Shown in pieces: positions 1 through 64,000 of a stretch of 64,000 nt of DNA (positions are counted from its first letter, which is position 1; each line of letters starts with the position of its first letter). Both the position numbers and the translations under genes were made by a program. Source of the stretch: Buchnera aphidicola (Chaitophorus populicola) (GTDB lineage Bacteria > Pseudomonadota > Gammaproteobacteria > Enterobacterales > Enterobacteriaceae); assembly GCF_964058995.1 (NCBI RefSeq), contig NZ_OZ060382.1:310001-374000 (forward strand), given 5' to 3'. Below the pieces are notes generated by a model, which had not been told where the DNA came from, ran no database searches, and saw only the letters and a list, made by a program, of their open reading frames with translations.

Positions 1-1927
1 CTAAACCGATCATTTCTTGTTTATATTCAGGTGATAACATACCGTAAATAGAAGATTTAAGTTCGTTAATTAAATTATATATAACAGAATAATATCTTAA
101 TTCTAGATTTTCTTTTTTAATAATTTTTTTTGCCGGAACATCTGCACGTACGTTAAATCCAATAATAATTGAATTAGATGTATTAGCTAAGTACGCATCT
201 GTTTCATTAATTCTTCCAACATTAGCACTAATGATATTAATATTTACTTCTTTATGAGATAATTTTTTAATAGCAGAAGAAATAGCTTCTAAAGAACCTT
301 TAGAATTAGATTTTAAGATTATATTTAATTCTGAAATTTTTTTTTTATTAATGTTATCAAATAAATTTTCTAAATTTATTTTTTTTTGTTTTAAAAATAA
401 CTCTTGTTTTTTTTTCTCTTTTCTATATAACGCTACTTCTTTCGCTTTTTTCTCATTATGTACTACAGTTAAAATATCTCCTGAAACAGGTAAACCAGAT
501 AATCCTAATATTTCTACTGGAATAGAAGGTCCAACTTTTAAAAGATCTTTTTTATGCTCATTTTTGATAGATTTAATTTTACCATATTCTGATCCACATA
601 AAACTATATCTCCTTTTTTCAATTCACCTTCTTTAATAATAATATTTGATACTATACCTCGACCTTTTTCAAGAAAAGATTCAATTACAATACCTGTAGC
701 CATTCCTTTTGAATAAGCAGATAACTCTAAAATTTCAGATTGTAATAATATACTATTTAATAATTTTTTTATTCCTGTTTTTAACTTTACAGAAATCTTA
801 ACAAAAATATTTTCTCCACCTAATTCTTCAGAAAGAATATTATATTTCATTAATTCATTATTAATTTTTTCAATATTAATATTATTTTTATCAATTTTAT
901 TAATTGCAACAATAATAGGTACTTTAGCAAATTGTGCATGTTGAATAGCTTCAACAGTTTGAGGCATTACTCCATCATCTGCAGCAATGATTAAAACCAC
1001 AATATCGGTAATTTGAGCTCCTCGTGCTCGCATAGAAGTAAAAGCTGCATGTCCTGGAGTATCTAAAAAAGTAATTTTTTTATTATTTACTACAACATGA
1101 TATGCTCCGATACTTTGAGTAATACCACCTTCTTCTTTTAATACCATAGAAGTTTGACGAATACAATCTAATAAAGAAGTTTTTCCGTGGTCTACATGAC
1201 CCATAACTGTAACAATCGGAGGTCTTAAAATTTTTTTTTGAGATTTATGAAAGCACCTATCTTTCATAATATCTTTTTCTAAAAAATCTTTATAAATTAA
1301 CTTTACTTTAAATCCCATTTCTTCAGAAATTAGTTGAGCTAAATCTAGTTGTAAAGATTGATTAATAGAAATATTAATTCCAGAACTAGACATTTTTTCA
1401 ATAACTTTAGAACTTTTTATTCCCATCTTATTAGAAAGTTCTAATACCGTAATTTGATCAAAAATAGTAATTTTTTTATTTACTACATTTTTTGGTTTAT
1501 GAAAAATTTGTTTTAAAAAATTTTTTTTAATATTTTTTTTAGAATATGTTGAATTTTTTTTAAATCTAACAGATGTAATATAATTTTTTTTTTTTTTTAT
1601 AAAATTTTTTTTTAATTTATTTTTTTTATTTAATGTTAATTTAAAATTTTTTGCATGTTTTTTTTTTATTTTAGAAAAAGAATCTTTTTTATATATATTT
1701 TTTGTTTTTAACAAAAATTTTTTAGAATTAATATTTTTTTTATTAAATTTTAAATCAACAACATTTTTTTTTATACCTATTTTTTTATTTAAATCATATT
1801 TGCTTTTTTTGTTTGAATTCTTTAAAACATTTTTTTTAATAAACTTTTTATTTTTTTTTGATATTTTTTTATCAATATTATGTATATATTTTTTTTTTTT
1901 ATCTAATTGAAAATCTTTTTTTCTCAT
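1..1927 (-). CDS. infB: Translation initiation factor IF-2 (3' end beyond window)
   Basis: IF-2 is the GTPase that brings initiator fMet-tRNA to the 30S subunit and promotes subunit joining. Reading back from ATG at 1927 the frame stays open to the window edge, so the last part of domain IV is missing. The first ~150 codons are almost all Lys/Asn/Ile/Phe and replace the long N-terminal region of enteric IF-2. They are followed by the conserved N2 segment and the G domain: GHVDHGKT (about 1206-1183), DTPGHAAF (about 1062-1040) and NKID (about 905-894). A T12 tract (A12 on the coding strand, 1899-1910) lies in frame. nusA is upstream on the same strand, the usual nusA-infB order. The family is certain; the length of the missing C-terminus is inferred. 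Confidence 0.97.
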   Translation of the reverse strand, partial: MRKKDFQLDKKKKYIHNIDKKISKKNKKFIKKNVLKNSNKKSKYDLNKKIGIKKNVVDLKFNKKNINSKKFLLKTKNIYKKDSFSKIKKKHAKNFKLTLNKKNKLKKNFIKKKKNYITSVRFKKNSTYSKKNIKKNFLKQIFHKPKNVVNKKITIFDQITVLELSNKMGIKSSKVIEKMSSSGINISINQSLQLDLAQLISEEMGFKVKLIYKDFLEKDIMKDRCFHKSQKKILRPPIVTVMGHVDHGKTSLLDCIRQTSMVLKEEGGITQSIGAYHVVVNNKKITFLDTPGHAAFTSMRARGAQITDIVVLIIAADDGVMPQTVEAIQHAQFAKVPIIVAINKIDKNNINIEKINNELMKYNILSEELGGENIFVKISVKLKTGIKKLLNSILLQSEILELSAYSKGMATGIVIESFLEKGRGIVSNIIIKEGELKKGDIVLCGSEYGKIKSIKNEHKKDLLKVGPSIPVEILGLSGLPVSGDILTVVHNEKKAKEVALYRKEKKKQELFLKQKKINLENLFDNINKKKISELNIILKSNSKGSLEAISSAIKKLSHKEVNINIISANVGRINETDAYLANTSNSIIIGFNVRADVPAKKIIKKENLELRYYSVIYNLINELKSSIYGMLSPEYKQEMIGL

Positions 1928-2119
1928 TTTTTCTCTTATTATTTAGTTTAGAAAATAAAAACAATTTTATTAATTTATAATTCCTATTTATTTTTCTATT
2001 CATATATATTTTATTAATTTATTTTTTATATAAATAAAGAATATATATTTTATAATAACATTTTACATGTATTTTTTTTTAATTCCAAACAAATTATAGA
2101 AAATTTCTCATATGATAAA

Positions 2120-3604
2120 TTATTTATTAAACCAACAAATATTTCGAGCAGACATAATAAATTCTCCTATTTTTTCAGAATTTAATTCTTTAATTTCTAA
2201 TAAATCACTTATACTTTGATTTGCTAAATCTTCTATAGTATATATTTTATGCTGAAATAATTTTAGTACAATCCATTCTTTCATACCTTTTATACTAAGC
2301 ATTTTTTCTTTTAAAATAGCTATATTTTTCGGGTTTTTTGGATCTAAAAAAGATATAAATGATAATGATTTTTGTGCACGTTTTTGAATTTTTAAAAACA
2401 ATTTTTTATTAATATTTATTTTCTTACAAAATTCTTCTGTAGAAATTAATAATATATCTTCAATTGACCTAATATTATTTTTAAAAAAAAGAGAAAAAAT
2501 TTTTTTATCAATATGTAAATTTTTCTTAAAAATTTGATAAGTTTTTTTTTTAATTTTTTTATTTTTTATTTCTAATTCTTCAGTAGTCATAACATTTAAT
2601 TCCCATTTACTTAATTGCGATGCTAATCTAACATTTTGTCCATTTCTTCCAATGGCTTGAGCTAAATCTCTAAAATCTACAGCAATATCTATAAATTTTT
2701 TAATTTTATTGACTGTAATAGAAACTATTGCAGCTGGAGCCATTGCGTTTATAACAAATACAGAAATATTTTTATCCCATAAAACTATATCAATTCTTTC
2801 TCCAAAAAGTTCATTTGATACTGCTTGTACTCGCGCTCCACGCATACCAACACATGCTCCTACTGGATCAATTCTTGGATCATTAGTCTTAACAGCTATT
2901 TTTGCTCTTGAACCTGCATCTCTTGCTATTCTTTTAATTTGAATAATTCCCTCTCCTATTTCTGGAACTTCAATTTTTAATAATTCAGTTAACATTTCTG
3001 GTCTAGAGCGACTTAACAATAATTGAGATCCGTGTTTTTCATATTTTATTTTATAAAGTATACTTCTTACTCTATTACCTAAACGAAAATTTTCTCTAGG
3101 AAGCATTTCTTTTTTAAATAATAGTCCTTCTGCGTTGTTTCCTAAATCTAGGATAACAAAACGTCTATTTATTTTTTTTACTATTCCAGTAAGAATATTT
3201 CCTTGTTTGTTTTTAAAATTTCTAACAATAATAAATCTTTCAGCTTCTCTTACTTCTTGAACAATAACTTGCTTAGCTGTTTGTGTAGTAATTCTATCAA
3301 ATTTGATTGATTTAATTGGTTCTTCTATGTAATCATTTAACTGAATATTTTTATTTTCATAATAAGCTGCATCAAAAGTAATTTCTTTAGTAGGATGTGT
3401 TACATTTTTTACAACTAACCATCTACGATATGTTTTAAAGCTTCCATCTATTTCATTTATAATAACTTTTACATATATATCTTGTTTATATTTTTTTTTT
3501 GTAGCTTTTGATAATGCTTTTTCTAATGCTTGAAAAATAATTTTTTTAGGAATAGATTTTTCGTTAGATACAGATTCGATTACTGATAAAATGTTTTTTT
3601 TCAT
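2120..3604 (-). CDS. nusA: Transcription termination/antitermination factor NusA
   Basis: NusA binds RNA polymerase and nascent RNA and modulates pausing, termination and antitermination. At 494 aa it matches the full length of the E. coli protein. The N-terminal RNAP-binding domain, the S1 domain (about residues 135-200), the KH domains ([14 protein letters not shown] near 245-260 and [14 protein letters not shown] near 315-330) and two C-terminal acidic-repeat-like modules are all recognisable, although the C-terminus has become Lys-rich. infB follows on the same strand after 192 bp. rimP and a metY tRNA, which precede nusA in E. coli, are absent from the 225 bp upstream. Confidence 0.97.
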
Positions 3605-3717
3605 TTTTTATTACTCATGTTGAATTTTTTAAATAATTTTTATAAATTTTTAAAAAATTTAAAATAAATTTATATTTTCATATAAAAAAAATTATAAAAT
3701 AATTTATTTATTTGAAC

Positions 3718-3742
3718 AAAAAACCCCGAATAAACGGGGTTT
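3718..3742 (-). terminator. Intrinsic terminator of the secG-tRNA-Leu unit
   Basis: The arms AAACCCCG and CGGGGTTT (3721-3728 and 3735-3742) are perfect complements around a 6-nt loop. On the minus strand the stem runs straight into T6 (3718-3723). It lies downstream of tRNA-Leu and upstream of nusA, so it should separate the two transcripts. It is one of the few G+C-bearing stems in the window. Confidence 0.85.
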
Positions 3743-3829
3743 ATAGTAAAAATAATAATTTTATATATTAAGAAATAAACATTTATAATAAAATTTTTAT
3801 AAAAAAATTTAATTTTAAATATCATTTAA

Positions 3830-3919
3830 TACCGAGGACGGGATTTGAACCCGTATATCTAATCTTATTTAGATACTACTACCTCAAAGTAGCGTGTATA
3901 CCATTTTCACCACCTCGGC
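3830..3919 (-). tRNA. leuU: tRNA-Leu (anticodon GAG)
   Basis: A class II tRNA of 90 nt with a long variable arm. The anticodon loop TTGAGGT sits on a 5-bp CTACT/AGTAG stem, giving GAG. The acceptor GCCGAGG pairs with CCTCGGT (G1-U72, as in the E. coli leuU tRNA), with discriminator A. The 3' CCA is not encoded. It lies directly downstream of secG, as in E. coli. Confidence 0.95.
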
Positions 3920-3968
3920 TATTGAAAACTATTGGAAAATAATATTATTTTTAATTTAAATTAATATT

Positions 3969-4199
3969 CTACAATATACAATTATTTATATTACATTGCA
4001 AAATACTTAATATTAAAAATAAACACGCGAAAATAATAGTTAAACGAGTTAAAAATTCATTTGAAGTAGATATATTAAATAAATTTTTGTTAATATTGGT
4101 TGTATTCACATTCATAGAACTAAGATTTTTTTGCAATAAAATTAAAAAAATTAATGTTATTGAAATAAATAAATATAAACATAAAAAGAATATACGCAC
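3969..4199 (-). CDS. secG: Preprotein translocase subunit SecG
   Basis: SecG is the small inner-membrane subunit that assists SecYEG-mediated protein export. The 76-aa product has two hydrophobic segments (about residues 3-23 and 52-70) around a polar loop ending in EFLTRLT, matching the enteric FMTRMT element. It is shorter than the 110-aa E. coli protein: the hydrophilic C-terminal tail is gone, and the Gly-rich loop is replaced by Asn/Thr/Ser. Position next to tRNA-Leu(GAG) supports the call. The folP and glmM genes found between ftsH and secG in E. coli are absent. Confidence 0.88.
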   Translation of the reverse strand: MRIFFLCLYLFISITLIFLILLQKNLSSMNVNTTNINKNLFNISTSNEFLTRLTIIFACLFLILSILQCNINNCIL

Positions 4200-4427
4200 T
4201 AGAAAATACCTATTTAAAATATATGAAATTTTTTATATTATATAAATTCTTATAAAAATAATTATTTTTATAAAAAATTTTTTAAAAAATGTATATATTA
4301 ATATATAATATTTTAAATTAAAAAGTTCAAAAAAATATGTCATTAATTTATATCGATTATATAAAAATAAATTATATAAATTTTATGTATAAAAATTTAT
4401 ATAAAAATATTTTTAAAATAAATAAAT

Positions 4428-6230
4428 TTATATTTTTTTTCTTTGCATTAAAGAATCTATTTGATCAGAATTAATTGTTTCATATTTAATTAAAGCATCT
4501 TTCATAGCATGTAATATATCTATATTTGATTTTAAAATATTTTTTGCTCGATTATAATTACTATCAATAAAAAATTTTATTTCTTGATCAATAATTTTGG
4601 CTGTACTATCTGAACAATTTAAATTATTTTCAAGAGATTTTCCTAAAAAAGTATCTTCTTCATCTTTTAAATATAATAATGGACCTAATTTTTTTGAAAA
4701 CCCCCATTTTGTAACCATATCTCTAGCTAAATTTGTTGCTATTTTAATATCATTAGAAGCACCTGTAGAAACATATTCTTTTCCATATATTATTTCTTCT
4801 GCTAATCTTCCTCCATATAAAGTAGAAATTTGACTTTCTAATTTTTGTTTATTAATGCTGACATGGTCTTCAGTAGGAAAAAAAAAAGTTACACCTAAAG
4901 CTCTTCCTCTGGGAATAATAGTAACTTTATGTATAGGATCATGTTCTGGAACTAATTTACCTACAATAGCATGACCTGCTTCATGATATGCAGTTGCTTC
5001 TTTTTGCGTATCTGTCATAATCATAGATTTTCTTTCTGAACCCATCATAATTTTATCTTTTGCTTGTTCAAAATCTTCCATAATTACTACAGAACGTTTG
5101 TTACGCACTGCAGAAAGCGCAGCTTCATTAACTAAATTTGATAAATCTGCTCCAGAAAATCCAGGAGTTCCACGTGCAATAATTAAAGGATTAAAATTTT
5201 TATCTAATAAAATTTTTTTAGAATGTACTTTTAATATTTCTTCTCTACCTTTAATATCAGGTAATGGCACAAAAACTTGACGATCAAATCTTCCTGGTCT
5301 TAATAAAGCAGGGTCTAAAACATCAGGACGATTTGTTGCTGCTATTACAATTACTCCTTGATTTTTATCAAAACCATCCATTTCAACTAATATTTGATTT
5401 AATGTTTGCTCTCTTTCATCATTTCCGCCTCCTAAACCAGTGCCTCTTTTCCTACCAACAGCATCAATTTCATCAATAAAAATTATACATGGAGCTAATT
5501 TTCTTGAATTTTCAAACATATCTCTAACTCGTGAAGCACCTATACCTACAAACATTTCTACAAAATCTGATCCTGAGATCGTAAAAAATGGAACTTTAGC
5601 TTCTCCAGCTATAGCTTTTGCTAATAAAGTTTTTCCAGTGCCTGGAGGGCCTATCATTAAAACACCTTTTGGTATTTTCCCTCCTATTTTTTGAAATTTT
5701 TCTGGACTTGTCAAATAATCTACTAATTCTTTTACATCTTCTTTGGCTTCATCGCAACCAGCAACATCTGAAAAATTTATTTTAATTTCATTTTCTTTTA
5801 AAAATTTTGCTTTACTTTTACCAAAAGATAAAGCTCCTTTTCCTCCCATTTGTATTTGTTTTATAAAAAACATCCACATCAAAAATAATATTATCATAGG
5901 AAACCAAGAAATGAGCATAGATAAAAATAAATTCATTTTATAAGGTTTTGTTCCTATAATTTTAATATTTTTTTTTAAAAGAGTGCTTAATAAATTTGGA
6001 TCATTAATAGGAATAAACGTAAAATATTTACTATTATCTTTTTTAACAACGTGAATATTTTGTCCATCTAAACTTACTTCACGAATTTTATTTTGATTCA
6101 CTTCTGATAAAAAAGTAGAATAATTAACTTGATAATTATGCAACTGTGTGAAGTTAAAATTTTGAAATACAGACATTGTAATCATAATTAAAATAAACCA
6201 AAGAAAAAAATTTTTAACCGTTTCTCTCAA
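4428..6230 (-). CDS. ftsH: ATP-dependent zinc metalloprotease FtsH
   Basis: FtsH is a hexameric inner-membrane AAA+ protease that extracts and degrades misassembled membrane proteins and some cytosolic regulators. The 600-aa product has an N-terminal TM segment (about 7-24), a periplasmic loop, a second TM (about 100-122), Walker A GPPGTGKT (near 195), Walker B IIFIDEID, the RPGRFDRQ second region of homology, and the zinc-binding HEAGH (near 415). It is somewhat shorter than the 644-aa E. coli protein because the C-terminal tail is trimmed. rlmE precedes it on the same strand by 46 bp, the conserved rlmE-ftsH pair. Confidence 0.98.
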
Positions 6231-6276
6231 GAGATTCGCTCCTCACTAAAATTAAAATACTTAGATTTAAAAAAAA

Positions 6277-6906
6277 TTATTTCTTTATATATTTTGCTAT
6301 AATAAAAATTTCACGAGATTGAGATCTAGAAGCTTTTGGTTTATAAATTTTAACTTGAGAAAAATTTTTTCTTATAAACTGAAAATATATATTAAAACAT
6401 TTCCCATAAAAACTCTTTGTTATAAAAAAACCATTTTTTGATAAAATTTTAATAGATAAATTTAAAACTGATTTGTTTAAAGATATCGAATTATTTGCAT
6501 CAATTATAGAATGTCCACTTATTTTTGGAGATATATCAGACATACATACATCTACTTTTTTATTTTTTAATTTTTTTAATATTATATTATATGTGTGAAT
6601 GTCTGTAATATCTCTGTTAATAAAAATAACCCCATAAATAGGATGCATAAAAGAAATATCACACGCTATAATTTTCCCTGTTGACCCTATTTTTTTTGAA
6701 GCATATTCTGACCAACTTCCCGGAGAAGATCCGATATCTAAAATAATATTACCGTTTTTAAAAATATTAAATTTATTATGTATTTGATCTAATTTAAACC
6801 AAGCACGAGAACGTAATTTATTTTCATGAGCTTGGCGTACATAAAAATCTTTAAAATGACGTTTTAACCAAAATTTAGAATTAGATTTTCTTTTTTTATA
6901 ATTCAT
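6277..6906 (-). CDS. rlmE: 23S rRNA 2'-O-ribose methyltransferase RlmE (FtsJ/RrmJ)
   Basis: RlmE methylates the 2'-OH of U2552 in the 23S rRNA A-loop, a late step of 50S maturation. The 209-aa product matches the family length. Visible elements are the N-terminal RSRAWFKLDQI segment, the SAM-binding motif ILDIGSSPGSWSEYA, the acidic DISPK motif with its catalytic Asp, and KSFYGK containing the catalytic Lys. It precedes ftsH on the same strand as in enterics. Confidence 0.95.
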   Translation of the reverse strand: MNYKKRKSNSKFWLKRHFKDFYVRQAHENKLRSRAWFKLDQIHNKFNIFKNGNIILDIGSSPGSWSEYASKKIGSTGKIIACDISFMHPIYGVIFINRDITDIHTYNIILKKLKNKKVDVCMSDISPKISGHSIIDANNSISLNKSVLNLSIKILSKNGFFITKSFYGKCFNIYFQFIRKNFSQVKIYKPKASRSQSREIFIIAKYIKK

Positions 6907-7122
6907 ATATTATTTTAAAAAATTTAAATAAAAAATATATTAATAATGAAGTTTTTATATTTTAATAAAAAAATTTAAACAAAAGTTTTATTTTTATAAA
7001 ACAAATAATACTAATACAATTAGTTACTATAAAGATTATTTTTAATTAAATTTATATTAACACTTTTTAAAAAAAATAATAAAGATCTAATAAAAATTAG
7101 ATAAAACAAAATATATAAATAT

Positions 7123-7605
7123 TTATTCTATATATCGAATCTTTAATACTTGATATTTTACTTTTCCAGATGGAGTACATACTTTAACAAAATCATATTT
7201 CTTTTTTCCTATTAAACTTCTTGCAATAGGAGAATTAATCGAAATCATATTTTTTTTAAAGTTAGATTCATCATCTCCAACAATTTTATAGGTATAAATA
7301 TTTTTAGATGTAATATGTAATACAGTAACTGTAGCTCCAAAAAATATTTTCTTAAAATTAGATAAATTTTTTACATCTATAACATTAGAATTTGATAATT
7401 TCAATTCAATTTCTTTAATTCTTCCTTCGCAAAAGCTTTGTTCTTCTTTCGCTGCATGATATTCTGCATTTTCTTTTAAATCTCCATGAGATCTAGCTTC
7501 AGCAATAGACATAATAATTTTAGGTCTTTTAACTCTTTTTAAAAAATCTAATTCTTTTAATAATTTTTTTTGACCTTGTAACGTCATTAAAACTTTATTT
7601 ATCAC
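7123..7605 (-). CDS. greA: Transcription elongation factor GreA
   Basis: GreA inserts into the RNA polymerase secondary channel and stimulates cleavage of backtracked transcripts. The 160-aa product aligns end to end with the enteric protein. The N-terminal coiled coil contains the tip acidic pair in the highly conserved stretch [18 protein letters not shown], and the C-terminal FKBP-like domain has FGATVTV and [11 protein letters not shown]. It is transcribed divergently from ibaG. Confidence 0.97.
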
Positions 7606-7867
7606 ATTTATACCTTAATATTTATAATTGATTTATATTAAAAATTTAATAATATTACTTAATTAATTAGTTTTTATTTTAAAAAAAATAATATATTCAT
7701 TAAAAAATAAATTGTAATGAAATATTAAAATAATAAATAAATTAATCTATAAAGAAAAATATAAATTTTACTTTAATACATGATATATTAATAAAATTAA
7801 TTTTATAAAAAAATCTATTAATAATAGATTTTTAAATCTATTATAAATTAAAAAATTTTAAAAAAAA
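7606..7867. other. Divergent spacer greA/ibaG with a T-tailed hairpin
   Basis: This 262-bp noncoding spacer must hold the start signals of both flanking genes, but I cannot pick a convincing promoter. Near ibaG, at 7809-7833, AAAAATCTATTA is followed one base later by its reverse complement ending in T5, an A/T-only terminator-like stem in the ibaG leader. The arm sequence AATCTATTA is partly repeated just after it. Confidence 0.4.
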
Positions 7868-8128
7868 ATGAAAAATAAAATAAAAAAAATTTTATACACA
7901 AAACTAAAATTAGATTATATACAAGTTAAAAAAGATAATAATTATTATAAAATATTAGTAGTTGGAAATATTTTTTCAAAATTAAATACAATTAACAGAC
8001 AAAAAATAATATACGCTCCTTTAATGTCCTATATTCAAAAAAATAAAATACATGCTATTTCAATTCAAGCATATTCTATTAATGAGTGGAAAAAAATTAA
8101 ATTAAAAAAACAAAATTTATTAAAATAA
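7868..8128 (+). CDS. ibaG: BolA-family iron-sulfur-linked protein IbaG (YrbA)
   Basis: This is a small BolA/YrbA-type protein, 86 aa. Such proteins partner with monothiol glutaredoxins in iron-sulfur trafficking. The pattern matches E. coli IbaG: a central VVGNIFSKLNTINRQKIIYAPLMSYI block followed by KIHAISIQAYSINEW, with the conserved His of the RIHAVSIKAYT element. In E. coli it is followed by murA, which is absent; here it is followed by rplU. The family is clear, the exact role in a reduced symbiont is inferred. Confidence 0.85.
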   Translation: MKNKIKKILYTKLKLDYIQVKKDNNYYKILVVGNIFSKLNTINRQKIIYAPLMSYIQKNKIHAISIQAYSINEWKKIKLKKQNLLK

Positions 8129-8189
8129 AAATATTTATTTTATAAAAATTATTATAAAAATAAATACAATAAAAAATTGGAGTATTTGT

Positions 8190-8510
8190 ATGTACGCAGT
8201 ATTTATGAATGGAGGAAAACAGTATAAAGTTAAAATAGGACAAATACTAAGACTTGAAAAAATTAATCATAAAATTGGAAAAATTATAGAATTTAATACA
8301 ATTTTATTAGTAAAAAAAAATAAAGAAATTTTTTTAGGTCAACCTATTTTAAAAAATACTGTAATTCAAGCTTGTATTTATAAACATGGACGTGAAAAAA
8401 AAATACACATAATTAAATTTAATCGTCGTAAGCATTATAAAAAAAAACAAGGACATAGACAAAACTATACAAGTATAAAAATTACAAATATTAATTTATT
8501 TAAGGAATAA
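8190..8510 (+). CDS. rplU: 50S ribosomal protein L21
   Basis: L21 binds 23S rRNA in the large subunit. The 106-aa product begins MYAVFMNGGKQYKV, the family signature, and ends with the conserved KRRKHYKKKQGHRQ-type basic segment (here NRRKHYKKKQGHRQNYT). A TTGGAG ribosome-binding site precedes the ATG. rpmA follows after 3 bp, the standard rplU-rpmA-obgE order. Confidence 0.97.
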   Translation: MYAVFMNGGKQYKVKIGQILRLEKINHKIGKIIEFNTILLVKKNKEIFLGQPILKNTVIQACIYKHGREKKIHIIKFNRRKHYKKKQGHRQNYTSIKITNINLFKE

Positions 8511-8513
8511 AAT

Positions 8514-8771
8514 ATGGCACAGAAAAAAGCTGGTGGATCTAGCCGAAACGGACGAGATTCACATTCAAAACGATTAGGAGTAAAAAAATTTGGTGGAGAA
8601 TTTGTACGTTCAGGATCTATAATTATTAAACAAAGAGGTACAAAATTTCATTCAGGATTAAATACAAAATGTGGAAGAGATCATACAATTTATGCAATAA
8701 AATCTGGTATAGTTGAATTTAAAAAAAATGGTCTTAATAAGAAAAAAATTATTAATATTATAGAAAAATAA
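8514..8771 (+). CDS. rpmA: 50S ribosomal protein L27
   Basis: L27 reaches toward the peptidyl-transferase centre with its N-terminal tail. The 85-aa protein begins [20 protein letters not shown] and carries [18 protein letters not shown], both highly conserved. It is co-directional with rplU (3 bp apart) and obgE. The AAGGAATAAAATATG context supplies a good ribosome-binding site. The codons for Lys-Ala-Gly-Gly contain a GCTGGTGG octamer at 8529-8536, identical to the E. coli Chi sequence. Confidence 0.98.
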
Positions 8772-8815
8772 AATATTTTAAATAATTTACATCTATTTTT
8801 TTATTATAAAATTAT

Positions 8816-8842
8816 CTTCCTCTTTGTAAGGCACAGAGGAAG
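8816..8842 (+). promoter_or_regulatory. G+C-rich stem-loop between rpmA and obgE
   Basis: CTTCCTCT (8816-8823) and AGAGGAAG (8835-8842) are perfect 8-bp complements. Two more pairs (TG/CA) follow after one T-C mismatch, leaving a small TAAGG loop. There is no U-run after it on the plus strand, so a simple terminator is unlikely. It may be a processing or stability element separating the L21/L27 message from obgE. The structure is seen; the role is inferred. Confidence 0.55.
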
Positions 8843-8850
8843 TATTATAA

Positions 8851-9876
<1,026 letters not shown>

Positions 9877-9893
9877 GATAAGTTCAATATAAA

Positions 9894-9975
9894 ATCTAAT
9901 TTAAAATTTAAATAAATTAGATCTTATACAAGTTAAAATTAATTTAAAAAAAAAGTTAAAGTATTTAACTTGTAT
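9894..9975. terminator. Two A/T-only hairpins in the convergent obgE/rpsI spacer
   Basis: Two perfect inverted repeats fill most of the 115-bp spacer between converging genes. A 10-bp stem has arms ATCTAATTTA at 9894-9903 and TAAATTAGAT at 9913-9922. A 12-bp stem has arms ATACAAGTTAAA at 9926-9937 and TTTAACTTGTAT at 9964-9975. The placement suggests bidirectional termination or 3'-end protection, although neither has a clean U-run directly after it. Confidence 0.45.
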
Positions 9976-9991
9976 ATTAAAATAAAATAAT

Positions 9992-10384
9992 TTATCTTTT
10001 TGAAAATTGAGGTCGACGTCTAGATTTCCTAAATCCAACTTTCTTTCTTTCTACTTGACGAGAATCACGAGTTACAAAACCTAATTTTTTCAAAATTTTT
10101 AAAAAAGTTGTATCAAATTCAATTAAAGCACGTGTAATTCCTTGTCTAATTGCTCCAGCCTGCCCAGAAATACCACCACCTTTTACAGTTATATAAAAAT
10201 TTAATTTATCAATCATGTTTACAGCTTGTAAAGGTTGCTTAATAAGCATACATGAAGTTTTTCGACTAAAATATTTATCTAATTTTAATTTGTTAACAAG
10301 AATATTTCCATTCCCAAGTGTTAAAAAAACACGAGCTGAAGATGATTTTCTTCTACCTGTACCATAATTTCGTACTTTTTCCAT
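9992..10384 (-). CDS. rpsI: 30S ribosomal protein S9
   Basis: S9 sits in the head of the 30S subunit with its C-terminal tail touching P-site tRNA. The 130-aa product has the N-terminal [14 protein letters not shown] block, [19 protein letters not shown], and the invariant basic tail ending RRRPQFSKR, whose last Arg contacts the tRNA. rplM lies 20 bp upstream on the same strand, the conserved rplM-rpsI pair. Confidence 0.98.
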
Positions 10385-10404
10385 TTTTAATTTATGTCCT
10401 AAAT

Positions 10405-10839
10405 TTAAATTTTAAGTAAACGTGGATTTTGAGCTTTATGATCATGAAAATCTGTAGCATATACTTTTAATTTTTTAAATATTAAACGTCCTAAAGGACC
10501 TTTTGGTAACATTCCATAAACAGCTTTTTTAATAACTTTTTCTGAATTATTTAAAATAATATCAGAAAAACTTTTTTTTCTTAATCCTCCAGGATGTCCA
10601 GTATGATGATAATATAATTTGTTTTTAAATTTTTTTCCAGTTACATAAATTTTAGAAGCATTAATAACAATAATATAATCTCCAACATCAATATGTGGAG
10701 TATATATACTTTTATGTTTACCACGAAGATAATATGCAATTTTACTTGACAAACGTCCTAATATTTTCCCAGTAGCATCAACATAAAACCAATTTCTTAT
10801 TAAATTATTTTTAGAAGCTGAAAAACTTTTTATATTCAT
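10405..10839 (-). CDS. rplM: 50S ribosomal protein L13
   Basis: L13 is an early-assembly protein of the large subunit. The 144-aa product matches family length. It shows [29 protein letters not shown], the [10 protein letters not shown] motif and [13 protein letters not shown]. It heads the rplM-rpsI operon and is divergent from pheA across a 272-bp spacer that holds a very strong hairpin. Confidence 0.98.
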
Positions 10840-10943
10840 ATTTTATCCTTTATAATATAAAATTTTTTAGAAATTTAAATTTTTTTAAAAAAATATCTAA
10901 ACAAAAATAAATCTTATAAAAAACTATTAAAATGATAACATTA

Positions 10944-11006
10944 TTTTTTTTTAAATACATTTTTTTATATAAAATAATTTATATAAAAAATGTATTTAAA
11001 AAAAAA
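10944..11006. repeat. 29-bp A/T-rich hairpin upstream of pheA
   Basis: The left arm (10944-10973) and right arm (10978-11006) pair over 29 bp with only T60 (10960) bulged and a 4-nt loop. The arms run from a T9/A9 clamp through AAATACA/TGTATTT to the loop. It lies between divergent rplM and pheA. On the plus strand, an ATG at 10932 opens a frame beginning Met-Ile-Thr-Leu-Phe-Phe-Phe whose Phe codons lie in the left arm, but there is no ribosome-binding site or early stop. Function unknown. Confidence 0.6.
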
Positions 11007-11111
11007 ATAAAAATCTTTATAATAAAAATAAAATATTTTATTTAATAAAACTTTTAAAAAATCTATTTTATATAAAATAAAAAAAATAAATATACTTAAA
11101 AAAGGATAATT

Positions 11112-11962
11112 ATGAAAATTCAAAAAAAATTGCTTGAATTAAGAAAAAAAATTAATTTTATTGATAATACTTTTATAAAGTTATTATATAAAAGAAATTT
11201 AATTTCTAAAAAAATTATTCAGGAAAAAATTAAAATTAACTATCCAATAAAAGATTCTATACGAGAAAAAGAAATTTTTAAAAAAATAACTTCTACAGGA
11301 GAAAAATATAATTTAAAAAAAATATATTTAAAAAAAATTTTTAAGATTATTATTAAAAACTCAGTAAAAATTCAACAAAAAATATATAAAAAAAAAAAAT
11401 CTAAAATTATGAAAATAGCTTTTTTAGGTCCTAAAGGATCATATTCATATTTAGCTGCTTTAAAATATGCTAAAAAAAAAATAGAATTTTTTATGAAATT
11501 CCATGTAAAACCTTTACTCAAGTTATAAAAAAATTACAAGAAAATACCGCAAAATTTGCTATATTACCTATAAAAAATAATTCTTCCGGAAATATTAAAG
11601 AAACTAATAAATTATTAAAAAAAAGTACATTTTTTATTAAAGATAAAATTAAAATTAAAGTTAATCATTGTATAGTTTCAAAAAAAAAAAATTCTTTGGA
11701 AAATATACAATTTATTTATAGTCATGCAGAACCCATTAAACAATGTCAATTATTTATAAAAAAATTTCCTTTATGGAACATTAAATATACTAATAGTTCT
11801 TCAGAAGCTATGAGGAAGATATCTATAAAAAAAAAAAATAATATTGCTGCAATAGGAAACCAAGAATCTAGTAAATTATATAATTTATATATTATTAAAA
11901 ATAACATTTCTGATAAAAAAACAAATCAAACATTATTTTATATAATAACTAAAAATAATTAG
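11112..11962 (+). CDS. pheA: Chorismate mutase-prephenate dehydratase, frameshifted in A10 and lacking the ACT domain
   Basis: PheA converts chorismate to prephenate and then phenylpyruvate, committing carbon to phenylalanine. From ATG 11112 the chorismate mutase domain keeps all six catalytic residues of the E. coli enzyme at the same numbers (R11, R28, K39, D48, E52, Q88). The dehydratase domain starts with IAFLGPKGSYSYLAA, then the frame is lost in an A10 tract (11472-11481). One extra A would join it to the downstream frame, open to 11962, which keeps the residues matching N160, Q215 and T278. E159 has become Lys and R279 Leu. No room is left before ffh for the ~85-aa ACT domain that mediates Phe feedback. 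Probably expressed by polymerase slippage; a true pseudogene or sequencing error remains possible. Confidence 0.85.
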
Positions 11963-12066
11963 TATTTTAAAATAATTTTATTAAACAATATTAATATAAA
12001 ATGACTGTAACATAAAAATTTATTAAAAATAAATAGTTTTATAAAAATAATTTTGAGTAAAATAAA

Positions 12067-13410
12067 ATGTTTACAAAACTAACTAAATGTTTTAAAAAAA
12101 TAACACAAAATATTTCTAATAGAGGACGACTCACAGAAAAAAATATTAAAAATACATTAAGAGAAATAAGAATAACATTATTAGAGGCAGATGTATCTTT
12201 AATAGTAATAAAAAAATTCATTAAAAAAATTAAAAAAAGATATCTTGGTAAAGAAATTAATAATTCCTTAACACCTGGACAAGAATTTATAAAAATTGTA
12301 AAACATGAATTAATAAGAATAATTGGAAAAAAAAATTATTCAATAAAATTTTTACCTAAAAAATTATCTATTTTTTTAATTATAGGTTTGCAAGGAGCAG
12401 GAAAAACTACAAGTATTGGAAAATTATCTCAATTATTTAAAGATAAATTTAAAAAAAAAATTTTAGTTACATCTATAGATGTATATAGACCTGCAGCAAT
12501 AAAACAACTAGAAATTATTGCTTCTAAAATAAAAATTGATGTTTTTAAATCTAATAATTTAGAAAAACCAATAGATATCGCAAAACGAGCTGTAGAATAT
12601 GCTAAAATAAAAAAATATGATCTTTTAATAATAGATACTGCTGGAAGATTACATATTAATCAAAAATTAATGCAAGAAATTCAAAATATTCATTATTATA
12701 TAAATCCTATAGAAACAATTTTTGTAGTTGATTCTATGATTGGTCAAGATTCCATAAATATAATAAAAAAATTTCAAGAATTTATTTTTATTACAAGTGT
12801 TTTCTTAACTAAACTAGATTCAAATGCAAGATGTGGAATAGCATTATCAATAAAATATTTAACAAAAATTCCAATTAAATTTCTTGGAACTGGAGAAAAA
12901 ATTAATGATATTAAAATGTTTAATCCAAAAAAGATTGCTTCTAGAATTTTAGGAATGGAAAGTATTTTATCTGAAATTAAATCTATAGAAAAAAAAATTG
13001 ACAAAAATTACATTAATAAATTAAATAAACAAATTAAAGATTATCATTCATTTGATTTAAATGATTTTCTAAAACAAATATATCAAATCAAAAAAATGGG
13101 AAATATTCAATTTTTATTAAATAAATTACCAATCAATGATAATATTAAAAATAATATTTTGTTTCAAATGAATGATTCTACAATATTAAAAACAGAATCA
13201 ATAATTAATTCTATGACTATAAAAGAAAGAAATTATCCTAATATTATTAATATATCACGTAAGAAAAGAATTGCATTAGGATCTGGAACAACTATACAAG
13301 ATATAAATAAACTTTTAAAACAATTTAAATCTATAAAAAAAATTATGAAAAAAATAAAAAATATCGGATTTATAAAATTATTTAATAGAATTAAAAATAT
13401 GATTTTATAA
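12067..13410 (+). CDS. ffh: Signal recognition particle protein Ffh
   Basis: Ffh, with 4.5S RNA, binds emerging hydrophobic signal sequences and hands ribosomes to FtsY and the translocon. The 447-aa product has the N helical bundle, the G domain (GLQGAGKTTS near 107, DVYRPAA, DTAGR, TKLD, GTGE) and the M domain with the RNA-binding GSGTTIQDINKLLKQF helix-loop segment. The Met-rich C-terminal end is shortened to a few residues and most methionines are replaced by Ile/Lys. rpsP follows after 52 bp. Confidence 0.97.
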   Translation: MFTKLTKCFKKITQNISNRGRLTEKNIKNTLREIRITLLEADVSLIVIKKFIKKIKKRYLGKEINNSLTPGQEFIKIVKHELIRIIGKKNYSIKFLPKKLSIFLIIGLQGAGKTTSIGKLSQLFKDKFKKKILVTSIDVYRPAAIKQLEIIASKIKIDVFKSNNLEKPIDIAKRAVEYAKIKKYDLLIIDTAGRLHINQKLMQEIQNIHYYINPIETIFVVDSMIGQDSINIIKKFQEFIFITSVFLTKLDSNARCGIALSIKYLTKIPIKFLGTGEKINDIKMFNPKKIASRILGMESILSEIKSIEKKIDKNYINKLNKQIKDYHSFDLNDFLKQIYQIKKMGNIQFLLNKLPINDNIKNNILFQMNDSTILKTESIINSMTIKERNYPNIINISRKKRIALGSGTTIQDINKLLKQFKSIKKIMKKIKNIGFIKLFNRIKNMIL

Positions 13411-13462
13411 AAAAATATTTATATAAAAATAAAATTTTATTTAATTTTTAAGGACAAAAAAA

Positions 13463-13714
13463 ATGGTAAAAATAAGATTATCTAGACATGGATCTAATAA
13501 AAAACCTTTCTATCAAATTATTGTAACTGATAGTAGAGCAGCAAGAAATGGGCGTTTTATTGAAAAAATTGGTTTTTTTGATCCTATTTGTAAAAATAAA
13601 TTACATTCATGTAAAATTAATTTAGATAAATTAAAATATTGGACTAAAATAGGTGGAAAAACTTCTAAAAGAGTAAAAAAAATAATAAAAAATTATATTA
13701 AAATAAATGATTAA
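13463..13714 (+). CDS. rpsP: 30S ribosomal protein S16
   Basis: S16 helps assemble the 30S body. The 83-aa protein begins MVKIRLSRHGSNKKPFYQIIV and continues DSRAARNGRFIEKIGFFDP, the standard signature. AAGGAC lies 9 bp before the ATG. It is first in the rpsP-rimM-trmD-rplS operon, and its stop codon overlaps the rimM start by 8 bp. Confidence 0.98.
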   Translation: MVKIRLSRHGSNKKPFYQIIVTDSRAARNGRFIEKIGFFDPICKNKLHSCKINLDKLKYWTKIGGKTSKRVKKIIKNYIKIND

Positions 13715-14219
13715 TAAAAACTTTAATCAAATTATTATAGGTAAAATTTGCGCACCGTATGGAATTTTAGGATGGAATAAAATGTTTTCATTTACTGAAA
13801 ACAAAAAATCTATCTTTACATATAATCCTTTATTTTATTCAAAAAAAAATATTATTTATGTTTTAAAAATTATACAATGGAAAATTATAAAAAATTATTT
13901 TTTAATAAAAATAAAAAATGTAAATAATCGAAACACTGCTTATTTATTTCAAAATATAGATATATTTATCTATTCTAAACAAATTAAAAAAAAAAAAAAT
14001 GAATATCTTTGGAATGAAATTATTTCATGTAAAATTTTTAATATAAATAAAAATTTTTTAGGTAAAGTAATAAATATTATTAGAACTTATTCAAATGATA
14101 TTTTAGTAATTAAAAAAAATGATTATACTAAAGAAATATTAATTCCTTTTGTAAAAAATATAATTATTAAAAAAGTTAATGTTAAAAAAAAAATCATGCT
14201 TGTAGATTGGAGAGAATAA
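13707..14219 (+). CDS. rimM: 16S rRNA processing protein RimM
   Basis: RimM binds S19 and helps mature the 30S head. The 170-aa protein has the N-terminal KICAPYGILGWNKMFSFTE block (GKIGAPYGIRGW in enterics) and the C-terminal PRC-barrel part with FLGKVINIIRTYSNDILVI and ILIPFVKNIIIKKV, ending MLVDWRE. The middle is strongly Lys/Asn-biased. It overlaps rpsP by 8 bp, and its last codons carry the GGAGAG that probably serves trmD. Confidence 0.93.
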   Translation: MINKNFNQIIIGKICAPYGILGWNKMFSFTENKKSIFTYNPLFYSKKNIIYVLKIIQWKIIKNYFLIKIKNVNNRNTAYLFQNIDIFIYSKQIKKKKNEYLWNEIISCKIFNINKNFLGKVINIIRTYSNDILVIKKNDYTKEILIPFVKNIIIKKVNVKKKIMLVDWRE

Positions 14220-14224
14220 AAACT

Positions 14225-15006
14225 TTGCAAACAAAAAATAAAAAAAAATTTTTAAATTTTAAAATAATCACAATTTTTCCAAAAATGTTTAAATCAATAA
14301 TGAATTATGGAATTCTCTCACGAGCAATAAAAAAAAAAATTATTAAATTTACTATATTAAATTTAAGAGATTTTAGTAATAACAAAAATAAAAATATAGA
14401 TGATCGACCTTATGGAGGAGGACCTGGTATGATTATGAGTTTTATTCCATTAAAGCAAGCTATAACTAAATATATAAAAAAAAAAAATATTATATAATTT
14501 ATTTATCTCCACAAGGAAAAAAAATTAATCAAAATAATTTAAAAAGTTTATCTAAAATTAAAAATATCATATTAATTTGTGGAAGATATCAAGGCATTGA
14601 TCAAAGATTTATAGAAAAATTTGTAGATCAAGAATTATCTATTGGAGATTATATATTAACAGGAGGAGAATTAGCAGCAATGGTATTTATAGATGCTATT
14701 TGTAGATTTATACCAGGCGTAATTAAAAAAAAAAACATACAACACCAAGATTCATTTTATAAAAATTTATTAGATTATCCTCATTATACTAGACCTAAAA
14801 TTATAGATAATATGAAAGTTCCAAATATTTTGTTATCAGGAAATCATAAAAAAATTGCACATTGGAGACTAAAAAAATCCATTGAACTTACTTTTTTAAA
14901 AAAACCAAAATTATTTAAAAAAAAAATTTTTACTATTAAAGAAAAAAAAATTTTAAATAAAATACTCCAATTAAAAAATAAAAATATCACTACTTCTGAA
15001 AAATAA
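14225..15006 (+). CDS. trmD: tRNA (guanine-N1)-methyltransferase, frameshifted in A12
   Basis: TrmD makes m1G37 in tRNAs reading CNN codons and so prevents +1 frameshifting. No ATG is placed near the expected start. TTG at 14225 lies 10 bp after GGAGAG (14209-14214) and is preferred; TTG at 14207 is the alternative. The first frame encodes IITIFPKMF and [13 protein letters not shown], then reaches a stop just past an A12 tract (14476-14487). One added A restores [45 protein letters not shown] and LLSGNHKKI, the whole SPOUT knot and C-terminal domain, open to 15006. Preservation of these motifs argues for a working gene rescued by slippage, or for a homopolymer base-call error. Confidence 0.85.
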
Positions 15007-15010
15007 AAAA

Positions 15011-15355
15011 ATGAATAATATATTAAATATTATAGAAAAAAGACAAATTAAGAAAAATATACCTAAATTTCGATCAGGAGATACTGTAGAAGTTCAAGTT
15101 TGGGTAATGGAAGGAGTAAAAAAACGTCTTCAATCTTTTGAAGGTATTGTAATTTCTAAAAAAAATAGATTTTTACAATCATCTTTTTGTGTTAGAAAAA
15201 TTTCAAATGGAGAAGGTATAGAAAGAGTCTTTCAAACTCATTCTAAAAATATTGAAAACATATTTATTAAACGTAAAGGTTTTGTTAGAAAATCTAAATT
15301 ATATTATTTACGTAAAAAATTTGGTAAATCTGCTAGAATTAAAGAAAAAATTTAA
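15011..15355 (+). CDS. rplS: 50S ribosomal protein L19
   Basis: L19 lies at the 30S-50S interface. The 114-aa product has the family pattern [50 protein letters not shown] and [17 protein letters not shown]. It is last in the rpsP operon, 4 bp after trmD. It is convergent with tldD across a spacer that contains a terminator. Confidence 0.98.
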
Positions 15356-15397
15356 TATATCTTGTAATCTATAAATTAAATTTATTTTCTTTAAAAT

Positions 15398-15430
15398 AAA
15401 AAAAGCAGTCATAACATTAAGTGTGACTGC
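15398..15430 (-). terminator. Intrinsic terminator of tldD
   Basis: GCAGTCA (15405-15411) pairs with TGACTGC (15424-15430), extended by a T-G and an A-T pair. On the minus strand the stem is followed immediately by T7 (15398-15404). It is oriented for tldD. On the plus strand it has no U-run, so it is not an obvious rplS terminator. Confidence 0.75.
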
Positions 15431-15481
15431 ATATAAAAATATTTAAAAAATTTTTAATTTATTAAATTATTAAAATAAATT

Positions 15482-16936
15482 TTAATCTGTTCCTCCTATA
15501 GTTAAAGAATCTATTTTAATAGTTGGTTGTCCTACAGAAACAGAAATATCTTGTCCATCTTTAGAACATATGCCAATTCCATTATCCATTTTTAAATCAT
15601 TTCCTACCATAGATACTTTATTCATAATTTCTATTCCAGATCCAATTAAAGTTACTTCTTTAATTGGATAAATAATTTTTCCTTTTTTAATTAAATATGC
15701 TTCAGATGTAGAAAAAACAAATTCTCCAGAAGTAATATTAACTTGTCCTCCACTAAAATTCACTGCATATATTCCATAATCAACACTTTCTATAATTTCT
15801 AAAACAGTAGATTTTCCAGAAAGCATATACGTATTAGTCATACGAGGTAAAGGAAGATATGCATAAGATTCTCTTCGTCCATTACCTGTAGAAATAGTAT
15901 TCATAAGGTAAGCATTAAATTTATCTTGCAAATATTTTTTTAAAATACCATTTTTTACTAAAATATTATATTTTCCTGGAGTACCTTCATCATCAATTGA
16001 TATTGAACCATTTAAATATTTTTTTGTTCCATCATCAACTATCGTACATAAATTAGAAGCAACTTTTTGATTTATTTTATTACTATATACAGACAAATTT
16101 TTACGATTAAAATCTCCTTCTAATCCATGACCAACAGCTTCATGTAATAATACTCCTGGAAATCCAGAACCTAATATTACAGGAAAAGATCCTGAAGGAG
16201 CTTTATTTGCACTTAAATTTAAGATAGACATTCTAGCTGCTTCTTTCGTTAAATATTCTAAATTTGAATAACCATTTTTATTTTTTTTAAAAAAATATTG
16301 ATATGTACTTCTAATACCTCCTCCATTAGTTCCAACTTCACGTTTTCCATGATCTTCAGATAAAACATATATAGAGAGAGAAACTAGAGGTCTAATATCT
16401 GTAGCTAAAACTCCATCTGTAGATGCAACTAATATATTTTCATATGTTCCAGATAAACATGCATTTACTTGCACAATTCTTGAATCATATCTTCGGGCAA
16501 TTTGATCTACTTGAGATAAGATATTTATTTTTTCTTGATTTGTTAAAGAATTTAAAGGATTATCAAATCCATAAAAAGATTTATTTGTAGAGTAAATAAA
16601 ATTTTTATTATTTTTGTATTCTTTATTTTTTAAAATATTTTTAACTAAATATGTAATTTTTTTTAATCCTGTTAAATTTATTTGATTTGTATAAGCAAAT
16701 CCAGTCATTTGATTATAAATCGCTCGTAATCCTATTCCCATATCAATATTATATATTCCATTTTTAATAATTTTATTTTCTAATATCCATGATTCATGTA
16801 ATTTTGATTGAAAATATATATCAGAATAATCTATCGTTTTCTTAGATAAGTCAGATAATACAGAAAAAATATCTTCTATACTAATATTATTTTTTAATAA
16901 TATATTATTTGTTACTGTATTAAAATTCATATTCAC
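15482..16936 (-). CDS. tldD: Metalloprotease TldD
   Basis: TldD forms a heterodimeric zinc protease with TldE (PmbA) that trims unfolded peptides. The 484-aa product equals the E. coli length. The active-site motif [11 protein letters not shown] (HExxxH, about residues 263-273) is intact, as are [19 protein letters not shown] and [13 protein letters not shown]. No tldE lies in this window. It stands alone on the minus strand and is divergent from aroQ. Confidence 0.96.
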
Positions 16937-17101
16937 TCTCTTTTTAAATACAAATTATTAAAAACCTAAAAATTTTTAAATTTAAATTTTAATATATTTA
17001 TAATTTTTAATTTTTAGATATTTAACATTTATTTTATATTTTGTATCTTGTAATATATATTGTATAATATAATTTAACTTAATTAATCAAAAAAATAACA
17101 C

Positions 17102-17557
17102 ATGCAAAATAAATTTACTATATTATTAATTAATGGACCAAATTTAAATCTTTTAGGATCAAGAGAAAAAAAAATTTATGGAAATATATCTTTATCTGAT
17201 TTAATTAAAAATTTAAAAATATATGCAAAAAAATATCATATAAAAATCAATCATGTTCAATCTAATGCTGAACATATCTTAATTGATGCAATACATAACG
17301 CAAAAAAAATAATTGATTATATAATAATTAATGCTGCTGCTTTTACACATACAAGTATTGCTTTACGAGATGCTTTACTAGCTATACAAATTCCATTTAT
17401 AGAAGTACATATATCAAATATTTATGCTCGAGAAAATTTTCGTTCACATTCATGGATTTCAGATATTTCTAACGGAGTTATTTGTGGATTAGGTATAGAT
17501 AGTTATAAATGGGCTTTAAAAACAGCGATTAAGAGATTATATAAAAAAATTAATTAA
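17102..17557 (+). CDS. aroQ: 3-dehydroquinate dehydratase, type II
   Basis: This enzyme dehydrates 3-dehydroquinate to 3-dehydroshikimate, the third shikimate-pathway step towards chorismate and so towards pheA. The 151-aa protein has the type II signature [18 protein letters not shown] with the active-site Arg and Tyr, then [14 protein letters not shown], the Asn-containing [17 protein letters not shown] and [17 protein letters not shown] with the catalytic His. It is divergently transcribed from tldD. Confidence 0.97.
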
Positions 17558-17733
17558 TTATTAATTCGTTTATAACACTAAAAATATTTTTATAACTATC
17601 ATATAAAATTTAAAATATTATCAATTATATTTAAATTATTACAAAAATTTATTTAATTTAATATATATTTTCTTTAAATACTTTTATTAAAATAAAAAAA
17701 ATTAATTAAATTCAAACGTTATATTTATATAAA

Positions 17734-18690
17734 TTATATTTCTTGATTTAATTTATGTATTAAATCAATTATATCTTTTGGTAAATTAATTTTAAAACAC
17801 ATTTTTTTATTTGTTATTGGATGTAAAAATTTTAATTGAGAAGCATGCAAAGATTGTCTAGGAAAACTTCTAATCACATGAAATAATTTACTATTTCTTA
17901 AATTCTTAAAAAAATTTAAATAATATTTATATTTTTGATCTCCAACTATCGGATGTTTAATATATAACATATGAACACGTATCTGATGTGTTCGTCCTGT
18001 TTCTAATCTAATTTTTAACCATGTACATGCTTTAAATCTTTTTTTTACTCTATAATGCGTAATTGCATTTCGTCCATCTAAAGAGACAGTCATATGTGTA
18101 CGTTTTATTCTATCACGTGCAATTGGAGCATTAATTGTACCTCCATATTTTATTTTTCCTAAAACAATAGCATCATATTCTCTGCAAATTTTTCTTAATT
18201 TTATCATTTTTTTTAAAACAAAATAAGAAACAATCGTTTTCGCAATAATTATTAATCCAGTAGTATCTTTATCTAATCGGTGTACTATTCCTGATTGAGG
18301 AATATTTTTAATATTTTTATAATAAAAAATTAATCCATTTAAAAGAGTATTATGAGAATTTCCATGACCTGGATGTACAACTAAAGAAGATGATTTATTT
18401 AAAATTAATAAAAATTCATCTTCATAAATAATATTTAAATTTATTTTTTCAGGAATAAAAAATTTTTCTTTCTTTAAAAATATTTTAATATTTATAATAT
18501 CTCTTTCCATAACTTTATAATCAGGATTTCTAATAATAGAATTATTTACTAAAACATAGCCTTTTAATATACATTGTTTAAAATAATTTCTAGAATATAT
18601 AAGAAATAATTTTGATAATACTATATCTATTCGAGATTTATTAAATATTTTTTTAGGAACTTTTTTTTCTAATAGAATAAAACTTTTCAA
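17734..18690 (-). CDS. rluD: 23S rRNA pseudouridine synthase RluD
   Basis: RluD isomerises U1911, U1915 and U1917 in helix 69 of 23S rRNA. The 318-aa product has an N-terminal S4-like RNA-binding domain (SRNYFKQCILKGYVLVNN) and the RluA-family catalytic motif GIVHRLDKDTTGLIIIAKT with the invariant Asp. ETGRTHQIRVHMLYIKHPIVGDQKY follows. RluC is a close paralogue, but the S4 arrangement and the HxLDK spacing fit RluD better. Confidence 0.88.
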   Translation of the reverse strand: MKSFILLEKKVPKKIFNKSRIDIVLSKLFLIYSRNYFKQCILKGYVLVNNSIIRNPDYKVMERDIINIKIFLKKEKFFIPEKINLNIIYEDEFLLILNKSSSLVVHPGHGNSHNTLLNGLIFYYKNIKNIPQSGIVHRLDKDTTGLIIIAKTIVSYFVLKKMIKLRKICREYDAIVLGKIKYGGTINAPIARDRIKRTHMTVSLDGRNAITHYRVKKRFKACTWLKIRLETGRTHQIRVHMLYIKHPIVGDQKYKYYLNFFKNLRNSKLFHVIRSFPRQSLHASQLKFLHPITNKKMCFKINLPKDIIDLIHKLNQEI

Positions 18691-18937
18691 ATATACTTAT
18701 CCTTTATAAATTTAAATTTAAAAAAAAAAAAATTAATACAAAACATTTAATTTAAAATTTTAAATATTAACTATAAAAATATATCATTTATTAAATGTTA
18801 ATAAAATTATTTATTTAAATATATACATTTAATAAAAAATTATTACTAAAAATTATCTTAAATATAGTAAAATTATTTAATTAATTATTATATAATTAAT
18901 AAAAAATTTTTAAAATATAATAATATTTTGGATTTAT

Positions 18938-21595
18938 ATGTATAAAAAAACAGAAAAAATACGTCAAATGTTTTTAAATTTCTTTAAAAGTAAAAATCAT
19001 ATAATCTATCCTAGCAGTTCTTTGATTATTGATAATGATCCAACATTATTGTTTACTAATGCAGGAATGAATCAATTCAAAGATGTATTTTTAGGTTATA
19101 AAAAAATTAAAGACAAAAAAATCGCTAGTGCACAATACTGTTTACGAACAGGTGGAAAACATAATGATTTAGAAAACGTTGGTTATACATCTAGACATCA
19201 TACATTCTTTGAAATGTTAGGAAACTTTAGTTTTGGTAGCTATTTAAAAAAAAAATCTATAGTATATTCCTGGGAACTACTTACTTCAATAAAATGGTTT
19301 AATATTAATCCAAATAAACTTATAGTAACTATTTATGAAAACGATATAGAATCATATCAAATTTGGAAAAATATTATAGGATTATCAAATAATCAAATAA
19401 TTTCTATTAAAGACATAAATAATATTAAATATACATCAGATAATTTTTGGAAAATGGAAAAATATGGACCATGCGGTCCGTGTACAGAAATTTTTTATGA
19501 TTATGGAGAAAATGTTAATGGAAGTTTACCTGGATCTAAAAAAAATATTGGAGATCGATTCTTAGAAATATGGAATATTGTTTTTATTCAATATCATAAA
19601 CTACCAAAAAAAAAATTTATTAAATTAAAAACTCCTTCAGTAGATACCGGGATGGGATTAGAAAGAATAGCTTCTGTTTTACAAAATGTACAATCAAATT
19701 ATCAAATAGACATATTTCGTAAAATCATAAAAGGTATTAGTAAAAAATTTAAAATCTCTAAAAAAGTAAATTATAAAGCTTTACAAGTTATTTCTGATCA
19801 TATCCGTTCTAGCGCTTATATTATTGCCAGCAATGTTTTACCTTCTAATGAACATCGAGGTTATATTCTAAGAAAAATTATTAGACGAGCTATTAGACAT
19901 GGTAGATCAATTGGATTAAAAAAATGTTTTTTTTATAAGATCTTACCTATTTTAATACAATCTATGAATAATTCAAATCATCTTTTAATTCGTAATAAAG
20001 ATAAAATTCAAAATATATTAAAAATGGAAGAATTACAATTTTCAGATACTTTAGATAAAGGACTTAAAATATTAAAAAATGAAATAAAAAATTTAAAAAA
20101 CAATACACTAAATTCTGATATAGTATTTTATTTATATGATACATTAGGGTTTCCAATAGATTTAACTAAAGATTTTTGTAAAGAAAAAAATATTCAAATA
20201 AATACTAAAAAACTTAAAAAAAAAATAAAAAAACAAAAACAATTAAATATAAATAAAAAAAATTATAATAAAAATAAATTATCTATATATATTCATAAAA
20301 AAACAAATTTTATTGGATACGAAAAGTATCAAACTCAAACTATTGTAATAAAAATTTATGTTAATAATATATCTGTTAATAAAATTAATAAAAACAGTAT
20401 TGGTCAAATAATTTTAGAAAAAACTCCTTTTTATGGACAATCAGGTGGACAAATTGGAGATACTGGAATAATAAAATCAAAACATGGAATTTTCAAAGTT
20501 TATGATACGAAAAAATATGGTGATATTATTATTCATCATGGAAAAATTTCTTCAGGAGAAATTAAAAAAAATACTTTAGTTAAAGCAAAAATTAATATAA
20601 AAAAAAGAAAATTAATTGAAAAAAATCATACTGCTATACATTTACTACATGCAGCGTTAAAAAAAACTTTAGGAAAAAATATTATACAAAAAGGTTCTTT
20701 AGTTAACGAAAAAAAAATTAGATTTGATTATTCTTATTTTAATAATTTAACATTTAAAAAAATTAAAAAAATCGAACAAATAGTTAATAAATATATTCGA
20801 AAAAACATTAAAATTACAAATTTTATAACAAATTTTAAAAATGCTAAACAAAAAAAATATATATTTTTAGAAAACAAAATTTATACAAATAAAGTTAGAG
20901 TTATTTCAATTGACTCTGTTTCAGATGAATTATGTGGTGGTACTCACGTATCTCAAACAGGTGAAATTATTCTTTTTAAAATAATCAATGAAAATAGTAT
21001 ATCATTTGGAATTAGACGTATTGAAGCTGTCACTTATAAAAAAGCTTTTAAAGAAATTACGAAAAATGAAGAAAATTTAAATAATATAAAAGAAATTTTT
21101 TCAGTACATAAATCTAATTTAATAAAGAAAATAGAAGACATTTTAAAAAAAAAGATACAATTATCAAAAGATAACAAAAATCTTACACAAAAATGGTTAA
21201 CTTTATTAATAAAAAAAATATCTCAAAAATATATAAAAATTCATAACCATTATATTTTTTTTCAAATATTAAATAATGAAAAAAATAAACACATTTTAAA
21301 AATCATAGATCAATTACAAAAAAAATTTCACTCAAGTATTATTATTATAATTAATTTATCTAAAAAAAATTATTTAAAAATTAAAGTTAGTAAAAAATTA
21401 ACTAAAATTATTCAAGCAAAAAAAATTATTTTACATATTTTTCAAAAAATATCAGGAAAGGGAGGAGGAAATATACATTTTGCTGAAGGTATTATAAATT
21501 CATCTTTATCGATAAAATTAATAATACAAAAATGCAAAAAATTAGCTCTTACTGAAATTAAAAATAATATCAATAATTATAAATTTAGTATTTAA
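18938..21595 (+). CDS. alaS: Alanyl-tRNA synthetase
   Basis: AlaRS charges tRNA-Ala and hydrolyses mischarged Ser/Gly-tRNA. The 885-aa product is full length. The class II catalytic core (FTNAGMNQFKDVFLG, RHHTFFEMLGNFSFG, DTGMGLERIASVLQ) is followed by the editing domain with both zinc-site elements (HTAIHLLHAAL and CGGTHVSQTG) and a C-terminal domain ending near SGKGGGNIHFAEG. The linker and C-terminal part are Lys/Ile-rich. csrA follows after 94 bp, as in E. coli. Confidence 0.98.
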   Translation: MYKKTEKIRQMFLNFFKSKNHIIYPSSSLIIDNDPTLLFTNAGMNQFKDVFLGYKKIKDKKIASAQYCLRTGGKHNDLENVGYTSRHHTFFEMLGNFSFGSYLKKKSIVYSWELLTSIKWFNINPNKLIVTIYENDIESYQIWKNIIGLSNNQIISIKDINNIKYTSDNFWKMEKYGPCGPCTEIFYDYGENVNGSLPGSKKNIGDRFLEIWNIVFIQYHKLPKKKFIKLKTPSVDTGMGLERIASVLQNVQSNYQIDIFRKIIKGISKKFKISKKVNYKALQVISDHIRSSAYIIASNVLPSNEHRGYILRKIIRRAIRHGRSIGLKKCFFYKILPILIQSMNNSNHLLIRNKDKIQNILKMEELQFSDTLDKGLKILKNEIKNLKNNTLNSDIVFYLYDTLGFPIDLTKDFCKEKNIQINTKKLKKKIKKQKQLNINKKNYNKNKLSIYIHKKTNFIGYEKYQTQTIVIKIYVNNISVNKINKNSIGQIILEKTPFYGQSGGQIGDTGIIKSKHGIFKVYDTKKYGDIIIHHGKISSGEIKKNTLVKAKINIKKRKLIEKNHTAIHLLHAALKKTLGKNIIQKGSLVNEKKIRFDYSYFNNLTFKKIKKIEQIVNKYIRKNIKITNFITNFKNAKQKKYIFLENKIYTNKVRVISIDSVSDELCGGTHVSQTGEIILFKIINENSISFGIRRIEAVTYKKAFKEITKNEENLNNIKEIFSVHKSNLIKKIEDILKKKIQLSKDNKNLTQKWLTLLIKKISQKYIKIHNHYIFFQILNNEKNKHILKIIDQLQKKFHSSIIIIINLSKKNYLKIKVSKKLTKIIQAKKIILHIFQKISGKGGGNIHFAEGIINSSLSIKLIIQKCKKLALTEIKNNINNYKFSI

Positions 21596-21689
21596 CAAAA
21601 ATCACAAGTTATAATCTTATATGAAAAGAATTTTAAAACGTAAATACTAAAATTATATGGAATTATAAAAAATATTTTAAGGAGAAAAA

Positions 21690-21878
21690 ATGTTGATTTT
21701 AACTAGAAGAATTGGAGAAACATTGATTATAGGTGATGAAATAACAGTTACAGTTCTTGGAATCAAAGGAAATCAAGTACGTATAGGAGTTAATGCTCCA
21801 AAAGAAATTTCAGTACATAGAGAAGAAATATATCAAAGAATACAATCTGAAAAAAAAAAAATAAAAGATATAAATTAA
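21690..21878 (+). CDS. csrA: Carbon storage regulator CsrA
   Basis: CsrA is a dimeric RNA-binding protein that recognises GGA in mRNA leaders and controls translation and stability. The 62-aa product begins [18 protein letters not shown] and contains [22 protein letters not shown], with the RNA-contacting Leu4 and Arg44 regions conserved. A consensus-like AAGGAGAA precedes the ATG. Position between alaS and tRNA-Ser is as in E. coli. No csrB/csrC-like RNA is visible here. Confidence 0.97.
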
Positions 21879-21941
21879 TAAATAAATTTTTTCCAAAAAA
21901 ATATTTATATAATTTTAATTAAAATAAAAAAATATAAAAAA

Positions 21942-21969
21942 TTGACTTTATAAAAGAAAAAAGTATAAA
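21942..21969 (+). promoter_or_regulatory. Sigma-70 promoter of the tRNA-Ser/tRNA-Arg unit
   Basis: TTGACT (21942-21947) and TATAAA (21964-21969) are separated by 16 bp, about 50 bp upstream of tRNA-Ser. The -35 is five of six to consensus. It is one of the clearest promoter-like sites in the window. Confidence 0.6.
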
Positions 21970-22021
21970 ATAGAAATATATAGTTTAAAAAAAAATAAAA
22001 AAATAAAAAAAATTTTATCAA

Positions 22022-22111
22022 AGTGAGATGGCCGAGTGGCTTAAGGCGCTCCCCTGCTAAGGGAGTATGTACTTTAAAAATGCATCGAGGGTTCAAATCC
22101 CTCTCTCACTG
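22022..22111 (+). tRNA. serV: tRNA-Ser (anticodon GCT)
   Basis: A class II tRNA of 90 nt. The anticodon stem CTCCC/GGGAG carries loop CTGCTAA, giving GCT. The acceptor AGTGAGA pairs with TCTCACT, with discriminator G, as expected for serine. CCA is not encoded. The csrA-serV-argV order matches E. coli. Confidence 0.95.
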
Positions 22112-22165
22112 TTTTTAAAAAATATTTATTCAAAAATTTTATATTTAAAATAATATTTTATTTAC

Positions 22166-22239
22166 GCATCCGTAGCTCAGTTGGATAGAGCACTCGGCTA
22201 CGAACCGAGAGGTCGAGGGTTCAAATCCTTCCGGATGTA
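22166..22239 (+). tRNA. argV: tRNA-Arg (anticodon ACG)
   Basis: A 74-nt cloverleaf. The anticodon stem CTCGG/CCGAG carries loop CTACGAA, giving ACG, which is presumably edited to ICG to read CGU/CGC/CGA. The acceptor GCATCCG pairs with CGGATGT (G1-U72), discriminator A. CCA is not encoded. It probably shares the transcript of the tRNA-Ser 54 bp upstream. Confidence 0.95.
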
Positions 22240-22623
22240 ATAAAAAAAATAAATAAATATATTATTATTGTAATTATTTTTTTATAATAAATAAAATTTA
22301 TGTATTTAATAAATATGATTCAAATAAATTTTAATAAAATAAAATTAATTTAATATATTTAAATAAATACTCTATATAAAAATTTAAAAAAATACTTAAT
22401 TAATCAAATAATTTACTATATAATTATTTTAAAAAAATAAAATAAAATATTAATAAATTAAATTTATATTTTCATAATTTAAAATAATTAGTTAATCATT
22501 CTAAAATAAATATTTTTATATAAAAAAATATATCAAATATATAAATTTATTTAATATTAATGAAATTATATAAAATAAAAATATTTTTATAAAAAATAAT
22601 TTAATAAACTTTAAAAATGAAAT
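22240..22623. other. Noncoding spacer tRNA-Arg/rpiA
   Basis: This is 384 bp of nearly pure A/T without an open frame of note, tRNA, or recognisable remnant. gshA follows the csrA-tRNA block in E. coli and is absent here. I could not identify any gshA motif, so the spacer may be fully eroded. Confidence 0.6.
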
Positions 22624-23289
22624 TCAATTATGACTAAAAATAGTTTTAACAGATTTTTTTGTGCTAATTAATAAAATATCAGGTTTTCTTTGTGAAAATA
22701 TTCCTACAGATATAACTCCAGGTATATTATTAATTTTTTTTTCTAAACGAAGAGGATTTCTAATAAATAAATTTTTTACATCTAATATATAATTATTATT
22801 ATCAGTAATAATATTTTTTCTTATTTTTACAATACCTCCTAATTTTTCTAATTCTTTTGTAACATACTTATAAGACATTGGTAAAACTTCTATTGGTAAA
22901 GGAAAATTTCCTAAAACATTTACTTGCTTAGTATGATCAATCATACAAACAAATTTTTTTGATGCTGAAGCTATAATTTTCTCCTGTGTTAAAGCAGCTC
23001 CTCCTCCTTTAATCATATCCATATTATTATTTATTTCATCAGCACTATCAAAATAGATTGATACATAATCTACATCATTTAACTTAACTATAGGAATATG
23101 ATTTTTTTGTAAACTTATTGTAGTATTATTAGATGATGATACTGCTCCTTGAATACTATTTTTAATTTTTCCTAAATATTTAATAAAATAAGATATAGTT
23201 GATCCTGTTCCTATACCAATTATTTTATTTTTAGGTATATATTTTAAAGCTTTTTTTGCAACTATTTTTTTTAAATTTTTTATTTTCAT
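22624..23289 (-). CDS. rpiA: Ribose-5-phosphate isomerase A
   Basis: RpiA interconverts ribose-5-P and ribulose-5-P, supplying PRPP for nucleotides and histidine. The 221-aa product matches family length and shows IGIGTGSTISYFI (phosphate-binding loop), FDSADEINNNMDMIKGGGAALTQEKI with the catalytic Asp/Lys region, and LPIEVLPM. It stands alone on the minus strand, upstream of the three-tRNA cluster. Confidence 0.97.
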   Translation of the reverse strand: MKIKNLKKIVAKKALKYIPKNKIIGIGTGSTISYFIKYLGKIKNSIQGAVSSSNNTTISLQKNHIPIVKLNDVDYVSIYFDSADEINNNMDMIKGGGAALTQEKIIASASKKFVCMIDHTKQVNVLGNFPLPIEVLPMSYKYVTKELEKLGGIVKIRKNIITDNNNYILDVKNLFIRNPLRLEKKINNIPGVISVGIFSQRKPDILLISTKKSVKTIFSHN

Positions 23290-23473
23290 CAGATAAATAC
23301 CAATATTTTATCAAAAAATATTTTACATATAATTTTATAAAAATAATAAATAATAAATAAAAAATTAATTTAAATAAATTATAAAAATATAAAATATTTA
23401 TTAAATGAAAAAAATTAATATTTATTTTAAATAAAAAAATTTTAAATATATTTTATATTTATATTTATTTAAA

Positions 23474-23545
23474 CTGGGGTACCTGGATTCGAACCAGGGA
23501 TGTCGGTATCAAAAACCGATGCCTTAACCTCTTGGCTATACCCCA
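23474..23545 (-). tRNA. glnU: tRNA-Gln (anticodon TTG)
   Basis: The anticodon stem TCGGT/ACCGA has loop TTTTGAT, giving TTG. The acceptor TGGGGTA pairs perfectly with TACCCCA, keeping the weak U1-A72 pair used by GlnRS for recognition, discriminator G. CCA is not encoded. It is last of a minus-strand Met-Leu-Gln cluster matching E. coli metT-leuW-glnU. Confidence 0.95.
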
Positions 23546-23556
23546 AAATTTTTTAA

Positions 23557-23640
23557 TACGGAAGGCGAGATTTGAACTCGCAAACCTAATTAGGCGCCAG
23601 AACCTAAATCTGGTGCGTCTACCAATTTCGCCACTTCCGC
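23557..23640 (-). tRNA. leuW: tRNA-Leu (anticodon TAG)
   Basis: A class II tRNA of 84 nt. The anticodon stem CCAGA/TCTGG has loop TTTAGGT, giving TAG. The acceptor GCGGAAG pairs with CTTCCGT (G1-U72), discriminator A. The middle member of the metT-leuW-glnU-like cluster. CCA is not encoded. Confidence 0.95.
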
Positions 23641-23698
23641 ATATGTTATGCTTATAAATTAATAAATTAATAAATTAAAATATATTTATATATTTTTT

Positions 23699-23772
23699 TA
23701 GCTATGACGGGAATTGAACCCATGACCTCAGCGTTATGAGTGCTGCGCTCTAACCAACTGAGCTACATAGCC
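23699..23772 (-). tRNA. metT: tRNA-Met, elongator (anticodon CAT)
   Basis: A 74-nt cloverleaf with loop CTCATAA. The acceptor GGCTATG pairs with CATAGCT (G1-U72), D-stem GCTC/GAGC and T-stem ATGGG/CCCGT are sound. The anticodon stem CAGCA/CGCTG has an A31-C39 mismatch next to the loop. A CAT anticodon could also be a lysidine-modified tRNA-Ile, but the cluster order and acceptor support elongator Met. Confidence 0.85.
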
Positions 23773-23786
23773 TAATTTTTTTGTAT

Positions 23787-23792
23787 ATTATA
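23787..23792 (-). promoter_or_regulatory. Possible -10 box of the Met-Leu-Gln tRNA cluster
   Basis: TATAAT on the minus strand lies 14 bp upstream of the tRNA-Met 5' end, the right distance for a tRNA operon. No good -35 hexamer is visible at 16-18 bp, so this call rests on the -10 alone. Confidence 0.35.
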
Positions 23793-24053
23793 AATTTAAA
23801 CTTTAAAATAAAATTAATATAATTTATTTTTTACAGATTAATTTATTAAATTAAAAAATATCTTTATAAAAATAAATTATTATATATAAACATTTTAACA
23901 TAAAAATTTTTATTTTTATAAATATTTCTTAAATTTAAATTTTTAAAATTATATCATATACTAAATAAAAATTCTATAAAGAAAAAATATTCTTTTAGTC
24001 TAAGAAATTTACTAACCTAGCATTATTCTATACTTCAAATAAATGGAAAATAA

Positions 24054-25706
24054 ATGATTCAAATTAATCAAATTAAAAATTTTATTTATAAAATTATTAA
24101 TCAAGATCTTAAAAATAAAAAATATAAAAAAATTCATACTAGATTTCCACCAGAACCAAATGGTTTCCTTCATATTGGACATGCTAAATCAATATGTTTA
24201 AATTTTGAAATCGCAAAAATATATCATGGAAAATGTAATTTAAGATTTGACGATACAAATCCTAATCATGAAAGTAAAATTTATGTTAAAGCAATTAAAA
24301 AAGATATTAAATGGATCGGTTATAAATGGAATAAAAAAAGTTTTTATGTATCTCAGTATTTTAAAAAACTATATAAATATGCAAAAATATTAATACAAAA
24401 AAAATTAGCATACGTAGATCAATTATCTAAAAAAGAAATAAAAAAATATAGAGGTACTTTAAAAAAAACAGGAAAAAATAGTCCTTATAGAAATCAAACT
24501 GTTAAAGAAAACTTAAAGTTATTTAAAGATATGAAAAATGGAAAATTTAAAGATGGTGATTTATGCTTACGAGCAAAAATTAATATGAGTTCAGCAAATA
24601 TCGTTATGCGTGATCCTGTTTTATATCGAATAAAAAATATTGCACATTATCGTACAAAAAAAAAATGGTGTATATATCCTACATACGATTTTAGTCATTG
24701 TATATCAGATTCTATAGAAAAAATTACTCATTCTTTATGTTCGTTAGAATTTTTAGATAATAATCAATTATATCAATGGATTTTAAAAAATTTAAACATA
24801 AAAAAACATGCTAAACAATATGAATTTTCTAGATTAAATTTAGAATATACTATTCTTTCAAAAAGAAAATTAAAAACTTTAATAAAAAATAAAATTGTAG
24901 CAGGATGGGATGACCCTCGAATGCCAACAATATCTGGACTAAGAGTAAGAGGATACACACCTGAATCTATTATTAATTTCTGTAAAAAAATAGGAGTATC
25001 TAAAAAAAATCATTTAATTGAATTTTCATTATTAGAACACTGTATACGTAACCATTTAAATAATATCGCTTATCGATTTATGGCAATTATAAACCCATTA
25101 AAAATTATTATTACAAACTTACCTGACCAACATAATGAAAAAATAATTGTTAATAATCATCCTTTATATCCAAATATGGGAACTCATAAAATTTATTTTA
25201 ATAAAATTATATATATTGATAAAAATGATTTTCAAGAAAAAGCAAATAAAAAATATAGACGATTAACTATGAAACAAGAGGTAAGATTACGATATTCTTA
25301 TATAATTAAAGTACAAAAAATTAAAAAAGATTCTTTTGGTCATATAAAAAAAATTTATTGTACATATGATAAAAATACTTTAAATAAGAATCCTACAGAT
25401 AGAAAAATAAAAGGTGTAATACATTGGATTTCTAAAAAAAATTCTATTTCAGCTAAATTTAGAATTTTTCAACATATTTTTTCAATCAAAAACCCAGATA
25501 CAACAAAAAATTATTTAAAATATATTAATAATAAATCAATTAAAATTAAAAATGGACTTATAGAAAAAAATCTAATTAAAAATACAGATATAAAATTTTT
25601 TCAATTTGAAAGAGAAGGTTATTTTGTAATTGATAAAAGAGAAACTATTAAAAACAAGAAAATTACTTTTAATAAAACTATTTCTTTAAAAGGGAAAAAA
25701 TACTAA
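24054..25706 (+). CDS. glnS: Glutaminyl-tRNA synthetase
   Basis: GlnRS charges tRNA-Gln directly. The 550-aa product has the class I HIGH region in RFPPEPNGFLHIGHAKSI (near residue 30-47), RFDDTNP, and a KMSKS-type loop in TILSKRKLKTL (near 270). The catalytic domain is well kept, and the two C-terminal beta-barrels are Lys/Asn-rich but continuous. It is near the tRNA-Gln gene and upstream of the pyrG remnant. Its stop codon lies inside the left arm of a long hairpin. Confidence 0.98.
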   Translation: MIQINQIKNFIYKIINQDLKNKKYKKIHTRFPPEPNGFLHIGHAKSICLNFEIAKIYHGKCNLRFDDTNPNHESKIYVKAIKKDIKWIGYKWNKKSFYVSQYFKKLYKYAKILIQKKLAYVDQLSKKEIKKYRGTLKKTGKNSPYRNQTVKENLKLFKDMKNGKFKDGDLCLRAKINMSSANIVMRDPVLYRIKNIAHYRTKKKWCIYPTYDFSHCISDSIEKITHSLCSLEFLDNNQLYQWILKNLNIKKHAKQYEFSRLNLEYTILSKRKLKTLIKNKIVAGWDDPRMPTISGLRVRGYTPESIINFCKKIGVSKKNHLIEFSLLEHCIRNHLNNIAYRFMAIINPLKIIITNLPDQHNEKIIVNNHPLYPNMGTHKIYFNKIIYIDKNDFQEKANKKYRRLTMKQEVRLRYSYIIKVQKIKKDSFGHIKKIYCTYDKNTLNKNPTDRKIKGVIHWISKKNSISAKFRIFQHIFSIKNPDTTKNYLKYINNKSIKIKNGLIEKNLIKNTDIKFFQFEREGYFVIDKRETIKNKKITFNKTISLKGKKY

Positions 25707-25753
25707 ATAATTATTTTTTAATAAAATATATTTTTATTAAAAAATATTATTTA
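25704..25753 (+). terminator. 22-bp A/T-only hairpin at the end of glnS
   Basis: The arms 25704-25726 and 25732-25753 pair over 22 bp with one bulged T (25711) and a TATAT loop. It begins at the glnS stop codon. No T-run follows, so it may act as a 3'-end stabiliser or as a weak terminator. Confidence 0.5.
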
Positions 25754-25841
25754 AAGAAATTATATAAAAGAATTTTTTAAAAATTGTATAAACTAAATAT
25801 ATTTTTATTACTATCTAAAATAATATTTTTTTAAGGAAAAA

Positions 25842-27324
25842 AATTACTATAAAATCTTAAAAGTTTCTTAAAAAAATTCTAATTAAACATTAAAATTATA
25901 AAGTTAAACTCATATATTAATTTTAAATCTAATTACTATAAATCTTATTTAATATAAAAAATATATTTATCACAGAAGATAACGTAGAAAAAATTTAGAT
26001 TTATACATTATAAAAGATTTACTTATGTTAAAAAAAAATCGTTATAATAATTTTATTGTTAAAAAAATATATTAAAAATTCTAAAAAAATAGATTATTTA
26101 AAAAACTACGAAATTCATTCTTTACATTATAATCAATTATAAAAAAATCATGTAAAAAATAAATTTATATTATTAAAATAAAAGTATAGTTTCAGATATT
26201 AAATCTTTTCTATTTTTATAAAAAACATATTAAAAAACTATTAATTATAAAAGAACAATATACTGTTTATATTCATTTAAATTTAATTCTATATATTTTA
26301 TTTCTAATAAAATAAAAATTAAGTCTACTCAATATTCTATTAAAAAAATTTTATCTATTAAAATTTAATCTTATATTTAATTTATAAATCTAAAAAAATT
26401 CAAAAAAAATTTTTCTTTATTTAATAATTCTTACACAAATAGTTGTTAATTTTAAAAAACTTTAAATTTATTTTTAATATTTCCTAATATATTAAAATCA
26501 CAAAGTTGAATTAATATATTTTTAAATATTTTTATTTAAAAAATGATACAAATTTAATAAAATAAAAACTATTATAAAAGAAGAAAAAATATTAATAAAA
26601 AATGTTACAATGAGAATTATAGATAAATATCTTTTACTAAATAATTCTTATAAATCAGTTCTTGAAATATTAAGAAATTTAATTATAAAATTTAAAAAAA
26701 TATTTATAAAATTAATTAATATAAAAAAAATTAATAAATAAACTGAAATTAATTAAAGAAATTATATAGAATATTAATACCAAGAGGATTTGAAAAAAAC
26801 ATTAAAAAAATATTTATCTACATAACATGCTAAAAAATATATTATTTTTATATTTTTTTTAGGTTTATAAATTTTTTTTATTAAATTTATAAAAAAATAT
26901 CATAGATATAAAAAATTTAAATTCTTCTGAATTTTCTTCATATTATAAAAATTCTTTTATATCTCTAATTAAAAAATTAAAAATTTTTTTACATAAAAAA
27001 TAGTAAAAAAATTTTATAAATATATAAAATTAAAAAATAAAAATTGTATTTAAAAAAATAATTTTTCTAGATCTTTGTAGAAGATTTTTATAAAAAAATA
27101 TAAAAAAATACTAAATAAACTAAAATTTTTTTTCACAAGTTCAGAAAATAATTTAAAAATTACAGAATTTAAAAAAAATTGTTAAAATTATATAATTAAA
27201 AAATTATCTTAATTTATTTGCATGTCAATTTCATTTAGAATTTACATCTATACCTCGAGATAGACATCCTTTATTTAAAAGATTTGTTAAAGTATCGATA
27301 AAATATAAAAAAATAGAAAAATAA
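25842..27324 (+). pseudogene. pyrG: Decayed CTP synthase gene
   Basis: CTP synthase aminates UTP to CTP. No long frame survives, but fragments match PyrG in order. FITEDN near 25965-25982 matches the VFVTEDG segment. HYKRF (25997-26020) follows an apparent 1-bp loss in DLDLGHYERF. RYNNF occurs near 26040. LIPRGF at 26774-26791 matches the LVPGGFG oxyanion strand. The last ~37 codons, up to TAA at 27324, are in frame with [19 protein letters not shown], keeping the glutaminase His and Glu. An AAGGA lies before the likely lost start. Position directly before eno is the standard pyrG-eno order. Start and internal boundaries are approximate. Confidence 0.92.
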
Positions 27325-27362
27325 TTATATCTAAAATACATTAAATATATTACGAGGGAAAA

Positions 27363-28667
27363 ATGTCTAAAATAATAAAAATTATTGGTAGAGAAATTAT
27401 TGATTCTAGAGGTAATCCTACTGTAGAAGCAGAAGTACATATTAAAAATGGTTTAATTGGAAGAGCTTCAGTACCTTCAGGAGCATCTAAAGGATCTAAA
27501 GAAGCATTAGAGATAAGAGATTATAATAAAAAACGTTTTCACGGTCAAGGCGTTAAAAAATCTGTTTCTTTAATTAATAATTTAATATCAAAAGAATTAT
27601 TATACAAAGATTCATTAGATCAGAAAAATATTGATCAAATTATGATAGAATTAGATGGAACTAAAAATAAATCTGTATTAGGAGCAAATACAATGTTAGC
27701 TATTTCTTTAGCTAATGCTAAAGTTGCTTCTATATTTAAAAAAGTAAATTTATTTGAACATATTGCAGATTTAAATAATACTTCTAAAAAATATTCTATG
27801 CCTTTACCTATGATGAATATTATTAACGGAGGAAAACATGCAAATAATAATATTGATATTCAAGAATTTATGATACAACCAGTATCTGCAAAAAATTTTA
27901 AACATGCTATCAGAATAGGATGTGAAATTTTTTATTCATTATCTAAAATACTAAAAAAAAAAAATATGAGTACAGCCGTCGGTGATGAAGGAGGATATGC
28001 TCCAAATATAAATTCTAATGAAGAAGCGATTCTTTTAATATTAGAAGCAATAGAAAAATCTGGATATATTATTAAAAAAGATATTACTCTAGCAATAGAT
28101 TGTGCAGCATCTGAATTATATGATATTAATTCTGAAAAATATTATCTTAAAGGTGAAAATAAAAAATTTAGTTCTTATGAATTTACACATTATTTACAAG
28201 AGCTGTCATATAAATATCCTATTTTGTCTATTGAAGATGGACAACATGAATCAGATTGGAAAGGATTTGCATATCAAACTGAAATTTTAGGTAAAAATAT
28301 TCAAATTGTAGGAGATGATTTATTTGTTACTAACAATAAAATTTTAAAGAAAGGAATTAAGAATAAAATTGCTAATTCTATTTTAATAAAACCTAATCAA
28401 ATTGGAACTTTAACAGAAACATTAAAAACTATTAAAACAGCTCAAAAATCAAACTATAATGTAATTATTTCTCATCGTTCAGGAGAAACTGAAGATGTTA
28501 CTATCGCAGATTTATCTGTTGCAACATCTGCTGGTCAAATTAAAACTGGATCGTTAAGTAGAACAGATAGAATTGCAAAATATAATCAATTAATTAGAAT
28601 TGAAGAATATTTAAAAGATTATAATACTCCATATAATGGATTAAAAGAGCTTAAAATTAAAAAATAA
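27363..28667 (+). CDS. eno: Enolase
   Basis: Enolase converts 2-phosphoglycerate to phosphoenolpyruvate; in enterics it also sits in the RNA degradosome. The 434-aa product is full length and unusually conserved: [58 protein letters not shown], the SIEDG metal-ligand strand, IKPNQIGT with the catalytic Lys, and [19 protein letters not shown] provides the ribosome-binding site. It follows the pyrG pseudogene by 38 bp, so its expression must come from remaining upstream sequence or the remnant's promoter. Confidence 0.99.
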
Positions 28668-28692
28668 TATATTTATATATTAAAATTATTAC

Positions 28693-28732
28693 GTAGTAAA
28701 ATACTTTATTTTACAATATTTTATTTTACTAC
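28693..28732 (+). terminator. Probable eno terminator hairpin
   Basis: GTAGTAAAATA (28693-28703) and TATTTTACTAC (28722-28732) are perfect 11-bp complements around an 18-nt loop, 25 bp after the eno stop. A looser T-rich run lies about 20 bp further on. Confidence 0.5.
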
Positions 28733-29006
28733 AATAAATCTCTAATAATTTTTTTAAAACAAAAAAATTTTTATTAAATATATTTAAAAATTTTATTATT
28801 AAATTACTAATATAAAAATTAATATAATAATTATACATTTTTAGTATGTAAAAAAAATTAAAAATTTAATATATGTAATATATTTTTCATTAAAAAATAT
28901 TTGTCTCTAGAATAGATAAAAAAATATAAAATCAAGTGTTATAATTTAAGATTAATTAATAAATGTATTTTAAATATTTACTCTTTTAATTACTATAAAT
29001 ATATAT
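28733..29006. other. Noncoding spacer eno/polA
   Basis: Together with the hairpin before it, this forms a 339-bp gap. I see no open frame, RNA gene or recognisable remnant. The start of polA has no clear Shine-Dalgarno sequence. Confidence 0.5.
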
Positions 29007-29900
29007 ATGAAATTATATAAAAAAAAATTAGTTATAATTATTGATGGAACAAATTATTTATATAGATCTTATTTTACTTTTAAAAATTTTAAAAATAAAG
29101 AAGGGCAATCAACAGGTGCAATATATGGTGTATTACTTATGTTGAGGAAAATTCTTTATGAATATCAACCTAAAAAAATAATTATAGTATTCGATCATAA
29201 AAAAAAAACTTTTAGAAAAAAAATATATGAAAAATATAAATCTAATAGATTAAAAATTCCAAAAGATTTAAAAAATCAAATTCAAAAATTAATAAAAATT
29301 ATTAAATATATGGGTATTAAAGTATTACAAATACCAGGAATTGAAGCAGATGATATTATTTGTACAGTTGCAATCAATCAAAGTAAATATGAAAAAAAAA
29401 TATTAATTTTAACAAATGATAAAGATATCACTCAAATAATAAATTCCAAAATATATATTCTAAATCATCAAAATAAAATAATTACAAAAAAAGAAGTAAT
29501 AAAAAAATTTGGTACTACTCCGAAATTAATGAAATATCTATTAGCAATAGCAGGTGACCAATCAGATAATATTCCTGGAATACCTGGAATTGGAATTAAA
29601 ACAGCTCAAAAAATTCTTAAACATTTTAAATCTTTAAAAGAAATTTATAAAAATTTAAATAAATTATCATTATTAAATATTAGAAACGCAAAAAATCTTT
29701 CTCAAATATTTCAAAAAAATAAAAAAATTGCATTTATGTCTTATTCGTTATCTAAAATACAAGTAAATATTAAATTATCTTTACTAAAAAAAAAATTTAA
29801 ATTAAAAAAACCTATGAAAAAAAAAATTTTAAATGAATTTAAAAAATATAATTTTAAAAGTCTTATTAAATCTTTTGAAAAAAAAAACTGGTTTAAATAA
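29007..29900 (+). CDS. polA: DNA polymerase I reduced to its 5'-3' exonuclease domain
   Basis: The 297-aa protein corresponds to the first ~300 residues of the 928-aa E. coli enzyme. That is the flap endonuclease that removes RNA primers and nicked flaps. Metal-binding acidic residues are present in IIDGTNYLYRSYF, IVFDHKKKTFRK, GIEADDIICT, TNDKDITQI and GDQSDNIPGIPGIGIKTA (helix-hairpin-helix). It stops just after the KKYNFKS element, before the proofreading and polymerase domains. The polymerase part does not occur downstream. engB lies next to it convergently, echoing E. coli polA-yihA. Confidence 0.95.
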   Translation: MKLYKKKLVIIIDGTNYLYRSYFTFKNFKNKEGQSTGAIYGVLLMLRKILYEYQPKKIIIVFDHKKKTFRKKIYEKYKSNRLKIPKDLKNQIQKLIKIIKYMGIKVLQIPGIEADDIICTVAINQSKYEKKILILTNDKDITQIINSKIYILNHQNKIITKKEVIKKFGTTPKLMKYLLAIAGDQSDNIPGIPGIGIKTAQKILKHFKSLKEIYKNLNKLSLLNIRNAKNLSQIFQKNKKIAFMSYSLSKIQVNIKLSLLKKKFKLKKPMKKKILNEFKKYNFKSLIKSFEKKNWFK

Positions 29901-29915
29901 ATATTTAAAAATAAA

Positions 29916-30524
29916 TTATTTATTTTTTCTAAAATATAAATTATTTAAAGAATTTTTTAGTTTTAAAATCCCAATTTTTTTTAAAGATGAAAACAACTGT
30001 ACTGATGCTGAAACATTTAATAATTCAAGTTTTTTTTGTGCTAAAATATACTTTGTACATCTTAAATTATAATTAATTTTATCACATTTATTTAATAAAA
30101 TAATTATTTCAATATTTTTTTTATTTAAAAAATTTATAATATCTAAATCAATTTTTTTAAAAAAAAATTTTATATCTACTATAATAATTGCTCCAATTAT
30201 CATTTTTCTTTTCTTGATATACTCTTTAATTTTTTTTATCCATATAACACTAAAATTTTTATGAAATTTAGAATAACCATATCCTGGAAAATCTATTATT
30301 CTAAAATTTTTATTAATTTGAAAAAAATTTATTAATTGTGTACGCCCAGGAGATTTACTTACTCGAGATAATTTATTTTGATTACATAATACATTAATTA
30401 AAGTAGATTTTCCTGTATTTGAATAACCAAGACAAATTATTTCAAGACCTGAATGAATATTTATTTCATTAAGATTTAAAAAACTTTTTAAAAAAATAGC
30501 AGACTGAAATTTTAAATTTTTCAT
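29916..30524 (-). CDS. engB: Ribosome biogenesis GTPase EngB (YihA/YsxC)
   Basis: EngB is a small Era/Obg-like GTPase needed for 50S assembly. The 202-aa product shows G1 GYSNTGKSTLIN (near 35-46), the conserved SKSPGRTQLINFF switch I region with the G2 Thr, G3 DFPGYGYSK, and G4 NKCDK. It is convergent with polA, 15 bp away, and divergent from typA. Confidence 0.95.
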   Translation of the reverse strand: MKNLKFQSAIFLKSFLNLNEINIHSGLEIICLGYSNTGKSTLINVLCNQNKLSRVSKSPGRTQLINFFQINKNFRIIDFPGYGYSKFHKNFSVIWIKKIKEYIKKRKMIIGAIIIVDIKFFFKKIDLDIINFLNKKNIEIIILLNKCDKINYNLRCTKYILAQKKLELLNVSASVQLFSSLKKIGILKLKNSLNNLYFRKNK

Positions 30525-30746
30525 ATTTTCCTTATATTGATATTAAAAAATTGTTAACTTTACTTGATAAATTTAAAAAAAATAAATAAAAAAATAATAA
30601 TATATTTATATAAATAAAAAATTTAAAATATTTAATATTAATATAATATAATATATATAAAATCTTAAATAAATTAAGAACTTATTTTTTTGATACAAAA
30701 TGTAATTATCTTTTTACATAAATTAAAAAATTAAAGGGCATATTTA

Positions 30747-32564
30747 ATGAATCAAAAATTTAGAAATATAGCAATTATCGCACATGTTGATCATGGAAAA
30801 ACTACTTTAATCGACAAATTATTACAACAATCAGGTGTATTCAAAAGTCATGAAAAAACAAAAGAAAGAGTAATGGATAGTAATGATTTAGAAAAAGAAA
30901 GAGGAATAACTATTACTTCTAAAAATACTTCTCTAACATGGAATAAATATAAAATTAATATTGTAGATACTCCAGGACATGCAGATTTTGGAGGAGAAGT
31001 AGAACGAGTTTTATCCATGGTAGATTCTGTTTTATTAGTAGTTGATGCTTTAGATGGACCTATGCCACAAACCAGATTTGTTACAGAAAAAGCATTTAAA
31101 TATAATATTAATCCAATTTTAGTAATTAATAAAATAGATAGAAAAAATGCTCGTCCAGATTGGGTTATAGATCAAATTTTTGATTTATTTGTTAATTTAA
31201 ACGCTACTGATGCTCAATTAGATTTTCCTATAATATATACATCTGCTTTATTAGGCTTATCAGGTTTAGATTACAATAAATTAGAAAAAAATATGACTTC
31301 ATTATTTAATGCTATAATTCAATATACTCCTGCTCCAAAAAAAAATATTAATAAAAAATTTAAAATGCAAATTTCACAATTAGATTATGATAATTATCTT
31401 GGAGTAATTGGAATAGGAAGAGTTCGATCAGGATTTATAGAAGTAAATCAAAATATTAAAATTATTGATAAAAAAGGAAAGCATTATTTTGGAAAAATTA
31501 ATAAATTACTTACATATTGTGGATTAAAAAAAGTTGAAATAAAAAAAGCATACTCAGGAGATATTATTGCAATTACTGGAATAGAAAACTTAAAAATTTC
31601 AGACACCATATGTGATATAAAAAATAATATTGCTCTTCCTAAACTAAACATTGATGAACCAACAGTAAAAATGTTTTTTGCAGTAAATTCTTCACCTTTA
31701 TCGGGAAAAGAAGGAAAATATATTACTTCAAGACAGATTTTAGATCGATTAAATAAAGAAAAAAAACATAATGTAGCATTAAAAGTAGAAGAAACAAATG
31801 ATTCAAGTATATTTTGTGTCTCAGGAAGAGGAGAATTACATTTATCTATTTTAATAGAAAATATGAGAAGAGAAGGATATGAATTAGAAGTTTCACGTCC
31901 AAAAGTAATATTTAAAAATATTAATGGTATAAAAAGCGAACCATTTGAAAATATTATCTTAGATATAGAAAATAAACATCAAGGGGTGATCATGCAATAT
32001 TTAGGTGAAAGAAAAGGAGAAATAAAAAACATGATTGCAGATAATAAAGATAGAATTAGATTAGAATATACTATGTCTAGTAGATCTTTAATTGGTTTTC
32101 GATCTGAGTTAATAAATATTACTTCTGGAACAGGTTTATTTTACTCATCTTTTAGTCATTATGCTAAATCATCTAAATTAAAAATTGGACAAAGAAGAAA
32201 TGGAGTACTAATATCAAATAGTACAGGAAATGCTGTAGCTTTTGCATTATTTAATTTGCAAGATAGAGGAAAATTATTTTTAGGTCATGGTGCACAAGTA
32301 TACGAAGGTCAAATTATTGGTATGCACAGCAAATCTAATGATCTTACTGTAAATTGTTTATTAGGAAAAAAATTAACTAATATGAGAGCTTCTGGAACAG
32401 ATGAAGCTATAAATTTAGTTAAACCAATAAATTTTACATTAGAACAAGCAATGAGTTTTATTAATGATGATGAATTAATAGAAATTACACCTAAATCTAT
32501 TCGCTTAAGGAAAAAAATACTTACAGAAAATAAAAGAAGATATGCTTCTAGAAAAAAAATATAA
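30747..32564 (+). CDS. typA: Ribosome-associated GTPase TypA/BipA
   Basis: TypA is an EF-G-like translational GTPase involved in ribosome assembly and stress or low-temperature growth. The 605-aa product is full length with G1 [10 protein letters not shown], the switch region ERGITI, G3 [21 protein letters not shown], and C-terminal [28 protein letters not shown] and GTDEAINL segments. AAAGGGCA precedes the ATG. It is convergent with gmk, with only 5 bp between stop codons. Confidence 0.98.
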
Positions 32565-32569
32565 TATAT

Positions 32570-33196
32570 TTATTTTTTTAATAAATTTTTAATTAAATTT
32601 TTATATTTGATACTTTGATAATAAATAGATAATTTACAAGCTGATACAATAAATTTTAAATTAGATAATGCTCGATCAAAGTTATCATTAATTAATAAAT
32701 AATCATATTCTAAATAATGTTTAATTTCTGTTGAAAAATTTTTCATTCTATTTAAAATTACTTTTTTATTATCTTGATTTCTTTTTTTTAATCTAAAAAA
32801 TAATTCTTTTTTAGAAGGAGGTAATAAAAAAATACTTTTAGAATAAGGAATTTTTTTTTTTATTTGTTGTGCTCCTTGCCAATCTATATCTAAAAATACA
32901 TTTTTTCCTTTTGATAAAAGTCTATTAATATTTTTTAATGAAGTGCCATAATAATTATTAAAAACTTTAGCATATTCTAAAAATTCTTTTTTATAAATCA
33001 TTGATTTAAATTTTTTTTTAGAAATAAAATTATAATCAATTCCATTTTTTTCTTGAGGTCTAATATCTCGTGTAGTAAATGAAATAGATATATTCATTTT
33101 TAAAGATTTTTCTTTTTCTATAAAAGATTTAATTAAACTAGATTTACCAGTTCCGCTTGGTGCTGAAATTATAAAAAGTATTCCTAATTTTTTCAT
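32570..33196 (-). CDS. gmk: Guanylate kinase
   Basis: Gmk phosphorylates GMP to GDP, required for GTP and dGTP. The product has the P-loop SAPSGTGKSSLI near the N-terminus, TTRDIRPQEKNGIDYNFI (GMP binding) and DIDWQGAQQIKK. I place the start at the Met before KKLGILFI, giving 208 aa in line with the 207-aa E. coli enzyme. The frame is open 10 codons further to 33226, so that start is possible. No strong ribosome-binding site separates them. Confidence 0.94.
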   Translation of the reverse strand: MKKLGILFIISAPSGTGKSSLIKSFIEKEKSLKMNISISFTTRDIRPQEKNGIDYNFISKKKFKSMIYKKEFLEYAKVFNNYYGTSLKNINRLLSKGKNVFLDIDWQGAQQIKKKIPYSKSIFLLPPSKKELFFRLKKRNQDNKKVILNRMKNFSTEIKHYLEYDYLLINDNFDRALSNLKFIVSACKLSIYYQSIKYKNLIKNLLKK

Positions 33197-33363
33197 ATAA
33201 AAATTTATACTCATAAACGTTAACATGTTATTAAAAATATTTAAAAATTTATTTTATAAAATAATTTAAATAAATTTAATCAAATTATAAATTTAATGAT
33301 AAAATCTTAAATAGCATTTTATTAAAATTAAAAATATATCTTTATTTATAGATAATGCAATTA

Positions 33364-34320
33364 TTAATAATTATAAAAATAACTTTTATTTATTCTATAA
33401 ATAAAATTATTTTTAAAAGATTTATTTAAAACTACTTGTGCATAAACAAATTTTTTATTTACTATAACTGAAACTAATAAAATACCTTTCTTTATCCATG
33501 AATCTTTATTTTTTATATACACTAAATCTCCTGGAGTAAATTTACTATTTCGATATAAACTATATAAAATACATAAACATTGATTATTTAATTTTTTATA
33601 CTTTATTTTAGATATTTGTTCTTGTCCAATATAACATCCTTTATTTACACTAACTCCGTTAATAAATTTATTTAAATTAATATTTTGCGGAAAAAAAGTA
33701 ATAAGATTATTTTTTTCAATAATTGGAATTTTTTCTTCAATATCTACAGATAACCATTGTTCACTTTGATTAAATACAGCATTTTTTTTAATTTTTTTTA
33801 AAAAATTAAAAATTTTTTTATTTGGATAAATAAATAAAAATCTCTCTGTAATTTTTTTAAACCATAAAATAGTTATATTATTTATATGTATAACAGGATT
33901 TTTTTTATTTGGTAAAAATTTAAATTCTTTACTTAAATAAAAACGTGATTCTTTGCCTAATATTCCTAATAAAGTAAATTTTTTATTTATATTAATTTTT
34001 ATATTAGAAAATATAGAATATTTTTTTATTTCTTGAATTTGTGTTTTATATACACTCTTGCGTAACATATAAAAATAACTATTTTTTTTTCGAAAAAGTA
34101 ATATTGTACTCCAAATCTTTCCTTGATGATTACAATGTCCACATAAAAAATATTGATTTACAGAAAAATGTTTAATATCTGCAGTAATTTGACTCTGTAA
34201 ATATTTTTTATTATCTTTTCCGGATACTTCAACTAAAATCCATTTATCTAAATGCACAATAGAAAAGAATATGTTTTCTGCAGGTAAAATAATATTTTTT
34301 GAAAAATAAAATTTTTTCAT
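33364..34320 (-). CDS. ygfZ: Folate-binding iron-sulfur repair/assembly protein YgfZ
   Basis: YgfZ is a tetrahydrofolate-dependent protein of the GcvT fold that helps build or maintain certain Fe-S enzymes, including MiaB, which is also encoded in this window. The 318-aa product keeps the defining motif NKGCYIGQEQI with its essential Cys (near residue 223) and the N-terminal GKDNKKYLQSQITADI. The C-terminal barrel is degenerate but uninterrupted. Confidence 0.9.
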   Translation of the reverse strand: MKKFYFSKNIILPAENIFFSIVHLDKWILVEVSGKDNKKYLQSQITADIKHFSVNQYFLCGHCNHQGKIWSTILLFRKKNSYFYMLRKSVYKTQIQEIKKYSIFSNIKININKKFTLLGILGKESRFYLSKEFKFLPNKKNPVIHINNITILWFKKITERFLFIYPNKKIFNFLKKIKKNAVFNQSEQWLSVDIEEKIPIIEKNNLITFFPQNINLNKFINGVSVNKGCYIGQEQISKIKYKKLNNQCLCILYSLYRNSKFTPGDLVYIKNKDSWIKKGILLVSVIVNKKFVYAQVVLNKSFKNNFIYRINKSYFYNY

Positions 34321-34527
34321 GATTGCAAATTTTTAAAAAACTTTTTTAAAATAAATAATAATTAAATATTATATGAAAATATAATTCTTGAAAAGAAAAA
34401 TATTTTAAATAAAATATATAATTTTTAAATTATTTTAACATATAAAATATTAACATATTAAAAATATATAAAAAAATTTTAATAAACCTTATTTATATTA
34501 AATTTATTTATTTAAGAGAATAAAAAA

Positions 34528-35626
34528 ATGAAAATAATTAAAAAAATGCTAAAAAAAATATCAAAATATTCTTCTAAATTAAAAAAAACTAGGAGATATC
34601 TTTAAATTAAAAAAATATCAAGAAAAATATAAAGAAATTAAAAAAAAATTAAAAAATAAAAAAAACTGGAAAAAAATACGTTTAATTACAAATCTTAATA
34701 AACAAAAAAAAAATATTTATAAAAAAATTTATTTATTAAAATCAATAAAAAATAAATTAAAAGATAATAAAAATTTATTAAATTTGTCTTATGAATTAAA
34801 TGATTTATCCATATTAAATGATATTTCAAAAAATATATCTAAAATTAAAAATAAAATTAAAAATTTAAATTTTTATAATATGTTTAAAAAAAAATATGAT
34901 AAAAAAAATTGTTATATTGAAATTCAATCTGGATCTGGTGGGATAGAAGCTCAAGATTGGTCTAAAATATTATTTAAAATGTATTTAAAATGGGCTCAAA
35001 AAAATAATTTTAAAACAAAAATTATTTCAATTATACATGATGAGTTTAATGGTATTAAATCTTCAACAATTCAAGTGAAAGGAAAATATTCATTTGGATG
35101 GTTAAGAACAGAATCAGGAATACATAGATTAGTACGTAAAAGTCCTTTTAACACAGGAAATAAAAGACATACTTCTTTTAGTTCAATTTTTATTTATCCT
35201 ATTATAAAAAAAAATAAAAAAATAAAAATTAAAAAATCAGATTTAAAAATAGATGTATATAAAGCATCTGGAGCTGGAGGTCAACATGTAAATAAAACAG
35301 AATCAGCTGTTAGAATAAAACATATACCAACTGGAATCATTGTTAAATGTCAAAATAATAGATCTCAACATAAAAATAAAAAATATGCTATTCAACAAAT
35401 TATTTCAAAAATATTTACCATAGAAATGAAAAAACAAGCTTTAAAGAAAAAAAAAATAGATACAAAAAAATTAGATATTAATTGGGGAAATCAAATTAGA
35501 TCATATATATTAGATAATTCTCGTATAAAAGATGAAAGAACTAAATTAGAAACACGTGAAATACAAAAATTTTTAAACGGAAATATTAATAAATTTATTA
35601 AAAAAAGTTTAAAATTAGGACTATAA
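34528..35626 (+). CDS. prfB: Peptide chain release factor 2, programmed +1 frameshift
   Basis: RF2 terminates translation at UGA and UAA. ATG 34528 opens 25 codons that end ..AGG AGA TAT CTT, followed by in-frame TAA as codon 26 (34603-34605). The downstream frame from 34604 is open to 35626. This is the classic RF2 autoregulatory site: internal SD-like AGGAGA, three bases, CTT, then the stop at the same codon as in E. coli, except that the stop is UAA rather than UGA. Downstream are the peptide-anticodon region KHIPTG/SPFN area, GGQ in SGAGGQHVNKTESAVR, and the conserved tail. lysS follows after 3 bp. Confidence 0.95.
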
Positions 35627-35629
35627 AAT

Positions 35630-37144
35630 ATGACAAAACAAAAAATTTTAGAAAAAAAAAATAAAAACAACGAATTTATAAATAGAAAATATAAATTACA
35701 AGAATTAAAAAAACAAGGATTTAATTTTCCAAATCAATTTAAAAAAAAACATTATTTCAATGAAATATATCTAAAATATAATTCAAAGAATAGAAATGAA
35801 TTAAAAAATAATACAAATAAAATTCAAACAGCAGGAAGAATAATACAAAAAAGAATTATGGGAAAAGCAGGTTTTATGCGTTTACAAGATTCAGAAGGAG
35901 AAATACAAATATACGCTAAAAAAAACTCTTTTACATCTATAAAAAATAATTTTAATAAATTTAAAAATCTTGATTTAGGAGATATCATAGGAATTATTGG
36001 TACAATCTTCAAAACTAGAACTCATGAATTAACTATAAATTGTACAAAATTTATTTTATTAACAAAAGCGCTTAGATCTCTTCCAGAAAAATTTCATGGA
36101 TTAGTAGATAAAAATATAAGATATAGAAAAAGATATTTAGATTTTATTTCTAATCATAATTTAAAAAAAAATTTTCAAATACGATCTCAATTGATATCTA
36201 TTATTAGAAATTATATGCATAAAAAAAAATTTTTAGAAGTAGAAACGCCTATGCTACATAATCTTCCTGGAGGAGCTATTGCTAAACCTTTTATTACACA
36301 TCATAACTCTTTAAATAAAAAAATGTATTTAAGAATTGCTCCAGAATTATATTTAAAACGTTTAATTGTCGGAGGCTTTGAGAAAATATTTGAAATTAAT
36401 AGAAATTTTAGAAACGAAGGAGTATCTTCACGTCATAATCCAGAATTTACTATGATGGAAATATATCTTGCATATTCTAATTATAAATATCTTATGAAAT
36501 TTTTAGAAAACTTAATAAAACACTTATTAAAAAAAATTAAAAAAAATTATATAATAAAATATCAAAAAAATACTTTTAATTTTAAACAACCCTTTTCAAA
36601 ATTAACTATGCAAGAATCTATTGTTAAATTTAATAATTTTATTGATCCAAAAGATTTAAAAAATTTTGATCAAATAAAAAAAATTGCAAAAAAATTAAAA
36701 TTAAAGATTAAAAACAAATGGGGAATAGGTAAAATTATTACAGAAATATTTGAAAAAACAGTCGAAAAAAAACTAATACATCCAACTTTTATTACAGAAT
36801 ACCCAATAGAAGTTTCTCCTTTAGCAAGACAAAAAAATGATAAAAAAAATATTTCTGATAGATTTGAATTTTTTATCGGAGGTTATGAAATAGGAAATGG
36901 ATTTTCAGAATTAAATGATCCTGAAGAACAAAAAAAAAGATTTAAGATGCAAATAGAACAAAAAAAGTTTAAAGAAAATAAAAAGATAAAATATGATAAA
37001 GATTATATATTAGCTTTAGAACATGGTATGCCTCCTACAGCTGGATTAGGTATTGGAATTGATCGATTAACAATGATTTTTACTAATCAAAAAAATATTA
37101 AAGATGTAATTATGTTTCCTAATATGAGATTTATTAAAAAATAA
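35630..37144 (+). CDS. lysS: Lysyl-tRNA synthetase (class II)
   Basis: LysRS charges tRNA-Lys. The 504-aa product matches the E. coli length. It has the N-terminal OB-fold (GRIIQKRIMGKAGFMRLQD) and the class II core with motif 2 NRNFRNEGVSSRHNPEFTMME and motif 3 GMPPTAGLGIGIDRLTM. The prfB-lysS pairing is as in E. coli. In a proteome this Lys-rich the enzyme must be in heavy demand. Confidence 0.98.
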   Translation: MTKQKILEKKNKNNEFINRKYKLQELKKQGFNFPNQFKKKHYFNEIYLKYNSKNRNELKNNTNKIQTAGRIIQKRIMGKAGFMRLQDSEGEIQIYAKKNSFTSIKNNFNKFKNLDLGDIIGIIGTIFKTRTHELTINCTKFILLTKALRSLPEKFHGLVDKNIRYRKRYLDFISNHNLKKNFQIRSQLISIIRNYMHKKKFLEVETPMLHNLPGGAIAKPFITHHNSLNKKMYLRIAPELYLKRLIVGGFEKIFEINRNFRNEGVSSRHNPEFTMMEIYLAYSNYKYLMKFLENLIKHLLKKIKKNYIIKYQKNTFNFKQPFSKLTMQESIVKFNNFIDPKDLKNFDQIKKIAKKLKLKIKNKWGIGKIITEIFEKTVEKKLIHPTFITEYPIEVSPLARQKNDKKNISDRFEFFIGGYEIGNGFSELNDPEEQKKRFKMQIEQKKFKENKKIKYDKDYILALEHGMPPTAGLGIGIDRLTMIFTNQKNIKDVIMFPNMRFIKK

Positions 37145-37168
37145 CTTTAACTATAAAAAAATAATAAA

Positions 37169-38413
37169 ATGAATATTTTAAAAAAAAAATTAAATAAGGT
37201 TAATCCAGAAATAATTTTAAGAATTATTAAAAAATACAAATCTCCAATTTGGATATATCATGAAAAAATCATTCAAAAACAAATATCTAAATTAAAAAAA
37301 TTTGATATTATTAGATTTGCTCAAAAAGCATGCTCTAATATTCATATATTAAAAATTATGAAAAAAAATGGAGTAAAAGTAGATGCTGTATCCTTAGGAG
37401 AAATTGAACGTGCTTTAAAAGCTGGCTTTAAAGGTAATAGCGAAGATATTGTTTATACTTCTGATATTATTGAAGATAATACATTACAAAAAGTTATTTT
37501 ACACAAAATTCCAATTAATATTGGATCTATAGATATGATTAAAAAAATTGGAAAATACTCTCCTAAACATAAAGTATGGGTTAGAATAAATCCAGGATTT
37601 GGGCATGGTCATCACAAAAAAACAAATACTGGAGGGAAAAATAGTAAACATGGCATTTGGAATTTAAAAAAAGCTTATGAATTAATTAAAAAATTTAATT
37701 TAAAATTAATTGGTTTACATATTCATATTGGATCAGGCGTAAATTATATTCATTTAAAAAAAGTCTGTCAAGCAATGTGGACTCAAGCTACATCGATAAA
37801 TCATAAAATATCTTACATATCAACAGGCGGCGGTTTAACTATTCCTTATAAAAATTACAAAGAAAAAGTTAATATAAAAGATTATTATAAAATATGGAAT
37901 AAATCTAGAAATAAAATTTCTAAAAAATTAGATTGTAAAATTAAATTAGAAATAGAACCTGGAAGATATTTAGTTGCTGAATCTGGTTTATTAGTATCTA
38001 AAATAGAAAGTATTAAAAATGTTAAAAATAGAACATTTTTACTTTTAAATTCTGGATTTAACGAATTAATACGTCCAGTATTATATGGAAGTTATCATTA
38101 TATTTCTGTATTACCTATGGATAACAGAAATTTAGATTACTCAAACATGATAAAAGTTATTATCGGAGGTCCTTTATGTGAATCTGGAGATATATTTACA
38201 CAAAAAGAAAATAATGATTTATATTCTATAAAAATACCTATAGTTAAAGTTGGGGATTATATAATAATTCATGATACAGGAGCTTATGGAGCATCTATGT
38301 CTTCTAATTATAACAGTAGACCTTTAATTCCTGAAATTTTAATAAAAAAAAATAATTTCATTCAAATTAGAAGACGACAAACTATACAAGAAATGTTATC
38401 TTTAGAAATTTAA
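37169..38413 (+). CDS. lysA: Diaminopimelate decarboxylase
   Basis: LysA decarboxylates meso-diaminopimelate to lysine, the last step of an essential-amino-acid pathway the aphid lacks. The 414-aa PLP enzyme has the Schiff-base Lys in FAQKACSNIHIL (near residue 56), HIHIGSGVNY, the PLP-phosphate GGG loop, EIEPGRYLVAESG, and GPLCESGDIF plus DTGAYGASMSSNYNSRP. It lies 24 bp after lysS. lgt, expected before thyA, is missing. Confidence 0.97.
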   Translation: MNILKKKLNKVNPEIILRIIKKYKSPIWIYHEKIIQKQISKLKKFDIIRFAQKACSNIHILKIMKKNGVKVDAVSLGEIERALKAGFKGNSEDIVYTSDIIEDNTLQKVILHKIPINIGSIDMIKKIGKYSPKHKVWVRINPGFGHGHHKKTNTGGKNSKHGIWNLKKAYELIKKFNLKLIGLHIHIGSGVNYIHLKKVCQAMWTQATSINHKISYISTGGGLTIPYKNYKEKVNIKDYYKIWNKSRNKISKKLDCKIKLEIEPGRYLVAESGLLVSKIESIKNVKNRTFLLLNSGFNELIRPVLYGSYHYISVLPMDNRNLDYSNMIKVIIGGPLCESGDIFTQKENNDLYSIKIPIVKVGDYIIIHDTGAYGASMSSNYNSRPLIPEILIKKNNFIQIRRRQTIQEMLSLEI

Positions 38414-38696
38414 ATTTTATTTGAAATTTCAAGCAATATGTTAATAAATACTTTATAATATGAAAAAAATTTATTAATTTAATTTATTTTTCTTAAAATA
38501 TCTAATTATATTTAAAATACATAATATATTTTGTATAAAAAAACAATTTTTAATATATATTTAAAATATAAAAAAAAATCTAATATATTCTTATTACATA
38601 AAAAAATAATTAAATAACATACATCATATAAATCCTACAAAAATTCTATTTATTTTTTGTATACCTTAAAATCTTAAAAAATAAAAAAAAAAAAAA
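38414..38696. other. Noncoding spacer lysA/thyA, site of the missing lgt
   Basis: This 283-bp A/T spacer lies where E. coli has lgt directly before thyA. I found no surviving Lgt motif. It ends in A15 (38683-38697) whose last A is the first base of the thyA ATG, so thyA has no Shine-Dalgarno sequence. Confidence 0.55.
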
Positions 38697-39491
38697 ATGA
38701 AAATATATTTAAAATTATTAAAAAAAATATTAAAAAACGGACAAATAAAAAAAAACCGAACAGGAATAAATACTTTATCTATTTTTGGTCATCAAATAAA
38801 AATTAATTTAAATAACCAATTTCCATTAATCACTACAAAAAAATGTAATATTTCTGCAATTATTTATGAATTACTATGGTTTTTAAAAGGAGACACAAAT
38901 ATTAAATATCTTAATAAAAAGAAAATAAATATTTGGAATCAATGGGCTAATAAAAATGGAGATCTAGGTCCAATATATGGAGCACAATGGAGAAAATGGA
39001 AAACTATAAATAAAAAAAAAATTGATCAAATTCAATCTGCAATAGATTTATTAAAAAAGGATCCAAACTCAAGAAGAATTATAGTATCTAGTTGGAATCC
39101 AGGAGATATAAAAAAAATGTCTTTACCTCCATGTCATATATTATTTCAATTTTATGTAATTAATAATACTTTAAGTTGTCAAATATACCAAAGATCTTGT
39201 GATGTATTTTTAGGATTACCATTTAATATAGCTAGTTATGCTATTTTAATTAATATGTTTGCTCAACAATGTAATTTTAATTTAGGAGAATTAATTTGGA
39301 CAGGAGGAGATGTTCATTTATACATTAATCATTTATCACAAGCTAAAGAACAATTAAAAAGAATACCAAAAAAACTACCTTTATTAAAAATAGTAAAAAA
39401 AAGAAAATCTATTTTTGATTACAAATTTAAAGATTTTAAAATCGAAAATTATAAACCTTATTCTTCTATAAAAGCAGAAATTGCAATATAA
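38697..39491 (+). CDS. thyA: Thymidylate synthase
   Basis: ThyA methylates dUMP to dTMP with methylene-tetrahydrofolate. The 264-aa product equals the E. coli length and shows the active-site LPPCHILFQFYV (Cys near 146), RRIIVSSWNPGD, QRSCDVFLGLPFNIASYA and GGDVHLYINHL. The start is fixed by alignment (MKIYLKLLKKIL). It is preceded only by a poly(A) leader. Confidence 0.98.
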   Translation: MKIYLKLLKKILKNGQIKKNRTGINTLSIFGHQIKINLNNQFPLITTKKCNISAIIYELLWFLKGDTNIKYLNKKKINIWNQWANKNGDLGPIYGAQWRKWKTINKKKIDQIQSAIDLLKKDPNSRRIIVSSWNPGDIKKMSLPPCHILFQFYVINNTLSCQIYQRSCDVFLGLPFNIASYAILINMFAQQCNFNLGELIWTGGDVHLYINHLSQAKEQLKRIPKKLPLLKIVKKRKSIFDYKFKDFKIENYKPYSSIKAEIAI

Positions 39492-39534
39492 AATATATTT
39501 TTTAAAATATAATTTTTATTAAATAAATAAAATC

Positions 39535-40854
39535 ATGAAAAAAATACATATAAAAACCTGGGGTTGTCAGATGAATGAATATGATTCATCTATAATATTT
39601 AAAATACTTCGCAAAAAACTAAAATATACTTTAACAAATCAAGCAGACGAAGCTGACTTAATTATTTTAAATACATGTTCTGTACGAGAAAAAGCACAAG
39701 AAAAACTATTCGATCAATTAGGAAGATGGAAAAAATTAAAAAATATTAAAAATACATTAATTATAGCAGTAGGAGGATGCGTAGCTAAACAAGAAAAAAA
39801 AAAAATTTATAAAAGAGCGTCATATGTAGATATAGTGTTCGGTCCAAAAACAATTCATCGTTTACCAAAAATGGTTAAAAAAATTTTAAAAAAAAGAAAA
39901 AAAATTACAAATGTTCAATCAAATAGTTTAAAAAAATATAAATTTTATAAATATCATTCTTTAAAAAAAATTAGTGCATATATTTCTATTATGGAAGGAT
40001 GTAATAAATGTTGTTCATTTTGCATCGTTCCACATACTAGAGGAAAAGAAATTAGTCGTACTCCAGAAGAAATTTTATCTGAAGCAAAATTTTTAGCAAA
40101 AAATGGCACAAAAGAAATAATTTTATTAGGGCAAAACGTTAATTCTTATCAAAGTAAGTCTATAAATAAAGATATTTTTAGATTATCAAATTTAATAAAA
40201 TTAATATCTAAAATTCATAAAATTCAGAGAATACGGTTTATTACAAGTAATCCAATGGAGTTCACTAATGATTTAATTAAAACTTATCAAAAAGTTCCAA
40301 AATTAGTTAGTTACTTACATTTACCAGTGCAAAGTGGATCAAATAGAATTTTAAAAAAAATGAGAAGAAATTATAGTATTAAAGAATATAAAAAAATTAT
40401 AAAAAAAATAATGTTACATAGACCAAATATGCAAATTACTTCTGATTTTATTATTGGTTTTCCTGGAGAAACAAAAAAAGATTTTCAAAAAACTTTAAAA
40501 TTAGTTGATGAAATAAAATTCGATATGAGTTTTAGTTTCATTTATTCTAAACGACCAGGAACGCCAGCGGCACGTTTATTAGATTCCGTAAGTTTACAAG
40601 AAAAAAAAGAAAGATTATATCTATTGCAAAAAAAAATACAAGAAAATACAAATTTTTGGAGTAAAAAAATGATTGGAACATGTCAATCAGTATTAGTAGA
40701 AAAATTTATATACAAAAATAATAAAAAAAAACTATTTGGAAAAACGCAAAATAATAGAACAGTTTTATTCCAAGGATCTAAAGAATTAATTGGAAAAATT
40801 ATTAATGTTAAAATTAAAAATGCGTATATGCAAAATTTAAAAGGAGAATTATAA
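39535..40854 (+). CDS. miaB: tRNA-2-methylthio-N6-dimethylallyladenosine synthase MiaB
   Basis: MiaB is a radical-SAM methylthiotransferase that adds ms2 to i6A37 of tRNAs reading U-starting codons. The 439-aa product keeps the three N-terminal Cys of the auxiliary cluster (WGCQMNEYD, LNTCSVREKAQ, GGCVAKQ), the radical-SAM CNKCCSFCIVPHTRG motif, and a C-terminal TRAM domain. It heads the miaB-(ybeZ)-ybeY-ybeX block. ybeZ (PhoH-like) is not present between miaB and ybeY. Confidence 0.97.
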   Translation: MKKIHIKTWGCQMNEYDSSIIFKILRKKLKYTLTNQADEADLIILNTCSVREKAQEKLFDQLGRWKKLKNIKNTLIIAVGGCVAKQEKKKIYKRASYVDIVFGPKTIHRLPKMVKKILKKRKKITNVQSNSLKKYKFYKYHSLKKISAYISIMEGCNKCCSFCIVPHTRGKEISRTPEEILSEAKFLAKNGTKEIILLGQNVNSYQSKSINKDIFRLSNLIKLISKIHKIQRIRFITSNPMEFTNDLIKTYQKVPKLVSYLHLPVQSGSNRILKKMRRNYSIKEYKKIIKKIMLHRPNMQITSDFIIGFPGETKKDFQKTLKLVDEIKFDMSFSFIYSKRPGTPAARLLDSVSLQEKKERLYLLQKKIQENTNFWSKKMIGTCQSVLVEKFIYKNNKKKLFGKTQNNRTVLFQGSKELIGKIINVKIKNAYMQNLKGEL

Positions 40855-40914
40855 AAATATTTTATTAATATAAATAATAATTTTTTTAAAATATTTAATT
40901 TTATATAATTTAAA

Positions 40915-41376
40915 ATGATCAAAATAAATATACAATATTTTATAAAAGATAAAAAAAATATACCAAAAAAAAAAATTATTAAAAAATGGATTAAAAAAAT
41001 TATAAATAAATCTATAAAAAAAACGATAATTACACTAATAATTGTAAGTAAAAATAAAATAAAAAAACTAAATTATTTGTATAAAAAAAAAAATAAAAAA
41101 ACGAATATTTTATCTTTTACTATTATAGATCCTAAAAAAAATAATAATACATTTTTAATGGGAGATTTAGTTATTTGTAAAAATGTAATTGAAAAAGAAT
41201 CTCAAAAATATCATAAAAAAATATCTGAACGTTGGGCGCATATTATTATTCATGGTGTCTTACATCTAATGGGTTATATTCATAATAATTTATCTAGTCA
41301 AAAAAAAATGGAAAAATTAGAAATAAAAAATATGATTTCTTTAGGATTTAAAAATCCATATTTTTATAATAAATAA
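40915..41376 (+). CDS. ybeY: Endoribonuclease YbeY
   Basis: YbeY is a metal-dependent RNase involved in 16S rRNA 3' maturation and ribosome quality control. The 153-aa product has the metal-binding stretch HGVLHLMGYIHNN: the three His of HGxLHLxGYDH are present but the Asp is Ile. LNYLYKKKNKKTNILSF matches the conserved LN..YR..D.PTNVLSF region with Asp lost. The N-terminus is degenerate. Function is likely but the substitutions lower certainty. Confidence 0.88.
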   Translation: MIKINIQYFIKDKKNIPKKKIIKKWIKKIINKSIKKTIITLIIVSKNKIKKLNYLYKKKNKKTNILSFTIIDPKKNNNTFLMGDLVICKNVIEKESQKYHKKISERWAHIIIHGVLHLMGYIHNNLSSQKKMEKLEIKNMISLGFKNPYFYNK

Positions 41377-41463
41377 TTTTAATTAAAATATATTATATTT
41401 TAATTATAAATATAATTTATATAAAAATATTTTTAATTTTAATATAAAAGAGATATACATATT

Positions 41464-42012
41464 ATGCATAAAAAAAAAGGATTTATTACACAATTTTTAA
41501 ATAATATTTTTAGTGAAGAACCAGAAAATAAAAAAGAACTATTATATTTTATAAATAAATTTAATAAAAACCAATTAATTACTAAAAATACTTATAAAAT
41601 AATTAAAGAAATAATAAATATAGAAACTAAAAAAGTTAAAGATATTATGATTCCTCGAACTAAAATGATTACTTTAAATATTAATGATACATTTAATAAA
41701 TGTGTAAAAATAATTATTCAATCATCTTATTCTAGATTTCCAATTATAAGTTATGATAAAAATCATGTTAAAGGATTTTTAATAGCCAATGATCTATTTA
41801 AATTCATTCATCATACTCATAAAAAATTTTTATTAACAAAAATTATTAAAAAACCAATTATTATTCCTGATAGTCAATGTTTAAATCGAACTTTAAAAGA
41901 ATTTTATCTACATAAAAATTTTATGTCTATAGTTATAGATGAATTTGGAATTATTAACGGATTAATAACTGTTACAGATATTTTACAAAATATATTTAAA
42001 AAAATAAAATAA
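41464..42012 (+). CDS. ybeX: YbeX/CorC CBS-domain protein, C-terminally truncated
   Basis: YbeX is a cytosolic CBS-pair protein linked to magnesium/cobalt efflux and ribosome metabolism. The 182-aa product keeps the N-terminal region (KKGFITQFLNNIFSEEPENKKEL) and both CBS domains (VKDIMIPRTKMITL ... SRFPIISYDKNHVKGFLIANDL, and SIVIDEFGIINGLITVTDIL). It ends where the CorC_HlyC domain should begin; E. coli YbeX has 292 aa. The 96 bp to leuS cannot hold that domain, so it has been deleted rather than frameshifted. Confidence 0.9.
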   Translation: MHKKKGFITQFLNNIFSEEPENKKELLYFINKFNKNQLITKNTYKIIKEIINIETKKVKDIMIPRTKMITLNINDTFNKCVKIIIQSSYSRFPIISYDKNHVKGFLIANDLFKFIHHTHKKFLLTKIIKKPIIIPDSQCLNRTLKEFYLHKNFMSIVIDEFGIINGLITVTDILQNIFKKIK

Positions 42013-42108
42013 TTATTTTTTTAAAATTTTTTATATAATTTTTTTTAAATAAAAAAATTTATAACATTTTTAATATTTAAAAAAATATTAAAAACAAGAG
42101 GAATATAA

Positions 42109-44610
42109 ATGAAAAAAAAATATAATCCAATTAAAATTGAAAAAAAAATCCAATATAAATGGAATAAAAAAAATTATTTTCATGCTTCAGAAAATTTAAA
42201 TAAAAAAAAATATTATTGCGTACCTATGCTTCCATATCCTTCTGGAAAACTTCATATGGGACATGTAAGAAATTACACTATTAGTGATGTAATATCAAGA
42301 TATCAACGTATGTTAGGCAAAAATGTCTTACAACCAATAGGATGGGATGCATTTGGATTACCTGCTGAAATAGCAGCTATTAAAAATAAAAAAAAACCAA
42401 AAAAATGGACAGAAAAAAATATTCAATACATGAAAAAACAATTAAAATCTTTAGGTTTTAGTTATGATTGGAGTAGAGAAATTTCTACATGTGATCCAAA
42501 ATATTATAAATGGGAACAATGGTTTTTTATTCAATTGTATAAAAAAAAATTAGTATATAAAAAAACTTCTTTAGTTAAATGGTGTACAAAAGATAAAACA
42601 GTACTCGCAAATGAACAAGTTATTAAAGGTAAATGTTGGAGATGTGATACTAAAGTAATCTTAAAAAAAATTCCACAATGGTTTTTAAAAATAAGAAAAT
42701 ATGCAGAAGAATTATATCAAGATTTAAAAACATTAAAAATGTGGCCTAAAAAAGTTAAAAATATGCAAAAAAACTGGATTGGTAGAACAAAAGGAGTAGA
42801 AATAAATTTAAAATTAAAAAAAAATAAAAAATTTATAAAAGGATACACAACTAAACCTTATAGTTTGTTAGATGCAAAATATATTGCAATATCTCCAGAT
42901 CATGAATCTCTTACAGATTTAATAAAAAATGATTTTAAAATCTATAAATTTATTAAAAAACAAAAAAAAAAACTTGCATCAGTGTCAAATTTTAAAAAAA
43001 TTAAAAATATTGGAATAAATACAAATCAAATTGCAATTAATCCTTTAAATAAAAAAGAACTACCAATTTGGATAGCTAATTTTGTTTCTATTAAATATGG
43101 TAAAAATATTATTATTGCATCTCCTAAACATAGTCTAACTGAATTCAATTTTTATAAAAAAAATTTTCATTATTCAAAAAATTATTCTTTTAAAATTTTA
43201 GAAAAAAATATTATTCAAATAAATAAAAAAATAATATCTAAAATAAAAAAAAAAAAAATAGGAAAAAAAAAAATAAAATATAAATTACAAGATTGGAATA
43301 TATCTAGACAAAGATATTGGGGAACACCAATTCCGATAGCAATAACAAAAAAAAATAAAATATTAACTATTCCAGAAAAAAATCTACCAGTATTATTACC
43401 TAAATTTCATGATTATTATGATAAAAATAAATTAAAAAATTGGGCTAATATAACAATAAATGGAAAAAAAGCTACGAGAGAATATGATACATTTGATACT
43501 TTTATCGAATCTTCTTGGTATTATGCTAGATATACATGTCCAAATTCTTCAAAAAATATGATTAAAATAAATGCTGCAAAATATTGGTTACCAATAGATC
43601 AATATATAGGAGGAATTGAACATTCCACTATGCATTTAATATATTTTAGATTTTACCATAAATTATTAAGAGATTTTAATTTAGTACCAAATAATGAACC
43701 TGTTAAAAAATTATTATGTCAAGGTATGGTTTTATCAGATGCATTTTATTATCTAAATAAAAAAAATACGCAAATATGGGTTAATCAAAAAAAACTTAAA
43801 ATAAAAAAAAATAATATAGGAGAAATTATTTTTATAAAAAAATTCAATCAAAAAAAAATTATTCATGCAGGAATAATGAAAATGTCTAAATCTAAAAATA
43901 ACGGTGTTAATCCTAAAAAAATTATTAAAAAATACGGAGCAGATTCAATAAGATTATTTATCATGTTTGCAGCGCCAGTAGAATCTGATTTGTATTGGAA
44001 TGAATGCGGACTAAAAGGAATGCATAGATTTTTAAAAAAAATATGGAATACATGTTATAAAAATTTTTATATATTTAAAAAAAATAAAAAAAAAGATATT
44101 AATATAAATAAAAAAAATAATAAAAATATATATTCTTATTTATTTAAAACAATATTAAAAGTTTCTCAAGACATTCAAAAAAAACAATCATTTAATACTG
44201 CTATATCTCATATTATGAAATTTTTTAAATATTTAAAAAAAAACATTATTAAAAAAAATAATCATTATATAATAATTAGAGAATGTTTAATTGTTATTTT
44301 AAAATTATTAAGTCCATTTACTCCACATTTAAGTTATAAAATTTTAAAAAACTTTAAAAAACAATCTAATTTTAACATACATGAATGGCCTAAAATTGAT
44401 AAAAAATTTATTTTGTCTTCTACAAATAAAATTATTATTCAAATTAATGGAAAAATGTGTTGTCTTATTTCAAGTAAAAAAACATTATCTGAACAAGAAA
44501 TTTTTAATATAGCTATACAAAAAAATAAAGTAATAAAAAAAATTAATGCAAAAAAAATTATAAAAACATTTTTTATTCCTAAAAAAGTTTTAAATTTAAT
44601 TACTGCATAA
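42109..44610 (+). CDS. leuS: Leucyl-tRNA synthetase
   Basis: LeuRS charges tRNA-Leu and edits misacylated products. The 833-aa product has the HIGH motif in PYPSGKLHMGHVRNYT (near 42-57), a connective editing domain (residues ~220-400) that has diverged strongly, and KMSKSKNNGVNP (near 600). An A14 tract at 43245-43258 is read in frame as four Lys. The threonine-rich editing motif is not recognisable in its usual form, so editing may be weakened. AGAGGAAT precedes the ATG. Confidence 0.97.
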   Translation: MKKKYNPIKIEKKIQYKWNKKNYFHASENLNKKKYYCVPMLPYPSGKLHMGHVRNYTISDVISRYQRMLGKNVLQPIGWDAFGLPAEIAAIKNKKKPKKWTEKNIQYMKKQLKSLGFSYDWSREISTCDPKYYKWEQWFFIQLYKKKLVYKKTSLVKWCTKDKTVLANEQVIKGKCWRCDTKVILKKIPQWFLKIRKYAEELYQDLKTLKMWPKKVKNMQKNWIGRTKGVEINLKLKKNKKFIKGYTTKPYSLLDAKYIAISPDHESLTDLIKNDFKIYKFIKKQKKKLASVSNFKKIKNIGINTNQIAINPLNKKELPIWIANFVSIKYGKNIIIASPKHSLTEFNFYKKNFHYSKNYSFKILEKNIIQINKKIISKIKKKKIGKKKIKYKLQDWNISRQRYWGTPIPIAITKKNKILTIPEKNLPVLLPKFHDYYDKNKLKNWANITINGKKATREYDTFDTFIESSWYYARYTCPNSSKNMIKINAAKYWLPIDQYIGGIEHSTMHLIYFRFYHKLLRDFNLVPNNEPVKKLLCQGMVLSDAFYYLNKKNTQIWVNQKKLKIKKNNIGEIIFIKKFNQKKIIHAGIMKMSKSKNNGVNPKKIIKKYGADSIRLFIMFAAPVESDLYWNECGLKGMHRFLKKIWNTCYKNFYIFKKNKKKDININKKNNKNIYSYLFKTILKVSQDIQKKQSFNTAISHIMKFFKYLKKNIIKKNNHYIIIRECLIVILKLLSPFTPHLSYKILKNFKKQSNFNIHEWPKIDKKFILSSTNKIIIQINGKMCCLISSKKTLSEQEIFNIAIQKNKVIKKINAKKIIKTFFIPKKVLNLITA

Positions 44611-44658
44611 TTAAATATTTTTCACAAAATAAAAAAACAATAAAATCATATATATTCA

Positions 44659-45651
44659 ATGAACTATATAAATTTAAAAAATATTCTTAATAATATTTAT
44701 ACAAAAAATTATTCTAATTATATAATTTACGGAACACAAAATTTTCTAATACAAAAACATCAAAATTTAATTTTAAATGCATTTAAAAAAATAAATATTT
44801 TAAATTATAAAAATATTGAGATAAAAAATGAAAAAAATTGGGAAAATTTTTTTTATGAATGTAAAAAAAAAGACTGTTTTCTTAAAAAAAAAATAATAAT
44901 TTTAAAAATATTTATTCATAATATAAAAAAAAAAATTATTAAATATATTCAAAAAAATAATGTTTTATTCAAATCTAATATTATTATATTAATGTTAAAT
45001 GAAAAAAATTATAAAAATTTTATGACAGAAAATATTCAAGAAACACTTTCTAATAATTTTATTTTTATCCCATGTTTTGAATTAAAAAAACAAGAATTTT
45101 TAAATTGGATTGAAGAATATTTAGAACAAAACACAATTAGTAATGAAGCTAAAAATTTACTGTATAAAAATTACTATTTAAATATCGAATTATTACATCA
45201 AAATTTAGATATTCTTTCTTTAGTTTTTCCAAAAAAAAAAATTACTATTAAACATATAAAAAAAATAATATTTACTGAAGAAAAATATACAATATTTCAA
45301 TGGATTTATTATCTATTTTTAGGAAAATACAAAAAATCTTTATTAATATTACATACTTTATATAAAAATAAAATTTCTCCTTTAAGTATAATAAGATATT
45401 TAGAAAATCAAATAATTACTTTAATTTTATTAAAAAAAAAAAATACAGAAATTGAACAAGAAAATTTTCTTAAAAAAAAAAAAATTTGGGGATATAAAAA
45501 ACAAATTTACGTTAATGCAAGTAAAAAAAATAGCTATGAAAATTTTTTAAAAATTATAAAACATTTAGTAAGAGTTGAAATATCTATCAAAAATATTAAA
45601 CAAAAATCAATATGGATTATTTTAAAAGAAATTTGCTTAATTTTTAATTAA
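44659..45651 (+). CDS. holA: DNA polymerase III subunit delta
   Basis: HolA is the delta subunit of the clamp loader that opens the beta clamp. The 330-aa product is close to the 343-aa E. coli protein. Sequence identity is low, but YGTQNFLIQKHQNLIL (matching the N-terminal GNDPLLLQESQD region), IEEYLEQNTISNEAKNLL and FQWIYYLFLGKYKKSLLIL (the FxWxDALLAG...A element) fit, as does position after leuS. lptE, between leuS and holA in E. coli, is absent. Confidence 0.87.
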   Translation: MNYINLKNILNNIYTKNYSNYIIYGTQNFLIQKHQNLILNAFKKINILNYKNIEIKNEKNWENFFYECKKKDCFLKKKIIILKIFIHNIKKKIIKYIQKNNVLFKSNIIILMLNEKNYKNFMTENIQETLSNNFIFIPCFELKKQEFLNWIEEYLEQNTISNEAKNLLYKNYYLNIELLHQNLDILSLVFPKKKITIKHIKKIIFTEEKYTIFQWIYYLFLGKYKKSLLILHTLYKNKISPLSIIRYLENQIITLILLKKKNTEIEQENFLKKKKIWGYKKQIYVNASKKNSYENFLKIIKHLVRVEISIKNIKQKSIWIILKEICLIFN

Positions 45652-45703
45652 AAATTGAATTGATATAAAAAAATTTTATAAAATTATCTCATAATATCAA
45701 AAA

Positions 45704-45931
45704 ATGAATAAAAAAAATATTTTAAACCTAACAGGATTAAGATGCCCTGACACAATGCTTTTCTTAAAAAAAAAACTCCGATCATTAAAAATCGGAGATT
45801 TAATTATAATTATTACAGATGATATAACAACAAAAAGAGAAATACCGCTTTTATGTAATTTTTTAAATTATATTTTAGTTAAATCTAATACTTCTCATAT
45901 TCCTTATTCATATTTATTAAAAAAAAAATAA
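45704..45931 (+). CDS. tusA: Sulfur carrier protein TusA
   Basis: TusA accepts persulfide sulfur from IscS and passes it along the Tus relay for 2-thiouridine in tRNA wobble positions. The 75-aa product has LNLTGLRCPDTMLFL with the reactive Cys; the usual CPxP is CPDT here. An A10 tract (45766-45775) is directly followed by the inverted repeat CTCCGAT/ATCGGAG (45776-45797) within the gene. tusE occurs at 62322 in the same window. Confidence 0.93.
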   Translation: MNKKNILNLTGLRCPDTMLFLKKKLRSLKIGDLIIIITDDITTKREIPLLCNFLNYILVKSNTSHIPYSYLLKKK

Positions 45932-45959
45932 ATATATTTCTGTAATTTATAAATTTATA

Positions 45960-47075
45960 TTAAATTAAAAATTTTAACATTCTTCTTAAAGGTTCTGCAG
46001 CTCCCCATAACAATTGATCTCCTATAGTAAATGCAGATAAATATTTTGAACCGAGACTTAATTTTCTTAATCTACCTATAGGAATATTTAAGGTTCCGGT
46101 AACAGATAAAGGAGTTAATTTCTGTAAACTAGATTCCTTATTATTTGGAATAACTTGAACCCATTGATTATCATTTTCTAATATTTTTTCTACTTCACTT
46201 AAATTTATATCTTTTTTTAACTTTATGACAAAAGATTGACTATGACAACGTAATGAACCTACTCTAACACATGTCCCATCAATTAAAATTCTTTTTTTAT
46301 TTGTTTTAGATAAAATTTTATTAGTTTCAGCTTCCATTTTCCATTCTTCTTTACTTTGTCCATTTAACATACTGGAGTCAATCCATGGAATTAAATTTAA
46401 AATTAAGGGTATAAGAAAATTTTTTTTTGGAAAATTAGAATTTTTTATAATACTAGTAATATTTTTTTCAATTTTTAAAATAGATTGTGAAAATGTAGAT
46501 TTTTGAGATAAATATTGATTTAAAAAATTAATTTGCTTTAATAATTCCTTAATATATTCAGATCCAGCTCCAGATGCAGCTTGATAAGTAGAAAATGTAA
46601 CCCATTCAATTAAATTTTGACGAAACAAACCACCTAAAGCTAACATCATTAAACTTACTGTACAATTTCCACCTACAAAAGTTTTAATTCCATTATTAAT
46701 AGCTTTTTTTATATTAACACTATTAATTGGATCTAAAACAATTAAAGAATCTTTATGCATTCTTAAATCAGATGCTGCATCTATCCAATATCCTGACCAT
46801 CCAGAAGAACGTAAAATAGGAAAAACTTTTTGAGTATATAAACTACCTTGACATGTTATAATAATATCTAACTTTTTTAATTCTTCTATGTTATACGCAT
46901 CTTTTAAAAAACCTGGAAAGAAAAAATTACTAAATTTAGGATTCTTTTCACCAATTTGAGATGTAGAAAAAAAAATTGATTTAATATATGAAAAATCTTT
47001 TTCCTCTAACATTCTTTTTAATAAAACGGAACCTACCATTCCTCTCCAACCAATAAACCCAACTTTTTTTTTCAT
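45960..47075 (-). CDS. asd: Aspartate-semialdehyde dehydrogenase
   Basis: Asd reduces aspartyl phosphate to the semialdehyde, the branch point to lysine, threonine and methionine, feeding lysA. The 371-aa product has the NADP-binding GFIGWRGMVGSVLLKRM, the catalytic Cys in FVGGNCTVSLMMLALGGLF, and the substrate-binding GSLRCHSQSF. The stop lies 29 bp from convergent tusA. It is divergent from yhgN. Confidence 0.97.
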   Translation of the reverse strand: MKKKVGFIGWRGMVGSVLLKRMLEEKDFSYIKSIFFSTSQIGEKNPKFSNFFFPGFLKDAYNIEELKKLDIIITCQGSLYTQKVFPILRSSGWSGYWIDAASDLRMHKDSLIVLDPINSVNIKKAINNGIKTFVGGNCTVSLMMLALGGLFRQNLIEWVTFSTYQAASGAGSEYIKELLKQINFLNQYLSQKSTFSQSILKIEKNITSIIKNSNFPKKNFLIPLILNLIPWIDSSMLNGQSKEEWKMEAETNKILSKTNKKRILIDGTCVRVGSLRCHSQSFVIKLKKDINLSEVEKILENDNQWVQVIPNNKESSLQKLTPLSVTGTLNIPIGRLRKLSLGSKYLSAFTIGDQLLWGAAEPLRRMLKFLI

Positions 47076-47324
47076 AATATTAATTAAAGATTATATTAAA
47101 AATTTTTATAAAATTTTTAAAAAATAATCACCTCTTAGAATTTTTAGAAAATAAAAAAATTTATAAATTAATTTTAATAATACTACTATATTCAACTATT
47201 TTAAAAGAATATATTTATATATAAAAATAAAAAAAATAAAATTATTTTAAATAAATTAATAATATATAATAAATAAGATTTATTATAACTGATTTTTGAA
47301 ACATTTTTAAAATGGAGAATAACC

Positions 47325-47918
47325 ATGCAAACAATAATTTCAACTACTATTTTACTACTTTTAATTATGGATCCATTAGGTAATTTACCTGTTTTTATGA
47401 CTATTTTAAAAAATTTTAATTCTCAACAACGTCGTTTAATATTAATTAGAGAAATGGGTATTGCTTTATTTATTATGATACTTTTTTTATTTTCTGGAGA
47501 AAATATTTTAAAATTTTTAAATCTAAAAACAGAAACTGTATCTATTTCTGGCGGAATAATATTATTCTTTATTGCTATAAAAATGATTTTTCCTAACAAT
47601 GAAGATGAAAACCATGCACGTTTACCACATGAAGAACCATTTTTAGTACCTTTAGCAGTTCCGTTAGTAGCTGGACCTTCTGTTTTAGCTACTTTAATGT
47701 TACTATCTCATCAATATTCACAACATATAAATTATTTAATTGTTTCTTTATGTATAGCTTGGAGTATAACATTAATTATATTATTAATGTCTGATGCTTT
47801 TTTAAATATTTTTGGAAAAAAAGTAGTAAATGTTTTAGAAAGATTAATGGGATTAATATTAATTATGTTATCAACCCAAATGTTTCTTAATGGTATTAAA
47901 ATTTGGTTAAATAACTAA
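47325..47918 (+). CDS. yhgN: MarC-family inner-membrane protein YhgN
   Basis: This 197-aa integral membrane protein has about six hydrophobic segments. Family motifs are LLLIMDPLGNLPVFM near the N-terminus and VPLAVPLVAGPSVLATLM in the middle, characteristic of MarC/YhgN. The asd-yhgN neighbourhood matches E. coli. The transported substrate, if any, is not known; its retention suggests a role in exchange across the membrane. AATGGAGAATAACC gives the ribosome-binding site. Confidence 0.9.
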   Translation: MQTIISTTILLLLIMDPLGNLPVFMTILKNFNSQQRRLILIREMGIALFIMILFLFSGENILKFLNLKTETVSISGGIILFFIAIKMIFPNNEDENHARLPHEEPFLVPLAVPLVAGPSVLATLMLLSHQYSQHINYLIVSLCIAWSITLIILLMSDAFLNIFGKKVVNVLERLMGLILIMLSTQMFLNGIKIWLNN

Positions 47919-48150
47919 ATTAAAATATTTAAATCTATTTCTTAAAATTATTAAAAAAATTAAAAAATATATAATTTTAGTTATTTTAAATAAAAACATT
48001 TTTAAATATAAAATTAATAAATTTAAAAAAATTAAAAACTTTACATTTAAAACAAATAATTTATATTTGTAATCATACATTATAATGATATATAACATTT
48101 ATTATAATTTATTTATTTTAATTAATTACACAAATTTTTAAGAGTAAAAT

Positions 48151-49320
48151 ATGCTAATTAATGATATGAAAAAAATTAATATAAGAAAAAAAAAAATATT
48201 AATCAGATTAGATTTGAATGTACCAATGCAAAATAATAAAATTACATCATATGCCCGCATTAAAGCTTCTTTACCAACAATAAAATTAGCGTTAAAAAAT
48301 AAATCTAAAATTATGATTTTATCTCATTTAGGACGACCTATAGAAAATAAATTTCAAGAAAAATATTCATTATTTCCAATATTTCAATATTTAAAAAAGA
48401 AACTAAAAAATACAAATATATATTTTATAAAAAATATTAATGATGCAATAAATATTAATTATGGAGAAATTATAATATTTGAAAACGTTAGATTTAATAA
48501 AGGAGAAAAAACAAATAATACAAAATTAGCAAAAAAATATGCTTCTTTATGCGATATTTTTGTTATGGATGCTTTTGGAACTGCCCATAGAATGGAAGCA
48601 TCTACGTATGGAGTAGGAATGTTTGCTAAAATTGCATGCGCTGGTCCTTTACTTATATCTGAAATTAAATCTTTAAAAAAATCTATAAAAAATCCTCAAA
48701 GACCTTTGATAACAATATTAGGGGGATCAAAAATATCTACAAAATTTAATATTTTAAAAAAATTAGCTAAAATATCAGATACTACAATAGTAGGAGGAGG
48801 TATCGCAAATACATTTTTAGCAATTAATAATAATATTGGAAAATCTATCTATGAAAAAAATTTTATTAAATTAGCTAAAAATCTTATAAAAAAATATAAT
48901 ATAATTGTTCCTATAGACTCTAGGACTTTTAGTATCAAAAATAAAAAATATAAATATTTTATGAAAAATTCTAACTTAATTACTGATCATGAAGAAATTA
49001 TGGATATAGGTGATCAAAGTATAAAAAAATTTATTAAAATTATAAATACAGCAAAAACTATTATTTGGAATGGACCTGTAGGAGTTTTTGAATCTAAAAA
49101 ATTTCGTTTAGGAACAGAAAAAATTTCTTATGCTATTGCAAATAATAAAAAATCTTTTTCTCTAGCTGGAGGTGGAGACACATTAGCAGTTATAGAAATG
49201 TTTAAAATTAAAAAACAAATTTCATATATTTCTACTGGAGGAGGAGCATTTTTAGAATTTATTGAAGGAAAAAAATTACCATCTATTGAAATGCTAAAAC
49301 AAAAATATATCAAAAATTAA
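48151..49320 (+). CDS. pgk: Phosphoglycerate kinase
   Basis: Pgk makes ATP from 1,3-bisphosphoglycerate. The 389-aa product matches the 387-aa enteric enzyme. It has LIRLDLNVPM, LSHLGRP, the FENVRFNKGEKTN block, DAFGTAHR, ILGGSKISTK, WNGPVGVFE and GGGDTLAVIE (nucleotide binding). fbaA follows after 28 bp. The pgk-fbaA-mscS order is that of E. coli. Confidence 0.98.
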   Translation: MLINDMKKINIRKKKILIRLDLNVPMQNNKITSYARIKASLPTIKLALKNKSKIMILSHLGRPIENKFQEKYSLFPIFQYLKKKLKNTNIYFIKNINDAININYGEIIIFENVRFNKGEKTNNTKLAKKYASLCDIFVMDAFGTAHRMEASTYGVGMFAKIACAGPLLISEIKSLKKSIKNPQRPLITILGGSKISTKFNILKKLAKISDTTIVGGGIANTFLAINNNIGKSIYEKNFIKLAKNLIKKYNIIVPIDSRTFSIKNKKYKYFMKNSNLITDHEEIMDIGDQSIKKFIKIINTAKTIIWNGPVGVFESKKFRLGTEKISYAIANNKKSFSLAGGGDTLAVIEMFKIKKQISYISTGGGAFLEFIEGKKLPSIEMLKQKYIKN

Positions 49321-49348
49321 TATAAAAAATAAGGAATTAAAATAAAAT

Positions 49349-50431
49349 ATGAATATAATTAAAAAAAAAATTCCCGTAGGTGTTTTAAACGGATATGAAA
49401 CCAAAAAAATTTTTGAATTAGCTAAAAAAAATAATTTCGCTATACCATCGATTAATTGTATAAATACAGATTCTATAAATACTATATTGAAAACAGCTAA
49501 AGATATGCGATCTCCTGTTATTATACAGTTTTCATATGGAGGATCAATATTTTTTTCTGGATTACAAAATACTAAAAAAAAAATATTTCAAAAAGCAATT
49601 GATGGAGCTATATCAGGCGCTCAACATATTCATTTAATGTCAAAATATTATAATATTCCAATTATCTTACATACTGATCATTGTAATAAAGAATTATTAC
49701 CTTGGATTAAAGGATTAATTAAAGCTGGAAAAAAATTTTTTAAGAAAAATCAACGTCCTTTATTTTCTTCTCATATGTTAGATTTATCACATGAATCATT
49801 AAAAAATAATATCCAGATATGTACTAAATATTTAAAGAAAATAAAAAAAATTGATATGCTATTAGAAATTGAACTTGGTTGCACTGGAGGAGAAGAAGAT
49901 GGAATTGATAATAATAATTTAGAAAAAAAATATTTATACACAAAACCAAAAGAAGTAAATTATGCGTATAAAAAACTTTCTAAAATTAGTTCACTATTTT
50001 CTATTGCAGCATCTTTTGGAAATGTACATGGAGTATATAAAGCAGGAAACGTAGATTTAAAACCTAAAATATTAAAAAAATCTCAAATATATGTACAAAA
50101 AAAAAATAATATCTCTCGTATAAATCCTTTAAATTTTGTTTTTCATGGAGGATCAGGATCATCTTTACTTGACATTCATAAATCTATTAAATATGGAGTA
50201 GTTAAAATAAATTTTGATACCGATATACAATGGTATTCATGGGAAGGAATATTAAAATTTTATAAAAAATATAAAAATTATTTACAAAGTCAATTAGGAA
50301 ATCCAGAAGGAATTAATAAACCTAATAAGAAATATTATGATCCAAGAAATTGGATAAAAAAATCGCAAAATAACACTTCTACAAGACTAAAAAAAATATT
50401 TAAAAACTTAAATGCAATAAATATACTATAA
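49349..50431 (+). CDS. fbaA: Fructose-bisphosphate aldolase, class II
   Basis: FbaA cleaves fructose-1,6-bisphosphate into DHAP and glyceraldehyde-3-P. The 360-aa product has the zinc-binding HTDHCNK (His/Asp), ELGCTGGEEDGIDN, SFGNVHGVYK with a zinc His, VFHGGSGSS and INFDTDIQWYSWEG. AAGGAA precedes the ATG. It is co-directional with pgk. Confidence 0.98.
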   Translation: MNIIKKKIPVGVLNGYETKKIFELAKKNNFAIPSINCINTDSINTILKTAKDMRSPVIIQFSYGGSIFFSGLQNTKKKIFQKAIDGAISGAQHIHLMSKYYNIPIILHTDHCNKELLPWIKGLIKAGKKFFKKNQRPLFSSHMLDLSHESLKNNIQICTKYLKKIKKIDMLLEIELGCTGGEEDGIDNNNLEKKYLYTKPKEVNYAYKKLSKISSLFSIAASFGNVHGVYKAGNVDLKPKILKKSQIYVQKKNNISRINPLNFVFHGGSGSSLLDIHKSIKYGVVKINFDTDIQWYSWEGILKFYKKYKNYLQSQLGNPEGINKPNKKYYDPRNWIKKSQNNTSTRLKKIFKNLNAINIL

Positions 50432-50510
50432 AAATTACAATTTACTATAATAATTATTATAAATATATTAAATTTCTTATAAAATAAATTTATATATTAT
50501 AAAAAATCAG

Positions 50511-50543
50511 ATAAAATAAAAATTTTAAAAAATTTTATTTTAT
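50511..50543 (+). terminator. A/T-only hairpin between fbaA and mscS
   Basis: The arms 50511-50525 and 50530-50543 pair over 14 bp with one bulged A (50522) and a 4-nt loop. It resembles the single-bulge hairpins at the end of glnS and before pheA. It could end the pgk-fbaA message. No clear T-run follows. Confidence 0.4.
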
Positions 50544-50632
50544 AAAACTATAACTTTATTTATCATAATTGATTTTTTTAAGAATAAAAAACTTCATTTA
50601 TCGAATAAATATAATTAATTGGATTTACAAAT

Positions 50633-51298
50633 ATGTTGAAATACATACTTATAATTATTGCGATCATTCTGGCATTAGGTCATATAAGTAATGTTCAACC
50701 AACATTTTTTATTGCAATTCTTGGAACATTAGGAATGGCTACAGGATTAACTTTACAAGGAACTATATCAAATTTCACTGCCGGAATTTTACTAAAAATT
50801 TTACAACCTTTTAAACTAGGAGAATACGTTAGTTTAGAAAAAATTTCAGGGACAATATTAAATATAGATATATTTTATACAATTTTACGTACTATAGATG
50901 GAAAAATTGCTGTAATCCCTAATAATAAAATTATGTCTGGAGAAATTGTAAATTATTCTAGAGCTTCTATTAGAAGAAATGAATTTTTTATACACGTTGC
51001 CCATAATTCTGATATTGAATTAGTAATTTCAGTATTAAAAAAAGTTGTAAATAAAGATGATCGAGTAGTACAAAATCCAGATGTATTAATTGGACTTCAT
51101 GAATTATCTCCTAATTCTTTAAACTTTGTAGTGAGATGTTGGAGTAAAACAAAGGAACTACAAACAGTATATTGGGATTTAATGTTTAAATTTAAAAAAG
51201 AATTAGATAAAAATAACATTCAAATTGCATGTTCAGATCATTTTTTAAAATTATTAAAATATAATAAAATACAAAAATTAAAAAAAAATAAAAAATAA
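50633..51298 (+). CDS. mscS: Small-conductance mechanosensitive channel, N-terminally truncated
   Basis: MscS opens under membrane tension to release solutes. The 221-aa product begins inside what is TM2 of the 286-aa E. coli channel. It keeps the pore helix (GTLGMATGLTLQGTISNFTAGILL), the beta domain (LGEYVSLEKISGTI, RTIDGKIAVIPNNKI) and the C-terminal cytosolic vestibule. In-frame similarity (IGFTN) continues five codons upstream of the ATG to a TAA at 50612, showing that TM1 has been lost. Whether a TM1-less channel assembles is unknown. Confidence 0.88.
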   Translation: MLKYILIIIAIILALGHISNVQPTFFIAILGTLGMATGLTLQGTISNFTAGILLKILQPFKLGEYVSLEKISGTILNIDIFYTILRTIDGKIAVIPNNKIMSGEIVNYSRASIRRNEFFIHVAHNSDIELVISVLKKVVNKDDRVVQNPDVLIGLHELSPNSLNFVVRCWSKTKELQTVYWDLMFKFKKELDKNNIQIACSDHFLKLLKYNKIQKLKKNKK

Positions 51299-51376
51299 CA
51301 CAAAAAGTAATTAAATTATAAAAATTATTTAAAATTAAAATAATTTAATTTAATTACTTAACTTACTAAAAAAATT

Positions 51377-54300
51377 ATGATAAAAATTTATACTTCTAAT
51401 AATCTAAATTATTTGATAAAAAAAATATGTTATTTAATTAAAAAAAAAAAACAAAATATATTTTTAAAAGAAATAATTATTATAGAGGATAAAGAAATTA
51501 TTTCTTATATCAAAAAAAAAATATCAAAAATTCTTGGAATTCATGGAAATATTTCTTATATTTCAATAAAAAAATTTATTTTTAACATTTTAAAAAAAAA
51601 AGTTTTTAAAAAAAATTTTTTATTAAACGAATCAAATATTTTATGGGAGTTAATGAATTTATCTCAAAAATATATAAAATATTTCCCGTTCAATAAAGCA
51701 GATTCAGATCTAATTAAATTTAAATATTTTAAAAGTTTATCAAAAATTTTATATGAATATTCTATTTATAATCCAAATTTAATTTTAGATTGGGAAAATA
51801 AAAAAAATACTATATTAAATCAAAATTCTCTCTATAATATACAAAAAAAAATATGGAACAAAATAATTTATACAAAAAACACAAATAAAACTATTCATAT
51901 TCCATATCTAATAAATAATTTTACTCAAAATGATATTAAATTTATTAAATTACCTAATAAATTATTCTTATTTAATCCAATTAATTATTCATATTCATAT
52001 TTTGAAATATTAAAAAAAATTAGTAATATTACAAAAATATATTTATTTATATGTACTCCATTTTCAAATTTAAATTTTAAAAAAAAATATAATAAAAATT
52101 GCTTTGTTTCCCATTGGTATAAAGATCACTTAAAACAAATAAAATATATTTATTCTTTAACAAAGAATATAAAACACAAATATATTTTAAATAATAATAA
52201 TAATTTATTGAGTTATATTAAAAATAATATTACAAACATATATAAAAATTTATTTTTAAAAAAAAAAAATATTTCTAGTTGTGACTATTCAATTTCAATT
52301 CATGAATGTAACAATTATTTAAGAGAAATAGAAATTTTATATGATAATATATTATATGTATTAAATAAAAATAAAGATATTAAGCCAAAAGATATTATAA
52401 TTAAAACAAAAAATATTGAAAATTATATTCCGTTTATTAAATCAGTTTTTATTTCAGAAAATCAAAAAAATAAAATTTCATTTAGTATTTACAAAAAAAA
52501 ATTTTCTAATAATAATCAAATTTTATATATTTTTAACAAAATTTTAGAATTACCAGAAAGTAAATTTAAACATGAAAAAATATTATTTTTTTTAAATTTT
52601 TCTTTTATTTCAAAAAAATTTTCAATTAAAAAAAAAGATTTAAAAATAATTAAAAAATGGGTTAAAGATACAAATATTAGATGGGGAATTAATAAAAAAC
52701 ATAAAAAAAAAATGAACTACATACCCATTAATCAAAATACTTGGAATGAAGGTATTAAAAAAATTATTATTGGATATGGAGTAAAAAATTACGTTTTATG
52801 GAATAATATTCTTCCATATGATATTTATGAAAAAAAAGAAATTCAAATACTAGAAAAAATATTTTTTTTTATAAAAATTTTAAAAAAATGGAAAAGAATA
52901 CTATCAACTAAAAAAAATATAAATACCTGGAAAAAAATATATTCAAAAATTATTACTGATTTTTTTTATTTAAATGCTAAAAAAAAAAATCAAATTAAAT
53001 ATATTGAAAAAGCATGGAACGATACATTAAAAAATATTGAAAATAGTTCATATAAAAAACGAATATCAATTAAAATTATTCAATATGAAATTAATTCTAA
53101 ATTAAGTAAAATTTTTAAATATAAAAAAAAAAATTATAATTCTATAATATTTACTAACTTTAATAATTTTAGAACTGTGCCGTTTAAAATTACCTATATA
53201 TTAGGTATGAATAATGATAATTTTCCTAAAAAAAACATTCAAAAATGTGAAAATTTATTATATAAATATACAAACAAAAATAATTATCAAAAAAATTCAG
53301 AAGATTATTTTATATTTTTAGAATTATTATATTTTACAAAAAAAAAATTCTTTATTAGTTATATAAATAATTCATATAATTCAGTAAAACAACAATCTTA
53401 TTCTATTATTTTAAATCAATTAAAAATATATATAAAAAAAAATTTTGTTTTTCAAAAAAAAAATATTACCAAAACAAATAATCTCTTTAAAAATTTATTA
53501 TTTATACATCCTAAACATAGTTTTGAAAAAAAAAATTTTGATATAAAAAAAAATTTTAATAGTTTTCAGTCAATATGGATCTTATCAAAAAATAAAATAA
53601 AAAATAAAAATTTAAAAAAAAATATTAAAATACCATTATTATTTCAAATAAAAAATATATATATAAAAAATTTATTATCTTTTTGGAATAATCCTATTAA
53701 ATATTTTTTTAATAAAAAATTAAAAATTTTTTATAAAAAAGAAATATTACATGACTATAACCAAGAACCTTTTTATATAGATCAAAAAAATCATTATTTA
53801 TTAAATAAAAAAATTCTCGATTATATGATTTTTAAAAAAGATATAAAAAATTTATTTAAAATAGTATCTTCTATGAGTATTTTACCTCATGGAAATTTTG
53901 GAATTACTTATTTTAATCATCAACTAAAAAAAATGAAAAAAATATTTTATAAAATTAAAAAAATAAATATATCTTGTAAAAATAAAAATATTAAATTTAA
54001 AATAAATCAGTATCTCATTCAAGGAATCTTAAAAAACATTACTAAAAAAGGTTTATTACGTTGGAAACCATTTAACTTAAATCACTATAATAAAATTACT
54101 TTATGGATAGAACATTTAATATATTGTATTTACGGTGGAAAATATAATAGTTATTATATAGGTATGAATAATAAAGTCGTTTTTAAAAACATTCAAAAAG
54201 ATTTAGCAAAAAAATATTTATTAAAATATATTTTAGGATATATTCAAGGATTAAAAAATCCAATAATTTTAACAAATACAGGATTAACTTGGTTTCATTA

Positions 54301-54523
54301 TATATATGATAAAAAAGAAAAAAATATTTCAAAAAAATATGAAAAAATTAAATATAGTGAAAAAAAAATTAAAGAAGTATGGAATGGGAATAAGTATTCT
54401 ATAGGAGAAAAAAAAAATCCATATATTAAAAAAATCTATACAATATTAAATGATAAATTTATTAAAAAAACATGTCAAACATGTAAATATTGGATGCTTC
54501 CAATATATAAAAATTCTATATAA
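51377..54523 (+). CDS. recC: Exodeoxyribonuclease V subunit gamma (RecC)
   Basis: RecC holds the RecBCD complex together, splits the duplex and in E. coli scans for Chi. The 1048-aa product is somewhat shorter than the 1122-aa E. coli protein and heavily Lys/Asn/Ile-biased. The family pattern is visible at the N-terminus, in the middle (ILGMNNDNFPKK, the YLLGMNDGVYPR-like motif) and in the C-terminal region with SILPHGNFG. recB follows 23 bp later. The intact order recC-recB-recD supports the call; the protease gene ptrA, between recC and recB in E. coli, is missing. Confidence 0.95.
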   Translation: MIKIYTSNNLNYLIKKICYLIKKKKQNIFLKEIIIIEDKEIISYIKKKISKILGIHGNISYISIKKFIFNILKKKVFKKNFLLNESNILWELMNLSQKYIKYFPFNKADSDLIKFKYFKSLSKILYEYSIYNPNLILDWENKKNTILNQNSLYNIQKKIWNKIIYTKNTNKTIHIPYLINNFTQNDIKFIKLPNKLFLFNPINYSYSYFEILKKISNITKIYLFICTPFSNLNFKKKYNKNCFVSHWYKDHLKQIKYIYSLTKNIKHKYILNNNNNLLSYIKNNITNIYKNLFLKKKNISSCDYSISIHECNNYLREIEILYDNILYVLNKNKDIKPKDIIIKTKNIENYIPFIKSVFISENQKNKISFSIYKKKFSNNNQILYIFNKILELPESKFKHEKILFFLNFSFISKKFSIKKKDLKIIKKWVKDTNIRWGINKKHKKKMNYIPINQNTWNEGIKKIIIGYGVKNYVLWNNILPYDIYEKKEIQILEKIFFFIKILKKWKRILSTKKNINTWKKIYSKIITDFFYLNAKKKNQIKYIEKAWNDTLKNIENSSYKKRISIKIIQYEINSKLSKIFKYKKKNYNSIIFTNFNNFRTVPFKITYILGMNNDNFPKKNIQKCENLLYKYTNKNNYQKNSEDYFIFLELLYFTKKKFFISYINNSYNSVKQQSYSIILNQLKIYIKKNFVFQKKNITKTNNLFKNLLFIHPKHSFEKKNFDIKKNFNSFQSIWILSKNKIKNKNLKKNIKIPLLFQIKNIYIKNLLSFWNNPIKYFFNKKLKIFYKKEILHDYNQEPFYIDQKNHYLLNKKILDYMIFKKDIKNLFKIVSSMSILPHGNFGITYFNHQLKKMKKIFYKIKKINISCKNKNIKFKINQYLIQGILKNITKKGLLRWKPFNLNHYNKITLWIEHLIYCIYGGKYNSYYIGMNNKVVFKNIQKDLAKKYLLKYILGYIQGLKNPIILTNTGLTWFHYIYDKKEKNISKKYEKIKYSEKKIKEVWNGNKYSIGEKKNPYIKKIYTILNDKFIKKTCQTCKYWMLPIYKNSI

Positions 54524-54546
54524 AATTTTAATAACTTAAAAGATCA

Positions 54547-57500
54547 ATGAATACATTAAATAATATATTTCGAATTCCGTTTAAAGGAATTAGAGTAATT
54601 GAAGCATCAGCAGGAACAGGTAAAACATTCACAATTATTTTATTGTATTTGCGTTTATTACTAGGAATTAATAATAAAAAAAAATATTTAGTTACAGAAA
54701 TTTTAATTATTACATATACTCAAAACGCAAAAATAGAAATTCAAAATAGATTATCTAAAATTATTTATCATCTTTACATAGATTGTTTATCTAAAAAAAC
54801 AAAAAACATATATTTTAAAAAATTATTTAAGAAAATTAAAAATTTTAAAGAAGCTAATCTTATATTAAAAAAAGCTTATATAGAAATTCATAATGCATCA
54901 ATTTATACTATTCATGGATTTTGTCAACACATTTTAAAAATTCAAAATATTCATAATGAATATTCTTTAACAGATAAAAAAAATTATCACGAAGAAATTT
55001 TATATAAAAAATCTATATATATTTTTTGGAGAAAATTTTTTTATCCATTAAATAAAGAAATTTCTAATATAATTTTTCAATACTGGAAACATCCAGATAA
55101 TTTATTATTAGAAGTAATTCAATTTTTAAATATTAAATCAAAAATTTTTTTTAAAAAAAATAAAAACATAAAAAATATTATTCAAAAACATAAAGAAAAT
55201 ATAACAAAGATAACAAATTTTAAAAAAAAATGGAAATATATACAAAATTTATTAAAAATAAATTTTTTAAAAAAAAAATTTAATAAAAGAATATATAATA
55301 ATAAAAATATTTCTAAATGGATTAAAAAAATTACAAAATGGACTTTAAAAAAAACAAAAGATTATATTATCCCCAAAGAATTAAAACATTTTAACAAAAA
55401 AAAAATAAAAAAAAATTGTCAAAATTTTAATAAGAAAAATTTTTTATTTTTAGACATCATAAAAAAATTTTTAAAAATACAATTTTCATTAAAAGAAAGT
55501 ATTATTTTTTATGCAATTCAAGAAATACCAAAAATTTTAAAAAAAATTAAAAAAAAAATTTTTTGTTTTGATAATTTAATTACATCAATATTATTATCTT
55601 TAAAAAATAATAAAAATCTAGCACAATTTATAGAAAAAAAGTTTCCAATAGCATTTATTGACGAATTTCAAGATACAGATAATCAACAATATAATATTTT
55701 TAGAAAAATATATATAAATAAGCATAAATCTTCATTAATGTTAATAGGAGATCCTAAACAATCTATTTATAATTTTCGAGGAGCAGATATATTTTTTTAT
55801 TTAAAAAATACATTAAAAATATCTAATATACATACTTTAAAAACAAATTGGAGATCTTCTAAAAAATTAATTGATAGTATAAATTTTTTATTTCAAAGAA
55901 CAAAAAATACTTTCATTTTTAAAAAAATACAATATAAATCTGTTTTATCCTCAAAAAATTCTTCAAGAAAAAAATTTATTATTAATAAAAAAGAACAACC
56001 AGCAATTACATTTTGGTTAAATAAAAATGAAGATGAATCACAAGATAATTATAATAATTGGATTGCTCAAAAATGCGCTGAAAATATTTCTTATTTAATT
56101 TCACAAATAAAAAAAAAAAAAGCTATATTAAAAACAGAAAATAATAAAAAAACTTTAAAAATCAAAGATATCTGTATTTTAGTAAAAAATTTTAAAGAAT
56201 TTGAAATATTAAAATCAAAATTAAAACAAAAAAATATTAATTCTTATTACACTTCTTATAAAAAATCTATTTTTAAAAAAAATATTGTCAAAGAAATTTT
56301 TTATATATTACAAGCTATATTAAATAATTCAAATGAATATTATTTTAATAGAGCAATTACTACATCTATCATATCAAAAAATTTTTATACTTTAATTCAA
56401 TTAAGAAAAAATCATCTTAAATTATCAAAATTAAAAGATAAATTTAATAAATTTTTATTAATATGGAAAAAAAAAGGAATTTTAAATCTTATTAAAAATA
56501 TTATTTATAAAAGTCCTCTTTATCAAAAATATTTTTTTAATAAAAAAAATAAAAATTATATTGCACATTTAATTCATTTAGGTGAAATTTTAGAAAAAAA
56601 ATCGATACTAAGACAAAATTTATTTTTTTTATTAGAATGGTTTAAAAAAAAAATCTATCAAAAAGTAGAATATAATGAAAAGTATTTTCAAAGACTAATT
56701 TATAATAATAAAAAATGTATCAATATAACTACTATATATAAATCTAAAGGATTACAATATCCAATTATTTGGATTCCATTTATTTCAAATTTTAAATCTT
56801 TTAATAAACTTATTTTTCATGATAGAAAAAAATTTCATATTTTAATAAATATTAAAAAAAAAATAAAAAATATTAAATTAGAAAAAGAAGAAAAATTATC
56901 TGAAGAAATACGTTTATTATATGTTGCTATAACACGTGCTATATTTCATTGTAGTATAGGTATAAATCAATTCATTAATGTAAAAAATAAAATTACAAAA
57001 TTTCATCATAGTGGATTAGGACATATCTTACAAAAAGGTCAAAAGATGACTGTTCAAGAACTAAAAGATGAAATTAAAAAAATTACTTTAAATAAAAATA
57101 TTCAAATAATATCTAAAAATTTAACTTCAGATGATGTAATACAAAATCAAAAAAAAAAAATAATTATACAAGAAAATATTTTTAAAAAAAAATATATCAA
57201 AGAAAAAAATATAAGTTATACAAAAATATGTAAAAAAATTTTAAAGCAAAAAAACCAAAAAAATAAGTTTAAACAAAAAAAAAATATAAATAAAAAAATT
57301 AAATTAAACAAATATACCTTTCCAAAAGGAAAAAAATATGGAATATTCTTACATACAATATTAGAAAATATAGATTTTAAAAAAGAAAATCATAAATATT
57401 TAATTTTAAAAGAATTAAAAAAAATAAAATTAGAAAAAAAATGGTTATCTATAGTGCAAAAATGGATTAAATTAATTTTATTAAAATCTTTTAATAAATA

Positions 57501-58029
57501 TAAAACAAAATTATGTAATCTAAAGAAAAAAAATTATATAAAAGAATTTGAATTTTCCTTGCCATTAAAAAAAAACCTTAATATATCCTTAATTGATAAT
57601 ATTTTAAACAAAAAAAAATCTATAAATCAAACTTTTAAAAAAAATTTTTCTAATCAAAAACATATCATGTTAAATGGAAAAATTGATTTAATGTTTAAAA
57701 CTAATAAAAAATATTATTTAATAGATTATAAATCTAATTTTTTAGGTAAAAATTCTCAGTTTTATACACAAAAATATTTAAAACAAGAAATTACAAATAA
57801 AAAATATTATATTCAATATTATTTATATTCGATAGCATTACATAGATTTCTAAAACTAAAATTAAAAAATTATAAGTTTAAAAAAAATTTTGGAGGTATT
57901 TATTATATTTTCTTACGTGGAATTAATCAAAAAAATAAAAATGGAATTTTTTTTTATAGTCCATCATATCAAACTATTAAAAAAATAAATCATCATTTCT
58001 TTATCAAACAAAAAAATATTATATTATGA
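54547..58029 (+). CDS. recB: Exodeoxyribonuclease V subunit beta (RecB)
   Basis: RecB is a 3'-5' helicase with a C-terminal nuclease. The 1160-aa product has Walker A EASAGTGKTFTI (near 20), helicase motifs AFIDEFQDTDNQQYNIF, GDPKQSIYNFRGAD, TNWRSS, YKSKGLQYPIIW and RLLYVAITRA, and the nuclease site NGKIDLMF ... YYLIDYKSNFLG with the catalytic Asp and Lys of the DxK motif. Its stop overlaps the recD start (ATGA). Both activities therefore look preserved. Confidence 0.97.
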   Translation: MNTLNNIFRIPFKGIRVIEASAGTGKTFTIILLYLRLLLGINNKKKYLVTEILIITYTQNAKIEIQNRLSKIIYHLYIDCLSKKTKNIYFKKLFKKIKNFKEANLILKKAYIEIHNASIYTIHGFCQHILKIQNIHNEYSLTDKKNYHEEILYKKSIYIFWRKFFYPLNKEISNIIFQYWKHPDNLLLEVIQFLNIKSKIFFKKNKNIKNIIQKHKENITKITNFKKKWKYIQNLLKINFLKKKFNKRIYNNKNISKWIKKITKWTLKKTKDYIIPKELKHFNKKKIKKNCQNFNKKNFLFLDIIKKFLKIQFSLKESIIFYAIQEIPKILKKIKKKIFCFDNLITSILLSLKNNKNLAQFIEKKFPIAFIDEFQDTDNQQYNIFRKIYINKHKSSLMLIGDPKQSIYNFRGADIFFYLKNTLKISNIHTLKTNWRSSKKLIDSINFLFQRTKNTFIFKKIQYKSVLSSKNSSRKKFIINKKEQPAITFWLNKNEDESQDNYNNWIAQKCAENISYLISQIKKKKAILKTENNKKTLKIKDICILVKNFKEFEILKSKLKQKNINSYYTSYKKSIFKKNIVKEIFYILQAILNNSNEYYFNRAITTSIISKNFYTLIQLRKNHLKLSKLKDKFNKFLLIWKKKGILNLIKNIIYKSPLYQKYFFNKKNKNYIAHLIHLGEILEKKSILRQNLFFLLEWFKKKIYQKVEYNEKYFQRLIYNNKKCINITTIYKSKGLQYPIIWIPFISNFKSFNKLIFHDRKKFHILINIKKKIKNIKLEKEEKLSEEIRLLYVAITRAIFHCSIGINQFINVKNKITKFHHSGLGHILQKGQKMTVQELKDEIKKITLNKNIQIISKNLTSDDVIQNQKKKIIIQENIFKKKYIKEKNISYTKICKKILKQKNQKNKFKQKKNINKKIKLNKYTFPKGKKYGIFLHTILENIDFKKENHKYLILKELKKIKLEKKWLSIVQKWIKLILLKSFNKYKTKLCNLKKKNYIKEFEFSLPLKKNLNISLIDNILNKKKSINQTFKKNFSNQKHIMLNGKIDLMFKTNKKYYLIDYKSNFLGKNSQFYTQKYLKQEITNKKYYIQYYLYSIALHRFLKLKLKNYKFKKNFGGIYYIFLRGINQKNKNGIFFYSPSYQTIKKINHHFFIKQKNIIL

Positions 58030-59837
58030 TTAAATTAATAAAAAAATTAGTAAAAAAAAAAATATTTCAAAAAATAGATTATTATTTTGCAAAAAATATT
58101 GCATATCCATATGAGTCATTATTATTAATTACTGCAACATATATGAGTTTTTTAAATAGAACAGGTTATACTTTTCTTTCTTTAAAAAAAATCATAAAAA
58201 ACAAAATTTTTGGAACAAAAATTATTAATAAAATTAAACATATTAAAAATATTAAAAAAGAATTATTAAAAAGTCATGCAGTAGGAAATAAAGACAAAAA
58301 CTTTCCATTAATTATCGATGGAAATAATTTATATCTTAATAAAATTTGGATTATTGAAAAAAAAATATTAAAATTTTTAAAATGTAAATATAAAATTAAA
58401 AAATATAAATTTCATATATGGAAAAAAGTTTTTAAACAAGAATTTTTTAAAAAATCTCATATTGAACAAAAAATAGCAATTATTTTATGTTTGTTAAATA
58501 AATTTACAATTATATTAGGTTCTCCAGGAACAGGAAAAACACAATTAATTTCTAAAATTATTTATGCATTTATTCATATTTCAAAAAATAAAAAAATTAT
58601 ATTAGCTACTCCTACTGGAAAAGCAAGTTCAGTACTAATCGAATCTATTAAAAGAAATAAATATTTATTAAAAATAAAAAAAAAAAATCAAATACATATT
58701 CCTAAAATTGCATTTACTATACATGATTTATTTAAAATAAATAATTATTCTAAAAATAATTTTTTTTATAGTATTAAAAATATTAATTACGATTTATTAA
58801 TCATTGATGAATCATCTATGATAGATATTTTTATGTTAGAAAAAATTATTGATACTTTTAATAAAAATGGTAAAATAATATTTTTAGGTGATCCAAATCA
58901 ATTACCTGCTGTTAATAATGGATCTTTTTTAAAAGATGTTTTTATTTCATATAAAAAAATAAATCTTCAAAATATATATAAAAAATTAATAAATTTAATT
59001 AAAAAACCAAATTTAGAAGCAAATCAAGAAAACATTAAAAAAAAAATTTTTATTTTGAAAAAAAAATATCGATTTAAAAAGAAATCTAACATTGATAAGT
59101 TTTCAAAAATTATTAAAAATTTTAAAAAAGAACAAATAAAAAATATTTTTAATAATAAATTTTCAAATATTAAATTTTCTATTATAAATAAATCTTATGC
59201 TTCATATAAAAAAATGATTCAAAAAATATTTATTATGTATGAAAATTATTGGAAAATGATTTTTAAAAAATATTCATATAAAGAAATTTTAAAATATTTT
59301 TATCAAATAAGAATTTTATGTGTATTAAAAAAAGGTATGTTTGGTGTAGATGGAATAAATAAAATTTTTAAGAAAATTATTTTTAAAAAATATTTTAAAT
59401 ATTCTATAAAAAAAAAAAATAAATGGTATATAGGAAAACCAATAATTATCTTAAAAAATTGTAAATACTTAAAATTATTTAACGGAAGTATTGGTATTAC
59501 TTTACTAGATAAAAATAAAAATATGCAAGTATTTTTTTTAACAAAAAATGGAGAAATTAATAAAATTCCAATAAATTTATTACCTAAATATCAAACTACA
59601 TGGGCTATAACTATTCATAAAGCACAAGGATCAGAATTTTTAAAAATAAATATAATATTTCCTTTAAAATCTAATAATATTATGAATAGAGAAATAATTT
59701 ATACAGGAATTACTAGATCGAAAAAAAAAATACATATATTTTCTAAAAAAAGTACTTTTGTGGAGGCTGCAAAAAAAATAAACACTAGAAAAAGTGGATT
59801 TTTAAAAAAAATTAAAAAAATTTTATTAAAAAAATAA
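58026..59837 (+). CDS. recD: Exodeoxyribonuclease V subunit alpha (RecD)
   Basis: RecD is the 5'-3' helicase of RecBCD. The 603-aa product equals the E. coli length (608). It shows Walker A GSPGTGKTQLI (near 172), ATPTGKASSVL, the DE box LLIDESSMID, GDPNQLPAV and the C-terminal TWAITIHKAQGSEF and YTGITRSKKKI. It starts with ATGA overlapping recB. Confidence 0.97.
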   Translation: MIKLIKKLVKKKIFQKIDYYFAKNIAYPYESLLLITATYMSFLNRTGYTFLSLKKIIKNKIFGTKIINKIKHIKNIKKELLKSHAVGNKDKNFPLIIDGNNLYLNKIWIIEKKILKFLKCKYKIKKYKFHIWKKVFKQEFFKKSHIEQKIAIILCLLNKFTIILGSPGTGKTQLISKIIYAFIHISKNKKIILATPTGKASSVLIESIKRNKYLLKIKKKNQIHIPKIAFTIHDLFKINNYSKNNFFYSIKNINYDLLIIDESSMIDIFMLEKIIDTFNKNGKIIFLGDPNQLPAVNNGSFLKDVFISYKKINLQNIYKKLINLIKKPNLEANQENIKKKIFILKKKYRFKKKSNIDKFSKIIKNFKKEQIKNIFNNKFSNIKFSIINKSYASYKKMIQKIFIMYENYWKMIFKKYSYKEILKYFYQIRILCVLKKGMFGVDGINKIFKKIIFKKYFKYSIKKKNKWYIGKPIIILKNCKYLKLFNGSIGITLLDKNKNMQVFFLTKNGEINKIPINLLPKYQTTWAITIHKAQGSEFLKINIIFPLKSNNIMNREIIYTGITRSKKKIHIFSKKSTFVEAAKKINTRKSGFLKKIKKILLKK

Positions 59838-59847
59838 AAAGCTTTAT

Positions 59848-59921
<74 letters not shown>

Positions 59922-59931
59922 ATATTTATTT

Positions 59932-59960
59932 AATATAACATTAATATCATTAAAATACAA
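59932..59960 (-). promoter_or_regulatory. Probable promoter of tRNA-fMet
   Basis: On the minus strand, TTGTAT (59955-59960) and TATATT (59932-59937) are separated by exactly 17 bp. The -10 ends 10 bp before the mature tRNA 5' end, so transcription would start a few bases upstream of it. Confidence 0.45.
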
Positions 59961-60079
59961 TATTTTTTATACATATAAAATATTTTAATATCTATGAAAA
60001 AAATATTTCATATATAATAAAATATTATCTACATAATATATTTTTTTAAATAACAACTATAAATAAAAAAGAGAAAAAA

Positions 60080-60553
60080 ATGAAAGTTATTCAATCCAAA
60101 TTAATAACAAAAAAATCTAAAATTGCAATTATTACTACAAGATTTAATGAATTTATTAATGATAAATTGTTAAAAAGTTGTATTCAAACATTACGAAGAA
60201 TAGGGAATGTGGAATCAAATGATATTACTACTGTAAAAGTACCTGGAGCATATGAAATTTCTATTACCGCAGAAATAATTGCATATAAAAAAACATATCA
60301 TGCAATAATAGTTTTAGGAACAATTATTAAAGGACATACAAGACATAATAAATTTATAGAAAATTCACTTACATATGGATTATCTAAAATTAGTATTAAT
60401 CATCATGTTCCTATTATAACAGGTATTTTAATGACAAGTAATATCAATGAAACTTTAGAGAGATGCGGTATTAAAATTAATAATAAAGGATCTGAAGCTG
60501 CTTTATCAGCATTAGAAATTATAAACGTTCTTAAAGAAATTAATAAAATATAA
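60080..60553 (+). CDS. ribH: 6,7-dimethyl-8-ribityllumazine synthase
   Basis: Lumazine synthase (named ribE in E. coli) condenses the ribityl pyrimidine with dihydroxybutanone phosphate, the penultimate riboflavin step. The 157-aa product has VKVPGAYEI, LGTIIKGHTRHNKFIENS with the active-site His, ITGILMTSNINETLERCG and NKGSEAALSALEIINVL. It is followed by ribD and nusB (E. coli order nrdR-ribD-ribE-nusB is rearranged to ribH-ribD-nusB). GAGAAAA precedes the ATG. Confidence 0.96.
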   Translation: MKVIQSKLITKKSKIAIITTRFNEFINDKLLKSCIQTLRRIGNVESNDITTVKVPGAYEISITAEIIAYKKTYHAIIVLGTIIKGHTRHNKFIENSLTYGLSKISINHHVPIITGILMTSNINETLERCGIKINNKGSEAALSALEIINVLKEINKI

Positions 60554-60616
60554 AATATTTTATACAACTATCTTCAATTAATAATTAAATATTTCTAAAT
60601 AATTTTAAAAAAATAT

Positions 60617-61738
60617 ATGATTAATCATAAAAAATATATGAAAAAAGCAATAAAACTAGCAAAAAAAGGAATTTTTACTACTTCTATAAACCCAATTGTT
60701 GGTTGTATAATTGTAAAAAATAATATTATTGTAGGTAAAGGATGGCATCAAAAAAGAGGTTCTGAACATGCTGAAATTATTGCTTTAAAAATGGCAAAAA
60801 AACTATCTTATCAAGCAACAATGTATGTAACACTTGAACCTTGTTCACATTATGGATTAACAGGACCATGTTATAAAAAAATTATTTCATCTGGAATAAA
60901 TAATATTTTTATTGCTGTTAAAGATCCTAATCCTCAAGTAAATGGTAAAAGTATAAAAAAATTAAAAAAATCAGGAATAAAAGTACATATAGGGTTAATG
61001 AAAAAAAAATCTAAATTTATAAATAGAGAATTTTTTAAATGGATAAAAACAGGAAATCCTTGGATAAATTTAAAAATAGCTATGTCATTTGATGGTAAAA
61101 TAGCTACTAAATCTGGAGAAAGTAAATGGATTACATCAAAAAAATCAAGAAGCGAAGTTCATATATTACGCGCACAAAATACAGCTATACTTACAACAAG
61201 TAATACAATTATTCAAGATAATCCTTCATTAAACGTTCGATTTTCAGAAATGAATGTTATTGAAAGAAAATCTTTTCCTATAGAAAATTTTATACAACCA
61301 ATCAGAATTATAATTGACAGTAAAAATAGAGTTAAACAAAATCATAAAATTTTTAAAATCAAAAGTCAAATTTTATTAATTAGGCTAAAAAAAGATAAAA
61401 AAATTTGGCCAAAACATGTAAAACAAATAATTATTCCAAAATATAAAAATAAAATAAATTTAATCTTATTATTTAAAATTTTAGGAACTCTAAATATAAA
61501 AAATATTTTAGTTGAATCAGGATCGTTATTTACTTCTGCTTTATTATCATTAAATATGATTGATGAACTTATAATATACTGCGCACCAATTATATTAGGT
61601 AATCAATCTAAACCTATTTTTTTATTAAATTATATAAAAAAACTTTCCCAATCTAAAAAAATAATTTTTAGAAAAATATCTAAAATAGGAAAAGATCTAC
61701 GTATAATAATTAATTTTAAAAAAACTGATAAATTATAA
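60617..61738 (+). CDS. ribD: Bifunctional riboflavin deaminase/reductase RibD
   Basis: RibD deaminates and then reduces the GTP-derived pyrimidine of riboflavin synthesis. The 373-aa product has the zinc deaminase motifs [13 protein letters not shown] and [17 protein letters not shown], and a C-terminal reductase domain ([42 protein letters not shown]). Both domains are complete. With ribH it suggests the symbiont still makes vitamin B2. Confidence 0.97.
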
Positions 61739-61760
61739 TATAAAATCTAATGAGAAAAAT

Positions 61761-62180
61761 ATGAAAATTTATCTACGTAAAAATTCTAGAATATGTATTG
61801 TACAAGCTTTATATTCTTGGCAAATATCTCATAATAATAGTAATGAAATTAAAAATTTTTTTTATGAAAAATATAAAAAAAAAATAGATTTTAAATATTT
61901 TCAAGAAGTATTTATAGGTATGATAAAAAATAAAATTAAGATAGATAATTTAATTAAACCATATGTATTAAGAAATTTAAACAGATTAAGCGAAGTAGAA
62001 AAATCAATATTAAGAATGTCTTTTTATGAATTACTAAAAAGAAAAGATATTCCTTATAAAGTAATCATTAATGAAGGTATAGAAATAGCTAAAATCTTTG
62101 GATCTAAAGATAGTCATAAATTTATTAACGGTGTATTAGATAAAGCAGCTTTTAAAATACGTTTTAAAAAAATAGCATAA
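61761..62180 (+). CDS. nusB: Transcription antitermination protein NusB
   Basis: NusB with S10 (NusE) binds boxA and supports rRNA antitermination. The 139-aa helical protein equals the E. coli length and shows [43 protein letters not shown] and [29 protein letters not shown]. It lies 22 bp after ribD. Confidence 0.97.
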
Positions 62181-62321
62181 AATATATTTTATAAATATAA
62201 ATTATTTTAATTTATATAATTAAATATTTTTAATATTTTAAAAATATATTTATTTAAAAAAAAATAATTTATATAATTCTATATATTATTATTTTAAAAT
62301 TTATATAATATTACAAAAAAT

Positions 62322-62627
62322 ATGACAAAAAAATACAATAATAAAAAAAAATCAAAAAAAAAAAAATGGAATGCAAAATATGTTATTAATATAGCAAAAA
62401 ATGAAGGAATCCAAATAAATAAGAAACATTGGAAAATAATATATTTTGCAAGAAATTTTTATTTAAAATTTAATATGTCTCCTCCTTTACGAATATTATT
62501 AATAGCTATTAATAAAAAATCTAAAAAAAAAATTAATAGCATTTCTTTAATTAAATTATTTCCAAAAAATCCTTCTATACAAATTAGTAAACTTGCTGGT
62601 ATTCCTAAACCTAATAAATGTTTATAA
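62322..62627 (+). CDS. tusE: Sulfur relay protein TusE (DsrC-like)
   Basis: TusE takes sulfur from TusBCD and delivers it to MnmA for s2U34 synthesis. The 101-aa product has KHWKIIYFARNFYLKFNMSPPLRILL and ends with KPNKCL, whose penultimate Cys is the DsrC-family sulfur carrier. Its 3' end overlaps the cyoE end by 6 bp (convergent). The upstream ~140 bp is A/T-only spacer. Confidence 0.93.
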   Translation: MTKKYNNKKKSKKKKWNAKYVINIAKNEGIQINKKHWKIIYFARNFYLKFNMSPPLRILLIAINKKSKKKINSISLIKLFPKNPSIQISKLAGIPKPNKCL

Positions 62628-63521
62628 AAATTTAAAAAAATTCATACAAATAGAAATATTAAATAAAATAATATAAATAATTGAAAATTTAAACATTTTT
62701 AAAGCCCATTTTTTTTTATAAAAATGAACATCATAATAACCTTCTGAAATCATAGACAACCAAAATAATCCTAATGATAAAAAAATAAAACCATTTATAT
62801 AATTTACAAAATATAAAATATTGAATATAAAAATCATAAAAATTAAAATATTTATATAAAAATACATATGATCTAAAGTTTTATGAAAATTATTTACTAC
62901 AGGAAAAACCGGTATTTGAGCTTTTTTATAATCCTTAAGATGTAATAAATAAATTGCATATGAATGAGGTATTTGCCAAATAAAATAAATAAAAAATAAA
63001 ATTATAAGAATCATATTTAAAGAATGTTCGACAGAAAAATATCCTATTATGACTGGACAAGATCCAGATATTGCTCCAATAATAGTTGAATATTGAGATT
63101 TGTTTTTTAATAAAATAGTATATATAACTACATAAATAAATAAACTAAATAAAGATATTATATATACTAATTTATTTAAAAATGTTAATAATATTAAACT
63201 TCCGAAAAAAAATAAAAAAAAAGAAAAAACATAAGCTGAATTTATAGAAATATATTTATTAACTAAAACTCTATTTTTTGTTCTTATCATTCTTTTATCA
63301 TTTTTTCTATCTAAAATATTATTTAAAACACATCCGCAAGCTATTAAAAAAGATAAACCTACAATCATAGCTAAAAATATTTTACAATCAAAAATATTTT
63401 TTTTTAATGCTAAAAAATATCCTGCCAAAGCTGAAAAAATATTAACTACAATAATTCGTGGTTTTATAAGTTCAATATAATAAAAAAAAAATTTTTTATA
63501 TTTTTTAAAAACATGTTGCAT
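62622..63521 (-). CDS. cyoE: Protoheme IX farnesyltransferase CyoE
   Basis: CyoE converts heme b to heme o for cytochrome bo oxidase. The 299-aa polytopic protein has the prenyltransferase motif NNILDRKNDKRMIRTKNR (near residues 66-83) and a second conserved loop with WQIPHSYAIYLLHLKDYKKAQIPVFPVV. About nine hydrophobic segments are visible. It overlaps cyoD by 17 bp, fitting the tightly packed cyoABCDE operon. Confidence 0.97.
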   Translation of the reverse strand: MQHVFKKYKKFFFYYIELIKPRIIVVNIFSALAGYFLALKKNIFDCKIFLAMIVGLSFLIACGCVLNNILDRKNDKRMIRTKNRVLVNKYISINSAYVFSFFLFFFGSLILLTFLNKLVYIISLFSLFIYVVIYTILLKNKSQYSTIIGAISGSCPVIIGYFSVEHSLNMILIILFFIYFIWQIPHSYAIYLLHLKDYKKAQIPVFPVVNNFHKTLDHMYFYINILIFMIFIFNILYFVNYINGFIFLSLGLFWLSMISEGYYDVHFYKKKWALKMFKFSIIYIILFNISICMNFFKFL

Positions 63522-63834
63522 AATGATTTATATTCCTCATAATCCATATAGAACCAGTTAAAATAATAGAAATAATTATTGTAGTAAAAACTATAGAAAA
63601 AAAATTCCAATAATTTTTATTAAAATCATTTAAATGTAAAAAAAACAATATATGTACAAAAACTTGAATAAAACAGCACAATGTCACTAAAAAATATAAA
63701 TAATTTGCCAAAAATATATTATACATCACAATATAAAAAGGAAAAAAAGAAAGAATTAAAGAAAAAACAAAAACTAATATGTAAAAAAAAATTGATGTTT
63801 GAAAAAAATTTTTTTTTTTAATATTTGCAATCAT
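63505..63834 (-). CDS. cyoD: Cytochrome bo oxidase subunit IV (CyoD)
   Basis: CyoD is the small subunit IV of the terminal ubiquinol oxidase. I start it at the Met of MIANIKKKNFF (63834), giving 109 aa like E. coli, because that ATG overlaps the cyoC stop (ATGA). The longer open frame to 63879 is read-through into cyoC. Three TM segments, FFLHLN (CFLHMN in E. coli) and the end GSIWIMRNIN are recognisable. Confidence 0.94.
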   Translation of the reverse strand: MIANIKKKNFFQTSIFFYILVFVFSLILSFFPFYIVMYNIFLANYLYFLVTLCCFIQVFVHILFFLHLNDFNKNYWNFFSIVFTTIIISIILTGSIWIMRNINHYATCF

Positions 63835-64000
63835 TTTATTACTCCAAATAAATAAACAAAAGTAAATAAAAAAATCCATATAATATCAAGAAAATGCCAA
63901 AAAATACTTAGACATAAAATTCTAGTTCTTATAATTTTATTTAATCCTAAAATGTGAATTTGAAAAATCATTAAAATAATCCAAAACAAACCACAAATTA
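63831..64000 (-). CDS. cyoC: Cytochrome bo oxidase subunit III (CyoC), C-terminal part
   Basis: This gene enters from beyond the right edge. The visible ~55 codons end RTRILCLSIFWHFLDIIWIF...VYLFGVIK, matching the CyoC C-terminus ([20 protein letters not shown] in E. coli). The stop overlaps the cyoD start as ATGA. The frame is open to the window edge. Confidence 0.95.
   Translation of the reverse strand, partial: ICGLFWIILMIFQIHILGLNKIIRTRILCLSIFWHFLDIIWIFLFTFVYLFGVIK

Follow-up and report, generated by a model that had tools for sequence, protein, structure and literature searches.

The window, by which we mean the whole stretch of 64,000 nucleotides analysed here, carries the gene prfB of Buchnera aphidicola (Chaitophorus populicola) in two reading frames: a short leader that ends in a premature in-frame stop codon and, in the +1 frame, the body of release factor 2 (RF2), followed downstream by an open reading frame that, by eye from its sequence, we take to be lysyl-tRNA synthetase, lysS (Table 1). 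The +1 frame matches the RF2 model TIGR00020 with 416.6 bits over model positions 7-353, and this match begins just upstream of the frameshift site, where the +1 frame has a stop, and ends at the C-terminus. Neither ATG nor GTG nor TTG occurs in the +1 frame between the last upstream stop and the frameshift site, and the first ordinary start of the +1-frame ORF is TTG 34784. Because no start in the RF2 frame lies upstream of the site, a change of frame is required for full-length RF2; loss of a base at CTTTAA is excluded in the assembled sequence.

Table 1. Features of the prfB locus, with positions counted from the first base of the window
Feature	Position	Strand	Remarks
Candidate weak Shine-Dalgarno sequence AAGAGA for the leader ORF	34514..34519	+	8 bases before ATG; putative
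prfB leader ORF, zero frame	34528..34605	+	Start ATG 34528-34530; 25 sense codons (MKIIKKMLKKISKYSSKLKKTRRYL), then TAA as codon 26; ATG spacing the same in 11/11 genus genomes
A7 run in leader	34540..34546	+	From run length and sequence
A8 run in leader	34551..34558	+	From run length and sequence
A8 run in leader	34581..34588	+	One A lost from the transcript would open the frame
Internal Shine-Dalgarno-like AGGAGA	34591..34596	+	3 bases upstream of CTT; pairs with own 16S 3' end
TAT between AGGAGA and CTT	34597..34599	+	Read from the sequence
Slippery CTT_T	34600..34603	+	CTT at 34600-34602; CTT before the stop in 11/11 genus genomes
Premature in-frame stop TAA	34603..34605	+	Base +4 is A (34606)
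RF2 body, +1 frame	34604..35626	+	340 codons and stop; TIGR00020 412.3 bits; SPF present
ORF downstream of prfB	35630..37144	+	504 aa; open reading frame

The arrangement is that of the prfB frameshift of E. coli, with a leader of 25 codons, a Shine-Dalgarno sequence 3 bases before CTT, the slippery CTT_T, a stop at codon 26 and a +1 frame that encodes RF2. The initial annotation had described this cassette (25 codons, AGGAGA, TAT, CTT and a stop at codon 26) as kept in full, and every coordinate agrees. The site differs from that of E. coli in having UAA instead of UGA as its stop and A instead of C at base +4, and the earlier reading of the stop as TAA followed by A is likewise confirmed, TAA also standing at this place in two related genomes, G005 and G010. 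Of the features by which an autoregulatory prfB frameshift is recognised, the window shows a short leader of some 25 zero-frame codons closed by an in-frame stop, a +1 frame for RF2 that has no start codon ahead of the site, the slippery CTT_T abutting the stop, an internal Shine-Dalgarno sequence at the fixed distance and able to pair, with moderate strength, with the genome's own 16S tail, and a stop readable by RF2, which is here the rare form UAA and not the canonical UGA. The C after the stop, which makes for a weak termination context, is replaced by A, as base +4 is A in 9 of the 11 genus genomes; since C is uncommon in this group (1/11 genus genomes and 23/55 strict small-genome sites, as defined below), it does not decide membership.

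The motif as a bare string proves nothing: AGG-N6-CTTTRA occurs once in the window against a mean of 1.12 in shuffled windows, so that a match was rejected as proof of a site, and the claim is carried by homologous position, frame change and conservation. In each of the 11 Buchnera genomes compared, an ATG precedes the stop by 25 codons, the slip codon is CTT and RF2 lies in the +1 frame, and the comparison of the start of prfB across Buchnera that had been proposed at the outset finds the site conserved throughout. The stop is TAA in three genomes, namely G005, G010 and that of the window itself (G000), and the other eight have TGA. CTTTAAA is common to the three, one of which (G005) is the Buchnera aphidicola of Chaitophorus viminalis with an RF2 88% identical to that of the window, and the RF2 tree groups the three together with support of 100/100. 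The leader itself is not supported as a conserved peptide, as its differences are spread over all three codon positions (301, 303 and 274, summed over pairwise comparisons of the 11 genomes with the last 15 bases left out), and this want of a clear codon periodicity fits a peptide without a function of its own. After the site, the same pairwise comparisons give 903, 591 and 1057 changes at the three codon positions, the second changing least. For the three TAA genomes pN is about equal to pS over the 60 codons after the site (27 synonymous sites), while omega is 0.13-0.19 over the rest of RF2; the N-terminal part of the protein thus appears weakly constrained in the TAA clade, and a protein constraint there is not supported.

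UGA is read by RF2 only, while UAA is read by both RF1 and RF2. We consider it probable that the window holds a working programmed +1 frameshift site for RF2, at which the stop has drifted from UGA to UAA and feedback persists in a weaker form. The ribosome would translate the 25 codons and meet UAA with tRNA-Leu on CUU in its P site, while AGGAGA would pair with the 16S tail. As UAA awaits a release factor, the tRNA on CTT could slip and re-pair with TTT 34601-34603 (UUU in the message), and translation would continue in the +1 frame to yield RF2. RF2, and RF1 to a lesser degree, would compete with the slip, so that RF2 would still repress its own synthesis, with a lower gain than at UGA. Drift from G to A would simply yield another stop readable by RF2 and leave the frameshift obligatory. 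The RF2 of the window has, besides SPF, Ala at the residue equivalent, by the presumed numbering of the E. coli sequence, to Thr246 of E. coli, and the residue is Ala or Ser, never Thr, in all 63 rows of the tree. The passages available from one study of E. coli report that RF1 does most of the decoding of UAA if RF2 has the K-12 residue (Thr246), and that both factors share this task if RF2 has Ala246 (PMC5373646).

A steady-state toy model built on E. coli values from the same passages (ribosome densities of 87 for RF1 and 526 for RF2, and 21% frameshifting; PMC5373646) gives a sense of the possible loss. With UAA and UGA equally fast and an RF1:RF2 ratio of 0.17, the feedback gain is -0.68 at UAA against -0.79 at UGA, in line with the earlier claim that UAA, being read by RF1 as well, makes feedback depend on both factors; it falls to -0.34 at equal speed and a ratio of 1:1. 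The modelled level of RF2 is 0.93 of that in the UGA case at equal speed and 0.53 if UAA is read three times faster, which agrees with the expectation of a somewhat lower basal frameshifting, and over the ratios and UAA speeds tried it ranges from 0.93 to 0.30. With these E. coli values, the loop would be weakened but not broken unless RF1 were about as abundant as RF2.

The stop codon of this site has changed repeatedly among related bacteria. A family search of 392 genomes supplied 102 genomes of at most 0.9 Mb, picked by eye, which with the 11 of the genus itself make 113; six were left out, three with weak matches only (G087, G112, G221) and three with none at 1e-95 (G280, G353, G377). Size, base composition and one named record suggest that these small-genome relatives are insect symbionts. 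Of their 107 prfB loci, 59 contain a frameshift site, 36 read as a single frame and 12 are unclear. Four of the 59 were dropped, three for a site off the homologous position (G292 and G111, both TGA, and G220, TAA) and G196 (TGA) for ATT before the stop and a leader of 4 codons, leaving 55 strict sites, of which 38 have TGA, 17 TAA and none TAG. They span 22 genus labels, with TAA in ten and both stops in two of these ten. Large-genome loci, in a best-scoring and hence biased sample, have CTTTGAC in 30/30, and the difference in TAA between small and large genomes is significant (Fisher 3.5e-4), with the caveat that congeneric genomes are not independent of one another. A tree of RF2 proteins from the 55 small and 8 large genomes calls for no fewer than 9 changes of the stop; this count has no direction, and it is the large genomes and the survey of Prince et al. 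(2025) that point to TGA as the older state. An earlier automatic count of 137 loci (30 of them large-genome) gave 17 TAA, 63 TGA, 1 TAG and 56 without a CTT site, and was replaced because it counted relict motifs in single-frame genes and missed TTT slip sites. Two such relicts in now single-frame prfB genes are AGGGGTATCTTTAA in G159 (L072), with TAA, and AAAGAATATCTTTAG in G235 (L132), the one TAG. Two further candidates, G232 (CTT TGA) and G131 (GTT TGA), were classed as single-frame for a start in the RF2 frame 14 codons upstream. In G131 (L083), where the slip codon is now GTT, an RF2-frame ATG has arisen within TATG next to AGGAGG, which looks as though the internal Shine-Dalgarno sequence were becoming a start site.

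The variant is not new in itself. According to the passages available from Prince et al. (PMC12421855), 8,164 motif-bearing genomes have TGA in 98.6% and TAA in 1.4%, with no TAG; TAA sites, which occur in several phyla, are expected to remain sensitive to RF2 and are described as scattered at random without being fixed in clades, and after poly-T slip sites only TGA is found. The window shares its CTTTAA stop with the variant of these passages, and Buchnera is not named in those from the main text. Unlike the pattern described there, TAA is common to three related Buchnera and reaches 17 of the 55 strict small-genome sites, far above the published 1.4%, even if members of one genus cannot be counted as independent. 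The UAA stop of prfB is a real, rare and known variant, which arose several times in related AT-rich symbionts; as far as the published passages show, its concentration in the small, AT-rich genomes of the family and its sharing by small clades go slightly beyond what is in print. The same holds for the sites of G031, G175 and G073 (L135, L140, L095), where TTT-TAA with a strong AGGAGG brings a poly-T slip and UAA together. A search by title and abstract of one open-access library found no paper dedicated to prfB frameshifting in endosymbionts. The circuit as usually taught depends on UGA being read by RF2 alone, and lineages that moved from UGA to UAA are natural experiments in how much of the feedback can go before the frameshift is dropped. 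Sites with UGA, sites with UAA and genes in a single frame all occur among the small-genome relatives. The sharing of TAA by a clade also qualifies the published view of UAA sites as randomly scattered.

TGA closes 33/302 genes in one 20-kb stretch from each of 20 genomes and stands at 38/55 sites (Fisher 8e-19), and in Buchnera it closes 14/256 genes and stands at 8/11 sites (Fisher 8e-8). Since TGA is so much commoner at the site than at gene ends, UGA, and with it a stop readable by RF2, is favoured at the site across the group. The clade of the window appears to have moved to TAA, the stop towards which mutation is biased. Among the small genomes the presence of TAA shows no correlation with locus GC (Spearman -0.16, p 0.25), which speaks against AT pressure as its sole cause. 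The absence of TAG is weak evidence for selection of an RF2 stop, because AT pressure disfavours TAG too.

A different view of the same exchange, unlikely in our estimate and yet the first to be weighed, is that feedback has been relaxed: the frameshift is still needed to make RF2, and its level is left untuned since stops that only RF2 can read are rare. Open reading frames of at least 120 aa, chosen by length alone in 244 kb of the window's genome, end in TAA 158 times, TAG 19 times and TGA only 10 times among 187, so that the demand for RF2 alone is small, while RF1 has stops of its own. The 36 single-frame loci among 107 and the A at base +4 speak for a relaxed loop, and loss of autoregulation is reported as frequent in passages of two papers (PMC12421855, PMC13245932). 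Against this, a deletion of one base could drop the frameshift altogether, as those 36 loci seem to have done, whereas leader length, CTT and Shine-Dalgarno sequence are kept in three species, and UAA is still readable by RF2, with no TAG among the 55 strict sites. The initial annotation had offered a relaxed loop or a weak RF1 as the only options; weaker feedback stands, and what it left out is drift to another stop readable by RF2, which we regard as the likeliest because it is repeated in related small genomes and known at 1.4%.

If such drift took place, the internal Shine-Dalgarno sequence may have compensated for it. The 3' end of the 16S rRNA is GGATCACCTCCTTA, with the anti-Shine-Dalgarno intact, and AGGAGA forms a duplex with it of -7.3 kcal/mol, equalled or bettered by 2.4% of 3000 random 15-mers of the window and weaker than the AGGGGG of large-genome relatives (median -10.7 kcal/mol). 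In a post hoc comparison that took the 15 bases before the slip codon and applied the 16S tail of the window to every genome, TAA sites had a median of -10.5 kcal/mol, against -6.8 for TGA sites (p 4e-4 by genome; p 0.035 by genus-and-stop group, 10 against 14; p 0.009 for groups under 31% locus GC, 9 against 11). Within Buchnera, TAA sites stand at -7.3, -6.0 and -6.0 kcal/mol and TGA sites at -4.2 (five genomes), -3.9, -7.4 and -0.4. Independent pairs on the tree keep the direction (at a cut of -9, about 2.9 with the trend, 0.1 against and 4 equal; at -7, the values are 1.8, 0.2 and 5.0) and are not significant (median p 0.25 at cuts of -9 and -8, and 0.5 at -7). A tendency of TAA sites towards stronger pairing is thus a lead. 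We speculate, and hold it unlikely, that the circuit of AT-rich symbionts repeatedly became a two-factor sensor of the combined capacity of RF1 and RF2 at UAA, and that the switch held only where a stronger internal Shine-Dalgarno sequence offset the faster termination. The genome with the weakest pairing of the genus (-0.4 kcal/mol), G006 (L003), also has an A11 run in its leader and the sole TGA-C context, and it is the only one of the 11 without an RF3 match over the cut-off.

RF2 might also come mostly from transcripts that lack one A because RNA polymerase skipped it. The 75-base leader contains three runs of 7-8 A, omission of a single A would open the frame, and each of the 11 genomes has a leader run of at least 7 A. 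In the passages available from a study of transcription errors in Buchnera (PMC5574713), single-base deletions are the commonest kind of transcription deletion, over half of them fall in homopolymers and the rate climbs exponentially with run length. The same passages make insertions, rather than deletions, the chief error in homopolymers, put the overall deletion rate at 1.75e-5 per transcribed nucleotide, have just 15 of 70 deletions beginning in uninterrupted runs, and give no case of an error restoring a frame. The A runs differ between genomes, whereas CTT and the 25-codon length are constant. Slippage of the polymerase may contribute, and the measured rates speak against it as the main route, a role that we hold to be very improbable.

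A weak or scarce RF1, which would make UAA in practice an RF2 stop and thus equal to UGA for the loop, is more doubtful still and was the one earlier suggestion left unsupported. The genes for RF1, RF3 and PrmC look intact in the window's genome: prfA, in which GGQ is present, falls within 367 codons of open frame, and PrmC is over the cut-off in 11/11 genus genomes and RF3 in 10/11, including that of the window. Moreover, the 19 TAG ends, against 10 TGA, among the 187 sampled ORFs would call for RF1. That the codon is in truth TGA, or that a base is missing, through an error of sequencing or assembly, is scarcely credible, since TAA is carried by three assemblies, that of G005 at a stated coverage of 343. 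In one relative, G004 (L012, L023), prfB breaks near codon 300, giving two RF2 matches that overlap (model positions 2-305 and 289-352), as if a base had been gained or lost.
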